Program-made: the position numbers and the translations under genes | NCBI GenBank assembly: GCA_015231955.1 | Contig: JADGAN010000002.1 | Location: 186,001 to 250,000 of the forward strand | Reading direction: 5' to 3' | DNA length: 64,000 nucleotides | Source of the DNA: Oligoflexia bacterium | Lineage (GTDB): Bacteria > Bdellovibrionota > Bacteriovoracia > Bacteriovoracales > Bacteriovoracaceae | Notes under the pieces: generated by a model | Database searches by the model: none | The model's input: the letters and a program-made list of their open reading frames with translations, nothing else | What the model was told of the DNA's origin: nothing | Shown: positions 1-64,000 of the stretch, in pieces | Position numbering within the stretch: position 1 is the stretch's first letter | Layout of the letters: the number at the start of each line of letters is the position of its first letter

Positions 1-765
1 AAGCTGTAGTTCAAAACTCTGCCCGACCTTTACCTTTGCTCGCTCCTCCTCACTTAAAGCGTGAAGAACAATCTCCGGCGGAATTAAATCGCTTGGCAAC
101 GACTCCTTGGCAGGCATGCTCCCTGCTCCCGCTGGCGCTGCTGCTCCTGCCGTAGGTACTGCACTTGTCCCTACACTTTTTACTTCTGCAAGTTCACTAA
201 GCCCACTCCTTACAGCGTCAGTATCCCAATCGTTTGCCCCTCTAAAAATCCCGACTAATCTCCAGTCGGGAGAGATCACATAAATACTCGGCACCGCACC
301 CGCTTGGTAACTCCTACTAGCACTCGATTCATAGTCATGAAAAATTGGAAAAGTTATCCCCTTCTCTTGTAAAAAACGCTTTACTCCAGTGACACTAGCG
401 CCGCCCTGATCAACACTTACACCAATGATAGAAATTTTATGGCCCTTCACACTCTGATAAAGTTTTTCCAAAACCGGAAGCTCGTAACCACAAGGCCCAC
501 ACCAGGTGGCCCAAAAAACCAACCATATCCATTGCCCGCGATACTCACTAAGCCTCTTGTTCGAACCTTGACTTTGACCTTGACCATTCACCAAGGGCAG
601 CTCAAAATCTATGGCCTCTTGATTTAAAGTAGCAAAACCCAAATTTTGCAAAATGGGAAAAGCATCTTTAGTGGCATTAGCAGCGAAAGCGGCCACCTGC
701 ATACTAACCAGCAAACACAACAAGACAACTATCGCACACCCACGCAACGACTTTTTGCTATTCAT
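1..765 (-). CDS. TlpA/ResA-type thiol-disulfide oxidoreductase, partial (3' end outside window)
   Basis: The frame is open from an ATG at 765 to the window edge (255 codons). It begins with a signal-peptide-like stretch (MNSKKSLRG followed by about 18 hydrophobic residues, to an AFA-type cleavage site). A thioredoxin fold of the TlpA/ResA type follows, with the redox motif WCGPC near residue 89 in the context FWATWCGPCGYELP and the cis-proline motif VPSIYVI near residue 160. Family members reduce or oxidise disulfides in periplasmic proteins, often for cytochrome c maturation; no cytochrome gene is visible here. After the thioredoxin domain comes an Ala/Pro/Gly-rich linker (residues about 203-222) and the start of a further segment that runs off the window, so the protein is longer than a plain TlpA. 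The family call is firm; the substrate is unknown. Confidence 0.85.
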   Translation of the reverse strand, partial: MNSKKSLRGCAIVVLLCLLVSMQVAAFAANATKDAFPILQNLGFATLNQEAIDFELPLVNGQGQSQGSNKRLSEYRGQWIWLVFWATWCGPCGYELPVLEKLYQSVKGHKISIIGVSVDQGGASVTGVKRFLQEKGITFPIFHDYESSASRSYQAGAVPSIYVISPDWRLVGIFRGANDWDTDAVRSGLSELAEVKSVGTSAVPTAGAAAPAGAGSMPAKESLPSDLIPPEIVLHALSEEERAKVKVGQSFELQL

Positions 766-837
766 TATAGAACTCTCACTCGAACACTCTTTTAAGGATC
801 GTTATTTTTCCTATATACTAATCGATTTAATTCTAAT

Positions 838-1359
838 TTATTTTTTGTCAAGGGCCCCTCCGTAAACAATCTTCACAACTCGGAGCTCTTTTTCCCCCCG
901 AGGAGATTTATACGATGCAATCTCCCCCATCCGCTTCCCCAACAGTGCGTTTCCAAGCGGGGACTTCCAGCTAATAAACCCCTTATCCAAGTCAACTTCG
1001 TCCTCTCCCACAACAGTGTAAATTCGCTGTTCTCCACTCTCATCTTCAACTCTAACTGTAGCACCAAATTGAATCTTCTCGCTATCAATATTATTGCGTG
1101 CCCTCACATCTACATCCGCATCCACATCCACCACGACTGCAATATTCAATCGCCCTTGCAAAAAGCGCATCCGCCGATCAATCTCCCGAAGCCTTCTCTT
1201 TCCATAAATGTAATCTGCATTTTCTGAACGATCACCATTTGAGGCGGCCCAAGCAATCACCTTGGTGATTGCAGGCCTTTCTTCTTTCGTCAATTTCTCA
1301 AGTTCATCCCTTAATCGCCGGTAACCATTTATTGTAATATAATTTTTTGCTTTTTCCAT
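838..1359 (-). CDS. greB: Transcript cleavage factor GreB
   Basis: The product rescues backtracked RNA polymerase by stimulating cleavage of the nascent transcript. The N-terminal coiled-coil domain contains the GreB-type signatures EERPAITKVIAWAASNGDRS and ENADYIYGKRRLREIDRRMR; the C-terminal FKBP-like domain ends with GNALLGKRMGEIASYKSPRGEKE. The tip acidic pair lies in GDRSENADY. The 'WAASNGDRSENADYIYGKRR' pattern favours GreB over GreA. A longer frame opens at a TTG at 1395, but the ATG at 1359 (MEKAKNYITI) follows a purine-rich GA-repeat (AGAAGAGAGAGAGAG) and fits the family start, giving 173 residues. A small Asp/Val-rich insertion (VVVDVDADVDV) sits at the domain junction. It follows the heptosyltransferase gene on the same strand and may be cotranscribed with it. 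Confidence 0.9.
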   Translation of the reverse strand: MEKAKNYITINGYRRLRDELEKLTKEERPAITKVIAWAASNGDRSENADYIYGKRRLREIDRRMRFLQGRLNIAVVVDVDADVDVRARNNIDSEKIQFGATVRVEDESGEQRIYTVVGEDEVDLDKGFISWKSPLGNALLGKRMGEIASYKSPRGEKELRVVKIVYGGALDKK

Positions 1360-1381
1360 CTCTCTCTCTCTCTCTTCTTTT

Positions 1382-2368
1382 TTACTCCATTTCAAGTAGC
1401 AATAAAAGCTCCCTCACCGTAATCGAGCGTAAGCACGAATGGTGAGCACATATATCCTTTCCACAAAAGTGCGCTTGCAACGTACGACAACGAAGGCCCT
1501 CAACATAAAAATAGGGATGCAGATGCTCGTCATAGGGATGCCACTCTAAGGGAGCTTCCGGCCCAAAAAAACTTATTGTCTTTATATTTAAAGCTACCGC
1601 CAAATGCTTTAGTCCACTATCATTCCCAATAAACAACTTTGCTTTCGAAAAATAGAGCGGAATAAATTCTAGAGCTACCTTTAAAATTTTTACGGCCCCC
1701 TTCGGGAATCCCAGGGTACTAATCCTCTCTGCAATCTCTAAATCTCTTTTACTATCAGAGAGTGGGATAATAAATTTGCTCGCACCATCCCTTTGTAAAA
1801 CTGCCAGCACTAAATCTTTATAATATTCCAAAGGCCACATTTTGGTATCACGAGTAGCACTCACTCCCAGCAAAATCGCTCCACTCCACTGCTCAATATC
1901 GCGGGCCATCTCCCGAGAAATGCTCTCCCAAGCACTTTTCCGCACCTTCACTTCCGGCGTATACTGTAAATGATCGATCCCCCCCTCTGCTCCCACCCCT
2001 ATCAAATCGCGCTTCACAGAGGGCGCATACTGCGTTTTATGATGGTTATAAAATGTGTAGCGAGCACCCTTTGCCATCGCCAACATCCTACAAAAAAGTG
2101 CACTCCTACCATTTTGATGAAACTCATGAATACGCTCAATTTTTCCCCACTGCTGCCTGGCACTCTCTATCCAACCCTGCACACTCTCCAGTGCAAGTGG
2201 CATCACTACATCTGCAGGCGTCTCCAAATAGCGGTAGAGCGGAACAATCCATGCCGGAATTGCATAGACAATCCTCCTCTCCTCTCTCTCTCTGACAAAT
2301 GCCAGCGCCCCCAACCCAATCAGCGAGTCCCCCAGCGCCCGATACTTCACAAAAAGCAAATCTCTCAA
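1382..2368 (-). CDS. Glycosyltransferase family 9 (ADP-heptose:LPS heptosyltransferase-like)
   Basis: GT9 enzymes add heptose to the LPS core at the inner face of the cytoplasmic membrane. The 328-residue length is normal. The N-terminus (LLFVKYRALGDSLIGLGAL) matches the family's opening strand and glycine turn. The C-terminal half carries the nucleotide-sugar-binding motif FIGNDSGLKHLAVALNIKT followed by ISFFGP. The C-terminal part has a Cys/His-rich tail (CRTLQAHFCGKDICAHHSC), typical of many GT9 members. The start is a TTG at 2368 preceded by AAAAGGAAG about 8 bases upstream; no better ATG is seen. The stop lies 22 bases before the proposed greB start. Acceptor and exact sugar cannot be read from sequence. 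Confidence 0.8.
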   Translation of the reverse strand: MRDLLFVKYRALGDSLIGLGALAFVREREERRIVYAIPAWIVPLYRYLETPADVVMPLALESVQGWIESARQQWGKIERIHEFHQNGRSALFCRMLAMAKGARYTFYNHHKTQYAPSVKRDLIGVGAEGGIDHLQYTPEVKVRKSAWESISREMARDIEQWSGAILLGVSATRDTKMWPLEYYKDLVLAVLQRDGASKFIIPLSDSKRDLEIAERISTLGFPKGAVKILKVALEFIPLYFSKAKLFIGNDSGLKHLAVALNIKTISFFGPEAPLEWHPYDEHLHPYFYVEGLRCRTLQAHFCGKDICAHHSCLRSITVRELLLLLEME

Positions 2369-2698
2369 AAGTGTGGCTTCCTTTTCCGTTTGCGGTTACG
2401 CTAAATACACGCCCAGTACATGCCAGGAGCAAAATGGGCTTACACTACGCGACACCAATTCCTAACAGCTACAGCACTCCTTAGCTTTTACAGATGATCT
2501 TTGTTGTAACTGCAGAAGAACTCTCTTCGCAAGCAAAAATTGCTTCCCTCTTAAAAGAGAGTATCCGTGGGTAGCAACCTCAAGATTCAAAGAGTGCTTT
2601 GCCTTTGATTTTAAAAATCCACTTATTGTCTTGATGGAATGGCCTTGCTCGCGATATCTTTATCACATTATTAATCATTACTCTAAAGGAGATCATCG
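2369..2698. other. Intergenic region with nested inverted repeat
   Basis: There is no convincing gene between the divergently oriented heptosyltransferase and hepT genes. A nested inverted repeat lies at 2520-2562: outer arms ACTCTCTT and AAGAGAGT, inner arms AAGCAA and TTGCTT around an AAA loop. It falls inside a 26-codon frame that begins with ATG at 2494 and has no visible ribosome binding site, so I do not call that frame a gene. The right edge (2684-2691) is the AAAGGAGA ribosome binding site of hepT. Confidence 0.5.
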
Positions 2699-3076
2699 TT
2701 GAAAAAAATCTCCCTTGAACCTTTAAAAAAGGCCCTCCAAAGTTTAAAAAACGCTATAGCACAGACAAAAAATGAGTATATCAGGGACTCTGTAATCCAA
2801 CGTTTTGAATACACCTTCGAACTTTCTTGGAAAATCATAAAGAAAGTTTTAGAGCAAGATCAACCTCTCGAAGATGCCAGCGTCAAGGGAATCCTAAGAT
2901 CGGCAGCAACTTACGGTATTATTTCTAATTTAGAATTATGGTTCGAATTTCAACACGCAAGAAACTTAACTTCCCACACTTACAATGAAGATTCTGCAGA
3001 AGAGGTTTATGAAGTTGCCGTCAAACTACCTCCTGAAATCGATTTACTTCTTTTGAAGTTAAGTGTACGCAACTAA
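2699..3076 (+). CDS. hepT: HepT-like HEPN-domain toxin (HI0074 family)
   Basis: This 125-residue all-helical protein belongs to the HEPN group once called 'nucleotidyltransferase substrate-binding protein'. The sequence shows the RX4HXY motif as RNLTSHTY (residues 88-95); in characterised HepT toxins the Arg and His form the RNase site and the Tyr is AMPylated by the partner MntA. The N-terminal part (YIRDSVIQRFEYTFELSWKIIKKVLE) is typical of the family. The start is TTG at 2699, placed 7 bases after AAAGGAGA; a weak start codon would tune toxin dose. The stop is two bases before the mntA start, so the pair forms a translationally coupled operon. Motifs are intact, so the toxin is probably functional. 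Confidence 0.85.
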   Translation: MKKISLEPLKKALQSLKNAIAQTKNEYIRDSVIQRFEYTFELSWKIIKKVLEQDQPLEDASVKGILRSAATYGIISNLELWFEFQHARNLTSHTYNEDSAEEVYEVAVKLPPEIDLLLLKLSVRN

Positions 3077-3078
3077 CT

Positions 3079-3369
3079 ATGACTGTAGCAGCTCAAGATA
3101 AAATATATATTATAAACACGATCAAAAAATATTTCCCTTCGGCGAAAATCATGGCCTTTGGTTCAAGAATCAGAAGCGATCATAAAAAATTCTCCGATCT
3201 CGATCTTTGCTTGAACGACAGCATCCCCCTTCCTCTTGCAAAATGGTGCAAACTAGAAGAGGAGTTCTCTAACTCCAACCTTTTATACAAAGTCGACCTT
3301 TGTGATTGGCATAGAATTTCAAAAGATTTCCAACAAATTATCGCACAAACTTGCGAAACGTGGCAATAG
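3079..3369 (+). CDS. mntA: MntA-like minimal nucleotidyltransferase antitoxin
   Basis: A 96-residue minimal nucleotidyltransferase. The catalytic signature GSX10DXD is exact: GS at residues 28-29, ten residues, then DLD at 40-42 (in FGSRIRSDHKKFSDLDL). A later acidic residue in KVDLCDW probably supplies the third metal ligand. In studied HepT/MntA systems (type VII toxin-antitoxin) this enzyme transfers AMP to the tyrosine of the toxin's RX4HXY motif and silences it. It follows hepT by two bases in the same operon. Such pairs move between genomes and serve in stress response or phage defence; here the pair sits between housekeeping genes with no other mobile marker. Base composition is not obviously different from the neighbours. 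Confidence 0.85.
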   Translation: MTVAAQDKIYIINTIKKYFPSAKIMAFGSRIRSDHKKFSDLDLCLNDSIPLPLAKWCKLEEEFSNSNLLYKVDLCDWHRISKDFQQIIAQTCETWQ

Positions 3370-3424
3370 TGGTGTGCGCCTCTAAAACCACCTAAAATAA
3401 TCTCTTAAAAACAAATAAAAAATT

Positions 3425-4975
3425 TTAAAACGTAATCAGCTTCATACACTCCGGCCATTGTGCCTCCATGTTTTTTTTAAGTGTAGACAACTCTTCCTCT
3501 GGTCTTTGTACTGATTGCATGACCTGCATCTCTAGGGATTTTTTTAAACACTCACCAGCTTTTTTTTCCTCCTCTCCCGTTTGTTTCAGGAGTGGATTTT
3601 TCAGCTCTCTCTTTTTTGCGAGTGCAGTGAACGGACGATCACTAATGTTAAGTCTTTGGACCATCTCCCTGCAATGCTTATAAGCGGCCAAGGAGTTGAC
3701 CGAGTCCACGGCCGACTCGGCCATTGCTTGTAAAACCGTCAGCACTTCACCGATGTTCATAGGGCGATAGGTGTTGTGGTTCTTTAGCATACTTGCATTT
3801 TGATTATTGATGGTGATCGATTGCGAGGCCAACTCCAGCGCTACTTCGATATCAGAGGCAGGGCCCGCTTTTTGAGAGGACAAACAAAGGGGCCTTAATT
3901 TTTGCATTAAACGAAAAAAATTGGACAAATAATATTTGAGATCGCCATCATCAATAATTTTAGTTAGGCACTTGCCAAAATCTTTGAAATCTATGCTCAT
4001 ATTTTGCAACAACAGTGCCGCATAAAGGAGACGAGATTGCTTGGAAGACCATTCTGCTCCATCCGGAATTTTCTCCATCAGGAGTTCTGCAGTTCTAATA
4101 TCTGGGAGCTTACAAGGGGGAGGGAAGAGCATCGATAATTGATCAATCGATTTCACCCATCGCAATCCCTCTAAAGGATTTTGAAGACTAAAAAGTTTAT
4201 TGGTCTCACCAAAGATCAGGCGTGCAGGAAGAGAAGATTTCATGTGCATCGACTTTGCGAGTGCTGTTAACTGGGCCCCGGGTTGCAGATGCAACGAGGA
4301 GATGAATCTCATGGCCCTTAAAAGTCGATGCGGTTCACGCACAAAATACTGCTCATCCACCACTTTTAACTCCTTCTCGCCAATCGCATGGTAGGGGTCG
4401 ATGAGAATCCCTTGCTCACACATCGCTTGGATATTCGGGAGATCTCTCTTTTCTTTGTAGAGCTGATACATTTTCAGTGCATCCATGAGAACCGCATTCA
4501 CCGTTAAATCTCGGCGGATAAGTGCATCGCTATAGCTAAGATGAGGAGCAATCTCGATTTCAAGCTTGTCTGACTCTTTTGAATATTTTTCTCGCCGAGG
4601 GACGGCCAAATCTAAATCGGGGTCTTCAATATGAATCATCCCATATTGCCTATAGACCTTATATTGAGAGGGATTAGGAAAAACTTTGGCAACCATCTTT
4701 TCCAGTTCGTCAAAGGGAACATGATAGATCTCAATATCAGCGTCCTGGCCTCTCTTTCCTAAAAGATAGTCGCGAACACTTCCTCCAACAAAAAAGGCCC
4801 GAGGAGTCTCTTTAGGGTCCTCGGACACTTTCGCTTGGTTCATGATTTGCTGTAAAACATTGAGATGATTTTCGTAATTTAAAATAAAACCCTTTGTATC
4901 GGGATCGGGCGCTTTTTCTTGAGCAAAGAGGTTACTAAAGCTCACTAATAGAAACGTTGCTAAAGCTAATAGCAT
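3425..4975 (-). CDS. CCA-adding enzyme/poly(A) polymerase family nucleotidyltransferase with N-terminal signal peptide
   Basis: A class II tRNA nucleotidyltransferase/poly(A) polymerase-type enzyme. The palm motifs are intact: FFVGGSVRDYLLGKRG near residue 64, the metal-binding DAD near 78, the RRDLTVNAV motif near 160 and EPHRLLRAMRFISSL near 235. The helical tail domain follows. The odd feature is the N-terminus: from the ATG at 4975 (preceded by GGAGGG 11 bases upstream) the protein begins MLLALATFLLVSFSNLFAQ, a hydrophobic segment ending in a plausible signal-peptidase site before EKAPDP. The n-region has no basic residue; a longer frame starting near 5050 would add MRKLLILIIEKK. Normal family members are cytoplasmic and start directly in the catalytic domain. 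With a signal peptide the enzyme would be exported or membrane-tethered. The family is certain; location is inference. Confidence 0.75.
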   Translation of the reverse strand: MLLALATFLLVSFSNLFAQEKAPDPDTKGFILNYENHLNVLQQIMNQAKVSEDPKETPRAFFVGGSVRDYLLGKRGQDADIEIYHVPFDELEKMVAKVFPNPSQYKVYRQYGMIHIEDPDLDLAVPRREKYSKESDKLEIEIAPHLSYSDALIRRDLTVNAVLMDALKMYQLYKEKRDLPNIQAMCEQGILIDPYHAIGEKELKVVDEQYFVREPHRLLRAMRFISSLHLQPGAQLTALAKSMHMKSSLPARLIFGETNKLFSLQNPLEGLRWVKSIDQLSMLFPPPCKLPDIRTAELLMEKIPDGAEWSSKQSRLLYAALLLQNMSIDFKDFGKCLTKIIDDGDLKYYLSNFFRLMQKLRPLCLSSQKAGPASDIEVALELASQSITINNQNASMLKNHNTYRPMNIGEVLTVLQAMAESAVDSVNSLAAYKHCREMVQRLNISDRPFTALAKKRELKNPLLKQTGEEEKKAGECLKKSLEMQVMQSVQRPEEELSTLKKNMEAQWPECMKLITF

Positions 4976-5143
4976 GCTAACGACACCCTCCGTTTCAGAA
5001 TAAAATTTTTTTTCAATTATAAGTATCAGCAATTTTCGCATAGGGGTCAATTACCCAAATTATGGTAGGCATTTTAGTTAAAATCACTTTTATCTGATAT
5101 ATAAGTCTACCCCTGAAGATAGTTGACTCTCTCTTTGATCATT

Positions 5144-5161
5144 AGTAAGAGATCTCTTACT
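5144..5161. promoter_or_regulatory. Perfect 18-bp palindrome directly before the glycosyltransferase start codon
   Basis: AGTAAGAGATCTCTTACT is its own reverse complement and ends on the base before the ATG at 5162. It also contains the only purine-rich stretch that could serve as ribosome binding site. It could be an operator for a dimeric repressor, or an RNA hairpin that hides the ribosome binding site. No known consensus is recognised. Confidence 0.55.
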
Positions 5162-6070
5162 ATGCTTACAAAAAACAAACCTACAGTATCGGGCTTTACC
5201 TTTATTAAAAATGGTCTCTCTCTGGGTTACCCCATTTTAGAGAGTATTCAAAGTATCAGCGAGCTTTGTGATGAAGTGATCATAAGCGTCGGATTCGCTC
5301 CTAACTCTACCCAAGACGACGGCACAGAGGAGTATTTGCGATCCCACCTTAGTGCAAGCAAGTATAAATTTATTCGCTCCACTTGGGATCCACAAACAAT
5401 CGCCAAAGGTCAAGGCCTAATCCTCTCCGAGCAAACCAACGTGGCCCTTCGTGAATGCCATGGTAAATATTGCCAATATATTCAAGCAGACGAGGTGGTA
5501 CATGAGAATGATCTTCCTCTGATTGAGGATGGCATCAAAAAACTGGAGGCCTCTCCCAAACTGCACGCACTCATTTTCAACTACCTCCACTTTTACGGCA
5601 ATGTCGATGTGCTAAAACACACCCGCAATACCTATCGCCGCGAAATTCGTACCATTAGAAACCATCAAGGCATCATCAGCTGGCTAGATGCGCAAGGTTT
5701 TCGTTTTCAAGACGGACGCAAAATTCCCGCTACCCTCCTTGCAGGCGCACGCATTTTTCACTACGGTTGGTGCCGGCAAGAGATGATCATGAATTCCAAA
5801 ATCAAGGCCATGGATATTCTCTATCACGACCAGGATCAATTGCCCCAAGATCCCCGCTTTAAATATGAACGCATCTGGGGGCTTCGCCCCTTTACTGAGA
5901 GTCATCCGCAAATTATGAAAGAGTGGATCGCTCTCCACCGAAACCAGGTGGACATCTTCTCGCTGCCCATAAAATTTGAGTGGAAAAACTTAGGGCTTGC
6001 TGCCGCCGATTTTATCGAATCCCTAACCGATTACCGCCTTGGAGAATACAAAGGATATATTATCAGATGA
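5162..6070 (+). CDS. Glycosyltransferase family 2-like protein
   Basis: A cytoplasmic GT-A fold enzyme of about 302 residues. It opens with MLTKNKPTVSGFTFIKNG, followed by the family's nucleotide-binding segment (DEVIISVGFAPNSTQDDGTEEYL) and a DXD-like metal site in CQYIQADEVVHENDLP, where the usual DxD has become QADE. The later W-rich and H-rich segments (FHYGWCRQEMIMNSKIKAM) resemble GT2 relatives that act on surface polysaccharides. No transmembrane helix is seen. The frame extends upstream to a TTG at 5123, but the ATG at 5162 matches the domain start. Its stop overlaps the following receptor gene in an ATGA arrangement, so the two are cotranslated, an uncommon partnership. The acceptor is unknown. 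Confidence 0.75.
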   Translation: MLTKNKPTVSGFTFIKNGLSLGYPILESIQSISELCDEVIISVGFAPNSTQDDGTEEYLRSHLSASKYKFIRSTWDPQTIAKGQGLILSEQTNVALRECHGKYCQYIQADEVVHENDLPLIEDGIKKLEASPKLHALIFNYLHFYGNVDVLKHTRNTYRREIRTIRNHQGIISWLDAQGFRFQDGRKIPATLLAGARIFHYGWCRQEMIMNSKIKAMDILYHDQDQLPQDPRFKYERIWGLRPFTESHPQIMKEWIALHRNQVDIFSLPIKFEWKNLGLAAADFIESLTDYRLGEYKGYIIR

Positions 6071-8016
6071 AAGTTTTTGCTCGCTGCTTGTGTTGCGTCC
6101 TGCTTTGTTATTGTTATTGCTCTTGCTATTTGCATGCAAACAACCTATTCGCTGTTGAGAGTGAATCGATCATCATCTATGGAGAGCGCATTCCCCAACA
6201 GCAAGAGCATGTGGCAAGTAACTACTCCATCCTTTCCCCAGAAAATTTACAAAGCAGAGGCAACACCTCCATCTTAAGTGCACTAGAGTCGATTCCTTCA
6301 CTTAATATCAATCGCACAGGAAATGATAGCACGATCTCCTCCTATTTTCTTCGCGGGATTGATAACGGCCACATCCTCGTCCTCTATGATGGCGCAGAGA
6401 TGGGCGATCCTAGCTCGATCAAAAAAGAGGCCTTCCTCAATACACTCAACTTTCATGAGATTGATCACATTGAAGTGCTTAAGGGCAACCAAAGTACCCT
6501 TTATGGTTCTGATGCCATTGGCGGCGTCATCAATATCATCCCCAAAAAAGGCATCAAAAACAAGCAAGGACACACTCTCACCTTCACTGGCGGAGGTGAT
6601 AGCTACAACCAACAAAACGCCGCTCTTAACTTAAATGGCAGCGGTCTCGTGCGTGGCCCTCTTCGTGAGCGCCGAGGGCGCTTCGTGTACAACCTTGGCG
6701 GACAGGTTCAAAAGAGTGATGGAATTTCTGCTGCACGTGCCGATCAAAATCCTGGCGCCGATCGCGATGGGTATCGCCAAAAAAACCTTGCAACCAATGT
6801 GATCTATCACCACCCCGATGGCATCACCATCGGTGATTTTTCGGCCAAATTCTCAAGTAACAAAAGCGATCTCGATCGCTATGGCGGCCCCGGAGGTGAT
6901 GATCCCAACTTCACCATGAAGGATGATCAATACCTAGCAAAGGTCAGCGTCCGCACCATGAGCGAAAGCTTTGGCACAAACGACGATATGATCATGGCCC
7001 CCACCGTAACCATCTCTGGGCAAAAAAATTCTAGGTCTTACAACAACTCCCCCGATGAAAAAGATGCCTCCTCCTATCGCGGCGACTTTACCGGCTCTAT
7101 CATCAAAGTCTCACCCGCTTCGACACTTTACCTAGGAGAAACTCAACAGATCACCCTTGGCATCGATTTAAAGCGCGAACAAAGCAGCTCCAAAGAAGCA
7201 GAAGCAGCAGCAGCAACAGCAACAGCACTCCCCCTAAAACACCTCTCTGAAAGCTTTGCCTCTTACCTTTGGCATAAGCTCACTCTAAAACGTTTCGACT
7301 TAAATAGCGGCCTACGCCTTGATCTCTACAAAAGTTTTGATCCCATCCTCACCTATAAACTTGCTGCTCGCTATCTCATCGCCAAGCAAACCTACACCAA
7401 GGTCGCTCACTCCATTGGTTTTAAGGCACCAACGCTATACCAACTCTACTCTCCTCAATACGGCAACGCCTCTTTACAAGCTGAAAAATCACAAGAGTTT
7501 GAAGTCGGTGCTACCCACGATTTTGGGAACAACAGCGAACACCATCTAGAGATAACTTTTTTCCAAAACCAATTAAAAAATCTTATTGATTACGACTACT
7601 CCACCAATAAATATTTAAACAAAAATCAAGCACGCCTTCGTGGTGTCGAAACCATCACCTCCACCCGTCCTCTCTACCCTCTAACCCTAAACCTCTCCTG
7701 GACATACCTTCAGGTCGAAAACCTACTACGTCGACCAAACCACGAAATCAAGGCCGGACTCGCCTACACGATACTGGAGCGTCCTAAGCACAAGCTAGCA
7801 ACTAATCTCCACTCTAAATACCTCTCCTCCCGCAAAGACACAGGCAACACACTCGCTGCTTATACCCTGAGCTCCCTTGGCGCAAGCTACACTTACAACC
7901 ACAACTTTTCTTTCAACACCGAAGTCGATAACCTCTTTGACAAAAATTATGAGGAGGTTGCTGGTTATGGAGTAGCAGGAAGAAGCATCTCCCTGCTAGG
8001 AAGCTACCTGTGGTAA
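6067..8016 (+). CDS. TonB-dependent outer membrane receptor (BtuB/CirA-like)
   Basis: A 649-residue outer membrane beta-barrel receptor. The start is the ATG at 6067 overlapping the upstream stop; it gives a signal peptide with an unusual run of cysteines (seven between residues 7 and 20). A TonB-box-like segment ESIIIYGER follows, then a plug domain with the hallmarks SALESIPSLNINR, FLRGIDNGHILVLYDG and IEVLKGNQSTLYGSDAIGGVINII. The barrel ends with NLFDKNYEEVAGYGVAGRSISLLGSYLW, a C-terminal aromatic residue as required for barrel assembly. Size and plug pattern resemble vitamin B12 or siderophore receptors. No cobalamin riboswitch is visible upstream, so the ligand is open. tonB follows at once (7-base overlap). 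Confidence 0.9.
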   Translation: MKVFARCLCCVLLCYCYCSCYLHANNLFAVESESIIIYGERIPQQQEHVASNYSILSPENLQSRGNTSILSALESIPSLNINRTGNDSTISSYFLRGIDNGHILVLYDGAEMGDPSSIKKEAFLNTLNFHEIDHIEVLKGNQSTLYGSDAIGGVINIIPKKGIKNKQGHTLTFTGGGDSYNQQNAALNLNGSGLVRGPLRERRGRFVYNLGGQVQKSDGISAARADQNPGADRDGYRQKNLATNVIYHHPDGITIGDFSAKFSSNKSDLDRYGGPGGDDPNFTMKDDQYLAKVSVRTMSESFGTNDDMIMAPTVTISGQKNSRSYNNSPDEKDASSYRGDFTGSIIKVSPASTLYLGETQQITLGIDLKREQSSSKEAEAAAATATALPLKHLSESFASYLWHKLTLKRFDLNSGLRLDLYKSFDPILTYKLAARYLIAKQTYTKVAHSIGFKAPTLYQLYSPQYGNASLQAEKSQEFEVGATHDFGNNSEHHLEITFFQNQLKNLIDYDYSTNKYLNKNQARLRGVETITSTRPLYPLTLNLSWTYLQVENLLRRPNHEIKAGLAYTILERPKHKLATNLHSKYLSSRKDTGNTLAAYTLSSLGASYTYNHNFSFNTEVDNLFDKNYEEVAGYGVAGRSISLLGSYLW

Positions 8017-8612
8017 ACCCCCTTAAATCGCTCCTGCTCTCCATCCTCTTGCACCTCTTTTTGCTCTCCTACCTTCAAAGGTGCCAGCCGACTTTTGGGA
8101 CTCAATACAATACTTGCACCAAGTCCCAAAAGTCGGCTGGCACCAAATTACTCATCAAACATATTCCAAAGCAAGCAACGACCACCAGAACCTCCACTAA
8201 AAAATTGCCCGCACCACCCTCCAAAAAAACAGTTACTGCAAATACCACCAGCACTACAGAGCACCTATCAGACAGTAGCAACAATAACGAACATAGGGCC
8301 ACACCCACCTATCCGCAAATTTCCCGCCTAAGAGGAGAAGAGGGCCTGGTTCTTATCAAGATCGTTCTCCATCCCAAGAGTAATCAACAACCGGCACCAC
8401 CTTACGCTGCCACTATCATAAAAAGCAGCGGTCATAATCGCTTAGATCGTGCTGCACTCGATGCGGCCGTCACCTCCCTCTTTCAAATCCCTCCCGCTCA
8501 CGAAGACCAAACCCTCTTCTCTAAATTCATTCAATACCAATTTTCGCTCACCCCTCAACAGGAAAAATTGAGCTCGTCATGGGTAGAAGGGGATCCGGAC
8601 GAATCCTATTAA
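8010..8612 (+). CDS. tonB: TonB-family energy-transducing protein
   Basis: A 200-residue TonB-like protein: N-terminal membrane anchor (residues about 5-22, LKSLLLSILLHLFLLSYL), a Lys/Thr/Pro-rich periplasmic linker, and a C-terminal domain from residue 98 (TYPQISRLRGEEGLVLIKIVL, then IIKSSGHNRLDRAALDAAVTSLFQIP), which is the classic TonB C-terminal signature. It would couple proton-motive force to the receptor encoded just upstream, which it overlaps by 7 bases using a GTG start at 8010. No exbB or exbD is present nearby, so it must borrow these from elsewhere. Residues 24-45 are encoded by a long palindromic repeat inserted in the gene (see 8080-8144); the reading frame passes through it. 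Confidence 0.85.
   Translation: MVNPLKSLLLSILLHLFLLSYLQRCQPTFGTQYNTCTKSQKSAGTKLLIKHIPKQATTTRTSTKKLPAPPSKKTVTANTTSTTEHLSDSSNNNEHRATPTYPQISRLRGEEGLVLIKIVLHPKSNQQPAPPYAATIIKSSGHNRLDRAALDAAVTSLFQIPPAHEDQTLFSKFIQYQFSLTPQQEKLSSSWVEGDPDESY
8080..8144. repeat. Palindromic repeat element (23-bp perfect arms, 19-bp spacer) inside tonB
   Basis: Positions 8080-8102 (starting GGTGCCAGCCGACTTTTGGG) and 8122-8144 (ending AAAAGTCGGCTGGCACC) are exact reverse complements. Part of the right arm plus flank (TCGGCTGGCACCAAATTA, 8133-8150) recurs exactly at 8640-8657. This has the look of a REP/MITE-type dispersed element that landed in frame between the TonB anchor and its linker. Confidence 0.8.
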
Positions 8613-8639
8613 AAATATCCCCAAAAAAGTAAAAATAAA

Positions 8640-8657
8640 TCGGCTGGCACCAAATTA
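8640..8657. repeat. Second partial copy of the palindromic repeat, downstream of tonB
   Basis: TCGGCTGGCACCAAATTA repeats 18 bases of the tonB element exactly, and CCAAAAAAGT just upstream (8621-8630) echoes CCCAAAAGT of the arm. An inverted GGTGCC lies about 45 bases further on, perhaps the remains of the other arm. The rest of the 8613-8893 gap is AT-rich, with a possible -10 box TATAAT at 8838-8843 for the next gene. Confidence 0.6.
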
Positions 8658-8893
8658 GCAAATTAGCAGGCAAAAAAAAATTGGCATGGGGTAGTGGTGC
8701 CTACCTCCAACATCACCGGAGAACGGTAGTTGTCATAGCATTTTCACAATTTAAATCTTCTGTAATATGTAACTATTTGAATTAACGGTTTTACTTTTTT
8801 TTTATTTTCAACATTAAATTTTTTTTATTTTCTCTTTTATAATCACCTTCACTCATTACTCACTCAAAAAAAACAACTGTGGAGGTCGTTTGC

Positions 8894-10063
8894 ATGAGCT
8901 TACATTATTATAGTTATTTTAAATTTCTAACTGTTACACTAACTTTGGCCTATTCATCACTCTCTTTTGCAGAAGCATGGAATAGGATCAATAATCCAGA
9001 ACGTATGGCCTATGCGGGAAAATTTTCTGAGCATAAAATCGATTTGGATTATAACTTTAGTCATGGCATCCCCAGTGCAGAGGTTACCGCCCCATGGGCC
9101 GATAGCTTTTGGGCCACTTATCAAGGGGGAATTGCCAACCGTTATCAATACGGAAATATAAATGGAGTGGTTCCTAGCAAAGCAGAACTACAGCAGAACA
9201 GTTTAAAAAAATTACAAACTCTCCCTACAGAAGAGCTGCAAAAGCTATCTCCGGCAGAAAAATATGACATCTACTGTTGCAACTATAATTATCCACTTAC
9301 GAACAGTGAAATCAAAAGAACATACGCTACTCACCAACATCCTACGGAGCAAAACAAATGGACTGGGCTTTGTCATGGTTGGGCGCCAGCTTCTATCCAC
9401 TTTCAAGAACCAGATTGTACCACTCTTAGCAATAAAGATGGTATTCAAGTGCCTTTTAATTCTACTGATGTAAAAGCACTACTTGACTATTTTCAAGGAC
9501 AAGGTTGTAAAGAAAACACATGCACGGTAGGCGCACGCTGCAAAGACGATCCTAAGCACATCCGCAATTGGGACGCTTATCTTGACGTCAATCCCGGAAC
9601 TATGCACGTGGTGCTCACCAATCTTCTTGGCCGAGGTAAACAAGCACTGGCCTTTGATAAAGATCCTGCTAAAGAGGTTTGGAACCAACCCCTTTACGGT
9701 TACAGTTTTCAAGTCTTAAGCGAAGACAACAATCCTACATATAAGCATCGTGCAAGGGGAACGGCAAAAGAGGTTAGCGTGCGCTTAAATTTAAAATGGG
9801 TTGATGATCTCGACGAGGATGAAATTGGAGGTGATCACCCTTACGCCAATACGGAGCGTGTAAAGAAATATCTTCTCAATACCGATTATGAGTATATTTT
9901 GGAATTAGATGCAAAGGGAAATATTCTCGGTGGACGATGGATTGGTAAATCTATCAACGATCATCCCGACTTCATCTGGTTAAAACAAAAAGGGGTCTTC
10001 TCTAAATCCTCTTTTTGGAAACCACTAGAAACCATTTACGAATCCTCCATTAAAAAGCAATAA
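8894..10063 (+). CDS. Secreted transglutaminase-elicitor-like protein
   Basis: A 389-residue exported protein. The ATG at 8894 follows GGAGG with 8-base spacing (a GTG at 8879 is in frame but less likely) and gives a signal peptide cleaved near SSLSFA/EAW. The mature part resembles the transglutaminase family first described as oomycete cell-wall elicitors (GP42 type), which also has bacterial members. The candidate catalytic cysteine is C160 in WTGLCHGWAPAS; the candidate histidine is H238 in NPGTMHVVLTNLLG. The C-terminal region has the characteristic GGRWIGKSINDHPDFIW. Several cysteines (CCN, CKENTC, C) suggest disulfides. Such enzymes form isopeptide bonds between Gln and Lys side chains. 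It appears monocistronic. The family call rests on motif memory; substrate is unknown. Confidence 0.7.
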   Translation: MSLHYYSYFKFLTVTLTLAYSSLSFAEAWNRINNPERMAYAGKFSEHKIDLDYNFSHGIPSAEVTAPWADSFWATYQGGIANRYQYGNINGVVPSKAELQQNSLKKLQTLPTEELQKLSPAEKYDIYCCNYNYPLTNSEIKRTYATHQHPTEQNKWTGLCHGWAPASIHFQEPDCTTLSNKDGIQVPFNSTDVKALLDYFQGQGCKENTCTVGARCKDDPKHIRNWDAYLDVNPGTMHVVLTNLLGRGKQALAFDKDPAKEVWNQPLYGYSFQVLSEDNNPTYKHRARGTAKEVSVRLNLKWVDDLDEDEIGGDHPYANTERVKKYLLNTDYEYILELDAKGNILGGRWIGKSINDHPDFIWLKQKGVFSKSSFWKPLETIYESSIKKQ

Positions 10064-10069
10064 AAAGAT

Positions 10070-10834
10070 CTATCTTCTTTGGAGTTTTACCACTAAGAGT
10101 GGCCCAATCCCGATTTTCCAATGCCTGGCCTTGATGATGGTTGCAAGCTTTTTTGCCAGGGGATAATGAATTTTTGCAATGAAAGGGGTGATGAGGTGAG
10201 AGGTAGTCATCATCTCTAGTGCATAAAGGGATTTTAGATCTCCCTGCATAATCGTAGAGAGCTTTTTTTCAAAATTGAGGTAAGTGAATTTGGTGATGTG
10301 CTGTTCTTTATAGGAGATATCGGAAAAGCGGTTGAGATAATATTCTAAGAGCGGCCAAAGACTAAAATAGTTGGGAGTGGTGATAATGAGATCACCACCT
10401 GGCCGCAAGAGCCGATGAATACTCTTTAGCAGCGCTGTGATCTCTTCTGCTCTTAAGTGTTCAATCACTTCGATCACCGTGACCACATCAAATAGTGCTT
10501 CTCCTTGAGAGGTACAAATATTGTCCAGATGATCGAATTTGGCAAACTCTCTAAAGTTGGTGCAATATTTTTTTCTTGCATAGTGGATTTGTGATTCCAA
10601 AATATCGACACCTAACTGATAAGCAAAATCGCGCTCCGATAGTGTGCCCAAGAACGTCCCCGAAAAACAGCCAATATCTAAAATTCTTCGACTATGCAAT
10701 TGATGATCAATAACCATTTTCTTTACTGTCTCAAACTTTGACCAGTGCCAAAATCCGCGCATCCCATGGTCATGGTGATAGATATCATCGTAGTGGCCGT
10801 TGGGTATTTCACTATAATTAAAATTATTTTCCAT
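10070..10834 (-). CDS. Class I SAM-dependent methyltransferase
   Basis: A 254-residue cytoplasmic methyltransferase of the type 11/ubiE-like group. Motif I is ILDIGCFSGTFLGTL (near residue 53), the acidic residue of motif II is in LGVDILESQIHYARKKY, and motif IV/post-motif are ALFDVVTVIEVIEHL followed by LLRPGGDLIITTPNYFSLWPLLEYYLNRF. The last segment is common in methyltransferases acting on sugars or polyprenyl-linked glycans. The ATG at 10834 lies 11 bases inside the end of the upstream membrane-protein gene, so the two are translationally coupled. The same pairing, a YfhO-like protein plus a methyltransferase, recurs at 19353-22411. Substrate cannot be told from sequence. Confidence 0.8.
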   Translation of the reverse strand: MENNFNYSEIPNGHYDDIYHHDHGMRGFWHWSKFETVKKMVIDHQLHSRRILDIGCFSGTFLGTLSERDFAYQLGVDILESQIHYARKKYCTNFREFAKFDHLDNICTSQGEALFDVVTVIEVIEHLRAEEITALLKSIHRLLRPGGDLIITTPNYFSLWPLLEYYLNRFSDISYKEQHITKFTYLNFEKKLSTIMQGDLKSLYALEMMTTSHLITPFIAKIHYPLAKKLATIIKARHWKIGIGPLLVVKLQRR

Positions 10835-12584
10835 TAATCTCTTTCCTCCTCACTAACAACCCTATAAAAAGCAATAGTCCACTCCCATAAAGTAGTAACA
10901 AAAGAGTAAAATATTTTGGAACATATTTTAAATGTAAGCTTCCTTGCAAATCGTGAACGCGAATTTTTAGTAGGTTACTCTCATCACTACGAAGTAACTC
11001 ACCGGGCCCACTTACAAGCTGCCAGCCACGATTTAAATTGGTGTTCACGATAAGAGTATCCAGCTGTGCTAATTGATAGTTAATCTCCAGGTGGCCTGGG
11101 GTATAACGCAAAATCTCTACTGAACCCTTGGCGTTTAAAGCATAGGCCTCTCCTCGATAAGTGGAATTTTCTGCGGCAATAACAGAGGTTTTGGGTTTGG
11201 CCGGATCATAGCACTCTTTAGAAGCGCGATTTGGTAGATAATAGATTTGTAGTTTATTAATATCGTGATGGGTGGTGGTAACACTTTTGCTAATGATCAA
11301 GCGATCGAAACGCTCGCTGTGTGCATCGTTGTTAAATCCATCAAACAAGATGACATACCTTGAAATTAAAAACTCTAGATTCACGAGAAGCAAAATCGCC
11401 ATGGCCCATCTTTTTTTATCTTCCATCTTTTGCAAGATCACTGCAAACAACACCAGAAGATAAATAAAAAAGATCAGGAAGTAGCGACTTTGCATATGTG
11501 CTTTATTGATGAAGGGGAGTTTTTGCATCAAGTGCCAGGGGTTCCAAGCACCACCAATACCAGAAGCGATAATAAAGAACAAAAAAAGCAGTGTGATCTC
11601 TTTCCAGTACTCTTTCAGTAATATTTTATACTTATACTTAAAAAAACCATAGACTACGGTGCTGACAATGATCGGTCCCACATAGCACCCAAATTCATGG
11701 TAACGCCAACCATAAATAGGGACATAATCATTATTGGTTTTAAACATGGAAAAGAAGATGGAGATAATATGTTTTAGGTTTAACGGATAAAAATCTAAAA
11801 CTGCTTTTGTTTGTACCAGTGATTGGGATAGCAATACCGGCACGATTTTTATCGCCGACAACATGAAAAAAGCAGTGATCCCTACGGCACACTCCCAGGG
11901 ATGAAACCTCATATAGGCCAGAAGATTTGTACGCACGCGCTTATCTATAATCAAGAGGAGAAGAGAAAGATAGGCAAAGAAAATAAACGTGTACATGCCT
12001 CCATCGAGCAAGATCAAAGCACAAAGAAAGCACAAAATTAAAAAATTTTTTTTATGGTTTAACGTCAGTAAGATATAGATTAGGTAAGGAAAAAGCAAAA
12101 AAGTGCGATAAACAATATGTCCTTCTACAAAATGCAGTCCAATCCAAGCACTATTGACAAAAAGCAGCGCTGTGGCCCAAGCAATTTTTTTATCAATACC
12201 ATAGTGTTCAAAAAATTTAGAAGCTCCCCATAGACCGCAGAAAGAGAGCAACAGCAAAGAGAGTGCATTAGCAAAATAGGGAGAAAATAAAAGAGTCAGC
12301 AAAAGAAACGGTGAGAATATCCAATTTTGAGGGTTACTCAAAACATCCATTCCCCCACACACCCATGGGTCTTGTAATGGCAGTGTGTGATAATTTAAAA
12401 TCGCTGACCTCATAAAAAGCGCAAGCGCGTTAAAGTAGTCCCAATCGTAGGCAAGTACTTTATCGTAGAAAAACACAAAGGGCAGATAGGCAATAACCAC
12501 GCCTAAGATGCAAATAATTTTTATGCGCCTGTAACCATCGAGACCATCTCTTCCTCTCACCTGCTCCCCCATGCTAAGATTCAC
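10824..12584 (-). CDS. Polytopic membrane protein, YfhO/GT-C glycosyltransferase-like
   Basis: A 586-residue inner membrane protein with roughly a dozen hydrophobic segments, a soluble C-terminal loop region (about residues 400-545) and a final helix (YFTLLLLLYGSGLLLFIGLLV) ending in RRKEINGK. The layout resembles YfhO-family and other GT-C proteins, which move sugars from polyprenyl phosphate to acceptors on the outer leaflet. The first loop (DWDYFNALALFMRSAILNYHTLPLQDPWVCGG) has the position and Asp/His/Pro content expected for the catalytic first loop of GT-C enzymes. The start is taken as GTG at 12584; an ATG at 12572 is an alternative and neither has a strong ribosome binding site. The methyltransferase gene overlaps its end. 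Function is inferred by topology only. Confidence 0.65.
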   Translation of the reverse strand: MNLSMGEQVRGRDGLDGYRRIKIICILGVVIAYLPFVFFYDKVLAYDWDYFNALALFMRSAILNYHTLPLQDPWVCGGMDVLSNPQNWIFSPFLLLTLLFSPYFANALSLLLLSFCGLWGASKFFEHYGIDKKIAWATALLFVNSAWIGLHFVEGHIVYRTFLLFPYLIYILLTLNHKKNFLILCFLCALILLDGGMYTFIFFAYLSLLLLIIDKRVRTNLLAYMRFHPWECAVGITAFFMLSAIKIVPVLLSQSLVQTKAVLDFYPLNLKHIISIFFSMFKTNNDYVPIYGWRYHEFGCYVGPIIVSTVVYGFFKYKYKILLKEYWKEITLLFLFFIIASGIGGAWNPWHLMQKLPFINKAHMQSRYFLIFFIYLLVLFAVILQKMEDKKRWAMAILLLVNLEFLISRYVILFDGFNNDAHSERFDRLIISKSVTTTHHDINKLQIYYLPNRASKECYDPAKPKTSVIAAENSTYRGEAYALNAKGSVEILRYTPGHLEINYQLAQLDTLIVNTNLNRGWQLVSGPGELLRSDESNLLKIRVHDLQGSLHLKYVPKYFTLLLLLYGSGLLLFIGLLVRRKEINGK

Positions 12585-12599
12585 TCTAGGATCATCTTA

Positions 12600-13427
12600 T
12601 TATGAGAGCAAAATTGCAAGAACACTCCAGAGAATAAAAAAAGATTGTAAAAAGAGGAGCAGCTTTTGATCGTATGCGCTTAAAGAGTAGTCAAAATAAA
12701 AAACTTTATCAGAACTAAGGCCTCTTGCAATCAACGCCAAGGCCGCGCGCTGAGAGTGCTTGATGGCAAACACCAGGAGCGGAAAAAGTAGCAGGTGCCT
12801 GCGATAAAAGGGGACTCCTCGAAATTTCATCACCATGCTGATGCGTTCACTCTCTTCTCGTAACAAAAAAATAGAGTTCAGTGCTGCTAATAGAACATAG
12901 GAACTCTTAATGCGCTCCCATCCCTTAAACATACTTTTTGTGTATACAATAAATCCCTTTAAAAAAGTAGCTCTCACCTTACCTTTACTACCCTCATCCC
13001 CCTTACTACTTGCATAGTAAAGAATTAACTTATCCAAGTTCATCACTAACGTGCTAGATGCCGAAATTAAGGAGAGTACAAAAATTCTAAAAAAATTGAG
13101 TAGCGATGCCTCTAATACGCTCTTATAAACTGTAAATGACCAGAACAGTTCTAGCGTTTCTCCACTACGCAGCTCTTGGGCCGGGTATAAGAGGTTTAAG
13201 AATAAAACTGTAAACGATAAGAAAAAAACAAAGAGCGCAATCTTTAGTAATGTTTTAACTTGAAGTCCCGCATACAAAAAGAGCAACAAATCTGCGGCAA
13301 CAAAGGGCCCCCACCATAAAAACCCTCCCTGAACGATAATGGGGATGATCGCCATTAAACTGACCATTACAATCACCATGGGGTGAAACTTATTTTGCAG
13401 ATAGATTGCATGAATATGCGGATCCAT
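12600..13427 (-). CDS. ykoC: ECF transporter T component (EcfT/CbiQ/YkoC-like)
   Basis: The transmembrane coupling subunit of an energy-coupling-factor vitamin transporter. About five to six hydrophobic helices are visible, and the two Ala-Arg-Gly-type coupling motifs that touch the ATPase appear as KFRGVPF (near residue 207) and ALIARGLSS (near 236). Length (275) is normal. Its ATG at 13427 lies 7 bases downstream of the stop of the ATPase gene, in an operon S-A-T reading 15350 to 12600. The YkoC identity rests on the neighbouring YkoE-like S component; family membership is firm, and the thiamine-precursor assignment is inferred from context. Confidence 0.85.
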   Translation of the reverse strand: MDPHIHAIYLQNKFHPMVIVMVSLMAIIPIIVQGGFLWWGPFVAADLLLFLYAGLQVKTLLKIALFVFFLSFTVLFLNLLYPAQELRSGETLELFWSFTVYKSVLEASLLNFFRIFVLSLISASSTLVMNLDKLILYYASSKGDEGSKGKVRATFLKGFIVYTKSMFKGWERIKSSYVLLAALNSIFLLREESERISMVMKFRGVPFYRRHLLLFPLLVFAIKHSQRAALALIARGLSSDKVFYFDYSLSAYDQKLLLFLQSFFILWSVLAILLS

Positions 13428-13434
13428 ATTTTTG

Positions 13435-14781
13435 TCACTTTTCCAAATTGATAATTTTATCTGCTATCGCAGTTGCAAGCTTTTGATCATGAGTTATCAT
13501 GATTTGTAATTTTCCTTGCTGTTTCATTTCTCGAATAAATTTTCCTATCATGATCTTGTTGTACTCATCTTGACCAAATGTTGGCTCATCATAAAGGAGA
13601 ATATCTTTCCCCTCTAAAATTGCCATAATGAAAGTCAGCCTACGTTTCTCTCCTTCCGATAAAAGAAAGGGCGACTTATGAACATCAATATCTTCACCTA
13701 AATATAAGCTTAGCAGTTGTCGCAACTCCTTCTCAGCAAATTTGGAATTAAAGGCACACTCCTCTACAATCGAATCAAAAATAAAGTGCGATTCTGGATT
13801 TTGCATCAGGTAGGTAAGGTGCTGGTGCCAGCGTTTTTGCAAAACTTTTTTCCCATCACAAAGGAGTTGCATTGCCCCCTTCTGTGGCGACAACACTCCG
13901 GCAATAAGCTTAAATAGCGTTGTCTTGCCCACACCATTTTTTCCCATGATTGCAACAACCTCACCACTCTTTGCACTCATGGAAAATTTCTCCAGTAACC
14001 ACGGTTCCCTCTTTGTATAAGAAAAGGAAACCTCTTGAAGAGAAATTTCATAACTTTTTTTATTGCTTCCCCTATTTATAAAAGGAAACTCCAGCTCTCG
14101 AGAGTGCCAATCCACAGTTCTTGCAGGAAAGTTGATCACATGATCGACAATTGGCAGCACCTCTTCTTTATGATGATCGACCAAAATAATGGTGTAATGG
14201 CCTTTGAGTTTTAATAGATAACGATAGAATTCCTCTCTTGCCTGCACATCTAAAAAGGCCGTTGGTTCATCCAAGAGCAGTAGTGTAGGATTTGCTGCAA
14301 GTGAAGCTGCTAATACCAATTTTTGGCACTCCCCTCCAGAAAGTTTTGCACTCTTTTGCTCTAAGATGGGAAAAAGATCAAAAAAATGGCCAAAGGTCAC
14401 CATGTTTTTTGCAATATCCTTCTTCGCAAAACGCAAATTCTCCATGGTGAAAACCAAATCCTCCTTCACTGTCGAACATACGAGTTGCGCATAGGGATTT
14501 TGAAACACATACACCACTTGCTCTTGACCAGTTTCTCTAATCAAGTCGTGCCCATTTAAACGGCACTCCCCTTCAATCTTGGCATGTAAATGGTGCGGAA
14601 TGATTCCTTTGAATAAGGATAGCAGTGTACTCTTACCACACCCAGAATCTCCCGATAAGAGCAGCAATTGGTTTTGCTTAACCACATAGCGCTCTTGAAC
14701 GCGAATGACTCTCTCTTCCCCACCAGTATAGCTTGGATAAGTTATGCTTAAAGGACCAAATTCTAGAAGAGTATTATTCAT
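13435..14781 (-). CDS. ykoD: ECF transporter ATPase with two fused ABC domains (YkoD-like)
   Basis: A 448-residue protein made of two ABC ATPase domains in one chain. The first has Walker A GDSGCGKST, signature LSGGECQKL and Walker B LLLLDEPT. The second has Walker A GKNGVGKTT, a signature reading LSEGEKRRL, and Walker B ILLYDEPTFGQ with an Asp-Glu pair, so both nucleotide sites look complete. Both have Q-loops (VFQNPYAQLV and LMQNPESHF) typical of ECF A components, and the H-loops are DHHKEEV and THDQKLA. It powers vitamin uptake with the S and T subunits coded on either side. Its start overlaps the S component stop by 4 bases (ATGA-type). Confidence 0.9.
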   Translation of the reverse strand: MNNTLLEFGPLSITYPSYTGGEERVIRVQERYVVKQNQLLLLSGDSGCGKSTLLSLFKGIIPHHLHAKIEGECRLNGHDLIRETGQEQVVYVFQNPYAQLVCSTVKEDLVFTMENLRFAKKDIAKNMVTFGHFFDLFPILEQKSAKLSGGECQKLVLAASLAANPTLLLLDEPTAFLDVQAREEFYRYLLKLKGHYTIILVDHHKEEVLPIVDHVINFPARTVDWHSRELEFPFINRGSNKKSYEISLQEVSFSYTKREPWLLEKFSMSAKSGEVVAIMGKNGVGKTTLFKLIAGVLSPQKGAMQLLCDGKKVLQKRWHQHLTYLMQNPESHFIFDSIVEECAFNSKFAEKELRQLLSLYLGEDIDVHKSPFLLSEGEKRRLTFIMAILEGKDILLYDEPTFGQDEYNKIMIGKFIREMKQQGKLQIMITHDQKLATAIADKIINLEK

Positions 14782-15350
14782 CTTGCTATTTTAAAACCAC
14801 TGAGTAATCCTGTTTTTAAAAGCTTCCTAGCTATTATTATAGACAAGATCCCTGCAAAAACCATGGATGAAAAAACGAAAGAGCTCACTTGTAACAAATT
14901 GATCTCCATGCTAAGTGAAGAGTAACCGTAATAAAAATAGTCCAAAGTATAACTACAAAGGGCGCCCATAGCACTTGCAAGCAAAATAATGGGCCACTGC
15001 CAACGAGAGTAGAGAAAAATCGCAAAAATCAACTCCGCACCCATCCCCTGTACCAACCCCCAAAGTCCGGCCATAAAACCCCAATTGGTAATCATCCCCT
15101 CAACAAGAGAAGCGACCACCGAGGAGAAGAGGGCCACCCCCGGTTTTCGCACAATCATTGCCGGTAGGATTGCCGATAACACCCAAAAACCTGAGGTAAT
15201 GTACTTCAATCCAAAGGCCTTCAAAAATGGTTTGGTAAATTCGTAGACAAAAGTCCACCCCCAAAAGGCCACACCTAGCCCTACGGCCAAGACCGCTACC
15301 AGCATTAATTCAAAAATGGTGATTTGCTTATCACTAAATTTATTCTGCAT
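14778..15350 (-). CDS. ykoE: ECF transporter substrate-binding component YkoE-like (thiamine precursor HMP)
   Basis: A 190-residue integral membrane S component. The sequence AVGLGVAFWGWTFVYEFTKPF, then FWVLSAILPAMIVRKPGVALFSSVVASLVEGMI and GLVQGMGAELIFAIFLYSRW, matches the YkoE pattern, whose characterised relatives bind hydroxymethylpyrimidine or related thiamine precursors. Roughly six helices are visible. The ATG at 15350 opens the operon and faces the divergent permease gene across a 89-base gap. In many genomes such operons are preceded by a TPP riboswitch; none of its conserved elements (CUGAGA, ACCUGA, GAUAAUGCCAGCG) is seen in the 89 bases upstream. Confidence 0.8.
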   Translation of the reverse strand: MQNKFSDKQITIFELMLVAVLAVGLGVAFWGWTFVYEFTKPFLKAFGLKYITSGFWVLSAILPAMIVRKPGVALFSSVVASLVEGMITNWGFMAGLWGLVQGMGAELIFAIFLYSRWQWPIILLASAMGALCSYTLDYFYYGYSSLSMEINLLQVSSFVFSSMVFAGILSIIIARKLLKTGLLSGFKIAR

Positions 15351-15439
15351 AACCTCTTTCCTTCTTGCACTCTTAAGCTAAAATCTATCAAATAAGATGG
15401 GTATAGCTAACAAAGTTAAAAAAAAGTGGCAACTAAATT

Positions 15440-16768
15440 ATGACGATGACAAATAATCCTAACTATAACGTCACTCTTTACTTAAGCAAACTTGCACTAA
15501 AAAATATTTTACGAAACCCCCTGCGATCCTGCTTTCTCTCCTTCTCTATTGCACTTGCTGTAGTACTTGCAGTTTGGATCGTCTCTATCTTTGCGGGAAT
15601 CAATAAACAGATTGCCTCTGCAGTTAGAGATTGCAATATCGGGCACATCCAGCTGCTTAATCCTGATTTTGATCAAACTAGGGAGAGTGACAAAATAACA
15701 CCACTAGATCCATCTGCACTAAAAGCGTTAGCAACACTCCCTTTTGTGCGCGCCATCTCTCCCGAAATGCTCCTGGAGGGCCAAGTCAGCGCACCCGCCG
15801 GAACCAGGCCTATCGAAATCATTGGCATCGACCCTCCCCTCCACAGTGGCTATCTCCACCTCGAAAAGCACTTGCATGAGCAAGGGGGTAACTACCTTGG
15901 TACTATTGATGAAGGTGTGCTCATTGGTGAATCGCTTGCCAAATACTATTCACTTACTATTGGAGATACTCTTGTTTTCCACTATCAAAACTCCGTAGGA
16001 GAACTCACCTCCACCTTGCTTACCATCCAAGGTATTTTTAAGCTAAATGGCCCTGCTTTTGAAATGAAAACTGTTTATGCCAATTACCCCTATGTCCAAC
16101 AACTTTTTTTCACCCATACTCCTCCTCTAACAGGATTTAATCGTATCGTTCTCTCCTTCGATGCGGCCATCGAAGATCACGATCTCACAGCAATTCCCAA
16201 ATTTGATCAAGCACTCAGCGAGCTGCAAGCGCAATTTAATCTCTCCTTTGTTCGCAAAAGTTGGCATCAAATCAACCCAGAGATGGCCGTAGTTATTAAA
16301 TTTCACGAGGGTATCATCTATTTCTTTCTTGTAGTGGTAGCAATTACCATTTTTATTACCATCCTCACTCCGGTCTCTATGCTCTGGCATGAACGCACTC
16401 ATGAACTGAGAATGCTCAATATTATCGGCATCAGTAAAAATCGCATTTATCTGCTCTCTCTGCTCGAAGGCATTGAACTTACGGCCCTCTCACTCCTCTT
16501 GGCCACCATCTTGCTGCTTTTCATCTTAGGCATTCAATCCTATACCGGCATCGATGTAGAGTTTCTAACCGCAGGCAAGAGTATCACTCGCGCCGGTATT
16601 AGTTTATCCGAAAAAATTTATCCTCTTGTCTCCACTGCAAATGCTGTTGCCATGGCGTCCTTGGTAACACTAGTGGTGCTGCTTAGTTATGCTCGTGCTG
16701 TGGCCAGTGCTACCAAATCCCTCTGGAAAGAGAGTTTGCCAATTGCCAAGGGAAAGCAAATAAGTTAA
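15440..16768 (+). CDS. FtsX/LolE-type ABC transporter permease, without adjacent ATPase
   Basis: A 442-residue permease of the MacB/LolCE/FtsX superfamily: an N-terminal helix (residues about 28-52) after the typical LALKNILRNPLRS lead, a large periplasmic domain of about 230 residues, and three C-terminal helices (near 285-312, 335-362, 395-420). The QQ/NP-type cytoplasmic segment HERTHELRMLNIIGISKNRIYLLSLLEG is the ATPase-coupling loop of this family. Relatives release lipoproteins to LolA or move lipids and antibiotics. Its ATPase is not next door: cysS follows and the ECF operon diverges. The ATG at 15440 has a weak ribosome binding site; a second ATG at 15446 is possible. A LolE role is plausible because lolA is present in this window, but unproven. 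Confidence 0.8.
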   Translation: MTMTNNPNYNVTLYLSKLALKNILRNPLRSCFLSFSIALAVVLAVWIVSIFAGINKQIASAVRDCNIGHIQLLNPDFDQTRESDKITPLDPSALKALATLPFVRAISPEMLLEGQVSAPAGTRPIEIIGIDPPLHSGYLHLEKHLHEQGGNYLGTIDEGVLIGESLAKYYSLTIGDTLVFHYQNSVGELTSTLLTIQGIFKLNGPAFEMKTVYANYPYVQQLFFTHTPPLTGFNRIVLSFDAAIEDHDLTAIPKFDQALSELQAQFNLSFVRKSWHQINPEMAVVIKFHEGIIYFFLVVVAITIFITILTPVSMLWHERTHELRMLNIIGISKNRIYLLSLLEGIELTALSLLLATILLLFILGIQSYTGIDVEFLTAGKSITRAGISLSEKIYPLVSTANAVAMASLVTLVVLLSYARAVASATKSLWKESLPIAKGKQIS

Positions 16769-16806
16769 ACAAAATGGCGAAACAATTTTTAGGAGAATAA
16801 TTCATC

Positions 16807-18237
16807 ATGCATTTATTTAACACCATTTCTCGCACCATTGAACCCTTTACGCCCATCTTCTCTGATAATGTCGTTCGCATTTACGCTTGTGGCCCTACCG
16901 TTTATAACTATGCTCACATTGGAAACCTTAGAACCTATATCAACGAAGATACACTGAAGCGCACACTTGAGTTTAATGGGTGGAAAATAAAACACGTCAT
17001 GAACATCACCGATGTTGGCCACCTGGTCTCCGATGAGGATAGTGGTGATGATAAGATGGAACTCGGTGCCTCCCGTGAAGGACTAAATATCTGGGAGATG
17101 GCCCAAAAATATACGGACGCTTTTATCCGCGATATTGGTGATCTTAACATTCTTCTTCCCACGATCTGGTGTAAGGCCACCGACCACATCCAAGAGCAAA
17201 TTGAGCTCATTCAAAAATTGGAATCACTGGGACTTACCTATCAAATTGCAGATGGCATCTATTACGATACCGCAAAATTTAGCGATTACGGTGCACTAGG
17301 TGGGCAATCACTAGAAGAACTCAAAGCAGGTGCACGCGTGCAACTTGCCGAGGGGAAACGCAATATTACCGACTTTGCCCTCTGGAAATTCTCTCCTGCC
17401 GATAAAAAACGCCTGATGGAATGGGAAAGTCCTTGGGGACGCGGTTTTCCTGGATGGCATATCGAGTGTTCTGCTATGGCCATGAAATATTTAGGAGAGC
17501 AGATCGATATTCACTGTGGTGGTGTTGATCATATTAAAGTTCATCACACCAACGAAATTGCTCAAGTAGAGCCCGTAACTAAAAAACGTTGGGTTAACTT
17601 TTGGTTTCACCCAGAATTTCTTATCGAAAAAGAAAAAGATGGTGGCGAAGGCAAGATGTCTAAATCCAAAGGTGAATTTCTAACTCTCTCCCTGCTTAAA
17701 AGCAAAGGGTATCACCCTCTTGATTACCGCTTCTATGCACTTGGTTCTCACTACCGAAGTAAGCTCAGCTTCTCCTATCCCGCACTCGATGGGGCCAAAC
17801 AAGGACGCCAAAACTTGATTAAACTTGTCTCCGAGATTGCTATCGAGGCCGGCAATAGCAGCACCATCTGTGACCAGGAAAAACTTTCCGAACTAGAGGC
17901 CAAGATGAAGGAGATCATCAATAACGACCTCAACACTCCTCTACTCATGGCCTTTATCTGGAATACCTTTAAAAATTCTGACATCGATGCTCCCACTAAA
18001 CTTGCATCCACTAAAATAGTGGATCAACTCACAGGCCTATCACTGATCGAGAGCTACCAAAAACTCCTTCAGGAAAATCAAAATATCCCCCCTGAAGTTG
18101 TAGAATTGGCCAATGAACGCGTAAACGCAAAAAAGCAAAAAGATTTCAAACGTGCCGATGAACTTCGTGATCAAGTCAAAAAATGTGGTTACAAAATTGT
18201 TGACGATAAAAGCGGTTACAAAATCGAAAAACTCTAG
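16807..18237 (+). CDS. cysS: Cysteinyl-tRNA synthetase
   Basis: A class I aminoacyl-tRNA synthetase of 476 residues that charges tRNA-Cys. Zinc and active-site features are all present: YACGPTVYNYAHIGNLRTY holds the first zinc cysteine and the HIGH-type motif (HIGN), FPGWHIECSAMA holds the second, HCGGVDHIKVHHTNE the remaining zinc ligands, and KMSKSKGEF is the KMSKS loop (about residue 282). The C-terminal tRNA-binding helical domain follows and is complete (RADELRDQVKKCGY near the end). The ATG at 16807 follows AGGAG with good spacing. It lies downstream of the permease on the same strand. Nothing unusual is seen. Confidence 0.97.
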   Translation: MHLFNTISRTIEPFTPIFSDNVVRIYACGPTVYNYAHIGNLRTYINEDTLKRTLEFNGWKIKHVMNITDVGHLVSDEDSGDDKMELGASREGLNIWEMAQKYTDAFIRDIGDLNILLPTIWCKATDHIQEQIELIQKLESLGLTYQIADGIYYDTAKFSDYGALGGQSLEELKAGARVQLAEGKRNITDFALWKFSPADKKRLMEWESPWGRGFPGWHIECSAMAMKYLGEQIDIHCGGVDHIKVHHTNEIAQVEPVTKKRWVNFWFHPEFLIEKEKDGGEGKMSKSKGEFLTLSLLKSKGYHPLDYRFYALGSHYRSKLSFSYPALDGAKQGRQNLIKLVSEIAIEAGNSSTICDQEKLSELEAKMKEIINNDLNTPLLMAFIWNTFKNSDIDAPTKLASTKIVDQLTGLSLIESYQKLLQENQNIPPEVVELANERVNAKKQKDFKRADELRDQVKKCGYKIVDDKSGYKIEKL

Positions 18238-18328
18238 TATTTCAATAAATCTTTTATTTCTATCCTCCTAAGGATATCATTCCCTATACAATACGTGGCC
18301 CCCTACTCTACTTACATGAGGCAAATCA

Positions 18329-19387
18329 GTGTTTATAAATTCCATAAACGCAGAGAACACAGCAAAGATCACTATTATCGTTCCTTGCTATAATGAAGAA
18401 AAAAACATTAAGCTCCTCTATCAGCGAATCATGACTACCTTTGCCCATAATCCCTATAATTGCGATTTTGAATTAATTTTCATCGATGATGGCAGTAGCG
18501 ATCAAAGTGAAAAAATCATTAATGAACACGCAAAAAAAGATGCACGAGTAAAAGGCATCTTCCTCTCAAGAAATTTTGGCCAGCAAGCGGCGATTACCGC
18601 AGGTATTAACCATGCTAGTGGTGATGCTGTCGTTTTCATGGATGCTGATCTACAAGATCCTCCAGAATTAATTTTGAAAATGATCGAACAGTGGGTTAAT
18701 GGTTATGATGTTGTCTATGCAAGAAGAAACAAAAGAATAAAAGAGAGCTTCTTTAAAAAAATGACTGCTGCCGTCTTCTATCGCTTGTTATCTAAATTAA
18801 CCAGTATCAATATTCCAATCGATACTGGTGAATTTCGTCTTGTCTCTAAAGATGTCTTGGAGGCCTTAAAATCCATGCCAGAAAAAACCCGCTTTATCCG
18901 TGGCATGATAACATGGATTGGCTTTAAGCAAACCTCCGTCTACTTTGATCGAGAAGAACGAAAAATAGGTGAAACAAAGTATTCTCTATCCAAAATGTAT
19001 CGGCTTGCTTGTGATGGTATTACTGCATTTTCAGTTGCACCACTTAAGATCTCTACTTATCTCGGACTCTCTATCTCTTTTATAAGTTTTGTTGTCATTT
19101 TGTACAGTATCTATCAAAAACTTAATCACAACACCAAACTCATTTCGGGTTGGACCTCTATCATTGTTACTATTCTTTTTATGGGAGGAATTCAATTAAT
19201 CTCCTTGGGTATTATAGGCGAATATCTATCCCGCGTTTTTGAAGAGGTCAAAAATAGACCAGTTTATGTTGTCAGAAAAACTACCACTGGATCCAACTCT
19301 ATTTATGAAAATGCGCATGCGCATGCACATACACAGACACAGGCACAAGCAAATGAAAAAAATTTCATGCTCTCATCTCAAACTTGA
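18329..19387 (+). CDS. Polyprenyl-phosphate glycosyltransferase (GT2, DPM1/ArnC-like) with His/Gln-rich tail
   Basis: A 352-residue enzyme that by family transfers a sugar to undecaprenyl phosphate on the cytoplasmic face. The GT2 domain shows TIIVPCYNEEKNIKLL, ELIFIDDGSSDQS, LSRNFGQQAAITAGINHASGDAVVFMDADLQDPPE (catalytic DAD) and the DPM-like GETKYS motif. Two C-terminal helices follow (residues about 245-267 and 280-305). The start is GTG at 18329 after GAGG. The final residues, AHAHAHTQTQAQA, come from a degenerate hexanucleotide repeat at about 19311-19352 that runs into the next gene's start (overlap 35 bases). It heads a five-gene, fully overlapping glycan operon and probably makes the lipid-linked sugar donor used by the GT-C-like protein that follows. 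Confidence 0.85.
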   Translation: MFINSINAENTAKITIIVPCYNEEKNIKLLYQRIMTTFAHNPYNCDFELIFIDDGSSDQSEKIINEHAKKDARVKGIFLSRNFGQQAAITAGINHASGDAVVFMDADLQDPPELILKMIEQWVNGYDVVYARRNKRIKESFFKKMTAAVFYRLLSKLTSINIPIDTGEFRLVSKDVLEALKSMPEKTRFIRGMITWIGFKQTSVYFDREERKIGETKYSLSKMYRLACDGITAFSVAPLKISTYLGLSISFISFVVILYSIYQKLNHNTKLISGWTSIIVTILFMGGIQLISLGIIGEYLSRVFEEVKNRPVYVVRKTTTGSNSIYENAHAHAHTQTQAQANEKNFMLSSQT

Positions 19388-21674
19388 AGGGGATGATTTA
19401 CTCCTTTTGCTCATCTCCATGCTCTCGGTATTTTCGATTTGGCCTTTAGTCTATTTCTGGACGTATGATTCTCTCGCAGGAGGCAATGATGTTTTCAATG
19501 TCTATTTAAGCTATAAAATGTCGCAAGATCATGGGGGAACACTACTTAGTCTCTTTTATCTCCCCTCTATTCTTGGTGGTGCCTCCGCCTTACCCATGAG
19601 TAATATGAATGAAATTTTTATAAAACTCGGACTAGATCCTTTATGGGGAACCAACCTGCAAATCTTCCTACCCCAGGTATTTTTCGGATACATAGCAACA
19701 AGAGTGGCCTACGATCTCCACCTTTTATTACGGCCCAAGCAACCCTTCCCCAACATCCATGCAAAAAATTACATCTTCAGCACTAACTATAGTCATGTGC
19801 TTCTCCTCATTGGTGTAACTCTCTTCTTTGCATTTAACCCCATTTTGGGGGTCAGGAGCATCAATGGCCATCAAAACTTGATTTGGGGTTCACTCATGCT
19901 TGTCTCGTTTTTAGCACTTGCGCTTGCATTTTGTAATAAACGACTAACGATTACTCTCATGATCACAACTCTCTTCTCTTTTTCTATCGTATTCCTCTCG
20001 GGACAACAGCAGATGTCTGCCTATACCCTGGTCTTTGGATTGCCCATTTTATTTGCCTTCCTTTTAGGGATCAATTTTTCTTTCAAGAAAAAAGTGTTAT
20101 CACTGCTTTTCGCCACATTTATCGGTCTATTGGCAATAGCACTTACGGCAGATTATTGGGTTAACTACCTTATAAGAATTCTTTCAGATGAAACCTGGAG
20201 AGGCCTTAGCACCTTAACTTCTGAAAATTTTATTTACTCTTACACCACGGCCACTGCTAATGATTGGATCTCCTCGCTCTTTTTAGGCCACAATGTTTAT
20301 CCTAGTCCGAGGGCCTATGGATTTCTTCACGAAACCAATTATCCCCTTGGGCCGATTATCATTTTTTCTCTTCTTGGCATCTTTTATCGTCCAACGCGCA
20401 CCATCTCCTGGGGAATTCTAGCAAGCGGGGTGATGTCCATTCTCTTTAGCTCTAGATTTGATCTTTTTGTCACCCCCTTGATAAAAACTTTTCCTTTTCT
20501 CTCGCTCTTTAGAGTGCCTGCAAGATCGTTCATGATCTTTGCCTTGATGCAATCGATTGTTGCCATCAGCATCCTCCTCGCCACTTATCAAGCAGAGCGG
20601 ATTAAATTTATTACCACCGGGGTATTAAGCCTATCGCTATTTATCATACTCTCATCCACGCTCCCACGTGAAATTTTAATTTGGCTTCTGGCACTACCAC
20701 TCATCGTTGTTATTGGCAAAAATCTACTCCCTTGGAAGATTTTTGCTTTTGCTGATCGGCTCCCCTTAGCGATTAGCACTAGTGCCATCCCCATTGCACT
20801 GGTCTTTATCTTAGGCATGGGCAATATCATGGCCATTAAAGATCGCCTCTATAAATTCACCTCCTCTCCTCAACTCTTTGATTCACTGGCAAAGACCCAA
20901 GAAAAAATTCAGGCAGATTTGCCTTTACTAAAAAATCCTTTTAACCGTGCAATTTTAACCTTTGAACACCCGATCTTTCTCTTCAATACCCCTTCGATAA
21001 TGAATATCTCCAGCATCAATGGCACTTTCATTGCTAGTAAACGATTTGTAACACTCCTTTCTGTGTTACGAGGAGTGGAGATTCCTCCGTCTGAAATCTA
21101 CTTCAAAATCTTTCCAGAGGATCCTGCTTACGATGCTTTAACATACCTCTATAATGTTAAATATCTGCTCTCCCTAAAAGATCACACCCTGCTCTATCAA
21201 GAAAACAACACCACCCATATCTGGGCGGTTGATAAAGCAATTATTACTCCCGATTGGAATACGCTGGCACAGCAACTCAAAAAAGCTAGCAAAGGAAAGA
21301 ACAAGCAAATTTATAAAAAGGCATTCATTTTAGCTGAGGATTTAGAAAAAAGTCCCTATAAATCAAAACTCGCGATAAAAACACCTCCTTCTCAATGCTC
21401 TACTGCCGCTTTTTCCGAATTTAGACAGCAAAGCAACAGCTTTGCTATCGACAGTGACTTCAAACAAAATAGTGGAGACTGCCTGACCATTATCTCTACC
21501 AATTACTCTAAATCATTGCAGGTCTTCATTTATGATCAAGAGAATAAAAAAAATCTCTTGCCTACAATCCCCATCAATGGTGCACTTTTGGGAATGATCG
21601 TTCCTAGCAATACCAAAAAAATTGTTATTACTCCTACCTTCTATAATATTTCCGATTTGAGACAAAATTTATGA
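19353..21674 (+). CDS. Large polytopic membrane protein, YfhO/GT-C-like
   Basis: A 773-residue inner membrane protein with about twelve hydrophobic segments through residue 490, a soluble region of about 250 residues, and no final transmembrane helix. The early periplasmic loop (TYDSLAGGNDVFNVYLSYKMSQ) carries Asp residues where GT-C glycosyltransferases keep their catalytic acid, and the pattern KLGLDPLWGTNLQIFLPQVFFGYIATRVAY resembles YfhO-type proteins. The longest frame starts at a TTG at 19239, but its first 38 residues are a read-through of the upstream repeat in another frame; the ATG at 19353 (MKKISCSHLKLEGDD) is preferred. Its stop overlaps the methyltransferase start by 4 bases. It would use the lipid-linked sugar made by the upstream GT2. 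Family by topology only. Confidence 0.65.
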   Translation: MKKISCSHLKLEGDDLLLLLISMLSVFSIWPLVYFWTYDSLAGGNDVFNVYLSYKMSQDHGGTLLSLFYLPSILGGASALPMSNMNEIFIKLGLDPLWGTNLQIFLPQVFFGYIATRVAYDLHLLLRPKQPFPNIHAKNYIFSTNYSHVLLLIGVTLFFAFNPILGVRSINGHQNLIWGSLMLVSFLALALAFCNKRLTITLMITTLFSFSIVFLSGQQQMSAYTLVFGLPILFAFLLGINFSFKKKVLSLLFATFIGLLAIALTADYWVNYLIRILSDETWRGLSTLTSENFIYSYTTATANDWISSLFLGHNVYPSPRAYGFLHETNYPLGPIIIFSLLGIFYRPTRTISWGILASGVMSILFSSRFDLFVTPLIKTFPFLSLFRVPARSFMIFALMQSIVAISILLATYQAERIKFITTGVLSLSLFIILSSTLPREILIWLLALPLIVVIGKNLLPWKIFAFADRLPLAISTSAIPIALVFILGMGNIMAIKDRLYKFTSSPQLFDSLAKTQEKIQADLPLLKNPFNRAILTFEHPIFLFNTPSIMNISSINGTFIASKRFVTLLSVLRGVEIPPSEIYFKIFPEDPAYDALTYLYNVKYLLSLKDHTLLYQENNTTHIWAVDKAIITPDWNTLAQQLKKASKGKNKQIYKKAFILAEDLEKSPYKSKLAIKTPPSQCSTAAFSEFRQQSNSFAIDSDFKQNSGDCLTIISTNYSKSLQVFIYDQENKKNLLPTIPINGALLGMIVPSNTKKIVITPTFYNISDLRQNL

Positions 21675-22411
21675 TTCCTACTCTTTATAGAAAATTATTT
21701 TTTGTGGCCACCAATGTGAAGTATCTAAAAAAATCACACCCTAGAATCTGCAAGTGTTGCCTAAAAAAATCTTTATTCATCTCTCTTGGCAGCAGTGGTG
21801 AGTTTCAAAGATGCCTCTTTTGTGGTGCTAATTTAAGATATGAACTAATGGCAGAGTACCTTCGCTACGAATATAAAAATCACCTTGATCGACTGACCAT
21901 TTTAGAACTAGATCCACACTCTCCTTTGCGTCATCTTTTTAAAAACAATCCTAATTACATCAGAACATTTTTCTCTCCTCATCTACAAAAAGGCCTCCAT
22001 TACGCCAAACGTGGCCGTTGCGAAGACGTCACTGCACTTACTTTTGGCAATAATTATTTTGATTTAGTGATCTCTTCTGATGTCTTAGAGCATGTTGAGG
22101 ATATTCAATCGGCCAATAAAGAGATCTATAGAGTACTCGCGCCTAGAGGCTCTCACCTTTTTACCATCCCTCTCCACCATGGCAATACATCTATGCGTGC
22201 AAAGACCATCAATGGCACTTTATATTTCATGCATCCTCCTGAATACCATTTGGATTTTAATGGAGAGAGTGGCAAGATTTTAGTCTATTGGCATTTTGGG
22301 AACAATGACATTACTACATTGCTGGAAATGGAGAATTACAACTGTTCTATTGTAAAAAAATCGCATGCTCAAGATTACCGTACAATTTTCAACCTAACAA
22401 AAAAGATGTGA
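21671..22411 (+). CDS. SAM-dependent methyltransferase with N-terminal CxxC-type segment
   Basis: A 246-residue methyltransferase, type 11 group. The N-terminus has paired cysteines (RICKCCLKKSLF and RCLFCGANLRY), a likely zinc ribbon as found in sugar methyltransferases. The SAM domain is shortened: LTILELDPHSPLRHLF replaces the usual glycine-rich motif I, then FGNNYFDLVISSDVLEHVEDIQSANKEIYRVLAPRGSHLFTIPL gives clear motifs IV and V. Because motif I lacks its GxGxG, cofactor binding may be altered. Overlaps of 4 bases at both ends tie it to the YfhO-like and radical SAM genes. The same YfhO/methyltransferase pairing exists at 10070-12584. Confidence 0.75.
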   Translation: MIPTLYRKLFFVATNVKYLKKSHPRICKCCLKKSLFISLGSSGEFQRCLFCGANLRYELMAEYLRYEYKNHLDRLTILELDPHSPLRHLFKNNPNYIRTFFSPHLQKGLHYAKRGRCEDVTALTFGNNYFDLVISSDVLEHVEDIQSANKEIYRVLAPRGSHLFTIPLHHGNTSMRAKTINGTLYFMHPPEYHLDFNGESGKILVYWHFGNNDITTLLEMENYNCSIVKKSHAQDYRTIFNLTKKM

Positions 22412-23883
22412 TCTTCATGACATTTCCCAATGCGGACATTGCCTTTATTGTAAATCCTTCTCTTTGGTACAAGAAGATGTATCCGGGTGGAATACTTTTT
22501 TTATCCAACTATCTGACGACACATGGTTACCATAATACCATTATTGATTCAGCGATCTCCACCCAGAAGATTCCTTTTTACGAAAGGAAAAACAAACTAC
22601 TAGAGTATCTTGAAAAGTATCTTCCACAAATTATTTGCTTCTCTAGTACCCACAAAGAATTTTCAGAGGTAGTTGCCATCAATAATTGCCTTAAAATCAC
22701 AGCGAAAAAGTCAGGAAAAAAAATATTTACCATTGTGGGGGGCCCGCAACCCACTTATCGCGCTAGTGATTATTTAGATCATGGTTTTGATTTTGTCTGT
22801 ATTGGCGAAGGAGAAAAGACACTTCTCGCCTTTGTTCAAGAGATCGACAGCAAACAGTATCGATGGCATAAAATAGATGGTATCGCATGGAGAGGAGATG
22901 GTGTAGTTACTCGCAATCCACCCAGAAGCTTGATGAGTGAACAGGAGTTAAATCTTCTGGAATTTTCGGCCTATAAAAAAATTTCCCAGCAACACTTTGA
23001 TTTCAATATTGAAACCATCAGAGGGATCCCTTTACGCACAGGCATGATCCTTACCACCAGAGGCTGCCCCTTTTCCTGTACTTTTTGTGGCTGCCCCTCT
23101 ATTTTTGGCCATAAACTACGCTTTCGCCCCCTCCAAAGCATTGAACAAGAGCTTGCTTTTCTTCAAGAACAGTTCCAGATTGAAGGGGTCTGGATTATTG
23201 ATGATACTTTCACCATGAATCGTGAGCACGCCTTTGCTGTAAGCGACCTCCTAAAAAAGTACAATCTCCTCTGGGGATGCCAATCACGCGTTGATGACCG
23301 CAAGGAAGAGTTTATCCAATATTTTAAAAAATCGGGATGCGTACAAATTGATTTTGGCGTGGAATCGGGCAGTCAACGTATTCTTGATCAAATTATTCGC
23401 AAGAAAATCAAAGTGAGTGATGTTAAACACACGTTTACACTGACAAAAAAATATAAAATTCGTTCTTTGGCCAACTTCATGATCGGTCTACCAACAGAAA
23501 CCGCCAAAGATCTCCAAGCGACCAAAGAGCTGGCAAAGGCCATCCAGGCAGACGTTTATGTCTTTTCAATTGCGATACCGCTACCTGGAACAAAGCTTTA
23601 CGAAATGGTTGGAGAGAGCATCTCTCCCCTCGATTACAACGCTCTCGATTGGAATGGCAGTGATTTAATAAACAAAGTTAATAAATCAGAAATCAGCAAC
23701 CTTATCGAAGAGAGGCAAAAATTAAAAAGAAAGTATCTTTTAAGGTCGATGATTAAATCAACCTTTTCTTTAAGTATGTTCTCTTTTCTGTTATTCAAAA
23801 ATTATCGTTACAAACGCATCGTTGCCATTTGTACTTTTATTTTTAAAAATTTCCTCTCTGCTCCTCGCAAGAGTTCACCATGA
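22408..23883 (+). CDS. B12-binding-domain radical SAM protein
   Basis: A 491-residue protein with an N-terminal cobalamin-binding Rossmann domain (residues about 5-160; TIVGGPQPTYRASDYL and DFVCIGEGEKTLLAFV are typical) and a radical SAM TIM barrel. The cluster motif CxxxCxxC is CPFSCTFC near residue 220, preceded by ILTTRG and followed by DFGVESGSQRILDQIIRKK and NFMIGLPTET. Relatives methylate unactivated carbons or alter lipids, hopanoids and sugars. The first domain lacks an obvious DxHxxG, so B12 may bind base-off or weakly. The GTG at 22408 overlaps the previous stop; an ATG at 22417 is equally possible. The C-terminus has a basic hydrophobic tail that may touch the membrane. Its place in a glycan operon suggests a glycan or carrier-lipid substrate. 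Confidence 0.85.
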   Translation: MIFMTFPNADIAFIVNPSLWYKKMYPGGILFLSNYLTTHGYHNTIIDSAISTQKIPFYERKNKLLEYLEKYLPQIICFSSTHKEFSEVVAINNCLKITAKKSGKKIFTIVGGPQPTYRASDYLDHGFDFVCIGEGEKTLLAFVQEIDSKQYRWHKIDGIAWRGDGVVTRNPPRSLMSEQELNLLEFSAYKKISQQHFDFNIETIRGIPLRTGMILTTRGCPFSCTFCGCPSIFGHKLRFRPLQSIEQELAFLQEQFQIEGVWIIDDTFTMNREHAFAVSDLLKKYNLLWGCQSRVDDRKEEFIQYFKKSGCVQIDFGVESGSQRILDQIIRKKIKVSDVKHTFTLTKKYKIRSLANFMIGLPTETAKDLQATKELAKAIQADVYVFSIAIPLPGTKLYEMVGESISPLDYNALDWNGSDLINKVNKSEISNLIEERQKLKRKYLLRSMIKSTFSLSMFSFLLFKNYRYKRIVAICTFIFKNFLSAPRKSSP

Positions 23884-24767
23884 ACATCTCTTCTCATGGG
23901 CCTACACCTCTTGTCTCTATCTGTATTCCTAGCTATAATGGTGAACAATTTATTGAGCAAGCCCTCGCATCTGCCCTTAATCAAAGTTACCCTAATATTG
24001 AAATCATTATTGCAGATGATGCATCTACTGATCATACATTACAAAAGCTCTCTTGCTACAAAGTCCATCATCCTAAAATTAAAATATATCCCCATCAACA
24101 AAACCTAGGGCTTGTGGGAAACTGGAATCGCGCTCTTCAATATGCACAAGGCGATTATATTAAAATTTTGCCTCAAGATGATCTGATTTATCCCACATGC
24201 ATCGAAGAGCAGCTAAAGTTATTATTTGGTTCATGCCATCAAAATAATATCCTTTTGGTGTCCTCTCTACGCAACATCATCAATCAGCAAGGTAAAGTGT
24301 TAATGCAAAGAGGAGCACGGCAAAGAAAACTCCTCCCTGCTCGCAACACACCTTGGATTATGAGTGGCAATCAAGGCATCAAGCAATCGATCCGCGCTGG
24401 CACCAATACCATCGGTGAACCAGCATCAGTGCTCTTTTCAAGACAAACTCTTTCCCATATTGGATGCTTTGATCCCAGTAATATTTTTCTAGTCGATTTG
24501 GATATGTGGGTGCGCATTCTTGCCATCCCCAATAGTGCTGTCGCCATTATTCAAAAACCATTGGCCGCCTTTAGGATCAGTACAAAATCCACCAGCGTCT
24601 CCTCTATTCCCAGGCACGATTTGGCATTTATGCATTTTATTGATCACAAGATAAAAAAAAATCGCATCAAGTTAAACCTCACAAGAGGAGATCTGCTGCT
24701 GGGAAAATTCATGGCCAAGCTCAACTATATCTTTCGGAAAATTTTTTACCGCCTATTCTTGTCTTAA
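23880..24767 (+). CDS. Glycosyltransferase family 2
   Basis: A 295-residue GT2 enzyme: LVSICIPSYNGEQFIEQALASALNQSYPNIEIIIADDASTD is the classic start of the GT-A fold, and DYIKILPQDDLIYP supplies the metal-binding acidic residues. The C-terminal part (NIFLVDLDMWVRI) matches the acceptor-site acidic motif ED/DxxxW. There is a basic C-terminal helix but no clear membrane span. The ATG overlaps the previous stop (ATGA). It is the last gene of the five-gene operon, and its stop overlaps the convergent radical SAM gene by four bases, leaving no room for a terminator between them. Donor and acceptor are unknown. Confidence 0.85.
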   Translation: MNISSHGPTPLVSICIPSYNGEQFIEQALASALNQSYPNIEIIIADDASTDHTLQKLSCYKVHHPKIKIYPHQQNLGLVGNWNRALQYAQGDYIKILPQDDLIYPTCIEEQLKLLFGSCHQNNILLVSSLRNIINQQGKVLMQRGARQRKLLPARNTPWIMSGNQGIKQSIRAGTNTIGEPASVLFSRQTLSHIGCFDPSNIFLVDLDMWVRILAIPNSAVAIIQKPLAAFRISTKSTSVSSIPRHDLAFMHFIDHKIKKNRIKLNLTRGDLLLGKFMAKLNYIFRKIFYRLFLS

Positions 24768-26071
24768 CTAAACATCAAAGCAGTTGCCAGCGCTCGACAC
24801 ATCGTCGCTTCAAACTCCTCATTCGCAACTGGAACTGCCATACTATCTCCAAAAACCTCACTCCAGCAGCGCCCACTCTCCATGCATAGATAAAAATAGA
24901 TAAGCTCTCTCCATTCACGACTAAAATAAGAGTATACTGTTTTAAAGAGTTCAATTTTCATCTCTTCAGGATAAGAGAGTCGCCCTCGCGCTGCTGTCTC
25001 GACTAGCTCCATTTGCAAAATCTTACTCTTAAACCCGTCCCGAGCACCTCGAAGCCGCAGCTCCTTGATCACCGATTTAATCAAGGTCACTGTCCCTAGG
25101 GAGATGTAAGCAATTTCCGCTGAAGAAAACCTCTTTTGCAAAGTGGTCACAATCGCCGCATACTCCTCTCTCCACCCCTTGTAGTAAACGATGGGATGAA
25201 AATGAAAACCAACACGAATCCCTCGGTTGGCCGCTCTTCGCGCGGCATCTATTCGTGCCTCTAACGCTGGAGTCTCATGCTCTTCAAAGTGAACAATTGT
25301 CGGTGTATTGAGGGTCCAACTGCAAAAAATATTTTTTGGGAGGTGCCGCGGAAGCGCATCGATGTTGACCGATTTTGTTTTGAGTTCTAAAAGCACATTA
25401 GGATTTTTTTCGGCAAACTCCGCTAGCAGATCCAGAAGCCCATTTGCATTCCCCCACAAAAGTGCATCGGAGGATTGACCTGTTCCAAAGTGATAAAACT
25501 TATGCGGATCCAGCTCCATTAGTGATGGCAGCAGCTTAAGTTTTCGCCGAAGCTCTGTCTCCATTAAAATCTTTTTTTCACCACTACTATAAAAGGTTTG
25601 AATGCTACAGTAGCTGCACCCAAAAGCACAATTTTGAACCACGTCGAGCGTACGCAAATTACAACACACCGTTTTTGTCGAGGAGACGGGACACATGCCT
25701 GAGATCTTTTCACCACTATCGCAAGCAGTAAGTAGCTTCTCATAATGAACTGGTGCTCTTGGTAGTACTGGTACTATCTCCTTAAAGGCCACATACACTT
25801 TTTCGCTCTTGCGAAGCTTGTCCCAGTGCTTAAAAAAATCGTCAAAGATCGCCCTCTTCCCTCTTGTGCAATCGATCGCCTCCCAAACCTCAAAAAGATT
25901 TTCACCCCACATGGTAAGATCAACCCCCATCTCAATCAGCATGCGCATCTCCTGTTGAGTAAAACGGTATGACAAGGCCAACTTCGTCCAAAAAATTTGG
26001 AGTTCTTGCGGTAAGTGTGGGTAGAGTAAGTCATCTTCTAGCTTCATGGCAAAAGGGTATATCTGGCCCAT
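24764..26071 (-). CDS. Spore-photoproduct-lyase-like radical SAM protein
   Basis: A radical SAM enzyme of about 435 residues with CxxxCxxC as CAFGCSYC followed by SIQTFY, the arrangement seen in the spore photoproduct lyase (SPL) superfamily, with a long helical N-terminal region and a family-like C-terminal barrel (HFGTGQSSDALLWGN; GIRVGFHFHPIVYYKGW; YISLGTVTL). True SPL repairs the spore thymine dimer; relatives in non-spore-formers exist and their role is not established. No sporulation gene is seen here. The longest frame starts at a TTG at 26119; the ATG at 26071 (MGQIYPFAMKLEDD) is preceded by AAAGGA but with a short spacing, so the start is uncertain. It is divergent from smc. Confidence 0.65.
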   Translation of the reverse strand: MGQIYPFAMKLEDDLLYPHLPQELQIFWTKLALSYRFTQQEMRMLIEMGVDLTMWGENLFEVWEAIDCTRGKRAIFDDFFKHWDKLRKSEKVYVAFKEIVPVLPRAPVHYEKLLTACDSGEKISGMCPVSSTKTVCCNLRTLDVVQNCAFGCSYCSIQTFYSSGEKKILMETELRRKLKLLPSLMELDPHKFYHFGTGQSSDALLWGNANGLLDLLAEFAEKNPNVLLELKTKSVNIDALPRHLPKNIFCSWTLNTPTIVHFEEHETPALEARIDAARRAANRGIRVGFHFHPIVYYKGWREEYAAIVTTLQKRFSSAEIAYISLGTVTLIKSVIKELRLRGARDGFKSKILQMELVETAARGRLSYPEEMKIELFKTVYSYFSREWRELIYFYLCMESGRCWSEVFGDSMAVPVANEEFEATMCRALATALMFS

Positions 26072-26155
26072 AGTCCTTTGTAAATGTGTTTCACTTGTTT
26101 TATGATGTTTTGAATTCAAAAATATCGATAGCGATCAACGTCGAGAGGGTTTGTT

Positions 26156-29100
26156 GTGAAACTGAAGAAGCTCATTGTGCATGGCTTTAAATCTTTTAAA
26201 GATAAGACCACCATCAATTTTGATATGGGGATTACAGGCATTGTTGGTCCCAATGGTTGCGGAAAATCTAACATCGTAGACGCACTCTTTTGGGTGATGG
26301 GTGAGCAATCGGCAAAACACCTCCGCGGTACTTCGATGAAGGATGTAATTTTTGCCGGCTCGAGTGCACACCCACCCGCAAGCTTTGCGGAGGTCTCTTT
26401 AGTCATTGAAAACGATACCAATCGCTATATTCACATTGGTGAGAAGGTTTGTAGTCCAGCAGAAATTCAGCTCACCCGCAAACTCTATCGCAACGGCGAT
26501 AGCGAGTATCGAATCAACAACCTCCCTGCTCGTCTTAAAGATATTCAAGAGGTGTTTCTCGATACCGGGGTTGGTGCAAAATCGTACTCCATCATTGCTC
26601 AAGGGGAGATCAACCGCCTAATTCAGGCCAATCCGCAAGAGAAGCGTGTGATGATTGAAGAGGTGGCGGGAATCACCAAGTTTAAACTAAGAAAAAAAGA
26701 GTCGCTCCGAAAGATGGAGCAAACCACCAATAACCTCTCTCGCCTAAATGACTTAAAAGCAGAGGTGGGAAGGCAGCTACAAGTTTTGCAAAAGCAGTCG
26801 GAAAAGGCGAGCAAAGCACGCACCCTAAAAGAGCAGATCAAGAAAAACGAACTGCTCATCTCCTCTCATCGTGAGTATGAACTGCTCGAGCGCTACCGCA
26901 AAGATTTTGGAGAGATTGACGAAAAAAATCAACAACTAGAGCAGGCGCGTGGTGAGCGCTCTATTATCGAAACCAAAAATGAGACCAGAAAATTTGAGCG
27001 AGACGAACTCAATCTTGCTCTTGAAGAACAACAGCGCGAATACAATCAGGCCGCAAAGGAGTTGGCGCTTAGTGAAGAGCGCTTAAACTACCTCCATAAA
27101 TCACGCGAAGATAAGGCCAAATTGCTGATCGAAAAGTCACGTGAAGGTCAAGAGCTTCGTGAAGAGGAAAAAGAGCGTGAGCAAAAATTTAAAATCTTCA
27201 CTGCTGAACTTGCCAAGCTCGATGAGCGCGCACAAGGGCGCGAAGAGATGGAAAAAGAGGTTGAACACCTCTCCTACGTGGTCGAAGAGTTGAACGATAA
27301 AATCTCTGAGCGCAGCGATGAGATTAAATCGTTAAAAAGTGAAGTGGAATCGAAAAAGAGTGAGAAGCGTGAACTCGATCTTTTACAAATGAAAAATAGT
27401 TCTCGCCTAGAGGAGATCTCCTCTAAACTCACCGAGATCACCGATACCATCTTGCTACTCGAGATGCAAATCACCAAAAGAAACGAAGAAACCTCCGATC
27501 TCCAAAGTTCTAGCGATAAATCACGCCAAGAGCTAGCAGCACTTGAAGAGGTGGTTCGTAATCTCGATAACGAGATCGCCGCCTTAGTCGAACTCCAAGA
27601 TGAGGTGGAAGAGAGTTACCTTGCTAAATCCAAAGAGCATATTCAGAGTGAGTCCAAACTACAATCCTTAAAAGAGTTACAGCAACTCTCCTTGGCCAAC
27701 AGTGATAATGAAGAGAAGACCAAAAAGCTTCATCAAGTTGCGGCACAGATTTTTGGTGGCAGTGAGAACTACTCTTTGCTGGGAAATCTCATTCGCTGTG
27801 AAGACAAGTATGCGGGAGGCGTTCAGCTAGCACTCGAAAATCTCCTCGACCTCTTTATTCTACATCAAGATGCTCCACCACCCCTCGATTTTAACGACAT
27901 CGATGTTAATATGAAGATCTTGCAGCTCGCAGGAACAAGATCGCCTCACAATCTTGCAGATAAAATTTCCTCCGGGCCAGAGAGCGAGATTTACCCTTTT
28001 AGTAAGATGGTCTCCCTTCAAAATAGTGAAGGCAACAGCAACAACCTTGATCTTGATGCTATCAATTCCCTTCTCGACCGCTGCTATCTGGTATCTGAAG
28101 TGACTCCCGCGATCCTTGCTAACGTAAAATCACTTCTGGAAATAGAAAAGGAGACCATTATCCTCGCCTCCTTCGATGGCCGCACCATCGTAAGTACCCT
28201 CTGGGGCAAGATGGTTTGCCACATTCATGGGGAGAGTGCCTCCACTCTTCAAGAAGAGGATGGAGCACTTCAAGGGGTTATTGCTCGAAACAATCAAATT
28301 GCCAAGTATGAAGAGCGCTACCAACAACTCTCCCTCGAACTCCCAAAACTTCAAGAGGAGAATAGCATCCTCAAAAATAGCATTAAAGAGAAGCAGGCCT
28401 TGCGAACCAGTAAGGCGCACGAACTTGCCGAGTTAAAAACTAAATTCACCTTAAGCAAATCGAAAATTGAGAATAACTCTACTATTCAAAAGGGTGAAAT
28501 CGACAAAGTTGAATACTTGAAGAAAAAGAAAGGGGAGCTATCCCAACAAAAGATCACTATCCTTGAACAAGATGAGGAGACTACTCAAAAGCTTCAAGAT
28601 CTTGAGGGAGTTATCGATGAGAGTGAAAGTAGCTTAAGCGAACGCGGTGAGGAGCTCGACTTCATCGAAGAGGATTACAACACAAAAAAAGAGGAGCTGC
28701 TCTCACTTCGTGCCGACCTGCAATCCTTGGAAGGACATAGGGCCAGCTTACGCATGCAGCTGCAAGATATCCAATCACAACTTGCTAAGATCAAAATGCG
28801 CCTCGAAAGCAATGAAACCTCCAATAGAGATTACGAGCGCGAAATTACTGACACCCTCCTGATCATCGACAAAATCAAAGAGGCAAACCTCGCGATGGCC
28901 AAAGATCTAAGTGCCAAAGAGGCCACCTTGATGGCAGTCAAAGATCGCTTTATGAACTTCATGAATGAGATGGAGGAGGAGGAGCGAAAGATCAAAATGC
29001 TCGAGCGCAAAATCAATAAACTTGAAAAAGAGACTCTCCTGGTTAATGCACAACTCGAGCAGATGCGTAGCGAAGAGGAACAGCTGGCCCGCAACATCTT

Positions 29101-29926
29101 TGAAAAATATCGTGTAAACCTTCGCAAAGTAGTTGGTGATGCTTTGGCACTGGGAGGCGAAGATTTTTCATCCCTCATTGACATCTCGTCCACCTTCCAC
29201 CGCCAAGACCCAGAAACGCTTGCCCTGGAGGCCATTCCCGAAGAGAGTTACCACTTCATCAAGAAGGGGAACCAAGAGATCAACAATGCTCGCGATCAAC
29301 AGCGTAAACTACAAAGCGAATTTCAAGAACTAGGTGAGGTCAACTGGACTGCGATTGAAGAGTGCGATCGCCAACAAAAGCGCCACGACTTCTTAATTGA
29401 ACAAGAGACTGAACTGAGCAAGTCGTTAAGCGATTTGCAAAACGCTATCATCTACATTGATGAGAAATCAAAACTTAAATTTAAGGAGGCCTTCGGAGAG
29501 ATCAATGAGCGCTTTCAAAAGGTCTTCCCCATCCTCTTTGGTGGGGGCAGCGCCTCTCTCGAACTCATTACCAATTCACTCGACGAGAGTGAAACCGGGG
29601 TGGAGATTGTTGCATGGCCACCAGGCAAAAAGATGCAAAACATTAATCTCCTCTCTGGAGGTGAAAAGGCCATGACCGCCCTCGGGCTTATCTTCTCCAC
29701 CTTCCTAGTACGCCCTTCACCCTTTTGCCTCCTCGATGAGGTGGACGCTCCGCTCGATGATGCCAACGTGGTTCGCTTTAATGATCTTCTGCGTGAGATG
29801 AGTTCCGAATCACAATTTATTTTGATCACCCACAATAAAAAAACCATGGAACTCAACGACCTTCTCTACGGGGTGACCATGCAAGAGCCCGGCGTCTCCA
29901 AAGCAGTCTCTATTCGCCTTCAATAG
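26156..29926 (+). CDS. smc: Chromosome partition protein SMC
   Basis: A 1256-residue SMC ATPase that organises and segregates the chromosome as a ring-shaped dimer. Walker A is GPNGCGKSN (residues 31-39); long coiled coils run from about 170 to 500 and 690 to 1040, flanking the hinge (about 505-680, FGGSENYSLLGNLIRCEDKYAGGVQLALENLLDLF). The C-terminal head has LLSGGEKAMTALGLIFS and Walker B CLLDEVDAPLDD. The GTG start at 26156 follows AGAGGG with 7-base spacing and matches the family N-terminus KLKKLIVHGFKSFKDKT. Length is slightly above the usual 1180, mainly coiled coil. No scpA or scpB lies in the window. Confidence 0.97.
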   Translation: MKLKKLIVHGFKSFKDKTTINFDMGITGIVGPNGCGKSNIVDALFWVMGEQSAKHLRGTSMKDVIFAGSSAHPPASFAEVSLVIENDTNRYIHIGEKVCSPAEIQLTRKLYRNGDSEYRINNLPARLKDIQEVFLDTGVGAKSYSIIAQGEINRLIQANPQEKRVMIEEVAGITKFKLRKKESLRKMEQTTNNLSRLNDLKAEVGRQLQVLQKQSEKASKARTLKEQIKKNELLISSHREYELLERYRKDFGEIDEKNQQLEQARGERSIIETKNETRKFERDELNLALEEQQREYNQAAKELALSEERLNYLHKSREDKAKLLIEKSREGQELREEEKEREQKFKIFTAELAKLDERAQGREEMEKEVEHLSYVVEELNDKISERSDEIKSLKSEVESKKSEKRELDLLQMKNSSRLEEISSKLTEITDTILLLEMQITKRNEETSDLQSSSDKSRQELAALEEVVRNLDNEIAALVELQDEVEESYLAKSKEHIQSESKLQSLKELQQLSLANSDNEEKTKKLHQVAAQIFGGSENYSLLGNLIRCEDKYAGGVQLALENLLDLFILHQDAPPPLDFNDIDVNMKILQLAGTRSPHNLADKISSGPESEIYPFSKMVSLQNSEGNSNNLDLDAINSLLDRCYLVSEVTPAILANVKSLLEIEKETIILASFDGRTIVSTLWGKMVCHIHGESASTLQEEDGALQGVIARNNQIAKYEERYQQLSLELPKLQEENSILKNSIKEKQALRTSKAHELAELKTKFTLSKSKIENNSTIQKGEIDKVEYLKKKKGELSQQKITILEQDEETTQKLQDLEGVIDESESSLSERGEELDFIEEDYNTKKEELLSLRADLQSLEGHRASLRMQLQDIQSQLAKIKMRLESNETSNRDYEREITDTLLIIDKIKEANLAMAKDLSAKEATLMAVKDRFMNFMNEMEEEERKIKMLERKINKLEKETLLVNAQLEQMRSEEEQLARNIFEKYRVNLRKVVGDALALGGEDFSSLIDISSTFHRQDPETLALEAIPEESYHFIKKGNQEINNARDQQRKLQSEFQELGEVNWTAIEECDRQQKRHDFLIEQETELSKSLSDLQNAIIYIDEKSKLKFKEAFGEINERFQKVFPILFGGGSASLELITNSLDESETGVEIVAWPPGKKMQNINLLSGGEKAMTALGLIFSTFLVRPSPFCLLDEVDAPLDDANVVRFNDLLREMSSESQFILITHNKKTMELNDLLYGVTMQEPGVSKAVSIRLQ

Positions 29927-30034
29927 AGAGACCTCATCAATTTTATTTTTACCCTTTGCAACCACCTCTCTCTAAATGTATAAAACAACTTAACCCTGTA
30001 TACTTTATCTAAAAAATTTTTAGGAAATATTAAA

Positions 30035-30781
30035 ATGAACGTCCTTATAAAGCTCTCTTGGGGCAAAAAAATAAAGCAAAATTTTTGGTTTTTAGTAACG
30101 AATCGTCCGATCCTAGTTACAGTCGTCCTCTTGATGATTTTTGCGATCAAAACGCTTGCTAGTGCGGCCACTCCGCCATCACCATCGTCATCAACCGCTT
30201 CCCCTTTTTTACCAAACACCTTTGAGGCCGGCTTTGAACAAACCTTCAAGAGTGTCATCAACAATAAAACCCGCAGCGGAAAAGGTACAATCGCTTACCT
30301 CTACCCAGGGCACATTCGCTTCGAAGTAACAGAACCCACCTCTGAAAAATCGCTCTTTATCTCCAATAGCAATCAAAGCTGGTACTATACCCCACCCTTT
30401 GATGAGGCGGAAAAAGGCGAAGTGATCATTCAAAAGAGCAATCGCCTCTTTGTGGTTAAGTTTTTTGATAGCATTCGCAGTGGCCTTAAAAATAACTCCA
30501 TGTACACAGTAAAAAAGGATGAGAGTCAGCAAACACCAATCTACACACTCACCTTTAGCAAAAAATCGGCAAAAGAGATCGGCGTTGTCGAGGCAGAAAT
30601 CACTTTTGCCCCTAACTCAACCACTAGCGAATTTTCTAAAATAAAAAGTATTAACATTAAATATAATGATAAGAAGAACGTTCTGCTTACTCTAAACGAT
30701 TTACATAGAGACGTTCCCTTGACCCAAGAAAACTTCATCTTCTCCATCCCGGCCAATACTAAAGTGACTGAGCAAAACTAA
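30035..30781 (+). CDS. lolA: Outer membrane lipoprotein carrier protein LolA
   Basis: A 248-residue periplasmic chaperone that carries lipoproteins from the inner-membrane Lol transporter to the outer membrane. A long n-region (about 28 residues) precedes the signal hydrophobic stretch (ILVTVVLLMIFAIKTLASAA), so the cleavage lies near residue 45, followed by a Ser/Pro linker. The LolA fold is visible as FEAGFEQTFKSVINNKTRSGKGTIAYLYPGHIRFEVTEP, then SNSNQSWYYTPPFDEAEKGEVIIQ, and ends with TLNDLHRDVPLTQENFIFSIPANTKV. The ATG at 30035 follows TAGGAAATATTAAA. The unusually long leader is the only oddity; a shorter start within it has no good candidate methionine. Confidence 0.85.
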   Translation: MNVLIKLSWGKKIKQNFWFLVTNRPILVTVVLLMIFAIKTLASAATPPSPSSSTASPFLPNTFEAGFEQTFKSVINNKTRSGKGTIAYLYPGHIRFEVTEPTSEKSLFISNSNQSWYYTPPFDEAEKGEVIIQKSNRLFVVKFFDSIRSGLKNNSMYTVKKDESQQTPIYTLTFSKKSAKEIGVVEAEITFAPNSTTSEFSKIKSINIKYNDKKNVLLTLNDLHRDVPLTQENFIFSIPANTKVTEQN

Positions 30782-30797
30782 AACAAAGCCCAAAAGG

Positions 30798-30811
30798 TTA
30801 ACTTAGGTCAA
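30798..30811. promoter_or_regulatory. Candidate HcpR/FNR-type operator upstream of the ferredoxin-hcp operon
   Basis: TTAACTTAGGTCAA is an imperfect palindrome, TTAAC-N4-GTCAA, close to the TTGAC-N4-GTCAA pattern known for HcpR and related Crp/Fnr regulators. Its centre lies about 37 to 42 bases upstream of the start predicted from the -10 boxes at 30830-30840, the spacing expected for class II activation. A Crp/Fnr gene lies in the same locus. Confidence 0.5.
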
Positions 30812-30829
30812 GACTTTCTCTGCACATCC

Positions 30830-30840
30830 TATAGTATAGT
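30830..30840 (+). promoter_or_regulatory. Candidate -10 element(s) of the ferredoxin-hcp promoter
   Basis: Two overlapping TATAGT hexamers (30830-30835 and 30835-30840) precede the coding start by about 40 bases. No good -35 box is seen, as expected for an activator-dependent promoter with the operator at 30798-30811. Confidence 0.45.
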
Positions 30841-30878
30841 TCTTTTAAGGACGAAAAAAAAATCAAGGGGCGTGTACG

Positions 30879-31652
30879 ATGATAAAGATTACAAGAAAAA
30901 TTATTACTATCGATGAAGATCTCTGCAATGGCTGTGGCCACTGTACTACGGGCTGTTCAGAGGGCGCACTACAAATCGTCAATGGCAAGGCCAAACTGCT
31001 TCGCGAAGACTTTTGCGACGGTTTTGGCGACTGTATTGGAGCTTGTCCTACCGGTGCCTTAAAAATTGAAGAGCGTGAATCGAATCCCTTTGATGAAATA
31101 GCAACAAAAGCACACCTCTTGCAAACTGGTGGTGCAGAAGCGGTTGCCCGCATGGAGGAGGCACAAAAGCAGCATAGCGGTGGCGGCTGTCCTGGAAGTC
31201 GGGCCATGCAGTTTAATCGGGCCAGCACCTCCACCAATACAAGTGCCTCAGCAGCAGCACCAGCACAATCAGAGCTCAACCAGTGGCCCATTCAGCTGCA
31301 TCTCGTGCATCCGTCGGCCCCTTTCTTTAAAAATCGCGAGCTAGTGGTGATGAGCACTTGTGCCCCGCTGGCATCAGCAGATGTTCACTCACGCTTTCTT
31401 AAAGGTCGAAGCGTAGTGGTTGCCTGCCCTAAGCTTGATAAAAGCGAACCCTATGTTGAAAAGCTTGCAAGCATCATGAGCGAACCCACAATTCCTAAAG
31501 TGATCATCGTACGTATGGAGGTTCCTTGCTGTGGTGGTCTCTCTACGATCGCAAGTGAAGCACGCAAACTGTGTCCACGCAAAGATATCATTATTGAAGA
31601 ACAGATTGTTGCGATTGAGAGTGGCTCAATCAGATCGATTAAACTTTTATAA
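30879..31652 (+). CDS. 4Fe-4S ferredoxin (FrdX-like) of the hcp operon
   Basis: A 257-residue cytoplasmic electron carrier. The N-terminal ferredoxin part has a complete CxxCxxCxxxC ([11 protein letters not shown], near residue 17) and a second motif [12 protein letters not shown] in which the second cysteine is Phe; this C-DGxGD-C form is typical of the ferredoxins that accompany Hcp. After [11 protein letters not shown] comes a linker with a CPG motif and an Ala/Ser/Thr-rich stretch, then a C-terminal domain with more cysteines ([22 protein letters not shown]). The likely role is to pass electrons to the hybrid cluster protein during nitrosative stress. The ATG follows AAGGGG. It is 34 bases upstream of hcp on the same strand. 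Confidence 0.8.
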
Positions 31653-31686
31653 TATTTTATTTTTTATTTTTTTAAAGGAGTATCCA

Positions 31687-33333
31687 ATGAGTATGTTTTG
31701 TTATCAATGTCAAGAAGCTATGAAAGGCGAAGCTTGTAATGCAAAAAAAGGGATGTGCGGAAAAACCGACAACGTTGCTAATCTTCAAGACCTGCTTCTC
31801 TTCGTTGTTAGGGGTATCTCCCTCTACGCTGAGAAAGGCCTAAATGAGCGTAGCGATCTTCATCCCGAAGTTGGCCCCTTTGTCACTGAGGCGCTCTTTG
31901 CAACGATCACCAATGCCAATTTTGATCAAGCACGTTTTGTCTCTCTTATTCGTTCTGCACTTAAACTCCGTAATCTTTTAAAAGAGCATTATGGCCCATC
32001 TATTCCTGGCAACGACCATGAATCACTCCGCTGGTATGCAGACAATGAGAATGACTTTCTCACCAAAGCACAAAGTGTTGGTGTGCTTACGACAGAGAAT
32101 ATTGATATTCGTTCCCTACGCGAGCTGCTCGTCTACGGAATCAAAGGAATTGCAGCATACACACACCATGCTATGGTTTTAAATTATACCGACAATGAAA
32201 TTTTTAAATTCATGATCAAAGGCATGGCCGCCACTACAAAAGATTTAAGTGCAGATGAACTTGTCGGGCTTGTCATGGAAGCTGGGAAGACCGCAGTTAC
32301 CACCATGGCCTTACTCGATAAAGCAAATACCACCACCTATGGCAATCCAGAGATCACCAAGGTCAATATTGGTGTAAAAAATCGTCCAGGGATCTTGGTC
32401 TCCGGTCACGACCTCAAAGACTTCGAGGAGCTCTTGGAGCAAAGTAAAGATGCCGGCATCGATATCTACACTCATAGTGAAATGTTACCAGCACACTACT
32501 ATCCTAAATTTAAAAAATATTCCCACTTTGTGGGCAACTATGGAAACGCTTGGTGGAAACAAGACGAGGAGTTTGCCTCCTTTAATGGTCCCATCTTAAT
32601 GACCACCAACTGTATCGTTCCTGTCAAAGATAGCTACAAAGACCGCATCTTCACTACAGGCGTTGTTGGATATACCGGTATTAAGCACATCAGTAATCGC
32701 AACTCTCAAGGCCAAAAAGATTTCTCTGCGATCATCGAAATGGCCAAACATTGTCCAGCACCAAAAGAGATTGAAACGGGCGAGATTATTGGTGGTTTTG
32801 CTCACAACCAAGTGCTTGCACTCGCCGACAAGGTGGTCGCTGCAATCAAGGGTGGGGCGGTGAAAAAATTTGTGGTGATGGCCGGATGTGATGCTCGCCA
32901 AAATAGTCGTAACTACTTCACTGATGTGGCCAAGGGACTTACCAATGACACCATCATCTTGACTGCTGGTTGTGCAAAATATCGCTACAACAAATTAAAC
33001 CTTGGTGATATTGGTGGTATTCCTCGAGTGCTCGATGCTGGTCAATGTAACGACTCCTACTCTCTTGCTGTAGTGGCATTAAAATTAAAAGAGGTTTTTG
33101 GTCTTGCTGATATCAATGAACTTCCGATTGAGTACGATATTGCCTGGTACGAGCAAAAAGCTGTTGCCGTGCTGCTAGCACTGCTCTTCCTTGGTGTAAA
33201 AAATATTCGCCTTGGACCAACATTGCCGGCCTTCCTATCACCCAATGTAGCAAAAGTGCTAGTCGAGAAATTTAATATTCGCCCTATTAAAAGTGCTGAA
33301 GAAGATTTACAAGAGATTTGTGGCGTTCGCTAA
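31687..33333 (+). CDS. hcp: Hybrid cluster protein (hydroxylamine reductase/NO reductase-like)
   Basis: A 548-residue Fe-S/O cluster enzyme that detoxifies NO or hydroxylamine and, in enteric bacteria, also S-nitrosylates proteins. The N-terminal cysteine motif is [23 protein letters not shown], the class with Cx2C...Cx5-8C clusters. Hybrid-cluster ligands appear as [56 protein letters not shown] and [10 protein letters not shown]. The reading frame is open upstream, but the ATG at 31687 follows AAAGGAG and fits the family. It forms an operon with the ferredoxin and runs convergently towards the Crp/Fnr gene at 33357. Confidence 0.95.
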
Positions 33334-33356
33334 ACGCTAATGAATTTTACCTCCCA

Positions 33357-34070
33357 TCAGAATAGGTCCTTGACACTCTCGAACGAAAGTTCGAAGAGTG
33401 TCGAGTCCTGTTCATGAGAAACCTCTCTTAAGACACCCTCCTCATTGAGTTGCCGAAGTGTGCGTGAAAGCGTCTCTGGTACCGTACCTAAAATCAGCGC
33501 TAACTCTTTTTTACTCATCTTTAAGTGAATGGTGCATTTGCGATCTTTTCCAATACCCTCATCGTTTGAGATACAATTCTTCACCATATATTTTATGAGC
33601 CGCTCCCGCACTCCATCCAAAGTAAGATACTCAATCATATTTACAAATCCACGAAGCCTACGCGAATAAGCGGCCAACATTTTAATCGCCACTTCAGGAC
33701 GCCGAAGCAGCACCCCCACAAACTCCTCCCGTAGCACTTGCAAGACCATACTCTCTTTTAAGGCCACACAACTTGCAGGATAAAATTCACTATCAAAGAT
33801 CGCCGCCTCTGCAATCACATCACGATCCCCATGGTAGTGCAGCGGACGTTCGCCCCCACTTTTGGATAGTTTAGTAACTGCAAGTTTTCCATAAACCACA
33901 ATATAAAAGGCATCCGCCTTCTGCCCCTCATTAAATAAAATTTGGTTACGTTTCAATTTCTTGCTTTTGACACCTTTTACAATCAAGTCCACATCTTCAC
34001 TGCCTAAATTTTCAAAGAGAAATATTGAAGATAAAAATTTCTGTACATCTAATTTTGATTTTTGCTCCAT
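33357..34070 (-). CDS. Crp/Fnr-family transcription regulator (HcpR-like)
   Basis: A 237-residue regulator: N-terminal cyclic-nucleotide-type sensor domain (residues about 15-130; NQILFNEGQKADAFYIVVYGKLAVTKLSKSGG), a long dimer helix, and a C-terminal winged helix-turn-helix (residues about 183-215) with MSKKELALILGTVPETLSRTLRQLNEEGVL. The recognition helix ETLSRTLRQL holds the E-xx-SR pattern of FNR-like regulators. It lacks the N-terminal cysteine cluster of FNR, so an iron-sulfur sensor is unlikely; HcpR relatives are reported to sense NO through haem. It is convergent with hcp (23 bases between stops), and a matching site precedes the ferredoxin gene. Assignment as the hcp regulator is inferred. 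Confidence 0.8.
   Translation of the reverse strand: MEQKSKLDVQKFLSSIFLFENLGSEDVDLIVKGVKSKKLKRNQILFNEGQKADAFYIVVYGKLAVTKLSKSGGERPLHYHGDRDVIAEAAIFDSEFYPASCVALKESMVLQVLREEFVGVLLRRPEVAIKMLAAYSRRLRGFVNMIEYLTLDGVRERLIKYMVKNCISNDEGIGKDRKCTIHLKMSKKELALILGTVPETLSRTLRQLNEEGVLREVSHEQDSTLFELSFESVKDLF
33372..33402. terminator. Strong hairpin with GAAA tetraloop between hcp and the Crp/Fnr gene
   Basis: GACACTCT-CGAAC, a GAAA loop, then GTTCG-(A)-AGAGTGTC form a 13-bp stem with one bulged A. It lies inside the last codons of the Crp/Fnr gene but 38 bases beyond the hcp stop, so for hcp it is in the right place to end or protect the transcript. No U-tract follows. Confidence 0.55.
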
Positions 34071-34210
34071 CCTGCCCAGGCCTTTTCCTTATCGCTACAC
34101 ACTGTTATTGTAAATTATAAATTAAAGCATTGCTCTTTTTCTTACGAACAGCCTCTTAGCAATTAGCACGAACTACAGGTCGACACAAGACAAGAGATGA
34201 AGAGGCCTCT

Positions 34211-35683
34211 ATGAATCTTAAAGCAAAATTGATTTTTTTTGTGGTTTTATTTTTAATGGTGCAAATCTTCTCCGCTTGCGGAAAGAAAACCGAAGTTATC
34301 GGAATAACTCAAAACACCTCTACCTCTGTCCCCGAGATCAAAACCTCCAATGAAACCCTCTGTTCTGAACACACTCTCATTCGTCCCCAAGTCGATCTCC
34401 TCATCCTCTGGGACAACAGTGGCAGCGCTGTCCATATCAACTCCGAAACCAAAAATGCCCTACGAAACACTATCAACCAAATCTCTCCACGCTTTGATTA
34501 CCATATCGTACTTGCACCTTTAGTTATCGATGAGGCAAATAGCTCCAACAACCCTCCACTCTTCTTAATCCTCGAAAATACCAAAGATGTCTCCTCGGCA
34601 ATTCTAAATGGCACTGATGCTAAAGTACAACTGATTCCTAATGATAATCTTGGCCGCATGGACGCTTTTGCTGCAATTGCAAACACAGCGGGAAAAGAGA
34701 AGGGCATTCAAAGAGTGCTGGATATCATCAGTAATGAAAATACAGCAAAAGGAGTTTTCCGCAAGAACGGATACCTGCTTACGATACTCATCTCCAACGG
34801 TAACGACTCTCCAGAACTCTCTCATAAAGCTCAAAGTGATGAGCTTAAAAATAGATATATGACATCTCTAAGGGCATTGAAGGCCTCTCTTGAAAGCGAA
34901 CAATTTCGTATCATCTCCATCGTCGCTCACAAAGATAGTAAAGATTATGGCAACAACTGCAATGCCTTGGGCGCGGACAGAGGACATGTTTATATAGACA
35001 TTTCTGGAATGCTTTATGATGAACTCCCAACAGAGGCCAAGGACGCCCAAAGCAATGCTTACAAAGACAGCTACGATCTTTGCCAAAACGCCTTCACTCA
35101 CCTCTTCGATGGACCAAACCAAACCATTCAAGATATTCTTATCAAGCACGTCTATAATCACTGGCGAGTGGTGGATACCAAAGATAAAAATTTTGACCCA
35201 AAAAAAATTGTGGCCACAAAGAATACGGGAGTGGCATTGACCGAAAACGATCCTAATGGCTTTAAATATGTCGGGTATCGCGAAAACCAAAATACACGTA
35301 TAAAACCCACCCCTGGTGAACCACGCACAGGACACTTTATCGAACTTCTCGGAAGTGGTATGGTCACCTATCCCGAATGCCTCTATATCGGCACCCAAGA
35401 AAATGCCGAATACTACAACTATATTGTCGTCAATGAGGCGCCAAATACCGATACCGTAAAAATCACCATCAATGGTCAAGATATACCAAGAAGTACAAGC
35501 AATGGCTGGAACTATGAAGGCTACTCCCCCTCAAAAAATATTCGTGTGCTTTCTCCAACCGACCTTACTGAATACACCCCAGGAACTTTTAAATCGGGCT
35601 ACTTTATAAAAATGCATGGTAGTGCCATTTATACCAACGGCTCTCAAGTAAAAATCGAATACAAGCGTGCGCCGATCACTTAA
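34211..35683 (+). CDS. vWA-like domain lipoprotein
   Basis: A 490-residue lipoprotein: signal peptide (MNLKAKLIFFVVLFLMVQIFSAC) with a lipobox-like FSAC, where the -3 Phe departs from the usual Leu. The N-terminal domain resembles von Willebrand factor A: VDLLILWDNSGSAVH holds the DxSxS metal-binding motif near residue 65, then YLLTILISNGNDSPEL and RIISIVAHKD match later core strands. The C-terminal third carries two similar segments of about 90 residues with NG(F/W)xYxGYxxxxxxR and TG/SGxFIxxxGSxxxT (residues 350-395 and 438-480), probably repeated beta-domains. It is probably anchored in the outer membrane. An AGAGGCCTCT palindrome abuts the ATG and contains the likely ribosome binding site. 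Function is unknown. Confidence 0.7.
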   Translation: MNLKAKLIFFVVLFLMVQIFSACGKKTEVIGITQNTSTSVPEIKTSNETLCSEHTLIRPQVDLLILWDNSGSAVHINSETKNALRNTINQISPRFDYHIVLAPLVIDEANSSNNPPLFLILENTKDVSSAILNGTDAKVQLIPNDNLGRMDAFAAIANTAGKEKGIQRVLDIISNENTAKGVFRKNGYLLTILISNGNDSPELSHKAQSDELKNRYMTSLRALKASLESEQFRIISIVAHKDSKDYGNNCNALGADRGHVYIDISGMLYDELPTEAKDAQSNAYKDSYDLCQNAFTHLFDGPNQTIQDILIKHVYNHWRVVDTKDKNFDPKKIVATKNTGVALTENDPNGFKYVGYRENQNTRIKPTPGEPRTGHFIELLGSGMVTYPECLYIGTQENAEYYNYIVVNEAPNTDTVKITINGQDIPRSTSNGWNYEGYSPSKNIRVLSPTDLTEYTPGTFKSGYFIKMHGSAIYTNGSQVKIEYKRAPIT

Positions 35684-35786
35684 GGCCTACTAGTCCAACC
35701 TACCCGCTTTTTCCTAACCCCACTCTCCTTTATAATTTTCTTATTGTGCTTAGCTTATTAGCTTATGTACTTACAAGGAGATTTTC

Positions 35787-37289
35787 GTGTCTGAAGCGCT
35801 AACAACATCCAACAATTCCCATAAAGCAAAGATATTAAACAATCAATTTGATTATCTTGCCATCACCATGCTTATCTTAGTGGTTGCTATCATCGGATTT
35901 TCTTGGGGGTACTTAATTTATTTACAAGGAGGACTAGAGCAACAAAAAAAAGAGTATGCCCTTAATCAACGCATTCACAATGTCATCCATGATTTATCTA
36001 CTCTCTATGTCAGTCTCTTCAGCCTGATTCGCAATAATGCTAAGGAGGAGATCATCCATGAGTTGCTTAGCGAGTACCCGCTTCATGAACAAGAGTTTTC
36101 TACACTTAAGGATCAGGGGCTATTTGCCCATCAACTATCATCATCACCACTAATTATGAAATTCATTGATGACCTCGATAAAGCTCAGCTTCTCTTAAAA
36201 GCAGGTCACTACAAAGAGGCAGAGGCACTCTACTCACAACAAATCTCTACACATTTTAAAACCGTCTCTACAAAGCTAGATCAGACCCTAGCAAACAATT
36301 TGGAACAAATTTCTAAGCCTTTAATTAAAAGATCTTCCATCATGTTTCATATTATTTGCCTAGCGATCAGCGGATTCCTTGTGCTTTTTTTTAGTAGTAC
36401 CTCCATTAATAATCTAAAGTCGCAAATATTCTCCTCTATCGAATCGTTTAAGCAATCGATCAGAGGTCTCCATGACAAAAATTTCTCTCCACCTAGCAGT
36501 GCTATGCCCTTCCAAGAATTCGCAGAAGTTGCCCATGATCTCAGAGATCTTTTTGTACAATTTCAAAAAAATTTATTTCAGATCAGAAAAATTATTGACT
36601 CTCTTGATAGCAAAACCAATGTCATCAACAATAGTGCTCAATTTGTATCTTCCAACTCAGGCATTTTCGCTCAAAGTGTTGATCACATCAACAATACAAT
36701 GCAATCTATGTCCGAAAACATGACTCTCTTTAGTAATGCAATCTTATCCTTAATTTCCGGTACAGAAAATATTATGGCAAAGATCGATGCTACTCAAGGA
36801 GCAATGAACGAAATTGAGAGTAGCTCACAAAATATCTCTAGTACTATCAGCATCATCAAAGAGATTGCTGACCAAACCAATCTTTTGGCCATCAACGCGG
36901 CCATTGAGGCCGCACGAGCTGGGGAGTATGGTAAAGGTTTTGCTGTGGTTTCAGAGGAGGTAAAAAAATTAGCTGAGACCAGTTTCTATTCCGCTAAAGA
37001 AATTTCCGATATCATTAACGAAAATCTTCTCGCAGTTGAACGTGGAAAAAATTTTGCAAAAGAGTCATATCAAGCGCTTAAAGTTGTTTCACAAGCAATT
37101 GAAGATGTCGGAAAACAGGTAAAAACCATCTCCTTCACGACCAAAGACCAGCTTGTTTCGCTGCGAGATAGCATTGGACAAATCAGCTCCTCACTCTCTA
37201 TTGTTAGTAACAACAAAGATGTTTCAGGAGAGATGATGACCGATTCCATGGAGCTAAAAAAAATCTTATCCGAGTACCATGTTGCTTAA
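35787..37289 (+). CDS. Methyl-accepting chemotaxis protein
   Basis: A 500-residue transmembrane chemoreceptor. Helix 1 (residues about 25-48), a periplasmic sensor of roughly 130 residues rich in helices, helix 2 (about 183-203), a short HAMP-like linker, then a cytoplasmic signalling coiled coil whose hairpin tip is [43 protein letters not shown], the most conserved part of the family. No C-terminal pentapeptide for CheR docking is present (it ends SEYHVA). The GTG start follows AAGGAG with 6-base spacing. It is monocistronic in this window; together with the flagellar operon it shows that the organism swims and steers. Ligand unknown. Confidence 0.92.
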
Positions 37290-37452
37290 ATTCTCGGCGC
37301 ATCGAGGCGTTTCTTTATCCATTAAATTTAATAAAGTAATTAAAGTTAATATCGTGATTTATATATTCTGATCTATAATAACTTTAGGTAAAGCGAACAA
37401 ACAATTATTTATCAAAATGTAACCTTTGCACCAATTAAGGAGAGATTATCGA

Positions 37453-38901
37453 ATGTTCAGAAGGTCGACAATAATTTCTACCCCCGTTTTAGCACTCTTT
37501 TTACTAATAACCGTGGTGACACTCTCCCTTTCTCCACTCTACGCTAGCATAAAATCCAATTCGAAGCTTGCTTCGCAACAAGCAAGCACGAAAGTTATTA
37601 CCTTTGTGGATACTTATCCGTGGAGCCTCTTTGCACCAAATCCGCCTTATGTATGGAGTTGGGAAGATGCGATTTCTCCCTTTGTCATCAATAACGACCC
37701 CTTTGGTTTAAACTTCTTTACCAAATCTTTTTCCATCCAAAAAGGAGAGACCCTCCTGAATATTTTTCTCAGGGCCTACCTCTCCATCAAAGAGGCCTAC
37801 TGGGCAATTCATGTTATCAAGCCATTGATTGGTTCGCACTCCCTAAAACTTGGACAAAAAGTGGAGATGATCTTTATGCCAGATGCGGAGTTCACTCCGC
37901 TTGCAAAGTTCAAAGGGATAAAAATCTATCTTGATGCAAAAAATTTTCTCCTACTGGAGCGAGGAAGCGATGGCACCTTTACGGCAAGCAAAAAGCAAAA
38001 ACCTACGGTACGCAGGCTCATTCGTGCCGAAGGGGCCATTCAAGATTCTCTCTATCAAACCTTTAAAGACAACAACGTTCCCTCTAAAGTGTTTGCAACC
38101 TTTCTCGATCTTTATAGCTTTGAGGTGGACTTCCAGCGCGATCTAAAAAGTGGTGATCAATTTGCACTCCTCTATGAAGGTTTTTTTGATGAGAATAACG
38201 AGCTTGTCGATTGTGGAAAGATCTTCTTTCTCTCCTTACAGCTAGAAGAGAAAAACTCCGCTTACTATCTCTTTAAAGATGCCAAAGGCAACGAGGATTA
38301 TTTTGGAGCAACAGGAGAGGGAATTAAGAAATCGCTTTTAAAAACCCCGACGCTTGCAACTAGGATCTCCTCGAAGTTTGGCAATCGCCTCCACCCAGTC
38401 TTTGGCCATAGTAAATTTCATAAAGGCATCGACTTTAGCACACCCAGGGGGACACCCATTTGGGCCGCCGGCGACGGTGTTATCACCTTTATGGGTTGGC
38501 ATGGTGGTTATGGACGCTTTGTGAAAATTCGTCACAATGGGGACTACTCCACGGCCTATGCCCACCTCTCCCGCTTCAAGGCGGGCCTTAGTGTCGGTGG
38601 CCGCGTTTCACAAAAGCAGGTGATTGGATATGTGGGTGCTACCGGTGTAACCACAGGGCCACACCTACACTATGAGGTGATTAAAAATGGCGAATCGATT
38701 AACCCCATCAGCATCAAACTGCCGGCCGATCGTAAACTAAACGGAAGCGAACTCTCCGCCTTTATAGATCAAAAGCAGGATATCATAGAGATGATGTCAA
38801 ATAGTGAAGAGTACACAGGATCAATTACTAAAGAGGAAGAAGAAAACGCAGCAGAAGAGGAAAACGAGGAAGAGCTAAACAGCTCCTCCAGCAACTCCTA
38901 A
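37453..38901 (+). CDS. M23 family peptidoglycan endopeptidase (MepM-like)
   Basis: A 482-residue periplasmic metallopeptidase. The ATG at 37453 follows AAGGAGAG, giving a signal anchor (STPVLALFLLITVVTLSLSPLYA). A LysM/OapA-like segment follows (FSIQKGETLLNIFLRAYLSIKEAYWAI), then the M23 catalytic domain (residues about 315-425) with HKGIDFSTPRGTPIWAAGDG and HLHYEVIKNGESINP, so zinc ligands HxxxD and HxH are intact. It cuts meso-DAP cross-links so that the wall can grow, or degrades host/prey wall. The C-terminus ends in an acidic stretch and SSSSNS. Its last 27 bases overlap the end of serS on the other strand. Confidence 0.9.
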   Translation: MFRRSTIISTPVLALFLLITVVTLSLSPLYASIKSNSKLASQQASTKVITFVDTYPWSLFAPNPPYVWSWEDAISPFVINNDPFGLNFFTKSFSIQKGETLLNIFLRAYLSIKEAYWAIHVIKPLIGSHSLKLGQKVEMIFMPDAEFTPLAKFKGIKIYLDAKNFLLLERGSDGTFTASKKQKPTVRRLIRAEGAIQDSLYQTFKDNNVPSKVFATFLDLYSFEVDFQRDLKSGDQFALLYEGFFDENNELVDCGKIFFLSLQLEEKNSAYYLFKDAKGNEDYFGATGEGIKKSLLKTPTLATRISSKFGNRLHPVFGHSKFHKGIDFSTPRGTPIWAAGDGVITFMGWHGGYGRFVKIRHNGDYSTAYAHLSRFKAGLSVGGRVSQKQVIGYVGATGVTTGPHLHYEVIKNGESINPISIKLPADRKLNGSELSAFIDQKQDIIEMMSNSEEYTGSITKEEEENAAEEENEEELNSSSSNS

Positions 38902-40158
38902 AAACTCTCTCCCTCCAAGAAAAGCTCGAAGCGCTTTAGGCACATAGATCCTTCCATCCTTTTGCTGATGAACTTCTAGCAGTGGCACTAAAATCCTTGG
39001 TGTTGCAATCGCTGTATTGTTAAGGGTGTGGCAATATAAAACTTTCCCCGTGCTACTACGATAGCGAAGATCGGAGCGCCTTGCCTGCCAATCTTGCAAG
39101 TTAGAACAACTATGTGTCTCTCGATACTTTCCTTCGCTTGGAACCCATCCCTCTATATCAAACATTCTAACCTTGCCCGCACCCATATCACCAGTACAAC
39201 ACTCCACTACTCGGTAAGGCAACTCTAGACTCCTCATCACCTCTTCGGCCGTCGCTAAAAGTTCTTGGTGAATTCGATCCGACTCTTCTGGATCATTTTT
39301 GGTAATCACATATTGCTCCACCTTCATAAATTGGTGAACACGAATGAGTCCCTTAACATCCTTACCGTAGCTTCCGGCCTCCCTCCTAAAGCAAGGGGAA
39401 TAACCTGCATAGCGCATAGGGAGTTTAGACTCCTCCAAAATTTCTCCTCGGTGTAAGCTATTGAGTTGTACCTCGGCCGTTCCTGATAGGTAGAGGTCAT
39501 CCTCCTGTAAGTAATAGACTTGATCTTTTCCTGTCGGAAAATGGCCCGTTCCATAGAGTGCTTCTTGGCGAACCAGCGACGGTACTGTAAGCAAAGAGAA
39601 ATTTTTTGCCAGTAAAATCTCCAAGGCCAAACGATGAATCGCAAGTTCCAATAAAACCATCTCATTTTTTAAAGCGTAACTGCGACTCCCTGACACCTCT
39701 GCAATCCGCTCAAACTCGGCCCAATTATTATCGGTTAAAATTTGAATATGATTTTTGGGTGTAAAATCAAATGATGGAATAGTTCCAGAGCGCTTTACCT
39801 CAACGTTGTCACTCTCATCACGTCCGCGTGGTGCTTTTTCGGAAGGGATATTAGGAACCATCCACATGAGTTTTTGCAGCTCCTCTTCAAGCTTTGTCTG
39901 CTGTGGTTTTAATTTCTCGATCTCCGTCGCAATCTCTTTTCCTCTAGAGATTAACTCTGGCCGATCCTCAGGTTTTGCAGAGGGGATTTTTTTTGCATTG
40001 GCATTTCTCTCTGTTTGCAAATCTTGCATCTTCTGTTTGCTTGCCTGAAGTTCCCGATCTACTTGCAGCAATTCATCCAAATTTAAGTGCACATTTTTAA
40101 TGGAAATGGCCTCTTTGACCATTTCAACATTTTCTCGAATAAATTTTAAATCCAACAT
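38875..40158 (-). CDS. serS: Seryl-tRNA synthetase
   Basis: A class II synthetase of 427 residues that charges tRNA-Ser and tRNA-Sec. The N-terminal long coiled-coil arm (residues about 30-100) is visible. The catalytic core holds motif 2 (YAGYSPCFRREAGSYGKDVKGLIRVHQFMKVEQY) and motif 3 (NNTAIATPRILVPLLEVHQQKDG). The YSPCFRREAGS and TCCTGDMGAGK-like segments are canonical. Its ATG at 40158 has no close upstream neighbour; the stop lies inside the end of the convergent M23 peptidase gene. The tail EFLGVAGGAV beyond the family's usual end is short and may be due to that overlap. Confidence 0.96.
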   Translation of the reverse strand: MLDLKFIRENVEMVKEAISIKNVHLNLDELLQVDRELQASKQKMQDLQTERNANAKKIPSAKPEDRPELISRGKEIATEIEKLKPQQTKLEEELQKLMWMVPNIPSEKAPRGRDESDNVEVKRSGTIPSFDFTPKNHIQILTDNNWAEFERIAEVSGSRSYALKNEMVLLELAIHRLALEILLAKNFSLLTVPSLVRQEALYGTGHFPTGKDQVYYLQEDDLYLSGTAEVQLNSLHRGEILEESKLPMRYAGYSPCFRREAGSYGKDVKGLIRVHQFMKVEQYVITKNDPEESDRIHQELLATAEEVMRSLELPYRVVECCTGDMGAGKVRMFDIEGWVPSEGKYRETHSCSNLQDWQARRSDLRYRSSTGKVLYCHTLNNTAIATPRILVPLLEVHQQKDGRIYVPKALRAFLGGREFLGVAGGAV

Positions 40159-40270
40159 ACCTCAATCTTCCTCTTCAAAAATTCAAAAACAATAATGGCC
40201 GACAGTATTAATATACTTAAGAGTATAGCGCGAAATTTTTGATGTGAAAACGTCTAGCGGGGAAATCTAT

Positions 40271-40699
40271 TTAAAAATTCCGAAGCATTGGTGGCCCTGG
40301 AGGTGGCTCTGGAGGATTGATTGGGCCAAGGCCTGGAGCTTGTACACACAAGCACAGAAACTGTTGCTCACTATAGACTTTTCCAAGATGATCAACGACT
40401 GTGCACTGTTTTTTCAAAAGAGCATTATCATAAAAATTATTTCCATAGAGTTCTCCTTGTGCATTTCTTGCTTTCACCTTACATACAAAACTCTTCCTGA
40501 TGATTGTATGACCACTACTAACAAAATAATCCTCATGTTCAGCGGTCGCCTGGCGATTAAAACAAACTTGCGGACAAGGAGTTGCTAATGATGGAAACCA
40601 CCCCGCCTTATTAGGCATAAAAGCAGCATCCGGTAATGGATCTGCAAATACTAAGCTCGACAAGCTAAAAAGACTTATTGCAAAAAAGAATCTCTTCAC
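40271..40699 (-). CDS. Small secreted Cys/Pro-rich protein, unknown function
   Basis: A 142-residue exported protein. The start is probably the GTG at 40699: GGAGGG lies 7 bases upstream of it, while the ATG at 40705 is too close to that site. This gives a textbook signal peptide, MKRFFFAISLFSLSSLVFA, then DPLPDAAF. The mature part has six or seven cysteines (CPQVC, C, C, CLC), likely disulfide-bonded, and a proline/glycine-rich end (PGLGPINPPEPPPGPP). I do not recognise a family. It is divergent from another small secreted protein at 41184 across a region with two strong hairpins, and both have Pro/Gly-rich ends, so they may be related in function. Confidence 0.6.
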   Translation of the reverse strand: MKRFFFAISLFSLSSLVFADPLPDAAFMPNKAGWFPSLATPCPQVCFNRQATAEHEDYFVSSGHTIIRKSFVCKVKARNAQGELYGNNFYDNALLKKQCTVVDHLGKVYSEQQFLCLCVQAPGLGPINPPEPPPGPPMLRNF

Positions 40700-40916
40700 T
40701 GTCATCCCTCCTCTTGATTGTTGCTATTGATTATTACTTTTCTTACAAGTGACAAAAGATACCCATCTTATTCCTAGCTAGCAAGATAGATGCCATGAAA
40801 CTAGAGACATTTTGCCTTTCTTGATCCATTCACTTGGTCTATTGTTTAGAATAATCGTCTCATCTCAACAATCTATTAGATTAATTTGCAAGTCTGCTCG
40901 ATAAATGAAAACAAGT

Positions 40917-40941
40917 CGTTTCGTTTCCCACAAACGAAACG
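40917..40941. repeat. 10-bp perfect inverted repeat with 5-base loop, T-rich downstream
   Basis: CGTTTCGTTT, loop CCCAC, then AAACGAAACG. On the plus strand it is followed within ten bases by a T-rich stretch, so it resembles an intrinsic terminator although no coding gene reads into it from that side. Confidence 0.6.
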
Positions 40942-40985
40942 CTGTTGTTCTTTCGTTCTTTTGTTTTTTTCATTTAACTCCTGCC

Positions 40986-41026
40986 GGGATCTAAGGTTTT
41001 ACCCTCCTAAAAAAACCTTAGATCCC
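40986..41026. repeat. 15-bp perfect inverted repeat with 11-base loop
   Basis: GGGATCTAAGGTTTT at 40986-41000 is the exact reverse complement of AAAACCTTAGATCCC at 41012-41026. It is among the most stable hairpins of the window, with no coding gene on either side. It could be a terminator, an RNA structure, or a protein-binding site. Confidence 0.65.
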
Positions 41027-41183
41027 TCCTATACATCACGACCTCTGTCCTTTACTCAAAAAAAAAACAAAATCATCAAACAATAAATCACCTTTATAAC
41101 TTCATAAAAATTTATGATTTGTTATATTTTTTTTTTATTGTATTTTAAATTTCATGTTCTTCAACTGTCGGGGAGAGGATTCA

Positions 41184-41459
41184 ATGGAATTTTCAACAAA
41201 TAGATCACTGCCTCTTAAGTTTACAGTTTACTTCTGGTCGTTATTTTTTGCGATCACAATGATAGTTGCACTATCATTTGCAGCTGAGGCCAAAGAAGTT
41301 AATAAAATTAATGAACGTTTTTTCAATACCAGCATTAATAGTTCTTTCCACAAAGGAGTAACAATTACTGTTAAGGCCATTAATGCTTGTATTCCTCCTT
41401 CTATATCAATTTCAACTCACGCTAATCCCGTGGGCCCTTCAATTATCAACCCTAACTAG
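41184..41459 (+). CDS. Small exported protein, unknown function
   Basis: A 91-residue protein. The ATG at 41184 follows GAGAGGATTCA. A signal peptide is clear: 20 mostly polar residues, then a hydrophobic core (VYFWSLFFAITMIVALSFA) with a cleavage site near FAAEA. The short mature part ends ACIPPSISISTHANPVGPSIINPN, with one cysteine. No family is recognised. It is divergent from the Cys/Pro-rich secreted protein at 40271 and is followed at once by a good hairpin terminator, so it forms its own transcript. Confidence 0.6.
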   Translation: MEFSTNRSLPLKFTVYFWSLFFAITMIVALSFAAEAKEVNKINERFFNTSINSSFHKGVTITVKAINACIPPSISISTHANPVGPSIINPN

Positions 41460-41478
41460 TCTTTATCTTTTTTTTTTG

Positions 41479-41505
41479 AGTGGGAAAACCAAAAGTTTTC
41501 CCACT
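41479..41505 (+). terminator. Hairpin terminator after the small exported protein
   Basis: AGTGGGAAAAC, loop CAAAA, GTTTTCCCACT: an 11-bp perfect stem 20 bases after the stop, preceded by a long T-run and followed by a pyrimidine-rich stretch. It separates this gene from the Bfd-like gene. Confidence 0.7.
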
Positions 41506-41566
41506 TCCTTCCTTCCGTGCTATGCTGTATTAGAATAAAAAGAAGAAAAAATAAGGATCTCCTTTT

Positions 41567-41773
41567 ATGGCATCAGATAAAACTGCGTCCATCGCTCGTG
41601 ACATCAGCACCGTCTGCCGCTGCAAGGCCGTTAAATACAAAACTATCCGTGCCGCCATCGAACAAGGCGCAGACACCCTTGAAAAAATACGCGAAAAAAC
41701 TCGGGCCAACACTGGATGTGGCAAAAGCTGTACGGAAAAAATTATATCGATGATTGCAGAACATAAACGTTAA
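41567..41773 (+). CDS. Bfd-like [2Fe-2S] protein
   Basis: A 68-residue protein of the bacterioferritin-associated ferredoxin type. The four cluster cysteines appear as CRC (residues 17 and 19) and CGKSC (51 and 55) with the family spacing: VCRCKAV then TLEKIREKTRANTGCGKSC. In characterised cases Bfd releases iron from bacterioferritin; BFD domains also serve as electron-transfer parts of reductases. The usual motif ends CGxC; here there are three residues between the last two cysteines. The ATG follows AAGGA with 9-base spacing. No bacterioferritin gene is near; the DTW gene is convergent. Confidence 0.75.
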   Translation: MASDKTASIARDISTVCRCKAVKYKTIRAAIEQGADTLEKIREKTRANTGCGKSCTEKIISMIAEHKR

Positions 41774-41792
41774 AAGTTAATTAACTACTATA

Positions 41793-42503
41793 TCAAAAAT
41801 AAACCTTTCTTCGATCCCACTTTTTGCTGTAGTTTCTTGCATCAGGATCTTTATACTTCCCACTTCGATATTTACTTAAAAGAGGATCTTTAGCACAGGC
41901 AATTTGAAAATCGACTAACTTTTTTAACGTATCGACAAGTAACTGATGCCTTCCCTGCAATTTCTCATGTCCCCACCGCTCAAGATCCCCCAGCAAGCGA
42001 TAAATCGACTCAATCGTGCACAGGCAATACTTGGCGGGTTGCTGTTTAATCTTAAATTTTGAAAGCTCCTCTCCTGGGGTAAAACTAATCCTTGGAATCT
42101 GATGCAGATTAGGACTTCTCTTCATCATCCCCTTGGCATTAGGCCAAGTTCCATCAATCACAAAAATCAAAAGCCTCTTTTGCAAAAGCTTGCCTCTCAC
42201 TCCCTCCTCAAAATCGCCGACACTGATGTTATGGGAGTGCTCCCCTGGATAGAGCAACATCGGCAAATAGCTCTCATTGTGCAAAAGCAGATTAACCACC
42301 TCATTACTTTGAAACTCATCTCCCACCACCACTCGCGAATTTTGCAAACACAGATGCGCAAGCCTACCTGTTCCTACTCGCTCTTTCCACGCTTCCCGTG
42401 GATGCATCAAAATAACAATCTCTGTATTCGTCACAAACGGCATAATCTCTTTGCAAAAACAGACCTTACTGGCCCTAAAGCATCTCAAACAAATCTCTCT
42501 CAC
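41793..42503 (-). CDS. DTW-domain tRNA-uridine aminocarboxypropyltransferase-like protein
   Basis: A 236-residue protein of the DTW family (TapT/DTWD type), which uses SAM to add a 3-amino-3-carboxypropyl group to uridines in tRNA. The signature reads VIDGTWPNAKGMMKRS (DTW changed only in context, with D-G-T-W), preceded by a zinc-like CLRCFRASKVCFC at the N-terminus and followed by KQQPAKYCLCTIESIYRLL. The start is GTG at 42503 after GGAG. It lies 20 bases downstream of the cobalamin adenosyltransferase gene and is probably cotranscribed with it. Confidence 0.8.
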   Translation of the reverse strand: MREICLRCFRASKVCFCKEIMPFVTNTEIVILMHPREAWKERVGTGRLAHLCLQNSRVVVGDEFQSNEVVNLLLHNESYLPMLLYPGEHSHNISVGDFEEGVRGKLLQKRLLIFVIDGTWPNAKGMMKRSPNLHQIPRISFTPGEELSKFKIKQQPAKYCLCTIESIYRLLGDLERWGHEKLQGRHQLLVDTLKKLVDFQIACAKDPLLSKYRSGKYKDPDARNYSKKWDRRKVYF

Positions 42504-42523
42504 CGCCTATCTCCACAAAAAAA

Positions 42524-43063
42524 TTAAAAATCAATTCCTCTGACAGCTTTTTTTCCTACATTAAAAGGGTGCTTCTGCATCTTCATTTCCGTTACAAGAT
42601 CAACAACATCCATAATTTCTTGAGGACAGTTACGTCCAGTAATGACCACACTCATAGATGCCGGTCGCCTAGATAGCACTGAAATCAGTTCATTTACCGA
42701 AAGAAAATTCAGCTTAAAGGCATAAGTTATTTCATCAAGGATGATCACATCATACTTAGGATCGGTGATCAACGCTTTGGCCTTGTTCCAGGCCGCTACA
42801 GCGGCCGCTTTTGCATCAGCGTCATTTGGATCATAGACAAAACCATCCCCCATTGTATGAATCTCTACTAGTGGGGTATTCTCTGCAAATTTATATTCTC
42901 CGGTACTGGTGTTGCTCTTAATGAATTGAACTATTGCACACTTCATTCCATATCCGAGAGCACGAAAACAAAGCCCTAAGGCCGCTGTAGTTTTTCCCTT
43001 ACCGTCGCCTGTGTATACTATCGTAATACCGTGATCCGTAACTACCTCCTTGCCATTTCTCAT
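42524..43063 (-). CDS. cobO: Cob(I)yrinic acid a,c-diamide adenosyltransferase (CobO/BtuR)
   Basis: A 179-residue enzyme that transfers adenosyl from ATP to cob(I)alamin, making coenzyme B12. The P-loop is YTGDGKGKTTAALGLCFRALGYGMKCAIVQFIK, then DVIILDEITYA (Walker B), and the end TEMKMQKHPFNVGKKAVRGIDF is typical. Only this gene of the B12 pathway is in the window, so salvage from imported corrinoid is likely; a TonB-dependent receptor and a B12-type radical SAM protein are present elsewhere in it. The ATG at 43063 has no upstream ribosome binding site; it sits at the turn of a small hairpin and the only good AAGGAGG is 13 bases inside the gene. Confidence 0.92.
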   Translation of the reverse strand: MRNGKEVVTDHGITIVYTGDGKGKTTAALGLCFRALGYGMKCAIVQFIKSNTSTGEYKFAENTPLVEIHTMGDGFVYDPNDADAKAAAVAAWNKAKALITDPKYDVIILDEITYAFKLNFLSVNELISVLSRRPASMSVVITGRNCPQEIMDVVDLVTEMKMQKHPFNVGKKAVRGIDF

Positions 43064-43068
43064 GGCAA
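43050..43068. promoter_or_regulatory. 7-bp hairpin over the cobO start codon
   Basis: TTGCCAT, loop TTCTC, ATGGCAA (plus strand) forms a stem whose loop and right arm include the complement of the cobO ATG. With no upstream ribosome binding site, this could control initiation. No cobalamin riboswitch consensus is seen in the 60 bases before the gene. Confidence 0.4.
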
Positions 43069-43125
43069 CTTAAGATGGCCCTAAAGATCAGATGCCAAAA
43101 TGTTCAAGTTATTATTTAACAGGCC

Positions 43126-43878
43126 CTAAGTCAGTAAATTTTTGCAAACAACTTGGAGTTTTTTTGAAACTTCTTTCGAAAAAAAATGGGGTGACCATGA
43201 AAGATTAGCAAGAGAGTCACTAATAACAAATACTGCTGTGGAGCGAAGCTCTAGGTAATTTGCCACTGCAAAGAGGGCCGATGCCTCCATATCCACCGTC
43301 AAAATCGCTTGTTGCTGAAGTTGCTGAACTCTCTCAATAGATTCACGATAAGGAGCATCAGTAGTCCAGCCGGCCCCACGATGGAGAGTCAGCGATGCGC
43401 TGGTTAGTCGTTGGATCACTTCTGCACAAAGCTCGGCATTTGCATTAGCATAACAAGATTCGCCTGGCGAGTCTGGCAAGTAATGGTAGGAAGTTCCTTC
43501 ATCGCGAATTGCACGCTCACACAAAACCACATCAGCGATCCTCACAGCTTTTTGAAGTGAACCGGCAATGCCAACGATAATAAAATTTTCCACCCCTAAG
43601 GCCGCCAACTCCTCTACCACTATGGCAGTCACCGGAGCACCGATGCCAAAACCACCAACAACACCTACATTGCTAGCGGGAAGGATCAAAAGATCCATAC
43701 CAAAAATACGATAGGACTTTGCTTGCTGCTGATCTTTTATCCATGAAAACAGATAAGGCTGAAAAGTAAGCAAAACGCTTTTAGGAAAATTTATTTCAGG
43801 AAGTTTGTGATTCTTCTCAAAATAACCTACATAGCGTTTTGCTGTTAAGAGCGAAGGTGAATCGTTAAAAATGATCAA
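43126..43878 (-). CDS. Nucleoside phosphorylase (uridine/purine phosphorylase family)
   Basis: A 250-residue PNP/UDP-phosphorylase-fold enzyme. The glycine-rich phosphate site GVVGGFGIGAPVTAIVVEELAALGVENFIIVGIAGSLQ is clear, followed by CERAIRDEGTSYHY, and the nucleoside site VDMEASALFAVANYLELRSTAVFVISD, where the ME(A) motif binds ribose. These enzymes break nucleosides into base and ribose-1-phosphate for salvage. ME-A-SALF and EGTSYHY lean towards the uridine-phosphorylase-like group, but base preference is not certain. The ATG at 43878 lies 24 bases downstream of flgE's stop on the same strand, so the flagellar transcript could read into it. Confidence 0.85.
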   Translation of the reverse strand: MIIFNDSPSLLTAKRYVGYFEKNHKLPEINFPKSVLLTFQPYLFSWIKDQQQAKSYRIFGMDLLILPASNVGVVGGFGIGAPVTAIVVEELAALGVENFIIVGIAGSLQKAVRIADVVLCERAIRDEGTSYHYLPDSPGESCYANANAELCAEVIQRLTSASLTLHRGAGWTTDAPYRESIERVQQLQQQAILTVDMEASALFAVANYLELRSTAVFVISDSLANLSWSPHFFSKEVSKKLQVVCKNLLT

Positions 43879-43901
43879 AATATTATCTCAAATTATGGTA
43901 A

Positions 43902-45185
43902 TTATCGCTTAATGTTTAAAATCTCTTGCAACATTTGATCTGCAGTTGTGATGGTTCTAGTATTAGCGGTAAAATTACGCTGGGACTTCATCAGGTTTAC
44001 AAACTCTGCTGCAATATCTACGTTGGATTCTTCAAGCGATTTTGCAAGCACATCACCACGTCCATGCTCCCCAGGTTTTCCAACAGCACCCTGACCAGAT
44101 CTTCTTGTCTCTTTATACAAATTTTTACCCACTTTGAACAGTCCTTCATTGTTCTCAAATTTTGCAACCGCAATTTGCGCTAAATCACGAACTTCTCCAT
44201 TGTTATAAACTGCAGTTAAAACTCCAGAGTCATTAAAGGATAAGCTTCCTAGTGTGGCCGCACTCGCTCCATTTTGTGAATGGCGAGCAACTGATGATGA
44301 TGAGCCATACTGAGTACTGCAATCAAGCCCATTGCCACCCTCTTCGCTAGACTGACCAAAATCAAAGTCAATCTTTTGATCAGGTGCTGCACCTTTATTG
44401 AAATTAAAAGAGTTCATTCCCGGACTCTCTTTTTTGAGCACGCCTTTATCGGAAAACTCCAGCACTCCATTGGCCATTTCAATTTCTTCTTTACTCTTAT
44501 CACCTTTGGTCGTATCGGAACTCTTGACCATGGCATGGTATTCCCACTTATTCTCCTCGACTTTATTAAAATACACCGTAACAAGTCGTGCACTGCCAAC
44601 ATTATCGTACACCACCATACCAGCATTATAGTTAGAGGTCTTATCCGGCCGCTCGGGTTCAAATTTTTGAATATCAGCACGAGAATCAAGATTCATTTGT
44701 ACCCGTGCTAAGCTGGTTCCTTTTGCAGGAATCGTAGTACCTCCAAGTTTAATTTGCTCTAGTCTACTGGTAACTTTGCCACTCTCATCAGCAGTGAATC
44801 CCAGGACAGGGTAACCATCACCAGTGACTAAAACCCCTTCTTTATCAAAGTTAAAGCTTCCATCACGAGTGAAACCACGTCCAAAAGGAGCATCAACAGA
44901 AAAAAATCCATTTCCATTAATCCCCAAGTCTGTCACATTCATGGTCCGCACCAAACTCCCTTGGGTAAAAACGGGCCTTGTGTGCGCTAGTTTTGTTCCG
45001 GCACCAATCTGATCTCCACCATCAATTCCCTTGAGAGAGCTTGCCAGAACATCTTGAAATTCAGGCCTTGAAGATTTAAAGCCGTTTGTACTTGCATTGG
45101 CAATATTGTCTGCAATCACTGCCATACCACCACCAATAGAGTTTAAACCAGTAATACCAACATTAAACGACCCTAAGATACTCAT
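43902..45185 (-). CDS. flgE: Flagellar hook protein FlgE
   Basis: A 427-residue rod/hook-type protein that forms the flexible universal joint of the flagellum, exported by the flagellar type III system. The N-terminal MSILGSFNVGITGLNSIGGGMAVIADNIANASTNGFKSSR and the C-terminal ESNVDIAAEFVNLMKSQRNFTANTRTITTADQMLQEILNIKR are the paired helices of the family, with D1/D2 regions between (DLGINGNGFFSV; FTRDGSFNFDKEGVLVTGDGYPVLGF). Size is typical. It follows flgD by 15 bases and its ATG has the strong site GGAGG. It is the last flagellar gene of this operon. Confidence 0.95.
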   Translation of the reverse strand: MSILGSFNVGITGLNSIGGGMAVIADNIANASTNGFKSSRPEFQDVLASSLKGIDGGDQIGAGTKLAHTRPVFTQGSLVRTMNVTDLGINGNGFFSVDAPFGRGFTRDGSFNFDKEGVLVTGDGYPVLGFTADESGKVTSRLEQIKLGGTTIPAKGTSLARVQMNLDSRADIQKFEPERPDKTSNYNAGMVVYDNVGSARLVTVYFNKVEENKWEYHAMVKSSDTTKGDKSKEEIEMANGVLEFSDKGVLKKESPGMNSFNFNKGAAPDQKIDFDFGQSSEEGGNGLDCSTQYGSSSSVARHSQNGASAATLGSLSFNDSGVLTAVYNNGEVRDLAQIAVAKFENNEGLFKVGKNLYKETRRSGQGAVGKPGEHGRGDVLAKSLEESNVDIAAEFVNLMKSQRNFTANTRTITTADQMLQEILNIKR

Positions 45186-45200
45186 GCCTATGCCTCCGCT

Positions 45201-46034
45201 TTATCGCATAATATTTTGGTATCCGTTTGGATAACCATTTTGAAAACCAGTTGGTTTCAAAGTTGTTTTTTCATTACTTTCAAAACTGTTTACATCTCTT
45301 AGATCCAATTTTTGTCCATTAACCGTCAAGACAGTATTCTCACCTTCAAATTCCACTCCACTAACCACTCCTGCAATCATAGTCTCTGCTGCAACTTTTT
45401 GCCCGGCCTCATCATAGGCCAAGACTTGAAAGCTATAAGTCCCTTTTTCCGCATAAGAAGAATCGAGGTTCTTTCCATTCCAAGTCATCTCATGGGAACC
45501 TGAAGTCATATTTTCCTGCGCAAGCTCGGCCATCATATTGCCTCTAGAATCAAAAATTCTAACCATGGCCAAAGCAGCAGGGGCCTGTAATGAAAAACGC
45601 ACTGGAGAAGGATTGCCCTCTCCCTCATGGTTGATATTTTGTCCAGCAGAAGTCACTTTTTTTCCAAGTAAATTGGCGGCATAAAATTTTTGCTCAAGAA
45701 CTTTATTGCCATTTTGTGCCTGCATAATATTTTTAAGCCCTGCTAACTGCTCTAATTGAGAAAATTGTGCGAGGTCGGCGGTCAATTTCTTATCATCCAA
45801 CGGATTTGTAGGATCTTGATTTTGCAACTGATGGGTCAGCAAGCGCAAAAAGTCATCTTTCCCCATCTCTTTCTCTCTTTTTCGGTAAGGAACTTTAGAT
45901 TGCGCCTTTACTCCATTGATCTTATCAATAACATCTTGATCCATTTTATTTTTTTGAGAAGGATGTATGGCAATTCCACCATAGCCGGCATTACTTACTG
46001 CATTTTGTGGAATTCCAATTGTTGGTGCTACCAT
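45201..46034 (-). CDS. flgD: Flagellar hook assembly (capping) protein FlgD
   Basis: A 277-residue hook-cap scaffold. The signature GKDDFLRLLTHQLQNQDPTNPLDDKKLTADLAQFSQLEQLAGLKNIMQ lies near residues 60-105, followed by a FlgD Ig-like/Tudor region with VRIFDSRGNMMAEL, GSHEMTWNGKNLDSSYAEKGTYSFQVLAYDEAGQKV. It is required for polymerisation of FlgE and is the fixed neighbour of flgE, 15 bases upstream of it. The N-terminal tail before GKDDFL is longer than in enteric FlgD. The ATG at 46034 follows GGATTTGAAAA. Confidence 0.93.
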   Translation of the reverse strand: MVAPTIGIPQNAVSNAGYGGIAIHPSQKNKMDQDVIDKINGVKAQSKVPYRKREKEMGKDDFLRLLTHQLQNQDPTNPLDDKKLTADLAQFSQLEQLAGLKNIMQAQNGNKVLEQKFYAANLLGKKVTSAGQNINHEGEGNPSPVRFSLQAPAALAMVRIFDSRGNMMAELAQENMTSGSHEMTWNGKNLDSSYAEKGTYSFQVLAYDEAGQKVAAETMIAGVVSGVEFEGENTVLTVNGQKLDLRDVNSFESNEKTTLKPTGFQNGYPNGYQNIMR

Positions 46035-46044
46035 TTTTCAAATC

Positions 46045-47766
46045 CTAACTATTGTATAGTTCTTGGTAATATGCTTTAAAATTTCTTCTATTTTGCTGCT
46101 GCTGCTGTCCTTTGCTTCCTCCTTCGTCATCTTTTTGCTGGTAATGCATTTTATAATCTTCGTTCATCCATCCCTGATTTTTAAACTCTTCATTACCATT
46201 GCGATGTCTTTGTTGGAACTGTGACCCTAAATCCCCTGAAAATAGTTGCAATGAGTTCATAGCGTGATCAATTTTAAAATCGCTAACTTTTACTCCAGAA
46301 TTTTCTAATTTCAAAAGCAATTCATCTTTATGTTTTACAAAAAAGTCACTTCCTATGCGCTCTTGTGGCCTAATTTGAATATCTATTTCATTTCTAGAAC
46401 CCTTTATCTTTTCTAAATGGATTTCAATTGACCCAAGCTCTTTATCTTCAACATTGACGGAGACATTGTTTTCATTTGAACTCGCCAACTGCACAATATA
46501 GTTATTAACTCTATCAATTGTTCCATTTCTTGGGCCGGCCATCACATCTGGAGTCATCTTAGTATTCGAACTTGTATTTAGAAGCTTCAGATTATCTTCG
46601 CTATTTTTCTCACTATAATTTTCTACCGAAAACGTCGGTAACAAGGATGTATTTGGACTTTCTAGCATATTTACTTGATTACTCAAGTTTGCATTTGTAT
46701 TCGCATTTAATTGCGATACATCTTTGCTCATATTAAAAGATTGATTATCTTTTCCGTTATACGCATTAAAGGCATTCAAGGATTCCTGTTTTTTAGCAGC
46801 ACTCCCATTCGCATTATTAGCAAGCAATTCTTTTAAATTTATCTCCCCACTTTTAATTATGCCCATCGGATCATCTACTGATTCCACAACTTTACTATCC
46901 ACACTCATTTTCACAAGAGGGCGATTTTTTTTAACAAAAATAGATCGATTATCTTCACCACTGCTATTGGCGATTTTTTGATATCCCCCTCCGTCTCCCA
47001 TAGTTTGATCTATTCCTGACAACTGCGAATCCATTACCGGAGCATCTCCCATTGGCAATGCTTGATATTTTAAATGGGTGGACTTGGGAAGTTGCAGCTT
47101 AAAAAAATTATTATCCACAGGCCCCTTTGATGAAAATACTGGCATCCCTACTTCATCTATCTCTTCTTTGCCTTCACCTTTATCTTTATCTTTATCTTTA
47201 TCATTGCCTTTGCCTTTATTTTTCAACACATCTTGCAACAAAACATCTGTCGCTTTACTATTGGTTACCGGCAATTTTCCAATGGTCTTAGCACCAATAT
47301 TGCTATCCATTGCATGCACAAAAAAAGGTTTTTTCTCTGCTTTTACTAACAAGGTGCCTTTATCAATTATGGGATTGCTACTATTTAGCTGCATCTGTTG
47401 AGAAATGCCAAAAATATCCTCTCTAAAATCTTTATCAATATTTTTTATTTTGTTTTTACCATTATTGGTATTTTTTTTGTGAAATATTGAAATTTGTGGG
47501 TTTTCTGCTTTTTCAAGATCATCTCTATTTATCACAGGATTTTCTAATTTTAACTTTTCTCCTTCCAATAACTGCCCAAAAACAGATGCAAGGTCACCAC
47601 CACCGTCCATGTTCACTAATTGGCCCTGTCCGGACATTCCCGCCCCTAAAACTTGGCCAGCGGTAGGGATATTTTTCACTCTAACGCTGACTCCCCCGGC
47701 GCGAGCATTAGATCCGCCCATTGGATCTACCATTTTGCTTGGGCCGGGTGATATTGATCCCTGCAC
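46045..47766 (-). CDS. fliK: Flagellar hook-length control protein FliK
   Basis: A 573-residue secreted molecular ruler for hook length and switch of export specificity. As in other FliK proteins the N-terminal two thirds is low-complexity (Asn/Ser/Lys-rich, with DKDKDKDKGEGKEE at about residue 195 from a hexanucleotide repeat). Only the C-terminal domain is conserved: NYIVQLASSNENNVSVNVEDKELGSIEIHLEKIKGSRNEIDIQIRPQ, then FFVKHKDELLLKLENSGVKVSDFKID. It ends with a Gln-rich tail. The start is GTG at 47766 after AGGAG. It is upstream of flgD and downstream of the motE-like gene (89-base gap, in which no promoter is recognised). Identity is firm from the C-terminal domain and position. Confidence 0.85.
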   Translation of the reverse strand: MQGSISPGPSKMVDPMGGSNARAGGVSVRVKNIPTAGQVLGAGMSGQGQLVNMDGGGDLASVFGQLLEGEKLKLENPVINRDDLEKAENPQISIFHKKNTNNGKNKIKNIDKDFREDIFGISQQMQLNSSNPIIDKGTLLVKAEKKPFFVHAMDSNIGAKTIGKLPVTNSKATDVLLQDVLKNKGKGNDKDKDKDKGEGKEEIDEVGMPVFSSKGPVDNNFFKLQLPKSTHLKYQALPMGDAPVMDSQLSGIDQTMGDGGGYQKIANSSGEDNRSIFVKKNRPLVKMSVDSKVVESVDDPMGIIKSGEINLKELLANNANGSAAKKQESLNAFNAYNGKDNQSFNMSKDVSQLNANTNANLSNQVNMLESPNTSLLPTFSVENYSEKNSEDNLKLLNTSSNTKMTPDVMAGPRNGTIDRVNNYIVQLASSNENNVSVNVEDKELGSIEIHLEKIKGSRNEIDIQIRPQERIGSDFFVKHKDELLLKLENSGVKVSDFKIDHAMNSLQLFSGDLGSQFQQRHRNGNEEFKNQGWMNEDYKMHYQQKDDEGGSKGQQQQQNRRNFKAYYQELYNS

Positions 47767-47855
47767 TTTTTACTCCTGCCAAATTAAACAACATTCATTT
47801 ACTCTAGATGCCCATCTGATCGCACAAAAGAAAATTTCTCAGAGCATCGTTAGTA

Positions 47856-48533
47856 TCATTTTTTCATATCCAAATACTGTTTTTGAATCCTGGCAGAAAT
47901 TTCCTTATCCATTAAGTTGAATATTTTTGAGGCCTTGATAGGATCAAGTATGGCAAGTATTTTTACAGCAATGGTTGGGTCTTGTACTGATAAGAGATCT
48001 GCGGCCTGTGCTGGCCTCATATTTGAAATGACAGTTACGACATGATTAACCCTATCTTCTATTGATTTGTTATTATTTTCAATGCATCCAATGACTTTAT
48101 CTTGTTTTGATTCAAAATCTATAATTTTCCTGGAAAGCTCTTGCTCTGCAACCAACACTTGCTCCTCTTTTGCTTTAAGCATCTCCTCTTTTTTTATAAG
48201 CTCTTCATCTTTTTGCAATAACTCTTTTGCTAGTTTAGCAATCTCACTTGGCCTTATCCTTTGTATTTTGCGATCTACTTCCTGTTCAATCATTTGTTTT
48301 TTTTCTGTTACTGTATAACATTTTTTTTCTTCTTCCTTGCTATTTTTCAGTTTGCTGGTTCCTTCTCTTCCTGCTTCCTCTTCATTATTTTTTTTACTAT
48401 TTTTATCATCATCTTTTGTTTTATGCTCTGTTTTTGAAACTTCTGTCACTTCCTCTTTTTTATCTTCTGCAGTACTTAATAGTGCTGGAAATAACAAAAA
48501 TATGCAGCTAACAAGCATCAAAAAAAATTTCAT
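47856..48533 (-). CDS. MotE-like periplasmic MgtE-N domain protein
   Basis: A 225-residue exported protein with a signal peptide (MKFFLMLVSCIFLLFPALLS) and a lysine/glutamate-rich, strongly coiled-coil middle (residues about 40-150). The C-terminal part (NMRPAQAADLLSVQDPTIAVKILAILDPIKASKIFNLMDKEISARIQKQYL) has the paired-helix MgtE N-terminal-like pattern found in MotE, the chaperone for the stator or motor in alpha- and delta-proteobacteria. Its ATG overlaps the fliJ stop by 4 bases, so it is part of the flagellar operon and most likely acts in the motor. Confidence 0.75.
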   Translation of the reverse strand: MKFFLMLVSCIFLLFPALLSTAEDKKEEVTEVSKTEHKTKDDDKNSKKNNEEEAGREGTSKLKNSKEEEKKCYTVTEKKQMIEQEVDRKIQRIRPSEIAKLAKELLQKDEELIKKEEMLKAKEEQVLVAEQELSRKIIDFESKQDKVIGCIENNNKSIEDRVNHVVTVISNMRPAQAADLLSVQDPTIAVKILAILDPIKASKIFNLMDKEISARIQKQYLDMKK

Positions 48534-49018
48534 ATAGATATTCCACTTACTTTTTCATCTTCTTGTTCATATTCATATCCATAAGCGAAATTCATGCTCA
48601 CAATATCCTCAATCTGATTACTTTCATCATAGTTATAATCTTTTCTATACTCATTCAATGCTTTGGCCTTAAGTTTTTTCAACATTTTAACTTTATTTTT
48701 TTTCTTAACAACATCTTCTAATTTTTCCTGATATCGCTCTTGAATTTTTTCATGCTCTTTTTTCATAAAATCAACAAGTGCACGATAATTGTCTATCCAT
48801 TCTCCGTAAATTTGCAAATCACTTGCGCTAATTGACCCCTGTCGCATATCTTTTTCTTGTATTTCATAAGCGCGGCTTATCTCAGAATCTATATCGGAAA
48901 TTTTATCACTCATTGTTTTCATCTCTTGGTTTATTTTGCCTAGCTCAATCATCTCTTTATACTCTTCAAACTCTCTCAATCTCAATACACTATCTAACCT
49001 AAATTTAAATTTTTTCAT
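48530..49018 (-). CDS. fliJ: Flagellar export chaperone FliJ
   Basis: A 162-residue, entirely coiled-coil protein that sits in the central stalk of the FliI ATPase ring. The N-terminus MKKFKFRLDSVLRLREFEE is the recurring FliJ start; the rest alternates charged and hydrophobic residues over its length (KTMSDKISDIDSEISRAYEIQE, HEKIQERYQEKLEDVVKKK). The C-terminal acidic tail (YEYEQEDEKVSGIS) exceeds the family norm slightly. It begins 3 bases after the fliI stop and has no strong ribosome binding site, so translation is probably coupled. Confidence 0.85.
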   Translation of the reverse strand: MKKFKFRLDSVLRLREFEEYKEMIELGKINQEMKTMSDKISDIDSEISRAYEIQEKDMRQGSISASDLQIYGEWIDNYRALVDFMKKEHEKIQERYQEKLEDVVKKKNKVKMLKKLKAKALNEYRKDYNYDESNQIEDIVSMNFAYGYEYEQEDEKVSGISI

Positions 49019-49020
49019 AA

Positions 49021-50463
49021 TTATAAATCAGCATAAAATTCACGTGTAGTTTTTTCTTCTTTGGGCCTAGTGGCAAGCTCCGCGGCCCTTGCAATTTCAA
49101 TCATTTGTTCCAATACACTCTCAATTGTCGAAGATTCTTCTATCGCCTGCCGTAGGCAACTCATTAGCTCTTCATAGATTATCATTGCCTTATCAACTTT
49201 TGCATTAGTTCCTTTTACGTAAGCACCAACATTGATAAGATCTTCTGCACTCTTGTACGATGCCATTAAATCACGCAAGTGTCCGGCAATAAGTTTATGC
49301 TCCTTCGTCGTCACCTTATCCATAACCCTTGAAATAGAGGCCAGCACATCTACTGCAGGAAAATGGTTTTTCATCGCTAGTTCACGACTCAAAACGATGT
49401 GTCCATCGGCAATAGAACGAACACAATCTGCAACCGGTTCATCCATGTCATCGCCTTCAACTAAAACAGTAAAAATTCCTGTAATGGATCCTGCTCCCTC
49501 TTTCGTTCCTGCTCTTTCTAATAGCTTTGGCATTTTAGCAAAAACACTCGGAGAGTATCCTCGATGCCCTGGCGGTTCTCCTCCACTAATGGCCATCTCT
49601 CGATTGGCCATGGCAAAACGTGTAATGGAATCCATCATCATCAAAACATCATTCTTTTTATCTCTAAAATATTCTGCAATTGTCATCGCCGTATAGGCGG
49701 CCCTTACACGAATTAGCGGGGACATCTCTGATGTCGCTACAACTACCACTGAACGCTTAAGTCCCTCTGGACCAAGGTCAGAATTGATAAATTCCAAAAC
49801 CTCACGACCGCGTTCTCCAACTAAGGCAATGACATTCACATCTGCCGATGTGTTTCTTGCAATCATCCCCAGCAAAACAGATTTACCGACACCCGAACCG
49901 GCCATGATACCAACACGCTGCCCTTTACCTATAGTTGTAAAAGCATTAATCGACTTTATACCAACATCTAAGGCCATGCGAATAGCAGTTCTTTGCAGTG
50001 GATTTATTTGCTTTCCAAAGATAGATCTCGTCTCAAAAATATCTTCAATCGCGCCACCATCATCGATAGGGTTCCCTTGATAATCAAGAACTCTTCCTAA
50101 CATTCCCGAGGAAACTTTAATTGTCGATAGCATATCCCGAAGACACACAAGCGTCTCTGAGTTAATCCCAGGAATTTCCACATAAGGCATAACGATACAC
50201 CTATCGTTTTTTAATCCAATTACCTCTCCTAAGCATCGTTCTCCACTACTGGTAATAAATTCCACACTACTACCAATAATTGCTCGCGGTAGTGTTACTT
50301 CAATCACCCCTCCCCTGCTAGCAAAGACCTTGCCAATTCTTTGATAAGGAGAACTTCTCTCCACTAACTGTACCAGTGGCCTAAAATTAATAAATTTATT
50401 ATAATCAAGTTCTTCGTGTTGCTTGATGCTGCTTTTTAAATAGTTATCTAATGCTAGATTCAT
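49021..50463 (-). CDS. fliI: Flagellum-specific ATPase FliI
   Basis: A 480-residue type III export ATPase related to F1-beta. Walker A is GIMAGSGVGKSVLLG (about residue 190), followed by ALVGERGREVLEFI, the MMMDSITRFAMANREMAISGGEPPGHRGYSPSVFAKMPKLLERAGT core and TVLVEGDDMDEPVAD. The C-terminal helices fit FliI. It unfolds and delivers flagellar export substrates with FliH and FliJ, both encoded at its flanks. Gaps of 2-3 bases show tight coupling. The C-terminal extension after LATRPKEE is modest. Confidence 0.96.
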   Translation of the reverse strand: MNLALDNYLKSSIKQHEELDYNKFINFRPLVQLVERSSPYQRIGKVFASRGGVIEVTLPRAIIGSSVEFITSSGERCLGEVIGLKNDRCIVMPYVEIPGINSETLVCLRDMLSTIKVSSGMLGRVLDYQGNPIDDGGAIEDIFETRSIFGKQINPLQRTAIRMALDVGIKSINAFTTIGKGQRVGIMAGSGVGKSVLLGMIARNTSADVNVIALVGERGREVLEFINSDLGPEGLKRSVVVVATSEMSPLIRVRAAYTAMTIAEYFRDKKNDVLMMMDSITRFAMANREMAISGGEPPGHRGYSPSVFAKMPKLLERAGTKEGAGSITGIFTVLVEGDDMDEPVADCVRSIADGHIVLSRELAMKNHFPAVDVLASISRVMDKVTTKEHKLIAGHLRDLMASYKSAEDLINVGAYVKGTNAKVDKAMIIYEELMSCLRQAIEESSTIESVLEQMIEIARAAELATRPKEEKTTREFYADL

Positions 50464-50466
50464 AGT

Positions 50467-51339
50467 TTATTCAATCTCAATCCCATCAAAGATTTTATCG
50501 ATGGCCTCAAATTGTACTTGTAAACTACCATCAATGATGGCATGGCTTGCTTCAACTTTTAAACCTTCAGTATCAATGTCATCATCGATCATTACCCGCA
50601 CATTCTTGATCTCACTAAATTTTTTCTGGATCGATGCCAAGACATCTGGCATGGTATCAATTTTAGATCTTTGAACTTTAATCACCAAATTTTCACGAGA
50701 ATCCAAATCTGATATCAATTTTTCCAATAAACGCTGTAAATACTCTCCATCGTTTTTCAACTCCCGTATAATTACCCATTTCACAAAAGTTTTCAAAAAT
50801 TGATAAATCTGATTTCTTTGTGTTTTAATAATCTCTTGCTTAGTGCGTACAACTTCTCTTACCATTATTTCTAAATCAGTAAGTTTCATTTCAATGTTTC
50901 TTGCATTTTCGAAATAGACCTCTTCCGAAGCTGCTTTTTTTCCATCATTGTACCCCATCTGCATCCATTGCGCTTTAATCATCTCTAGCCGATTATTCAC
51001 CTCGTTTTCAAACCGTTCCTTATCCTCCTCAATTTCTTGATTTTTCATTCCACGATAGCGTTGAACGATGGGTGATATATTAAAACCATTATCCAATGCC
51101 AAATGGCGCTCTGTGCGAATAGATTCATTTTTTAAGATCTCTTTTTTATCAATTTTTTTTTCAAAATCAGAAAAAATAAATTCACTGACAACACCATCTT
51201 TGATTATATTTTCATTTGCATTTTTTTTAACTTTAAAATCGTTAAAAACATACTCGTCAACTTTGACATCAAAATACTTCCCACCGCTAAATGTTTTGAC
51301 ACGTTTCGTTTGAGGTACATCTTTTGATTTTAAAATCAT
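50467..51339 (-). CDS. fliH: Flagellar assembly protein FliH
   Basis: A 290-residue regulator of the FliI ATPase. The N-terminal half is poorly conserved; the middle has a long helix (ENEVNNRLEMIKAQWMQMGYNDGKKAASEEVYFENARNIEMKL in parts) with the GYNDGKKAA-like Gly-x-x-x-Gly tract of FliH. The C-terminal part carries FVKWVIIRELKNDGEYLQRLLEKLISDL and the strand-rich DSRENLVIKVQRSKID, VRVMIDDDIDTEGLKVEASHAIIDGSLQVQFEAI, which is the E-type V-ATPase-like domain. The ATG at 51339 sits 5 bases after GGGAG; the GTG six bases upstream is too close to it. Confidence 0.9.
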   Translation of the reverse strand: MILKSKDVPQTKRVKTFSGGKYFDVKVDEYVFNDFKVKKNANENIIKDGVVSEFIFSDFEKKIDKKEILKNESIRTERHLALDNGFNISPIVQRYRGMKNQEIEEDKERFENEVNNRLEMIKAQWMQMGYNDGKKAASEEVYFENARNIEMKLTDLEIMVREVVRTKQEIIKTQRNQIYQFLKTFVKWVIIRELKNDGEYLQRLLEKLISDLDSRENLVIKVQRSKIDTMPDVLASIQKKFSEIKNVRVMIDDDIDTEGLKVEASHAIIDGSLQVQFEAIDKIFDGIEIE

Positions 51340-51349
51340 AATCACTCCC

Positions 51350-52387
51350 TTATACTAATTTATCATCAGAGTCTCCTCCGCGCAGAATGATCGCCTTGCC
51401 CTGACTTTCTAGCTCTTTACACTTTTGAACAATATCACTCTGGGCCTTTTCTACATCCGAAAGTCTTGTTGGCCCTAGGGCATCGATATCCTCTTTCAAA
51501 ATCTGAGCTGCACGCTGAGACATATTTTTAAGTAGTTTAAACTTAACTTCTTCAGGTGCTGTCTTCATAGCAAGTACCAACTGCTTAGTATCAACCTCTT
51601 TCATGAGATTTTGTATACCTTTGTCATCAACAAAGACTAAGTCTTCAAAAACAAACATCAATTTTCTAATCTCTTCAGCAAGCTCAGGATCCTTCTCTTC
51701 CACTCTGGCCATAATACTCTTTTCACTATTCTTATCCATCAAGTTCAACATGTCTGCGATAGGCTCCACACCACCTAATTGATAAGTATCAATAGTTCCT
51801 AGAGTAGAGAGTTCTGTTTTCAATACATCATCTAACTGAGAAATAAGTTCCGGAGATACGAAATCTAAATTAGCAACTCTCAAGACAATCTCTGCTTGCA
51901 ATCCTTCCGGCAACCTTCTTAGTACATCCACTTTTCTCTCTGTTGTAAGATGAGCAAGGATTAAAGCAATAGTCTGTGGATGTTCATTGACCAAAAAGTT
52001 AGATAACATTCTAGTATCCACTAATTCTAATGACTCCAGAGTATTGGTGCCACCAACATCAACAATTTGTCCCAATAATTGCTTGGCACGATCTTCTCCA
52101 AGGGTGTCTAAAATAAAATTTCTCCCTTTATTTTCAGAAAACAGTAAATTAACATCTTCATTTAATGCCGAATAAAATTCAGATAATACCCGTTTCACCA
52201 TTCCAATCGGTGCACTCTTAATCGTTGTCATGGCATTAATCATGCGCTTAACATCGTTATCTTTTAAGTGTTGAAAAATCAACTGAGTGGTATTAAGGCC
52301 TAAAGAGCTTAAAAGAATTGCAGCTTTATCTTGTCCTGCTAATAACTGATACTCTACATCGGGATCTAAGGTTTTTTGATCGGCCAC
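51350..52387 (-). CDS. fliG: Flagellar motor switch protein FliG
   Basis: A 345-residue rotor protein of the C-ring. N-terminal domain: QDKAAILLSSLGLNTTQLIFQHLKD. Middle domain: FLVNEHPQTIALILAHLTTERKVDVLRRLPEGLQAEIVLRVANLDFVSPELI, with the EHPQTIA motif of the family. C-terminal torque helix: RKLMFVFEDLVFVDDKGIQNLMKEVDTKQLVLAMKTAPEEVKFKLLKNMSQRAAQILKEDIDALGPTRLSDVEKAQ, with the charged residues that meet the stator. The start is GTG at 52387 after GGAGATTTGTA. An 84-base gap with a long hairpin separates it from fliF. Confidence 0.96.
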   Translation of the reverse strand: MADQKTLDPDVEYQLLAGQDKAAILLSSLGLNTTQLIFQHLKDNDVKRMINAMTTIKSAPIGMVKRVLSEFYSALNEDVNLLFSENKGRNFILDTLGEDRAKQLLGQIVDVGGTNTLESLELVDTRMLSNFLVNEHPQTIALILAHLTTERKVDVLRRLPEGLQAEIVLRVANLDFVSPELISQLDDVLKTELSTLGTIDTYQLGGVEPIADMLNLMDKNSEKSIMARVEEKDPELAEEIRKLMFVFEDLVFVDDKGIQNLMKEVDTKQLVLAMKTAPEEVKFKLLKNMSQRAAQILKEDIDALGPTRLSDVEKAQSDIVQKCKELESQGKAIILRGGDSDDKLV

Positions 52388-52442
52388 TACAAATCTCCTT
52401 TTACAATTCTTTCCCTAACTCTCAACTGCCTTATTCATCATA

Positions 52443-52478
52443 TGCATAAGTGCACATATGCACATATGCACTTATGCA
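52443..52478. repeat. Palindromic hairpin with internal repeats at the fliF/fliG junction
   Basis: Arms TGCATAAGTGCA (52443-52454) and TGCACTTATGCA (52467-52478) are perfect reverse complements around a 12-base middle CATATGCACATA, itself made of CACATAT-type repeats. The right arm covers the fliF stop codon. It is the only long gap within the flgB-fliI part of the operon, so it may act as an mRNA processing or attenuation structure. Confidence 0.65.
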
Positions 52479-54160
52479 ATTTGTTTTTCTTGATCTGACA
52501 AGTGAATCAAATTATGAACAATCTGTGCCGCTTTCGATGGGTTCTCCTCGACCAAAGAAATAATCTTCTCTTTCAGCATATTGCCTTCGATCTTCTCAGG
52601 GTTAATTTTCTCCTCGATTTGCGGCAACGCATCCTCTAGCCCTGGAAGCTTCTGATCCGACTGAATCTTCTCCAACTCCTCAATCGTACGCGGTAAAAAA
52701 TCTTCTACTGATTCAACGGTATTTTCAGTTACCCACAAGATAAATGGTCGAACCACAATCAAGAAGAACAAAGTTAACACCAATCCCGCTGCCAAGTATT
52801 TAAAGAGATTTTTAATAATCTCTCTGTTCTCTTTGCGTTTAATAATCTCTTCTGCCTCGGTCAAATCTTCTTTAACAAACTCCATATTTCTTACAATCAA
52901 TTTATCACCACGTTTAGAATCAATGCCAATCGCATTACTGACAATCTCTGAAAAATTAGAAAGTTCCTGTTCAGACCAGGCCGCATACTTCCTCTCAATA
53001 ACCCCCTCTTTAGTCATAACAGGTTTTCCATCAGCTCCTACAACAGGAATTTGTTTTCCATCCACAACCACTGAAGCAGTGACCGCTTTAACAGTAGCGG
53101 TCGGTTTCTTTTGATTAGTCACCTTAACTGGAACATTAAAATTTTTGGTGACAATTTTTTTATCTACATCATTTTTAGTTTCAGCTATCCCCGGCTGTGG
53201 GGCCTCGCCGGGCAAATTACTTCTGGCCCCTGGAATTCCTTGAGGTGACGGTCTAGAGCCGACCAATTTTTGTGAATTACTAACCTCTGATACTACCGCT
53301 GCATTTTCATTGTCATAGGTTGTTTCTGTAGAAGCAATCTCTGTAAAATCCATTTTAACGGAAACTTTGGCCGTCACTTTCCCTATACCTACAACTTTTG
53401 ATAAAATCTCCTCAATCTGCTCTTCATACTCCCGTGCTAGTCGTGCCTCCAAAACCAAACGATTGGCGGTATCCGCCGTCATTTGATCGCCAATATTGTC
53501 TGACAATTTTTTTCCTCTCGAATCAACAATCACCACATTTTGAGGTCTCATGCCATCAATGGAAGCGCTCACAAGAGAAGCTATGCCTCTGATCTCTTCT
53601 GGCGTTAGTGTTACACCATTATCTAACTCCAGCACAACTGAAGCGGTGGGAGGTTTTTTTTCAGAAACAAAAGGACTATTCTCCGGTAGAGACAAGTGAA
53701 CCCTTGCCCTCTTAACCCCACTAATAAAGTTAATGGTCTTCATTAGCTCACCTTCTAAGGCCCGCTGCTTATTGATTTTTTGCACATAACTCGTTGTGCC
53801 AAATGCTTGGTTATCAAAAATTTCGTATCCCACCTTCCCACTAAAATTCACTCCTTGCTTGGCAAGTTCTAAACGCCAAACTTCCACCTGATCTTCTGGA
53901 ACGCTTATGCTTTTTCCATCCTCCGTCATAAGATAGGGAATATTTTTTTCAGCAAGCATTCTTGCTACTACCGTGGCATCTTCCTTGTTCATCTCAGAAA
54001 ATAAAGTTTTATATCTTGTTTTACTGGCCCAAATGAGTGTCATTACCACACCCAAAGTTAACAATCCAAAGAGTGCAATCATTCCCAACTGACGTGGTAA
54101 TGGCAGGTCAAAGAAAAAATTTTTAAATTGGTTTATCGCTTTCTGAAAAAAATCTTCCAA
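52472..54160 (-). CDS. fliF: Flagellar MS-ring protein FliF
   Basis: A 562-residue inner membrane ring protein and base of the flagellum. The N-terminal helix (residues about 25-45), YscJ-like ring-building motifs (LAEKNIPYLMTEDGKSISVPEDQVEVWRLELAKQGV; NKQRALEGELMKTINFISGVKRARVHLSLPENSPFVSEKKPPTASVVLEL; LVSASIDGMRPQNVVIVDSRGKKLS), and a second helix (YLAAGLVLTLFFLIVVRPFIL, near 450) are seen. The C-terminal tail that binds FliG is present. The start is a TTG at 54160 preceded by GGGGG. Length and layout are standard. Confidence 0.95.
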   Translation of the reverse strand: MEDFFQKAINQFKNFFFDLPLPRQLGMIALFGLLTLGVVMTLIWASKTRYKTLFSEMNKEDATVVARMLAEKNIPYLMTEDGKSISVPEDQVEVWRLELAKQGVNFSGKVGYEIFDNQAFGTTSYVQKINKQRALEGELMKTINFISGVKRARVHLSLPENSPFVSEKKPPTASVVLELDNGVTLTPEEIRGIASLVSASIDGMRPQNVVIVDSRGKKLSDNIGDQMTADTANRLVLEARLAREYEEQIEEILSKVVGIGKVTAKVSVKMDFTEIASTETTYDNENAAVVSEVSNSQKLVGSRPSPQGIPGARSNLPGEAPQPGIAETKNDVDKKIVTKNFNVPVKVTNQKKPTATVKAVTASVVVDGKQIPVVGADGKPVMTKEGVIERKYAAWSEQELSNFSEIVSNAIGIDSKRGDKLIVRNMEFVKEDLTEAEEIIKRKENREIIKNLFKYLAAGLVLTLFFLIVVRPFILWVTENTVESVEDFLPRTIEELEKIQSDQKLPGLEDALPQIEEKINPEKIEGNMLKEKIISLVEENPSKAAQIVHNLIHLSDQEKQIA

Positions 54161-54216
54161 GTTGCCCCCTGATTAAACCCCATCTTAAGGCCCTATTCTA
54201 CCTGAGCTATGGCAAA

Positions 54217-54657
54217 TTAAATTTGCATTCTCATGACCTCTTTGTAAGCATCCAACACTTTTTGTCTAATTTGATTCATCATTTTAAATGCAATCTCTGC
54301 TTGCTCAACAATCAGCATTGTTTCATGAAGATTTTCACTTTCTCCTACTGCTAATTTTTCAATCGCAACATTGGCATCTTGTTGTAATTCATTTACCCTT
54401 GATAACGATTCTGCTAGCATTCGTCCAAAGGTTGTTTTAGGGGACTTAATATCCATATCTAAAGTAGTGTTGTCTGCTCTTTCTCCGTAAATGTTGAGCA
54501 AATTACCGGTATCAGTCATTCCACTAACACCTTTTCCCTCACTTGCTGCTAGTGAAACTCCTTTACCTGCGTGTCCTCCCTCTCCTGTCTCTGAAACCCA
54601 ATTTTTAGCATTATAGTTATTTAATATTCCAAGTCCCTCACCTACTGTCTTAATCAT
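54217..54657 (-). CDS. fliE: Flagellar hook-basal body protein FliE
   Basis: A 146-residue junction protein between the MS ring and the rod. The family is recognised at the C-terminus: TFGRMLAESLSRVNELQQDANVAIEKLAVGESENLHETMLIVEQAEIAFKMMNQIRQKVLDAYKEVMRMQI, matching FliE from end to end. The N-terminal 70 residues are Gly/Ser-rich and longer than in enteric FliE (about 104 residues total). The ATG follows AAAGGGGAATAA. It lies between flgC and fliF as in most flagellar clusters. Confidence 0.92.
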   Translation of the reverse strand: MIKTVGEGLGILNNYNAKNWVSETGEGGHAGKGVSLAASEGKGVSGMTDTGNLLNIYGERADNTTLDMDIKSPKTTFGRMLAESLSRVNELQQDANVAIEKLAVGESENLHETMLIVEQAEIAFKMMNQIRQKVLDAYKEVMRMQI

Positions 54658-54681
54658 TGCTTATTCCCCTTTCTCTAAATT

Positions 54682-55119
54682 TTATCTTCCAATTTCCAAT
54701 GCTTTATTTGCCATGCTTTTTGACGTATTTAGTGCAGTAATATTCGCCTCATAACTTCTTGAAGCGGCAACCATATTCGCCATCTCCTCCATCATATTAA
54801 TGTCAGGATAAGCAACATAACCATCTTCATTGGCATCAGGGTGTCCCGGTTCATACTTAAGTATTGGCGGTTTGTTACTAGAGATCACTTCTGTAGCATG
54901 AACCTCTTGCACATCCTCCTCCATTTGCCCATCTAAAATCTCTGAAAAACTTTGCCTTGCAGGCTCTGAACCAAACACCACCTCTTTTTTTCGGTAAGGG
55001 CCACCCTCTGCCGTTCTAGTAGTCTGTGCATTGGCTATATTAGAAGAAATCGCCGCCAATCTTTTTCTATTGGCGGAAAGACCGGAAGCACTCACTCTAA
55101 GACTAGTAAGAAAATCCAT
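54682..55119 (-). CDS. flgC: Flagellar proximal rod protein FlgC
   Basis: A 145-residue rod subunit exported by the flagellar system. The start MDFLTSLRVSASGLSANRKRLAAISSNIANAQTTRTAEGGPYRKKEVVF is the family signature, as is the end VAYPDINMMEEMANMVAASRSYEANITALNTSKSMANKALEIGR. It is followed by fliE after 24 bases and preceded by flgB by 11. No anomaly seen. The ATG follows GGAAAGGGTTT. Confidence 0.96.
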   Translation of the reverse strand: MDFLTSLRVSASGLSANRKRLAAISSNIANAQTTRTAEGGPYRKKEVVFGSEPARQSFSEILDGQMEEDVQEVHATEVISSNKPPILKYEPGHPDANEDGYVAYPDINMMEEMANMVAASRSYEANITALNTSKSMANKALEIGR

Positions 55120-55130
55120 AAACCCTTTCC

Positions 55131-55541
55131 TTAGCGATCAGAGGTGATCGCATATTTAAGCATGCCTAATTTCTTATTTAGTAACTGAACTGAGGCATCA
55201 TAAAGAATTTTATTTTCTGCCATCTCTGCCATCTCGGCATCTCTATCCACGCTATTGCCATCTTCACTAACCACACCATTGGGATCTTCATAAATCTCCG
55301 GTTGCAGTTCATTCATACCGCCTTCGCCAACATTATAGTGAAGAGAACTTTCCGTTTTTAAAGATTCAGCACTATCGATCTCTAGAGCTTTTTTTAATGC
55401 ATCTTCAAAATCAACTCGCTTTGCTTTGTATCCAGGAGTTTCACTATTGGCAATATTGGAGGAGATAACATCTTGTCGCATCTGTCGAAAATTCAGTGAA
55501 GTGGCCAAAGCTTTTAGCGCCTTATCAGAAGTTACTTCCAT
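55131..55541 (-). CDS. flgB: Flagellar rod protein FlgB
   Basis: A 136-residue proximal rod protein. Its N-terminus (KALKALATSLNFRQMRQDVISSNIANSETPGYKAKRVDFEDALKKAL) and C-terminal helix (ENKILYDASVQLLNKKLGMLKYAITSDR) are characteristic. It is the first structural gene of the operon and its ATG has GAGGTGATATC ahead. It starts 4 bases after the stop of the NtrC-like gene, so regulator and rod genes share one transcript. Confidence 0.95.
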   Translation of the reverse strand: MEVTSDKALKALATSLNFRQMRQDVISSNIANSETPGYKAKRVDFEDALKKALEIDSAESLKTESSLHYNVGEGGMNELQPEIYEDPNGVVSEDGNSVDRDAEMAEMAENKILYDASVQLLNKKLGMLKYAITSDR

Positions 55542-55545
55542 GATA

Positions 55546-56478
55546 TCACCTCAAATTAACAAAATAGTTGGTTCCATCATTCCTATACTCGTTAATCTTA
55601 TTACGAAGAGTTCTAATGGATACACCTAAAATTTTTGCGGCCTGTGTTCTGTTTTCACTAGTGTGAATCAATGCTTTTTTAATTAACAATTTTTCTGCTT
55701 CTTTTAGTGACATTAGCTTAATTCCATCCTCTTCTTCTCCGTTGATTGTGATATTTTTCTTTTCTCCTATCGTAAGATCTTCGGCCCCAATCATTCCATC
55801 GTGCATATTCTTAATTGAATTGGAAACAACTGCTTTTAATTCCAAAACATTGTATGTCCAATAAAAATTCATTAATTTCTCATAAGCTTCACTAGTGAAA
55901 TAAGGCGCCTCTATTAATAATTCTCTTGCGTAGTTCTCTAGAAAATATTGTGCTAATAATTTAATATCTTCTTTTCTTTCTCTTAATGGTGGAATAAAAA
56001 TTTGATGCCCAGAAACCAATAAATATAAAGCACGAGAAAATCTACCAGCACCAACTAATTTTGATAGATTTTTCGTTGTAGTAGCAATAATTCTAACATC
56101 GATATCGTAATCATTTAATTCGTGGAAAATTTTATAAATCTTTTTTTGAAAATCATCACTTAAGCCATCAATGTTTTTTAATAAAATAGTACCCTTATTG
56201 GCCCTTTCAATTATGCCTTTATTATAACGACTAGTTTCTTCATCTCGATGTCCTAAGATTTCATCTTCAACACTTTTTTCATCATTAGCACAATCTACAG
56301 TTAAATACTGATAGCTTTTCCTTTTTGATAATTGGTGAATATAAATCCCTAGTGATTCCTTGCCAACACCATTTTCACCCATAAGAAGGAGGGGCATGTT
56401 TTGATCTGCAAACTCTCTGGCAAAAGCAATCGCTTTTTGAATTCTACTATCTCTTCCAAACAACTCTTCTCTCACCAT
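55546..56478 (-). CDS. NtrC-type AAA+ protein with degenerate sigma-54 and ATPase motifs, Fis-type HTH
   Basis: A 310-residue protein with the layout of a sigma-54 activator lacking a receiver domain: AAA+ domain (residues 1-235) and a C-terminal Fis/HTH_8 helix-turn-helix (LKEAEKLLIKKALIHTSENRTQAAKILGVSIRTLRNKI, about 260-300). Walker A is preserved as GENGVGKES (34-42). The GAFTGA loop that touches sigma-54 is gone: EILGHRDEETSRYNKG stands where ELFGHEKGAFTGA belongs. Walker B reads TILLKNI instead of TLFLDEI (both acidic residues lost, K101 N102). Sensor II reads NVLEL for NVREL. It follows the TPR gene and overlaps the flgB ribosome binding site. It cannot act as a standard sigma-54 activator; a DNA-binding flagellar regulator of another kind is plausible. 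Confidence 0.8.
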   Translation of the reverse strand: MVREELFGRDSRIQKAIAFAREFADQNMPLLLMGENGVGKESLGIYIHQLSKRKSYQYLTVDCANDEKSVEDEILGHRDEETSRYNKGIIERANKGTILLKNIDGLSDDFQKKIYKIFHELNDYDIDVRIIATTTKNLSKLVGAGRFSRALYLLVSGHQIFIPPLRERKEDIKLLAQYFLENYARELLIEAPYFTSEAYEKLMNFYWTYNVLELKAVVSNSIKNMHDGMIGAEDLTIGEKKNITINGEEEDGIKLMSLKEAEKLLIKKALIHTSENRTQAAKILGVSIRTLRNKINEYRNDGTNYFVNLR

Positions 56479-56520
56479 ACTTTTAGACCTCCTGTCTTAC
56501 TTTACGATGGTTCAATTATT

Positions 56521-59298
56521 TTACAATTTTTGTTGCATCAACTTGAGTGTACTAAGTTCACTCTTTGCAAGCTCCTGTATATACTTAGGAACATTATCAT
56601 CCTTGATTAGTCGTTCTAAAATTTCAACTCCCTCTTTTTGTTCTTGTTTTTTTATTTTTACTAATGCAACTACATAATCAACGCGTCCTTTATACTGCGA
56701 TTTTGCGTAATATTTATTAAGGATAGAAGCTCTATTAATAATTTCTTCTAAATTTTTATTATTGCCATCTGCGTATAACGCCTCAATGCTCAAATACAAT
56801 ATTCGCTCATAAATTCTACCTAAATCATCACTCTTATTGTTTTTATTTTCTCTAACGGCCGCAACTTTAGGCCCAAGATCGCTTAAAATCGCACTAGACG
56901 ATTTAATAAATTTATCATTATCGCCATTTTTATAAATTGCCTCGGTGTACATTCCAAAAAAATTAATCATCTCCTGTCTAGTTAATCCATTCTGCGCATC
57001 GCTCTTCAGTAAGTACTCTTCGAAATGTCGAATTGCCTCTTCATGTTTTGACAACTTATATGCGGCCATTCCTTGATAAAAATGCAATTTAAGCTGTCCT
57101 GGATTATCTAATAATTTTTTTGTATTGTTACTATAGAGGCTTTCCCATTTATTGGTTTCAATTAATTTTATCGCATCAATCTCTTCGATTATCTCTTTAA
57201 TATTACTCTCGCTCGCGTTAATCCAAAGAGGATAACTACGTTTTGGCCTTTCGCTATTCTTTTTTAACTCTACAATCATTCGCTCAAGACCCTGCTCTAA
57301 TCCCATTTTAATATAAGCATGACCAACAATAATGCCAACATTATAACTTAATACCACTTTATTAAAAAACATTTCATAATATTTTTCCCAATAACGGATG
57401 ACCTCTCCATATTCACCATTATCAAAATTCTTTTTCATTATACCATGTACAATTTCGGCCCCATCACCTTCAAACATCCTCTTTTCTAAAGGATTCATTG
57501 CTATTAATGGCAATGAATGAATATAAGTCAAAGCATCTTCATAATTTTTCTCATTAATAAAAGTACGCAATCTTACTAACCAAAGTAACTTTCTCATTGG
57601 AGGATCAAAAACTTTATCCTCATCGATTCCTCTTTCTAGAAACGCATAATAATCACGATCTTCATTAGTGATATTAATTTTTCGGGCAAGCCGTACTCCT
57701 ACGTAGCGTATCTTGGCCTCATACTTTATTTTTGCATCTACCGCCAGATCAATCACTTGTTTGTACTCGTTCATTAATTTTTCAGGAGGATCACCCAATA
57801 AATCTGCCATCAATGCAATTCTCATTCGTGCATAAGCAGCAAATGTTTTATGAGAATACTCTTTCACTAGCTGTGCAAAAATTTCTTGGGATTTTCTATA
57901 ATGCCCTAATCTAAAATAGGCTTCTCCAATATTAAACAAAACCGAATCTAAAATAGGACGATTAAAATTAGCTCTATTTTTTTCAAATACCTCTACTGCT
58001 TCTTTAGGTTTATCCATAAACAGGTGAGTATAAATTTCATAAGCACTCAACAATTGTGTATTAAGCAAAACTTTTATTGATTTATCTGCTGCAAACTCTT
58101 TAACCTTTTCGATTTGTCCTAATTTCGATAAAGAATGAATAATCACTCTTGACGCAAACTCCTCGAGTTCATCTTCAAAATTGCTTTTAGCTTCCACAAA
58201 TAATTTTTTTGCATAATTAAGAGAACGAATATAATCATTTTGCTTGAGCATCATATAGATTAAATATTGCAACAATCCATTTTTTAAATCATGATCTTGA
58301 GTTCTTTCAACTAAATCGGAATAAATAGCTATTGCCATCCTCTGAGGACCTAAATCACGTTTTTCCAAACTGCTTTTCAAGAGCGCTGTCGCTTGCATAT
58401 AACGATTAAAATCGCTATAAACATCTTTCCCATATTTTTTTTGATAGAGTTCTATTGATTTATTCATCAATCCCCATTTTTTTTGATGAAATAAATTCAC
58501 ATTTAACTGTAAATGAGTCTCTTTTTCTCCTTTATCAACATCAAATTTTTTAACAGGATAGTAAACCTCTGGAGTCTTGCTTTCTAAATTAATTTCTTCT
58601 TTTATTTCAGGGATGATTGCTCGATAATCCCAAATCAATGCGGCCCCATAGCGAAAATCTCTATATTCCCCATTTTCCTCAAGAGAAGATACCTCAGTGT
58701 TTTCTCTTAACATCTCTTTTTCAACTAGTAGTTCTTTCTTCTCTCCACCGCCTTCTTTTACTTCTTTTACTTCTTTTACTTCTTTTATTTTTTCTTTTTT
58801 TAAATCTACACTGGCAACCGTTCTTATTACTTCTACTTCTGTTTTCCTAGCTAATTCATTTCTGTGATTCTTGCTACTCTCGTCCTTTCGCTTTTCCCAA
58901 AAATCAACAATAAATTTTCTTTCTGATTCTTTATAGAATGAAAAAATGTCAATCTCAGTATTGGCTAATCCCAAGACAATTCTTGCAGGCTTTTCTGGAT
59001 AATCATCACTGGTATAACTTATCTTTGTTACCGTTTTTCCACTCTTAATTTTCTCTGCAATTTTAAATATTTCAAAGTAATTTTTCAAATCATCAAAAAG
59101 TTGCTTATCCAATGTTTCCAGATAAACATCTTGTGCTTTTTTATTCACGACGATTTGTCCTCTAGAAACATCAAAAATTAATCTTGAATGAGTCTTGAAT
59201 GATTCGAATAACACAAGCTCTTCAGCAACGACACTTGTGTATAAACACAAGTTGATGCATAAAAGGACGAAAGCATAGAAGATTAATCTTAATTTCAT
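56521..59298 (-). CDS. Large exported TPR-repeat protein upstream of the flagellar operon
   Basis: A 925-residue exported protein: signal peptide (MKLRLIFYAFVLLCINLCLYTSVVA), an N-terminal beta-rich region of about 120 residues (LVLFESFKTHSRLIFDVSRGQIVVNKKAQ), a charged linker with KEVKEVKEVKEGG from 9-bp DNA repeats, and tetratricopeptide repeats from about residue 250 to the end (for example VLFNIGEAYFRLGHYRKSQEIFAQLVKEYSHKTFAAYARMRIALMADLLGD; LHFYQGMAAYKLSKHEEAIRHFEEYLLKSD). It precedes the NtrC-like regulator with a 42-base gap and is probably the first gene of the transcript. Exported TPR proteins at such positions take part in flagellar or envelope assembly in other bacteria; the role here is unknown. 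Confidence 0.7.
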   Translation of the reverse strand: MKLRLIFYAFVLLCINLCLYTSVVAEELVLFESFKTHSRLIFDVSRGQIVVNKKAQDVYLETLDKQLFDDLKNYFEIFKIAEKIKSGKTVTKISYTSDDYPEKPARIVLGLANTEIDIFSFYKESERKFIVDFWEKRKDESSKNHRNELARKTEVEVIRTVASVDLKKEKIKEVKEVKEVKEGGGEKKELLVEKEMLRENTEVSSLEENGEYRDFRYGAALIWDYRAIIPEIKEEINLESKTPEVYYPVKKFDVDKGEKETHLQLNVNLFHQKKWGLMNKSIELYQKKYGKDVYSDFNRYMQATALLKSSLEKRDLGPQRMAIAIYSDLVERTQDHDLKNGLLQYLIYMMLKQNDYIRSLNYAKKLFVEAKSNFEDELEEFASRVIIHSLSKLGQIEKVKEFAADKSIKVLLNTQLLSAYEIYTHLFMDKPKEAVEVFEKNRANFNRPILDSVLFNIGEAYFRLGHYRKSQEIFAQLVKEYSHKTFAAYARMRIALMADLLGDPPEKLMNEYKQVIDLAVDAKIKYEAKIRYVGVRLARKINITNEDRDYYAFLERGIDEDKVFDPPMRKLLWLVRLRTFINEKNYEDALTYIHSLPLIAMNPLEKRMFEGDGAEIVHGIMKKNFDNGEYGEVIRYWEKYYEMFFNKVVLSYNVGIIVGHAYIKMGLEQGLERMIVELKKNSERPKRSYPLWINASESNIKEIIEEIDAIKLIETNKWESLYSNNTKKLLDNPGQLKLHFYQGMAAYKLSKHEEAIRHFEEYLLKSDAQNGLTRQEMINFFGMYTEAIYKNGDNDKFIKSSSAILSDLGPKVAAVRENKNNKSDDLGRIYERILYLSIEALYADGNNKNLEEIINRASILNKYYAKSQYKGRVDYVVALVKIKKQEQKEGVEILERLIKDDNVPKYIQELAKSELSTLKLMQQKL
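58752..58787. repeat. Four perfect 9-bp tandem repeats in the TPR protein gene
   Basis: CTTCTTTTA is repeated four times without mismatch. On the coding strand it encodes Lys-Glu-Val triplets (KEVKEVKEVKE). Each unit is three codons, so copy-number change keeps the frame and alters only linker length. Confidence 0.8.
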
Positions 59299-59303
59299 TA
59301 GGC

Positions 59304-59366
59304 AGAAACTTCCTGTTTCTTTTATTTGTATAGAAAAAATTTCCTATACAACAATTTTTCCTATAC
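59304..59366. promoter_or_regulatory. Repeats and ribosome-binding-site hairpin upstream of the TPR gene
   Basis: A near-palindrome GTATAGAAAAAATTTCCTATAC lies at 59328-59349 and TTTCCTATAC recurs at 59357-59366, so the region holds direct and inverted copies. Next to the gene, AGAAAC-TTCCT-GTTTCT (59304-59320) makes a 6-bp hairpin whose loop is the complement of AGGAA, the likely ribosome binding site. No sigma-54 (TGGCAC-N5-TTGC) or sigma-28 promoter was found by eye. Confidence 0.45.
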
Positions 59367-59477
59367 GCTCTTTCGATAGCAAATCTCTTCTTCCTGATTC
59401 GAACTGCTATAAATATAATTTTAACGGCCTTTTCTCTCAAAAACAGGAAAATTTTACTGTAGGCAACTTTTAACCGG

Positions 59478-59900
59478 TCATTTTTTTGACGATGTAAGTT
59501 TTTGTAAGTCATGTCCCGGAATGGTTTCATTCCTTCGCAATTTTTCAATGAGGGTAGTGCGATTAAGCTTTAACATTCGAGCAGCTTGGTTTTTATTCCC
59601 ATCTGTTGCTTTAAGCGCAGAAAAAATGAGTGCAGATTCTATGGTATTTAATAATTCTTTAATATCGAGCACATTCAATGGGAGCTTAATTGAAAATTCC
59701 CACGTATCATGTGCACTCGCTAATATTTTTTTATTATCAGGAATATTACTATTAATAAAACTTAACTCAGTAGTTTTACATCCCTTACTAGCATGCGGAA
59801 AATGCCCTTGATCAAAATAATCAAAATCCCCCTTTTCAGAAATATTCTGAATAACTTCATCTGCATCGAATACTTCATGTAAAAAGCGAAAATCTTCCAC
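59478..59900 (-). CDS. Orphan Fis-type helix-turn-helix protein, FleQ/FlrA C-terminus-like
   Basis: A 140-residue protein with an unrecognised N-terminal half and a C-terminal Fis-type DNA-binding domain (residues about 78-125): LDIKELLNTIESALIFSALKATDGNKNQAARMLKLNRTTLIEKLRR. The LNRTTLIEK recognition helix is the pattern of FleQ/FlrA-type flagellar master regulators. Both the receiver and the AAA+ domain of those proteins are missing. The start is GTG at 59900, with AAGGTGG upstream. It stands in the same direction just before the TPR gene and the flagellar operon, and could work with the AAA+ protein at 55546, whose domain it lacks. Function is inferred from motif and position. Confidence 0.7.
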   Translation of the reverse strand: MEDFRFLHEVFDADEVIQNISEKGDFDYFDQGHFPHASKGCKTTELSFINSNIPDNKKILASAHDTWEFSIKLPLNVLDIKELLNTIESALIFSALKATDGNKNQAARMLKLNRTTLIEKLRRNETIPGHDLQKLTSSKK

Positions 59901-59915
59901 GAACTACAACCACCT

Positions 59916-60149
59916 TTATAAGATGCTATTGAGAAGCGCTACTGACCTCTCCGGTCCACCAGCAATATAATAATAACAAAGCATTAATAGGCAAAAAAAA
60001 GTCAACGTAAAGAAAGAGATGTACATGCTTCTACGTCTTTTTAAATAGTATTTAAAACCAAATTCAGCAGCAATAAATGCAATCGGAACCGCCCAAAAGG
60101 GAGTATAGCGAACAAGAAAACACATATAATCATGAAATGTATACCACAC
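59916..60149 (-). CDS. Small membrane protein, unknown
   Basis: A 77-residue hydrophobic frame with two likely membrane segments (YTPFWAVPIAFIAAEFGF and ISFFTLTFFCLLMLCYYYIAG) joined by a basic loop (KYYLKRRRS). Start is uncertain: the frame begins with GTG at 60149 but an ATG at 60125 (MCFLVRYTPFW) is also in frame; neither has a clear ribosome binding site. It lies 15 bases upstream of the Fis-type gene in the same direction, which argues for a real gene. No family is recognised. Confidence 0.45.
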   Translation of the reverse strand: MWYTFHDYMCFLVRYTPFWAVPIAFIAAEFGFKYYLKRRRSMYISFFTLTFFCLLMLCYYYIAGGPERSVALLNSIL

Positions 60150-60211
60150 AGTTTAATTATCGCTGAATTTAGATTAGGTGCAAGATAGAAATAACGAAGA
60201 AAAAGAGTGGA

Positions 60212-61375
60212 CTAGAATTGTGAGCGGAGTTGGTCTAAATAGGTTAGCTCTTCCCAGCTAAAGGAGTTATCAGGATTTCTTCCAAAGTGACCATAAGCTG
60301 CTGTTTGAGCATAAATAGGTCTTAGCAGGTTTAATCTTTGAATAATCGCCTTAGGACGCATATCAAAGGTCTTATTTACAGCTGCGATAATCTGCTCAAC
60401 TGGAACGCTTTCAGAACCAAAGGTCTCTATATTCAAAGAAACAGGCTCTGCAACCCCAATGGCATAAGCAACTTGTACCATTGCTCTTCTAGCAAGCTTT
60501 GCTGCTACAACATGCTTTGCCACTTGCCTAGCAGCATAAGCAGCAGATCGGTCAACTTTGGAAGGATCCTTGCCTGAAAAAGCTCCACCACCATGTCCAC
60601 CGTGTCCGCCGTACGTATCAACAATGATCTTTCTTCCAGTCACCCCAGTGTCACCCATTGGGCCACCAGTTACAAAACGACCTGTGGGATTGATAAAGAT
60701 TTTGGTTTTAGCGTCAATATAATGAGTAGGAATAGTTTTTCGAATTACCTCTTCCATAATCCCTTCTTGCACATCTTTCAAGCTCATCTCTTCCGCATGC
60801 TGGCTAGAGACCACAATCGCCTCTAATCTTTTAATTCTGTCCCCTTCATATTCAACGGAAACTTGCGTTTTACCATCAGGACGAAGTAGTGGAAGTACAC
60901 CACTCTTTCTGACTTGAGAGAGTTTAAGCGCTAGTTTATGGGATAAATCGATTGTCAAAGGCATGAAGTTTTCAGTCTCATCTGTAGCATAGCCAAACAT
61001 CAGACCCTGGTCACCAGCTCCTTGATCTTTAAAAAGACCTTCTCCCTCAGTAACCCCAATAGAAATATCTGGTGATTGTTTATGAACCGCTACCATCACA
61101 CCGCAAGTATGTCCATCAAAGCCCTTGGCCGAATGATCATAACCAATTTCATTTACTTTTTTACGAACGACATCTTGAAAATCAACGATTGCAGAGGATG
61201 TGATCTCCCCTGACAAGATCACTAGGCCAGTAGTCAGCATCGTCTCACAGGCCACACGTGAGCGAGGATCTTGGGCCAACATTGCATCTAAAACAGCATC
61301 ACTAATCTGATCCGCCATTTTATCTGGGTGCCCTTCAGTAACCGATTCAGAAGTAAAAATATAATTCCTTGCCAT
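60212..61375 (-). CDS. metK: S-adenosylmethionine synthetase
   Basis: A 387-residue enzyme that makes SAM from methionine and ATP; this supplies the many methyltransferases and radical SAM proteins of the window. All signatures are seen: [23 protein letters not shown], the KQSPDIS substrate loop, [42 protein letters not shown] and [22 protein letters not shown]. The ATG at 61375 follows GAGGAG with 7-base spacing; an upstream ATG at 61390 sits too near that site. No SAM riboswitch is evident in the 126 bases upstream. Confidence 0.97.
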
Positions 61376-61501
61376 TTTCCATCTCCTCAATAAGGTAATG
61401 AGTAAAAAGTTATTCCCACCAGTTATTTATTAAAATGTAAAATTCTTATACTATGGCAAAAAAGATTATTCAATCCTTAAATTTGGGCAGACTGGCCAAG
61501 T

Positions 61502-63514
61502 TCAGTTTTTAGGACAAAAATACTTAAAATGTTGGTTATTTCTAAAATAGAAAAAGTCCCCTTTTTCTCTCGAATTCCCTGCTTTCTCTTTCTCCTTGCT
61601 CGCTTCTAGGTTTCCATCGAAAAGCAGAGTGCTTCGTTTCCCATTTTTTCCTGTTGCCAGTTCTAGTGTATGATAAATTTTTCCATCACTTCCACTAAAG
61701 GAATCCAAGTAGTCATAATCTTGATCTAGCAGTGCCTGCCAATAAATATCGCTTGCATGCTCCTCAACCATAGGACCCGCCCGAAGTTCAATAGGAGCAT
61801 AATCTGCCCAGATAGAGGACATATCAATTCTTCCCAGCATAGCATGCCGGGAGAAAAAACGAAGTGCCTTGAAATCGTAACGGGGGTTCTTTAGCATGCT
61901 TAAGGCAATTTCTAGATTTCCCCGACGTAGAGTTTTTGCATACTTAGTTGTAAGTGGACAGTAGATTCTCTCTGATAGTGGAATGAAAAAATAGGTAAAT
62001 GAAAACTCTCCATCTTTGAACAAGAGGTTTAGCCAACGGCTTTGCTCAATTTTTTCCTCTTTATTTCCATTTTCCCCTCCTGCTAGATAGTTGAAAAAAG
62101 GATCTTCGGGGGCTATGGAGGTATAAAAAGGAACGTGATATCGATTAATTACCAACTGGACAATATCTTTGCGTTCACAGCCGCTCCGATTATCCATACC
62201 ACCCACTTCATTAAATAAAATAGTTTCTAATGTAAAAAGCGCCTGAATTAGTTCTGGTTGTTTTGACCAAAAACGATACACTTCCCTTTGTTTAACAAAG
62301 TTTAAGTCGCGCAAAGTATGCCTTTTTATAGCAATAACCTTTACCAGGTTTGCAAAGGCCTGTTCACTCATTTTAAACAAAGGATCTCGTGTGACCTCTT
62401 TAGGCAGATCGATACTCTGTCTACTCTTCTGACTGCTCTTTACAAGCCGGTAAGCAAATGCCCATGAATGCAAGTTTTTGTTTTTCCAATCCTCCATGCG
62501 GGCAAGAAGAGTCCTCCCCCTTATTTGTCTTTTCTTTCTCTTTTTTTTCTTTTTTGATGATTCGCTAATGACCACTAACCTGTTGTTACTAACAAATGCA
62601 GGCAGTACTTTTAAAAGGGAGCTTAGGTCATAGCGAACATCTTCCTCTAAAACACTCCCCTGATGATTTTCAAGTCTTAAATATAAAGTGCTTAAGAGCG
62701 CCCTAATATAACGGTCAGAACTGTTTCCTTTTACCGCTAGGGCACCATCTTCTAGTAATTTTCTTTGAAGAAAAATCCTATTCCTTTTCTTGATAGACTC
62801 AATATCTCTTTTGTTGTTGTAGTTATCATAATTTTTCCTAAGTGCTAAATAGTCCACTGGAAAAACGTAATTTTGCATAAATGAAATTTTATCAACCATC
62901 TCCTTATAAAGGGTAAATAACTCTTGTAATTTTTTCTTAGATTGCTTTTCCGTCTCTGTTTTTATTTTTTTATCATTATCGTTATCGTCTTTAAAGTTAT
63001 TCAACTGATATTTATAGGATAGCAACTCCTCAAGTAGAGCTTGAATACTTTTTATATTACCGCTTATATCGTACTTGCTATTTTTCTTTAACTTAGCAAT
63101 CTCTTGCAAAATCCACCGATGCTTTTTTGAAAACTCAGGAAGACTACTCTCCACCGCCTCATAATCAATCTCTCCCTTTTTTTCATTCAGCAAAGGGATG
63201 CGAACTGCCTCTCCAAAATAACCCCGATAGAGGCCGCGATATCTGCTGACATCTTTAGGGTGACACACCTCCTTAATAAACTCTGCATGAACACTCAAAT
63301 ACTCCTCAATCCTTTTTTCTAAAGGAGGTTCCCAATCAATCAAGGCATTATCACTACCTACTAGCGATCTCCCCATTGTCATATCTGCAGGCATATCCAA
63401 TTGCTTAGGGCGATCTGCTGCCAAGATATTAGCACATGCCAAAATCACTAAGAATGACAAAGCTAGCATTGATAGGATATTACTACGTCTCACTTTTTTG
63501 TTTTTTAAGTTCAT
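61502..63514 (-). CDS. Exported protein of unknown function
   Basis: A 670-residue exported protein. The start is probably the ATG at 63514 (overlapping the end of mpl by 32 bases); it gives a signal peptide SNILSMLALSFLVILACANILA after a basic KNKKVRRS. The mature part is helical and charged, with a coiled region (about 130-210), an unusual basic run KKKKKRKKRQ (about 325-335), and cysteines at the C-terminus. One stretch, LETILFNEVGGMDNRSGCERKDIVQLVINRYHVPFY, loosely resembles the start of SleB-type cell-wall hydrolases (E...V..V.NR), but I cannot confirm it. It follows mpl and may be cotranscribed. I do not recognise a family with confidence. Confidence 0.5.
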   Translation of the reverse strand: MNLKNKKVRRSNILSMLALSFLVILACANILAADRPKQLDMPADMTMGRSLVGSDNALIDWEPPLEKRIEEYLSVHAEFIKEVCHPKDVSRYRGLYRGYFGEAVRIPLLNEKKGEIDYEAVESSLPEFSKKHRWILQEIAKLKKNSKYDISGNIKSIQALLEELLSYKYQLNNFKDDNDNDKKIKTETEKQSKKKLQELFTLYKEMVDKISFMQNYVFPVDYLALRKNYDNYNNKRDIESIKKRNRIFLQRKLLEDGALAVKGNSSDRYIRALLSTLYLRLENHQGSVLEEDVRYDLSSLLKVLPAFVSNNRLVVISESSKKKKKRKKRQIRGRTLLARMEDWKNKNLHSWAFAYRLVKSSQKSRQSIDLPKEVTRDPLFKMSEQAFANLVKVIAIKRHTLRDLNFVKQREVYRFWSKQPELIQALFTLETILFNEVGGMDNRSGCERKDIVQLVINRYHVPFYTSIAPEDPFFNYLAGGENGNKEEKIEQSRWLNLLFKDGEFSFTYFFIPLSERIYCPLTTKYAKTLRRGNLEIALSMLKNPRYDFKALRFFSRHAMLGRIDMSSIWADYAPIELRAGPMVEEHASDIYWQALLDQDYDYLDSFSGSDGKIYHTLELATGKNGKRSTLLFDGNLEASKEKEKAGNSREKGDFFYFRNNQHFKYFCPKN

Positions 63515-64000
63515 TGACAAAATCCGACTCCCAAAGTCCAAGGATATTTCCATTACTAAGAATCAAAAAAACTGTCTCTTCTCTTGTAAATTTGGCCACC
63601 ATGCTATCAATATTTTCACGTAACTCCTGTAAGGAGTGTGCTTGTAAGCTATGAATGCCTTTTTGCTCGATAAAAGTTGCAATTTTTTTACAATCGATAC
63701 TTTGAGTGTTTTGCACTGTACTTGCTTTATTGGGAACCACCAAGATCGCCGCATCCGCCTTTAGCAGAGATTGTGCAAACTCATTCTCAAACAATGAACT
63801 TCTCGCAGTTGCAGACATAGGCGCAAATACCACAACCAGCTTACAGAGGGGATAGCTAATCTTAATATTTTCGATAGTAAGCTCTACAGCAGTTGGATGA
63901 TGGGCGAAATCATCTATAACCAATTTATTATGATAATACCCTCGAATCTCTTGCCTACGTTTCACCATCCTTAGATCTAAAAGCGCACTAGCAATCTGCT
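63483..64000 (-). CDS. mpl: UDP-MurNAc:L-Ala-gamma-D-Glu-meso-DAP ligase Mpl, C-terminal part (5' end outside window)
   Basis: The frame is open from the right window edge to 63483 (about 172 codons visible). It reads QIASALLDLRMVKRRQEIRG, then KLVIDDFAHHPTAVELTIENIK, the signature of the third domain of Mpl-type Mur ligases (VKRRQEIRG and DDFAHHPTA). The protein rejoins recovered tripeptide to UDP-MurNAc in peptidoglycan recycling in the cytoplasm. The last part of the domain (FAPMSATARSSLFENEF) has APMSATAR where most have EPRSNTMR. The upstream ATP-binding and central domains lie outside the window. A shared 32-base overlap links it with the next gene downstream. Confidence 0.9.
   Translation of the reverse strand, partial: QIASALLDLRMVKRRQEIRGYYHNKLVIDDFAHHPTAVELTIENIKISYPLCKLVVVFAPMSATARSSLFENEFAQSLLKADAAILVVPNKASTVQNTQSIDCKKIATFIEQKGIHSLQAHSLQELRENIDSMVAKFTREETVFLILSNGNILGLWESDFVNELKKQKSET

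Follow-up and report, generated by a model that had tools for sequence, protein, structure and literature searches.

Enzymes of the CCA-adding/poly(A) polymerase type are, to our knowledge, treated as strictly internal RNA-end enzymes, the organelle-targeted forms of eukaryotes apart. The locus studied here raises the question of what such an enzyme would do behind a hydrophobic leader. An earlier note, made from the letters alone, had read the gene as encoding a polymerase of this type with all palm motifs intact and an export signal in front. We analyzed the window (the whole stretch of DNA, 64,000 nucleotides) and compared the gene product, referred to as P0001, with related proteins. The gene and the elements at its start are as follows.

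3425 to 4975, minus strand: coding sequence of 516 amino acids (P0001), class II tRNA-nucleotidyltransferase-like with an N-terminal hydrophobic leader, assigned by open reading frame, Pfam and fold match
4922 to 4975, minus strand: signal-peptide-like leader, residues 1 to 18 (MLLALATFLLVSFSNLFA), with cleavage proposed before Q19, from sequence inspection
4987 to 4991, minus strand: Shine-Dalgarno-like GGAGG, 11 nucleotides 5' of ATG 4975
5022 to 5050, minus strand: promoter-like TTGACC-17-GATACT, overlapping the alternative starts TTG 5050 and ATG 5041

The gene is real. Its frame opens at ATG 4975 and continues uninterrupted until the stop at 3425 on the minus strand (516 codons), and its codon usage is ordinary (24th percentile of 179 genes). 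All evidence for P0001 comes from one draft genome of 114 contigs. The 11-nucleotide spacing of GGAGG at ATG 4975 was shared by 6 of the 94 contig genes with a strong site and is therefore within the range of the contig. Upstream, chance alone accounts for as many promoter-like matches as the region has, so the overlap is a weak argument against TTG 5050 and ATG 5041. Downstream, in-frame starts ahead of the domain are limited to GTG 4945 (codon 11) and ATG 4846 (codon 44), with none between codon 11 and Met44. Initiation at codon 11 would leave a mere remnant of the leader. Initiation at codon 44 would damage the helix formed by residues 27 to 45, because this helix, which is confident in the AlphaFold2 model, is part of the catalytic domain; relatives share the N-terminal helix region. 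The GGAGG at ATG 4975 and the lack of an internal start that would keep this helix while dropping the whole leader thus make translation of the leader probable, at least in part.

We then assigned the domain. The PF01743 PolyA_pol head domain was detected at residues 60 to 167 with 49.3 bits (gathering cutoff, 23). NCBIfam CCA models gave 54.3, 51 and 47 bits, the best of them far below its cutoff of 438.8, and the PcnB model TIGR01942 gave 34.7 bits against a cutoff of 305.65; the CCA-type models therefore scored higher, both kinds remaining below their thresholds. Sequence matches in the PDB were the enzymes of Aquifex and Thermotoga and further CCA enzymes. An AlphaFold2 model built with 41 sequences was confident between about residues 40 and 240, where the pLDDT mostly exceeded 90, and had low confidence in the C-terminal half. 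Foldseek matches in the PDB at E ≤ 0.001 were tRNA nucleotidyltransferases or CCA-adding enzymes, or entries titled only "tRNA processing enzyme" or "bacterial protein." The family assignment given earlier, that of a CCA-adding/poly(A) polymerase-type enzyme, thus stands, with CCA models ahead of PcnB. The motifs lie at the following positions.

4769 to 4789, minus strand: motif A, VGGSVRD, residues 63 to 69
4736 to 4744, minus strand: metal-binding carboxylates DAD, residues 78 to 80
4508 to 4516, minus strand: motif B, RRD, residues 154 to 156
4304 to 4339, minus strand: motif D, REPHRLLRAMRF, residues 213 to 224, in place of EDPxRxLRAxRF, with E changed to R and D to E
3971 to 3985, minus strand: degenerate HD motif KDFGK, residues 331 to 335, where relatives have HDFGK

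Nine residues that are invariant in alignment A2 (41 sequences), namely, G64, G65, R68, D69, D78, D80, R154, R155 and D156, were all kept in P0001. The strings GGSVRD, DAD, RRDLTVNAV and EPHRLLRAMRF, on which the claim of intact palm motifs had been based, are indeed present, but the last of them hides a change: the EDxxR template of CCA-adding enzymes reads R213-E214-P-H-R217 (REPHR). Relatives have F-x-[ED]-D-P-x-R-x-L-R in this motif, whereas P0001 has F-V-R-E-P-H-R-L-L-R. Positions D214 and F211 are nearly invariant in alignment A2, and the second position of EDxxR, Glu in P0001, was Asp in 104 of 104 relatives with a readable motif. In published work (PMC11784652), EDxxR is described as templating the incoming nucleotide, and selection yielded no substitute for its Asp or Arg. 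With REPHR in its place, ordinary C-C-A addition by P0001 is therefore unlikely, even though the protein may be able to hold metal and NTP. An insert of about 23 residues (about 167 to 189) follows motif B. With its template altered and its HD motif devoid of His, the enzyme is not simply intact, as had been assumed.

The genome encodes a second PF01743 enzyme, an ordinary 424-residue Cca that has no leader (L001), while most of the 58 sampled genomes of the family encode exactly one PF01743 protein. In addition, the 3' flank was read for 27 tRNA genes, and each of them encodes CCA. With the housekeeping Cca present and CCA encoded in the tRNA genes, P0001 is, as judged from gene content, an accessory copy that is free to change. 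A search of 369 genomes of the phylum yielded no orthologue (best match, 40 bits), and peptide-pattern scans of GTDB r220 and IMG/VR, which together with the motif scans covered 85,000 species or viral contigs, returned no close relative. The pattern EPHRLLRAxRF gave seven genome matches and one viral match, none of which encoded a relative. Plasmid and phage records held nothing closer than generic CCA enzymes, a viral scan with alignment A1 gave generic relatives only, and PADLOC gave no match for P0001. One record labeled "Bacteriophage sp." (MT835871.1) has, as read from the translations, an ordinary CCA enzyme among apparent glycosidase genes; it is probably bacterial DNA misfiled as phage. 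In the tree, P0001 was on one of the two longest branches (2.12 changes per site), and its placement is unsure, given this long branch and support of 86/94 on a branch of 0.018. By all these comparisons, P0001 is an orphan: a strongly changed, fast-evolving relative of the class II nucleotidyltransferases.

The hydrophobic N terminus with a signal-peptidase-like end that the earlier note had described was confirmed. The leader has a mean hydropathy of 2.57 over 12 residues (22% of the 194 open reading frames of the contig score at least as high) and ends in SNLFA|QEKAP, a plausible signal-peptidase site. Other hydrophobic leaders of the contig end similarly (TKLFA, NQLFA, NNLFA and SLLFA). The h-region and c-region of a Sec signal are thus present, but Lys and Arg are missing from the n-region, which is unusual yet common to 8 of the 65 hydrophobic leaders on the contig. 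A composition classifier assigned the body of P0001 an export-like probability of 0.33 to 0.37, compared to 0.05 for the housekeeping Cca; 11% of exported-like and 65 to 68% of cytoplasmic-like proteins scored lower, which makes the body intermediate. This classifier was trained on the same contig and, with an AUC of 0.79, is too weak to decide. The cysteine content, 1.5%, equals the cytoplasmic median, and neither it nor the composition of the body appears to fit exported proteins clearly. The search proposed earlier, for the same leader joined to the same domain in relatives, found none among about 90 compared, the next best hydropathy among the 89 others being 2.0; further readable members of the family had N-terminal values of at most 1.7 and no comparable leader. 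Export of P0001 is plausible on these features, and the likeliest role of the leader is export or membrane tethering. Elsewhere in the window (8879 to 10063), another leader-bearing protein matches the "transglutaminase elicitor" domain of Pfam with 153 bits.

P0001 is encoded in a block that also carries a toxin-antitoxin pair.

2369 to 5122, no strand assigned: block of HepT, MntA and P0001 between two genes that are adjacent in four relatives (L148, L155, L156 and L158)
1382 to 2368, minus strand: left flank, glycosyltransferase family 9 (heptosyltransferase-like)
2699 to 3076, plus strand: HepT, HI0074-type HEPN toxin, from Pfam, NCBIfam and the motif RX4HXY (RNLTSHTY)
3079 to 3369, plus strand: MntA-like minimal nucleotidyltransferase antitoxin of 96 amino acids, with GSX10DXD
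5159 to 6070, plus strand: right flank, conserved glycosyltransferase-like gene without a Pfam match

The block measures about 2.75 kb. The flanking genes are immediate neighbors in the four relatives, and, in the family search, 37 of 58 genomes had a match to the right-flank gene, mostly at 48 to 63% identity. One or more insertions would be the simplest reading of the block, at whose ends no flanking duplication or repeats were found. The HepT/MntA pair (2699 to 3369) looks intact by its motifs, RX4HXY being the HepT motif as defined in PMC7641770. Homologues of HepT are patchy (129 of 369 phylum genomes) and reach 59 to 65% identity in distant families, a spread that fits the expectation for a mobile toxin-antitoxin pair. 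The closest homologues of HepT/MntA include ones from distant families of the phylum, which suggests horizontal transfer. The pair and the P0001 gene are convergent and share no operon. No class II nucleotidyltransferase was found in the stretches of 4 to 9.5 kb that surround 20 further HepT/MntA pairs from the phylum; P0001 and HepT/MntA as one system is therefore not supported, and P0001 lacks the conserved linkage expected of a third component of this type VII system. Of the neighborhood claimed for P0001, then, the pair itself is present, but its association with the enzyme is an insertion seen in one genome, in convergent orientation and without a counterpart at the other loci.

The reading that we favor, although we give it slightly less than an even chance, is that P0001 is an accessory, fast-evolving class II tRNA-nucleotidyltransferase that carries a Sec-type signal or signal-anchor and has been respecialized. 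Residues 1 to 18 would target it to or across the inner membrane, where it would be cut after LFA or left tethered. The head domain, which keeps GGSVRD, DxD and RRD, would hold metal and NTP there and pass a nucleotide on to an acceptor. With REPHR as its template, the enzyme would be active but of changed specificity, probably without ordinary C-C-A addition. A stronger claim is that the class II fold, with a rebuilt nucleotide-recognition template, now serves in an exported enzyme modifying RNA or some other acceptor beyond the cell's own cytoplasm; this we regard as unlikely. NTPs are scarce outside the cytoplasm, which counts against an exported P0001, and the literature searched, with partial coverage, held no exported CCA enzyme. 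Moreover, no feature points to RNA of a prey, host or competitor as the substrate.

The N terminus could instead be an uncleaved anchor keeping the catalytic domain at the inner membrane on its cytoplasmic side, which would make P0001 a membrane-bound RNA-tailing or tRNA-repair enzyme. The cytoplasm is the site of NTPs and RNA, the cysteine content matches that of cytoplasmic proteins, and a membrane location has been reported for E. coli poly(A) polymerase I (Jasiecki and Wegrzyn 2005, as cited in PMC9764084). The end of the leader, a plausible signal-peptidase site, speaks against an anchor. There is no charge before the hydrophobic segment except the N terminus and a net charge of about −1 just after it; the positive-inside rule, as read here, favors N-in/C-out over C-in. 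We hold the cytoplasmic anchor to be rather improbable. About as doubtful, or a shade more so, is that P0001 is a pseudoenzyme, or a gene under relaxed constraint, that has lost its nucleotidyltransferase function. The altered template and HD motifs, the very long branch and the restriction to a single genome, with no orthologue, would agree with such a loss, but the frame is uninterrupted over 516 codons with ordinary codon usage, DxD, GGSVRD and RRD are all kept, and the head is well modeled. We give least credence to a role in tRNA 3'-end repair, in which HepT would trim, P0001 would rebuild in the cytoplasm and the leader would be incidental. According to PMC10435456, a HEPN toxin of this kind takes the final four nucleotides off some tRNAs, which makes an adjacent tRNA-end enzyme an attractive partner; moreover, the three genes share one block that is missing from four relatives, and HepT and MntA carry RX4HXY and GSX10DXD. 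Nevertheless, the convergent genes and the 20 unlinked pairs speak against such a partnership, the leader would make little sense in it, and the housekeeping Cca could by itself take care of CCA repair. For other HEPN toxins, the RNA that is cut is mRNA or rRNA, and the three genes may have come separately.

If the favored reading of a signal-bearing, template-altered enzyme is true, a fold of the cell interior has taken on work at the membrane or outside it. The change of Asp to Glu, where published selections allowed no variation, offers a simple test of how nucleotide choice evolves. The leader-bearing P0001 is seen in one genome only.

Compared to known systems, P0001 shares its head domain with PcnB (TIGR01942), and membrane association has been reported for the E. 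coli enzyme in the work cited above; unlike PcnB, it scores 34.7 bits, far under the cutoff. MntA is also a nucleotidyltransferase and lies in the same inserted block, but it is a minimal protein of 96 residues with an unrelated architecture. The weak neighbor of P0001 in the tree is a divergent class II enzyme of the family (L014, L004, L006, L033 and others), which likewise lacks the first Glu of EDxxR but, unlike P0001, keeps the Asp and has no leader. In L014, L004, L006, L020, L028, L029, L031, L033 and L034, K, Y, L, Q, N or R stands where this Glu would be, next to an unchanged Asp, so that the nucleotide template varies naturally. This divergent enzyme often appears to be the sole PF01743 protein, and many genomes of the family appear to rely on it. 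One genome (L211; G052:C16 and C25) encodes a PF01743 protein in a 635-residue frame twice, with identical scores, beside the divergent enzyme. The best sequence and fold matches of P0001 are the class II CCA-adding enzymes (PF01743; PDB 1vfg, 3h37, 1miv and 4wbz), with which it shares the fold of the catalytic head, GGxVRD, DxD, RRD[LF]T[IV]N and the R..R of motif D. It differs from them in an identity of only about 20 to 30%, the hydrophobic leader, REPHR for EDxxR, the insert of roughly 23 residues, the HD motif without His and scores far below the NCBIfam CCA cutoffs.
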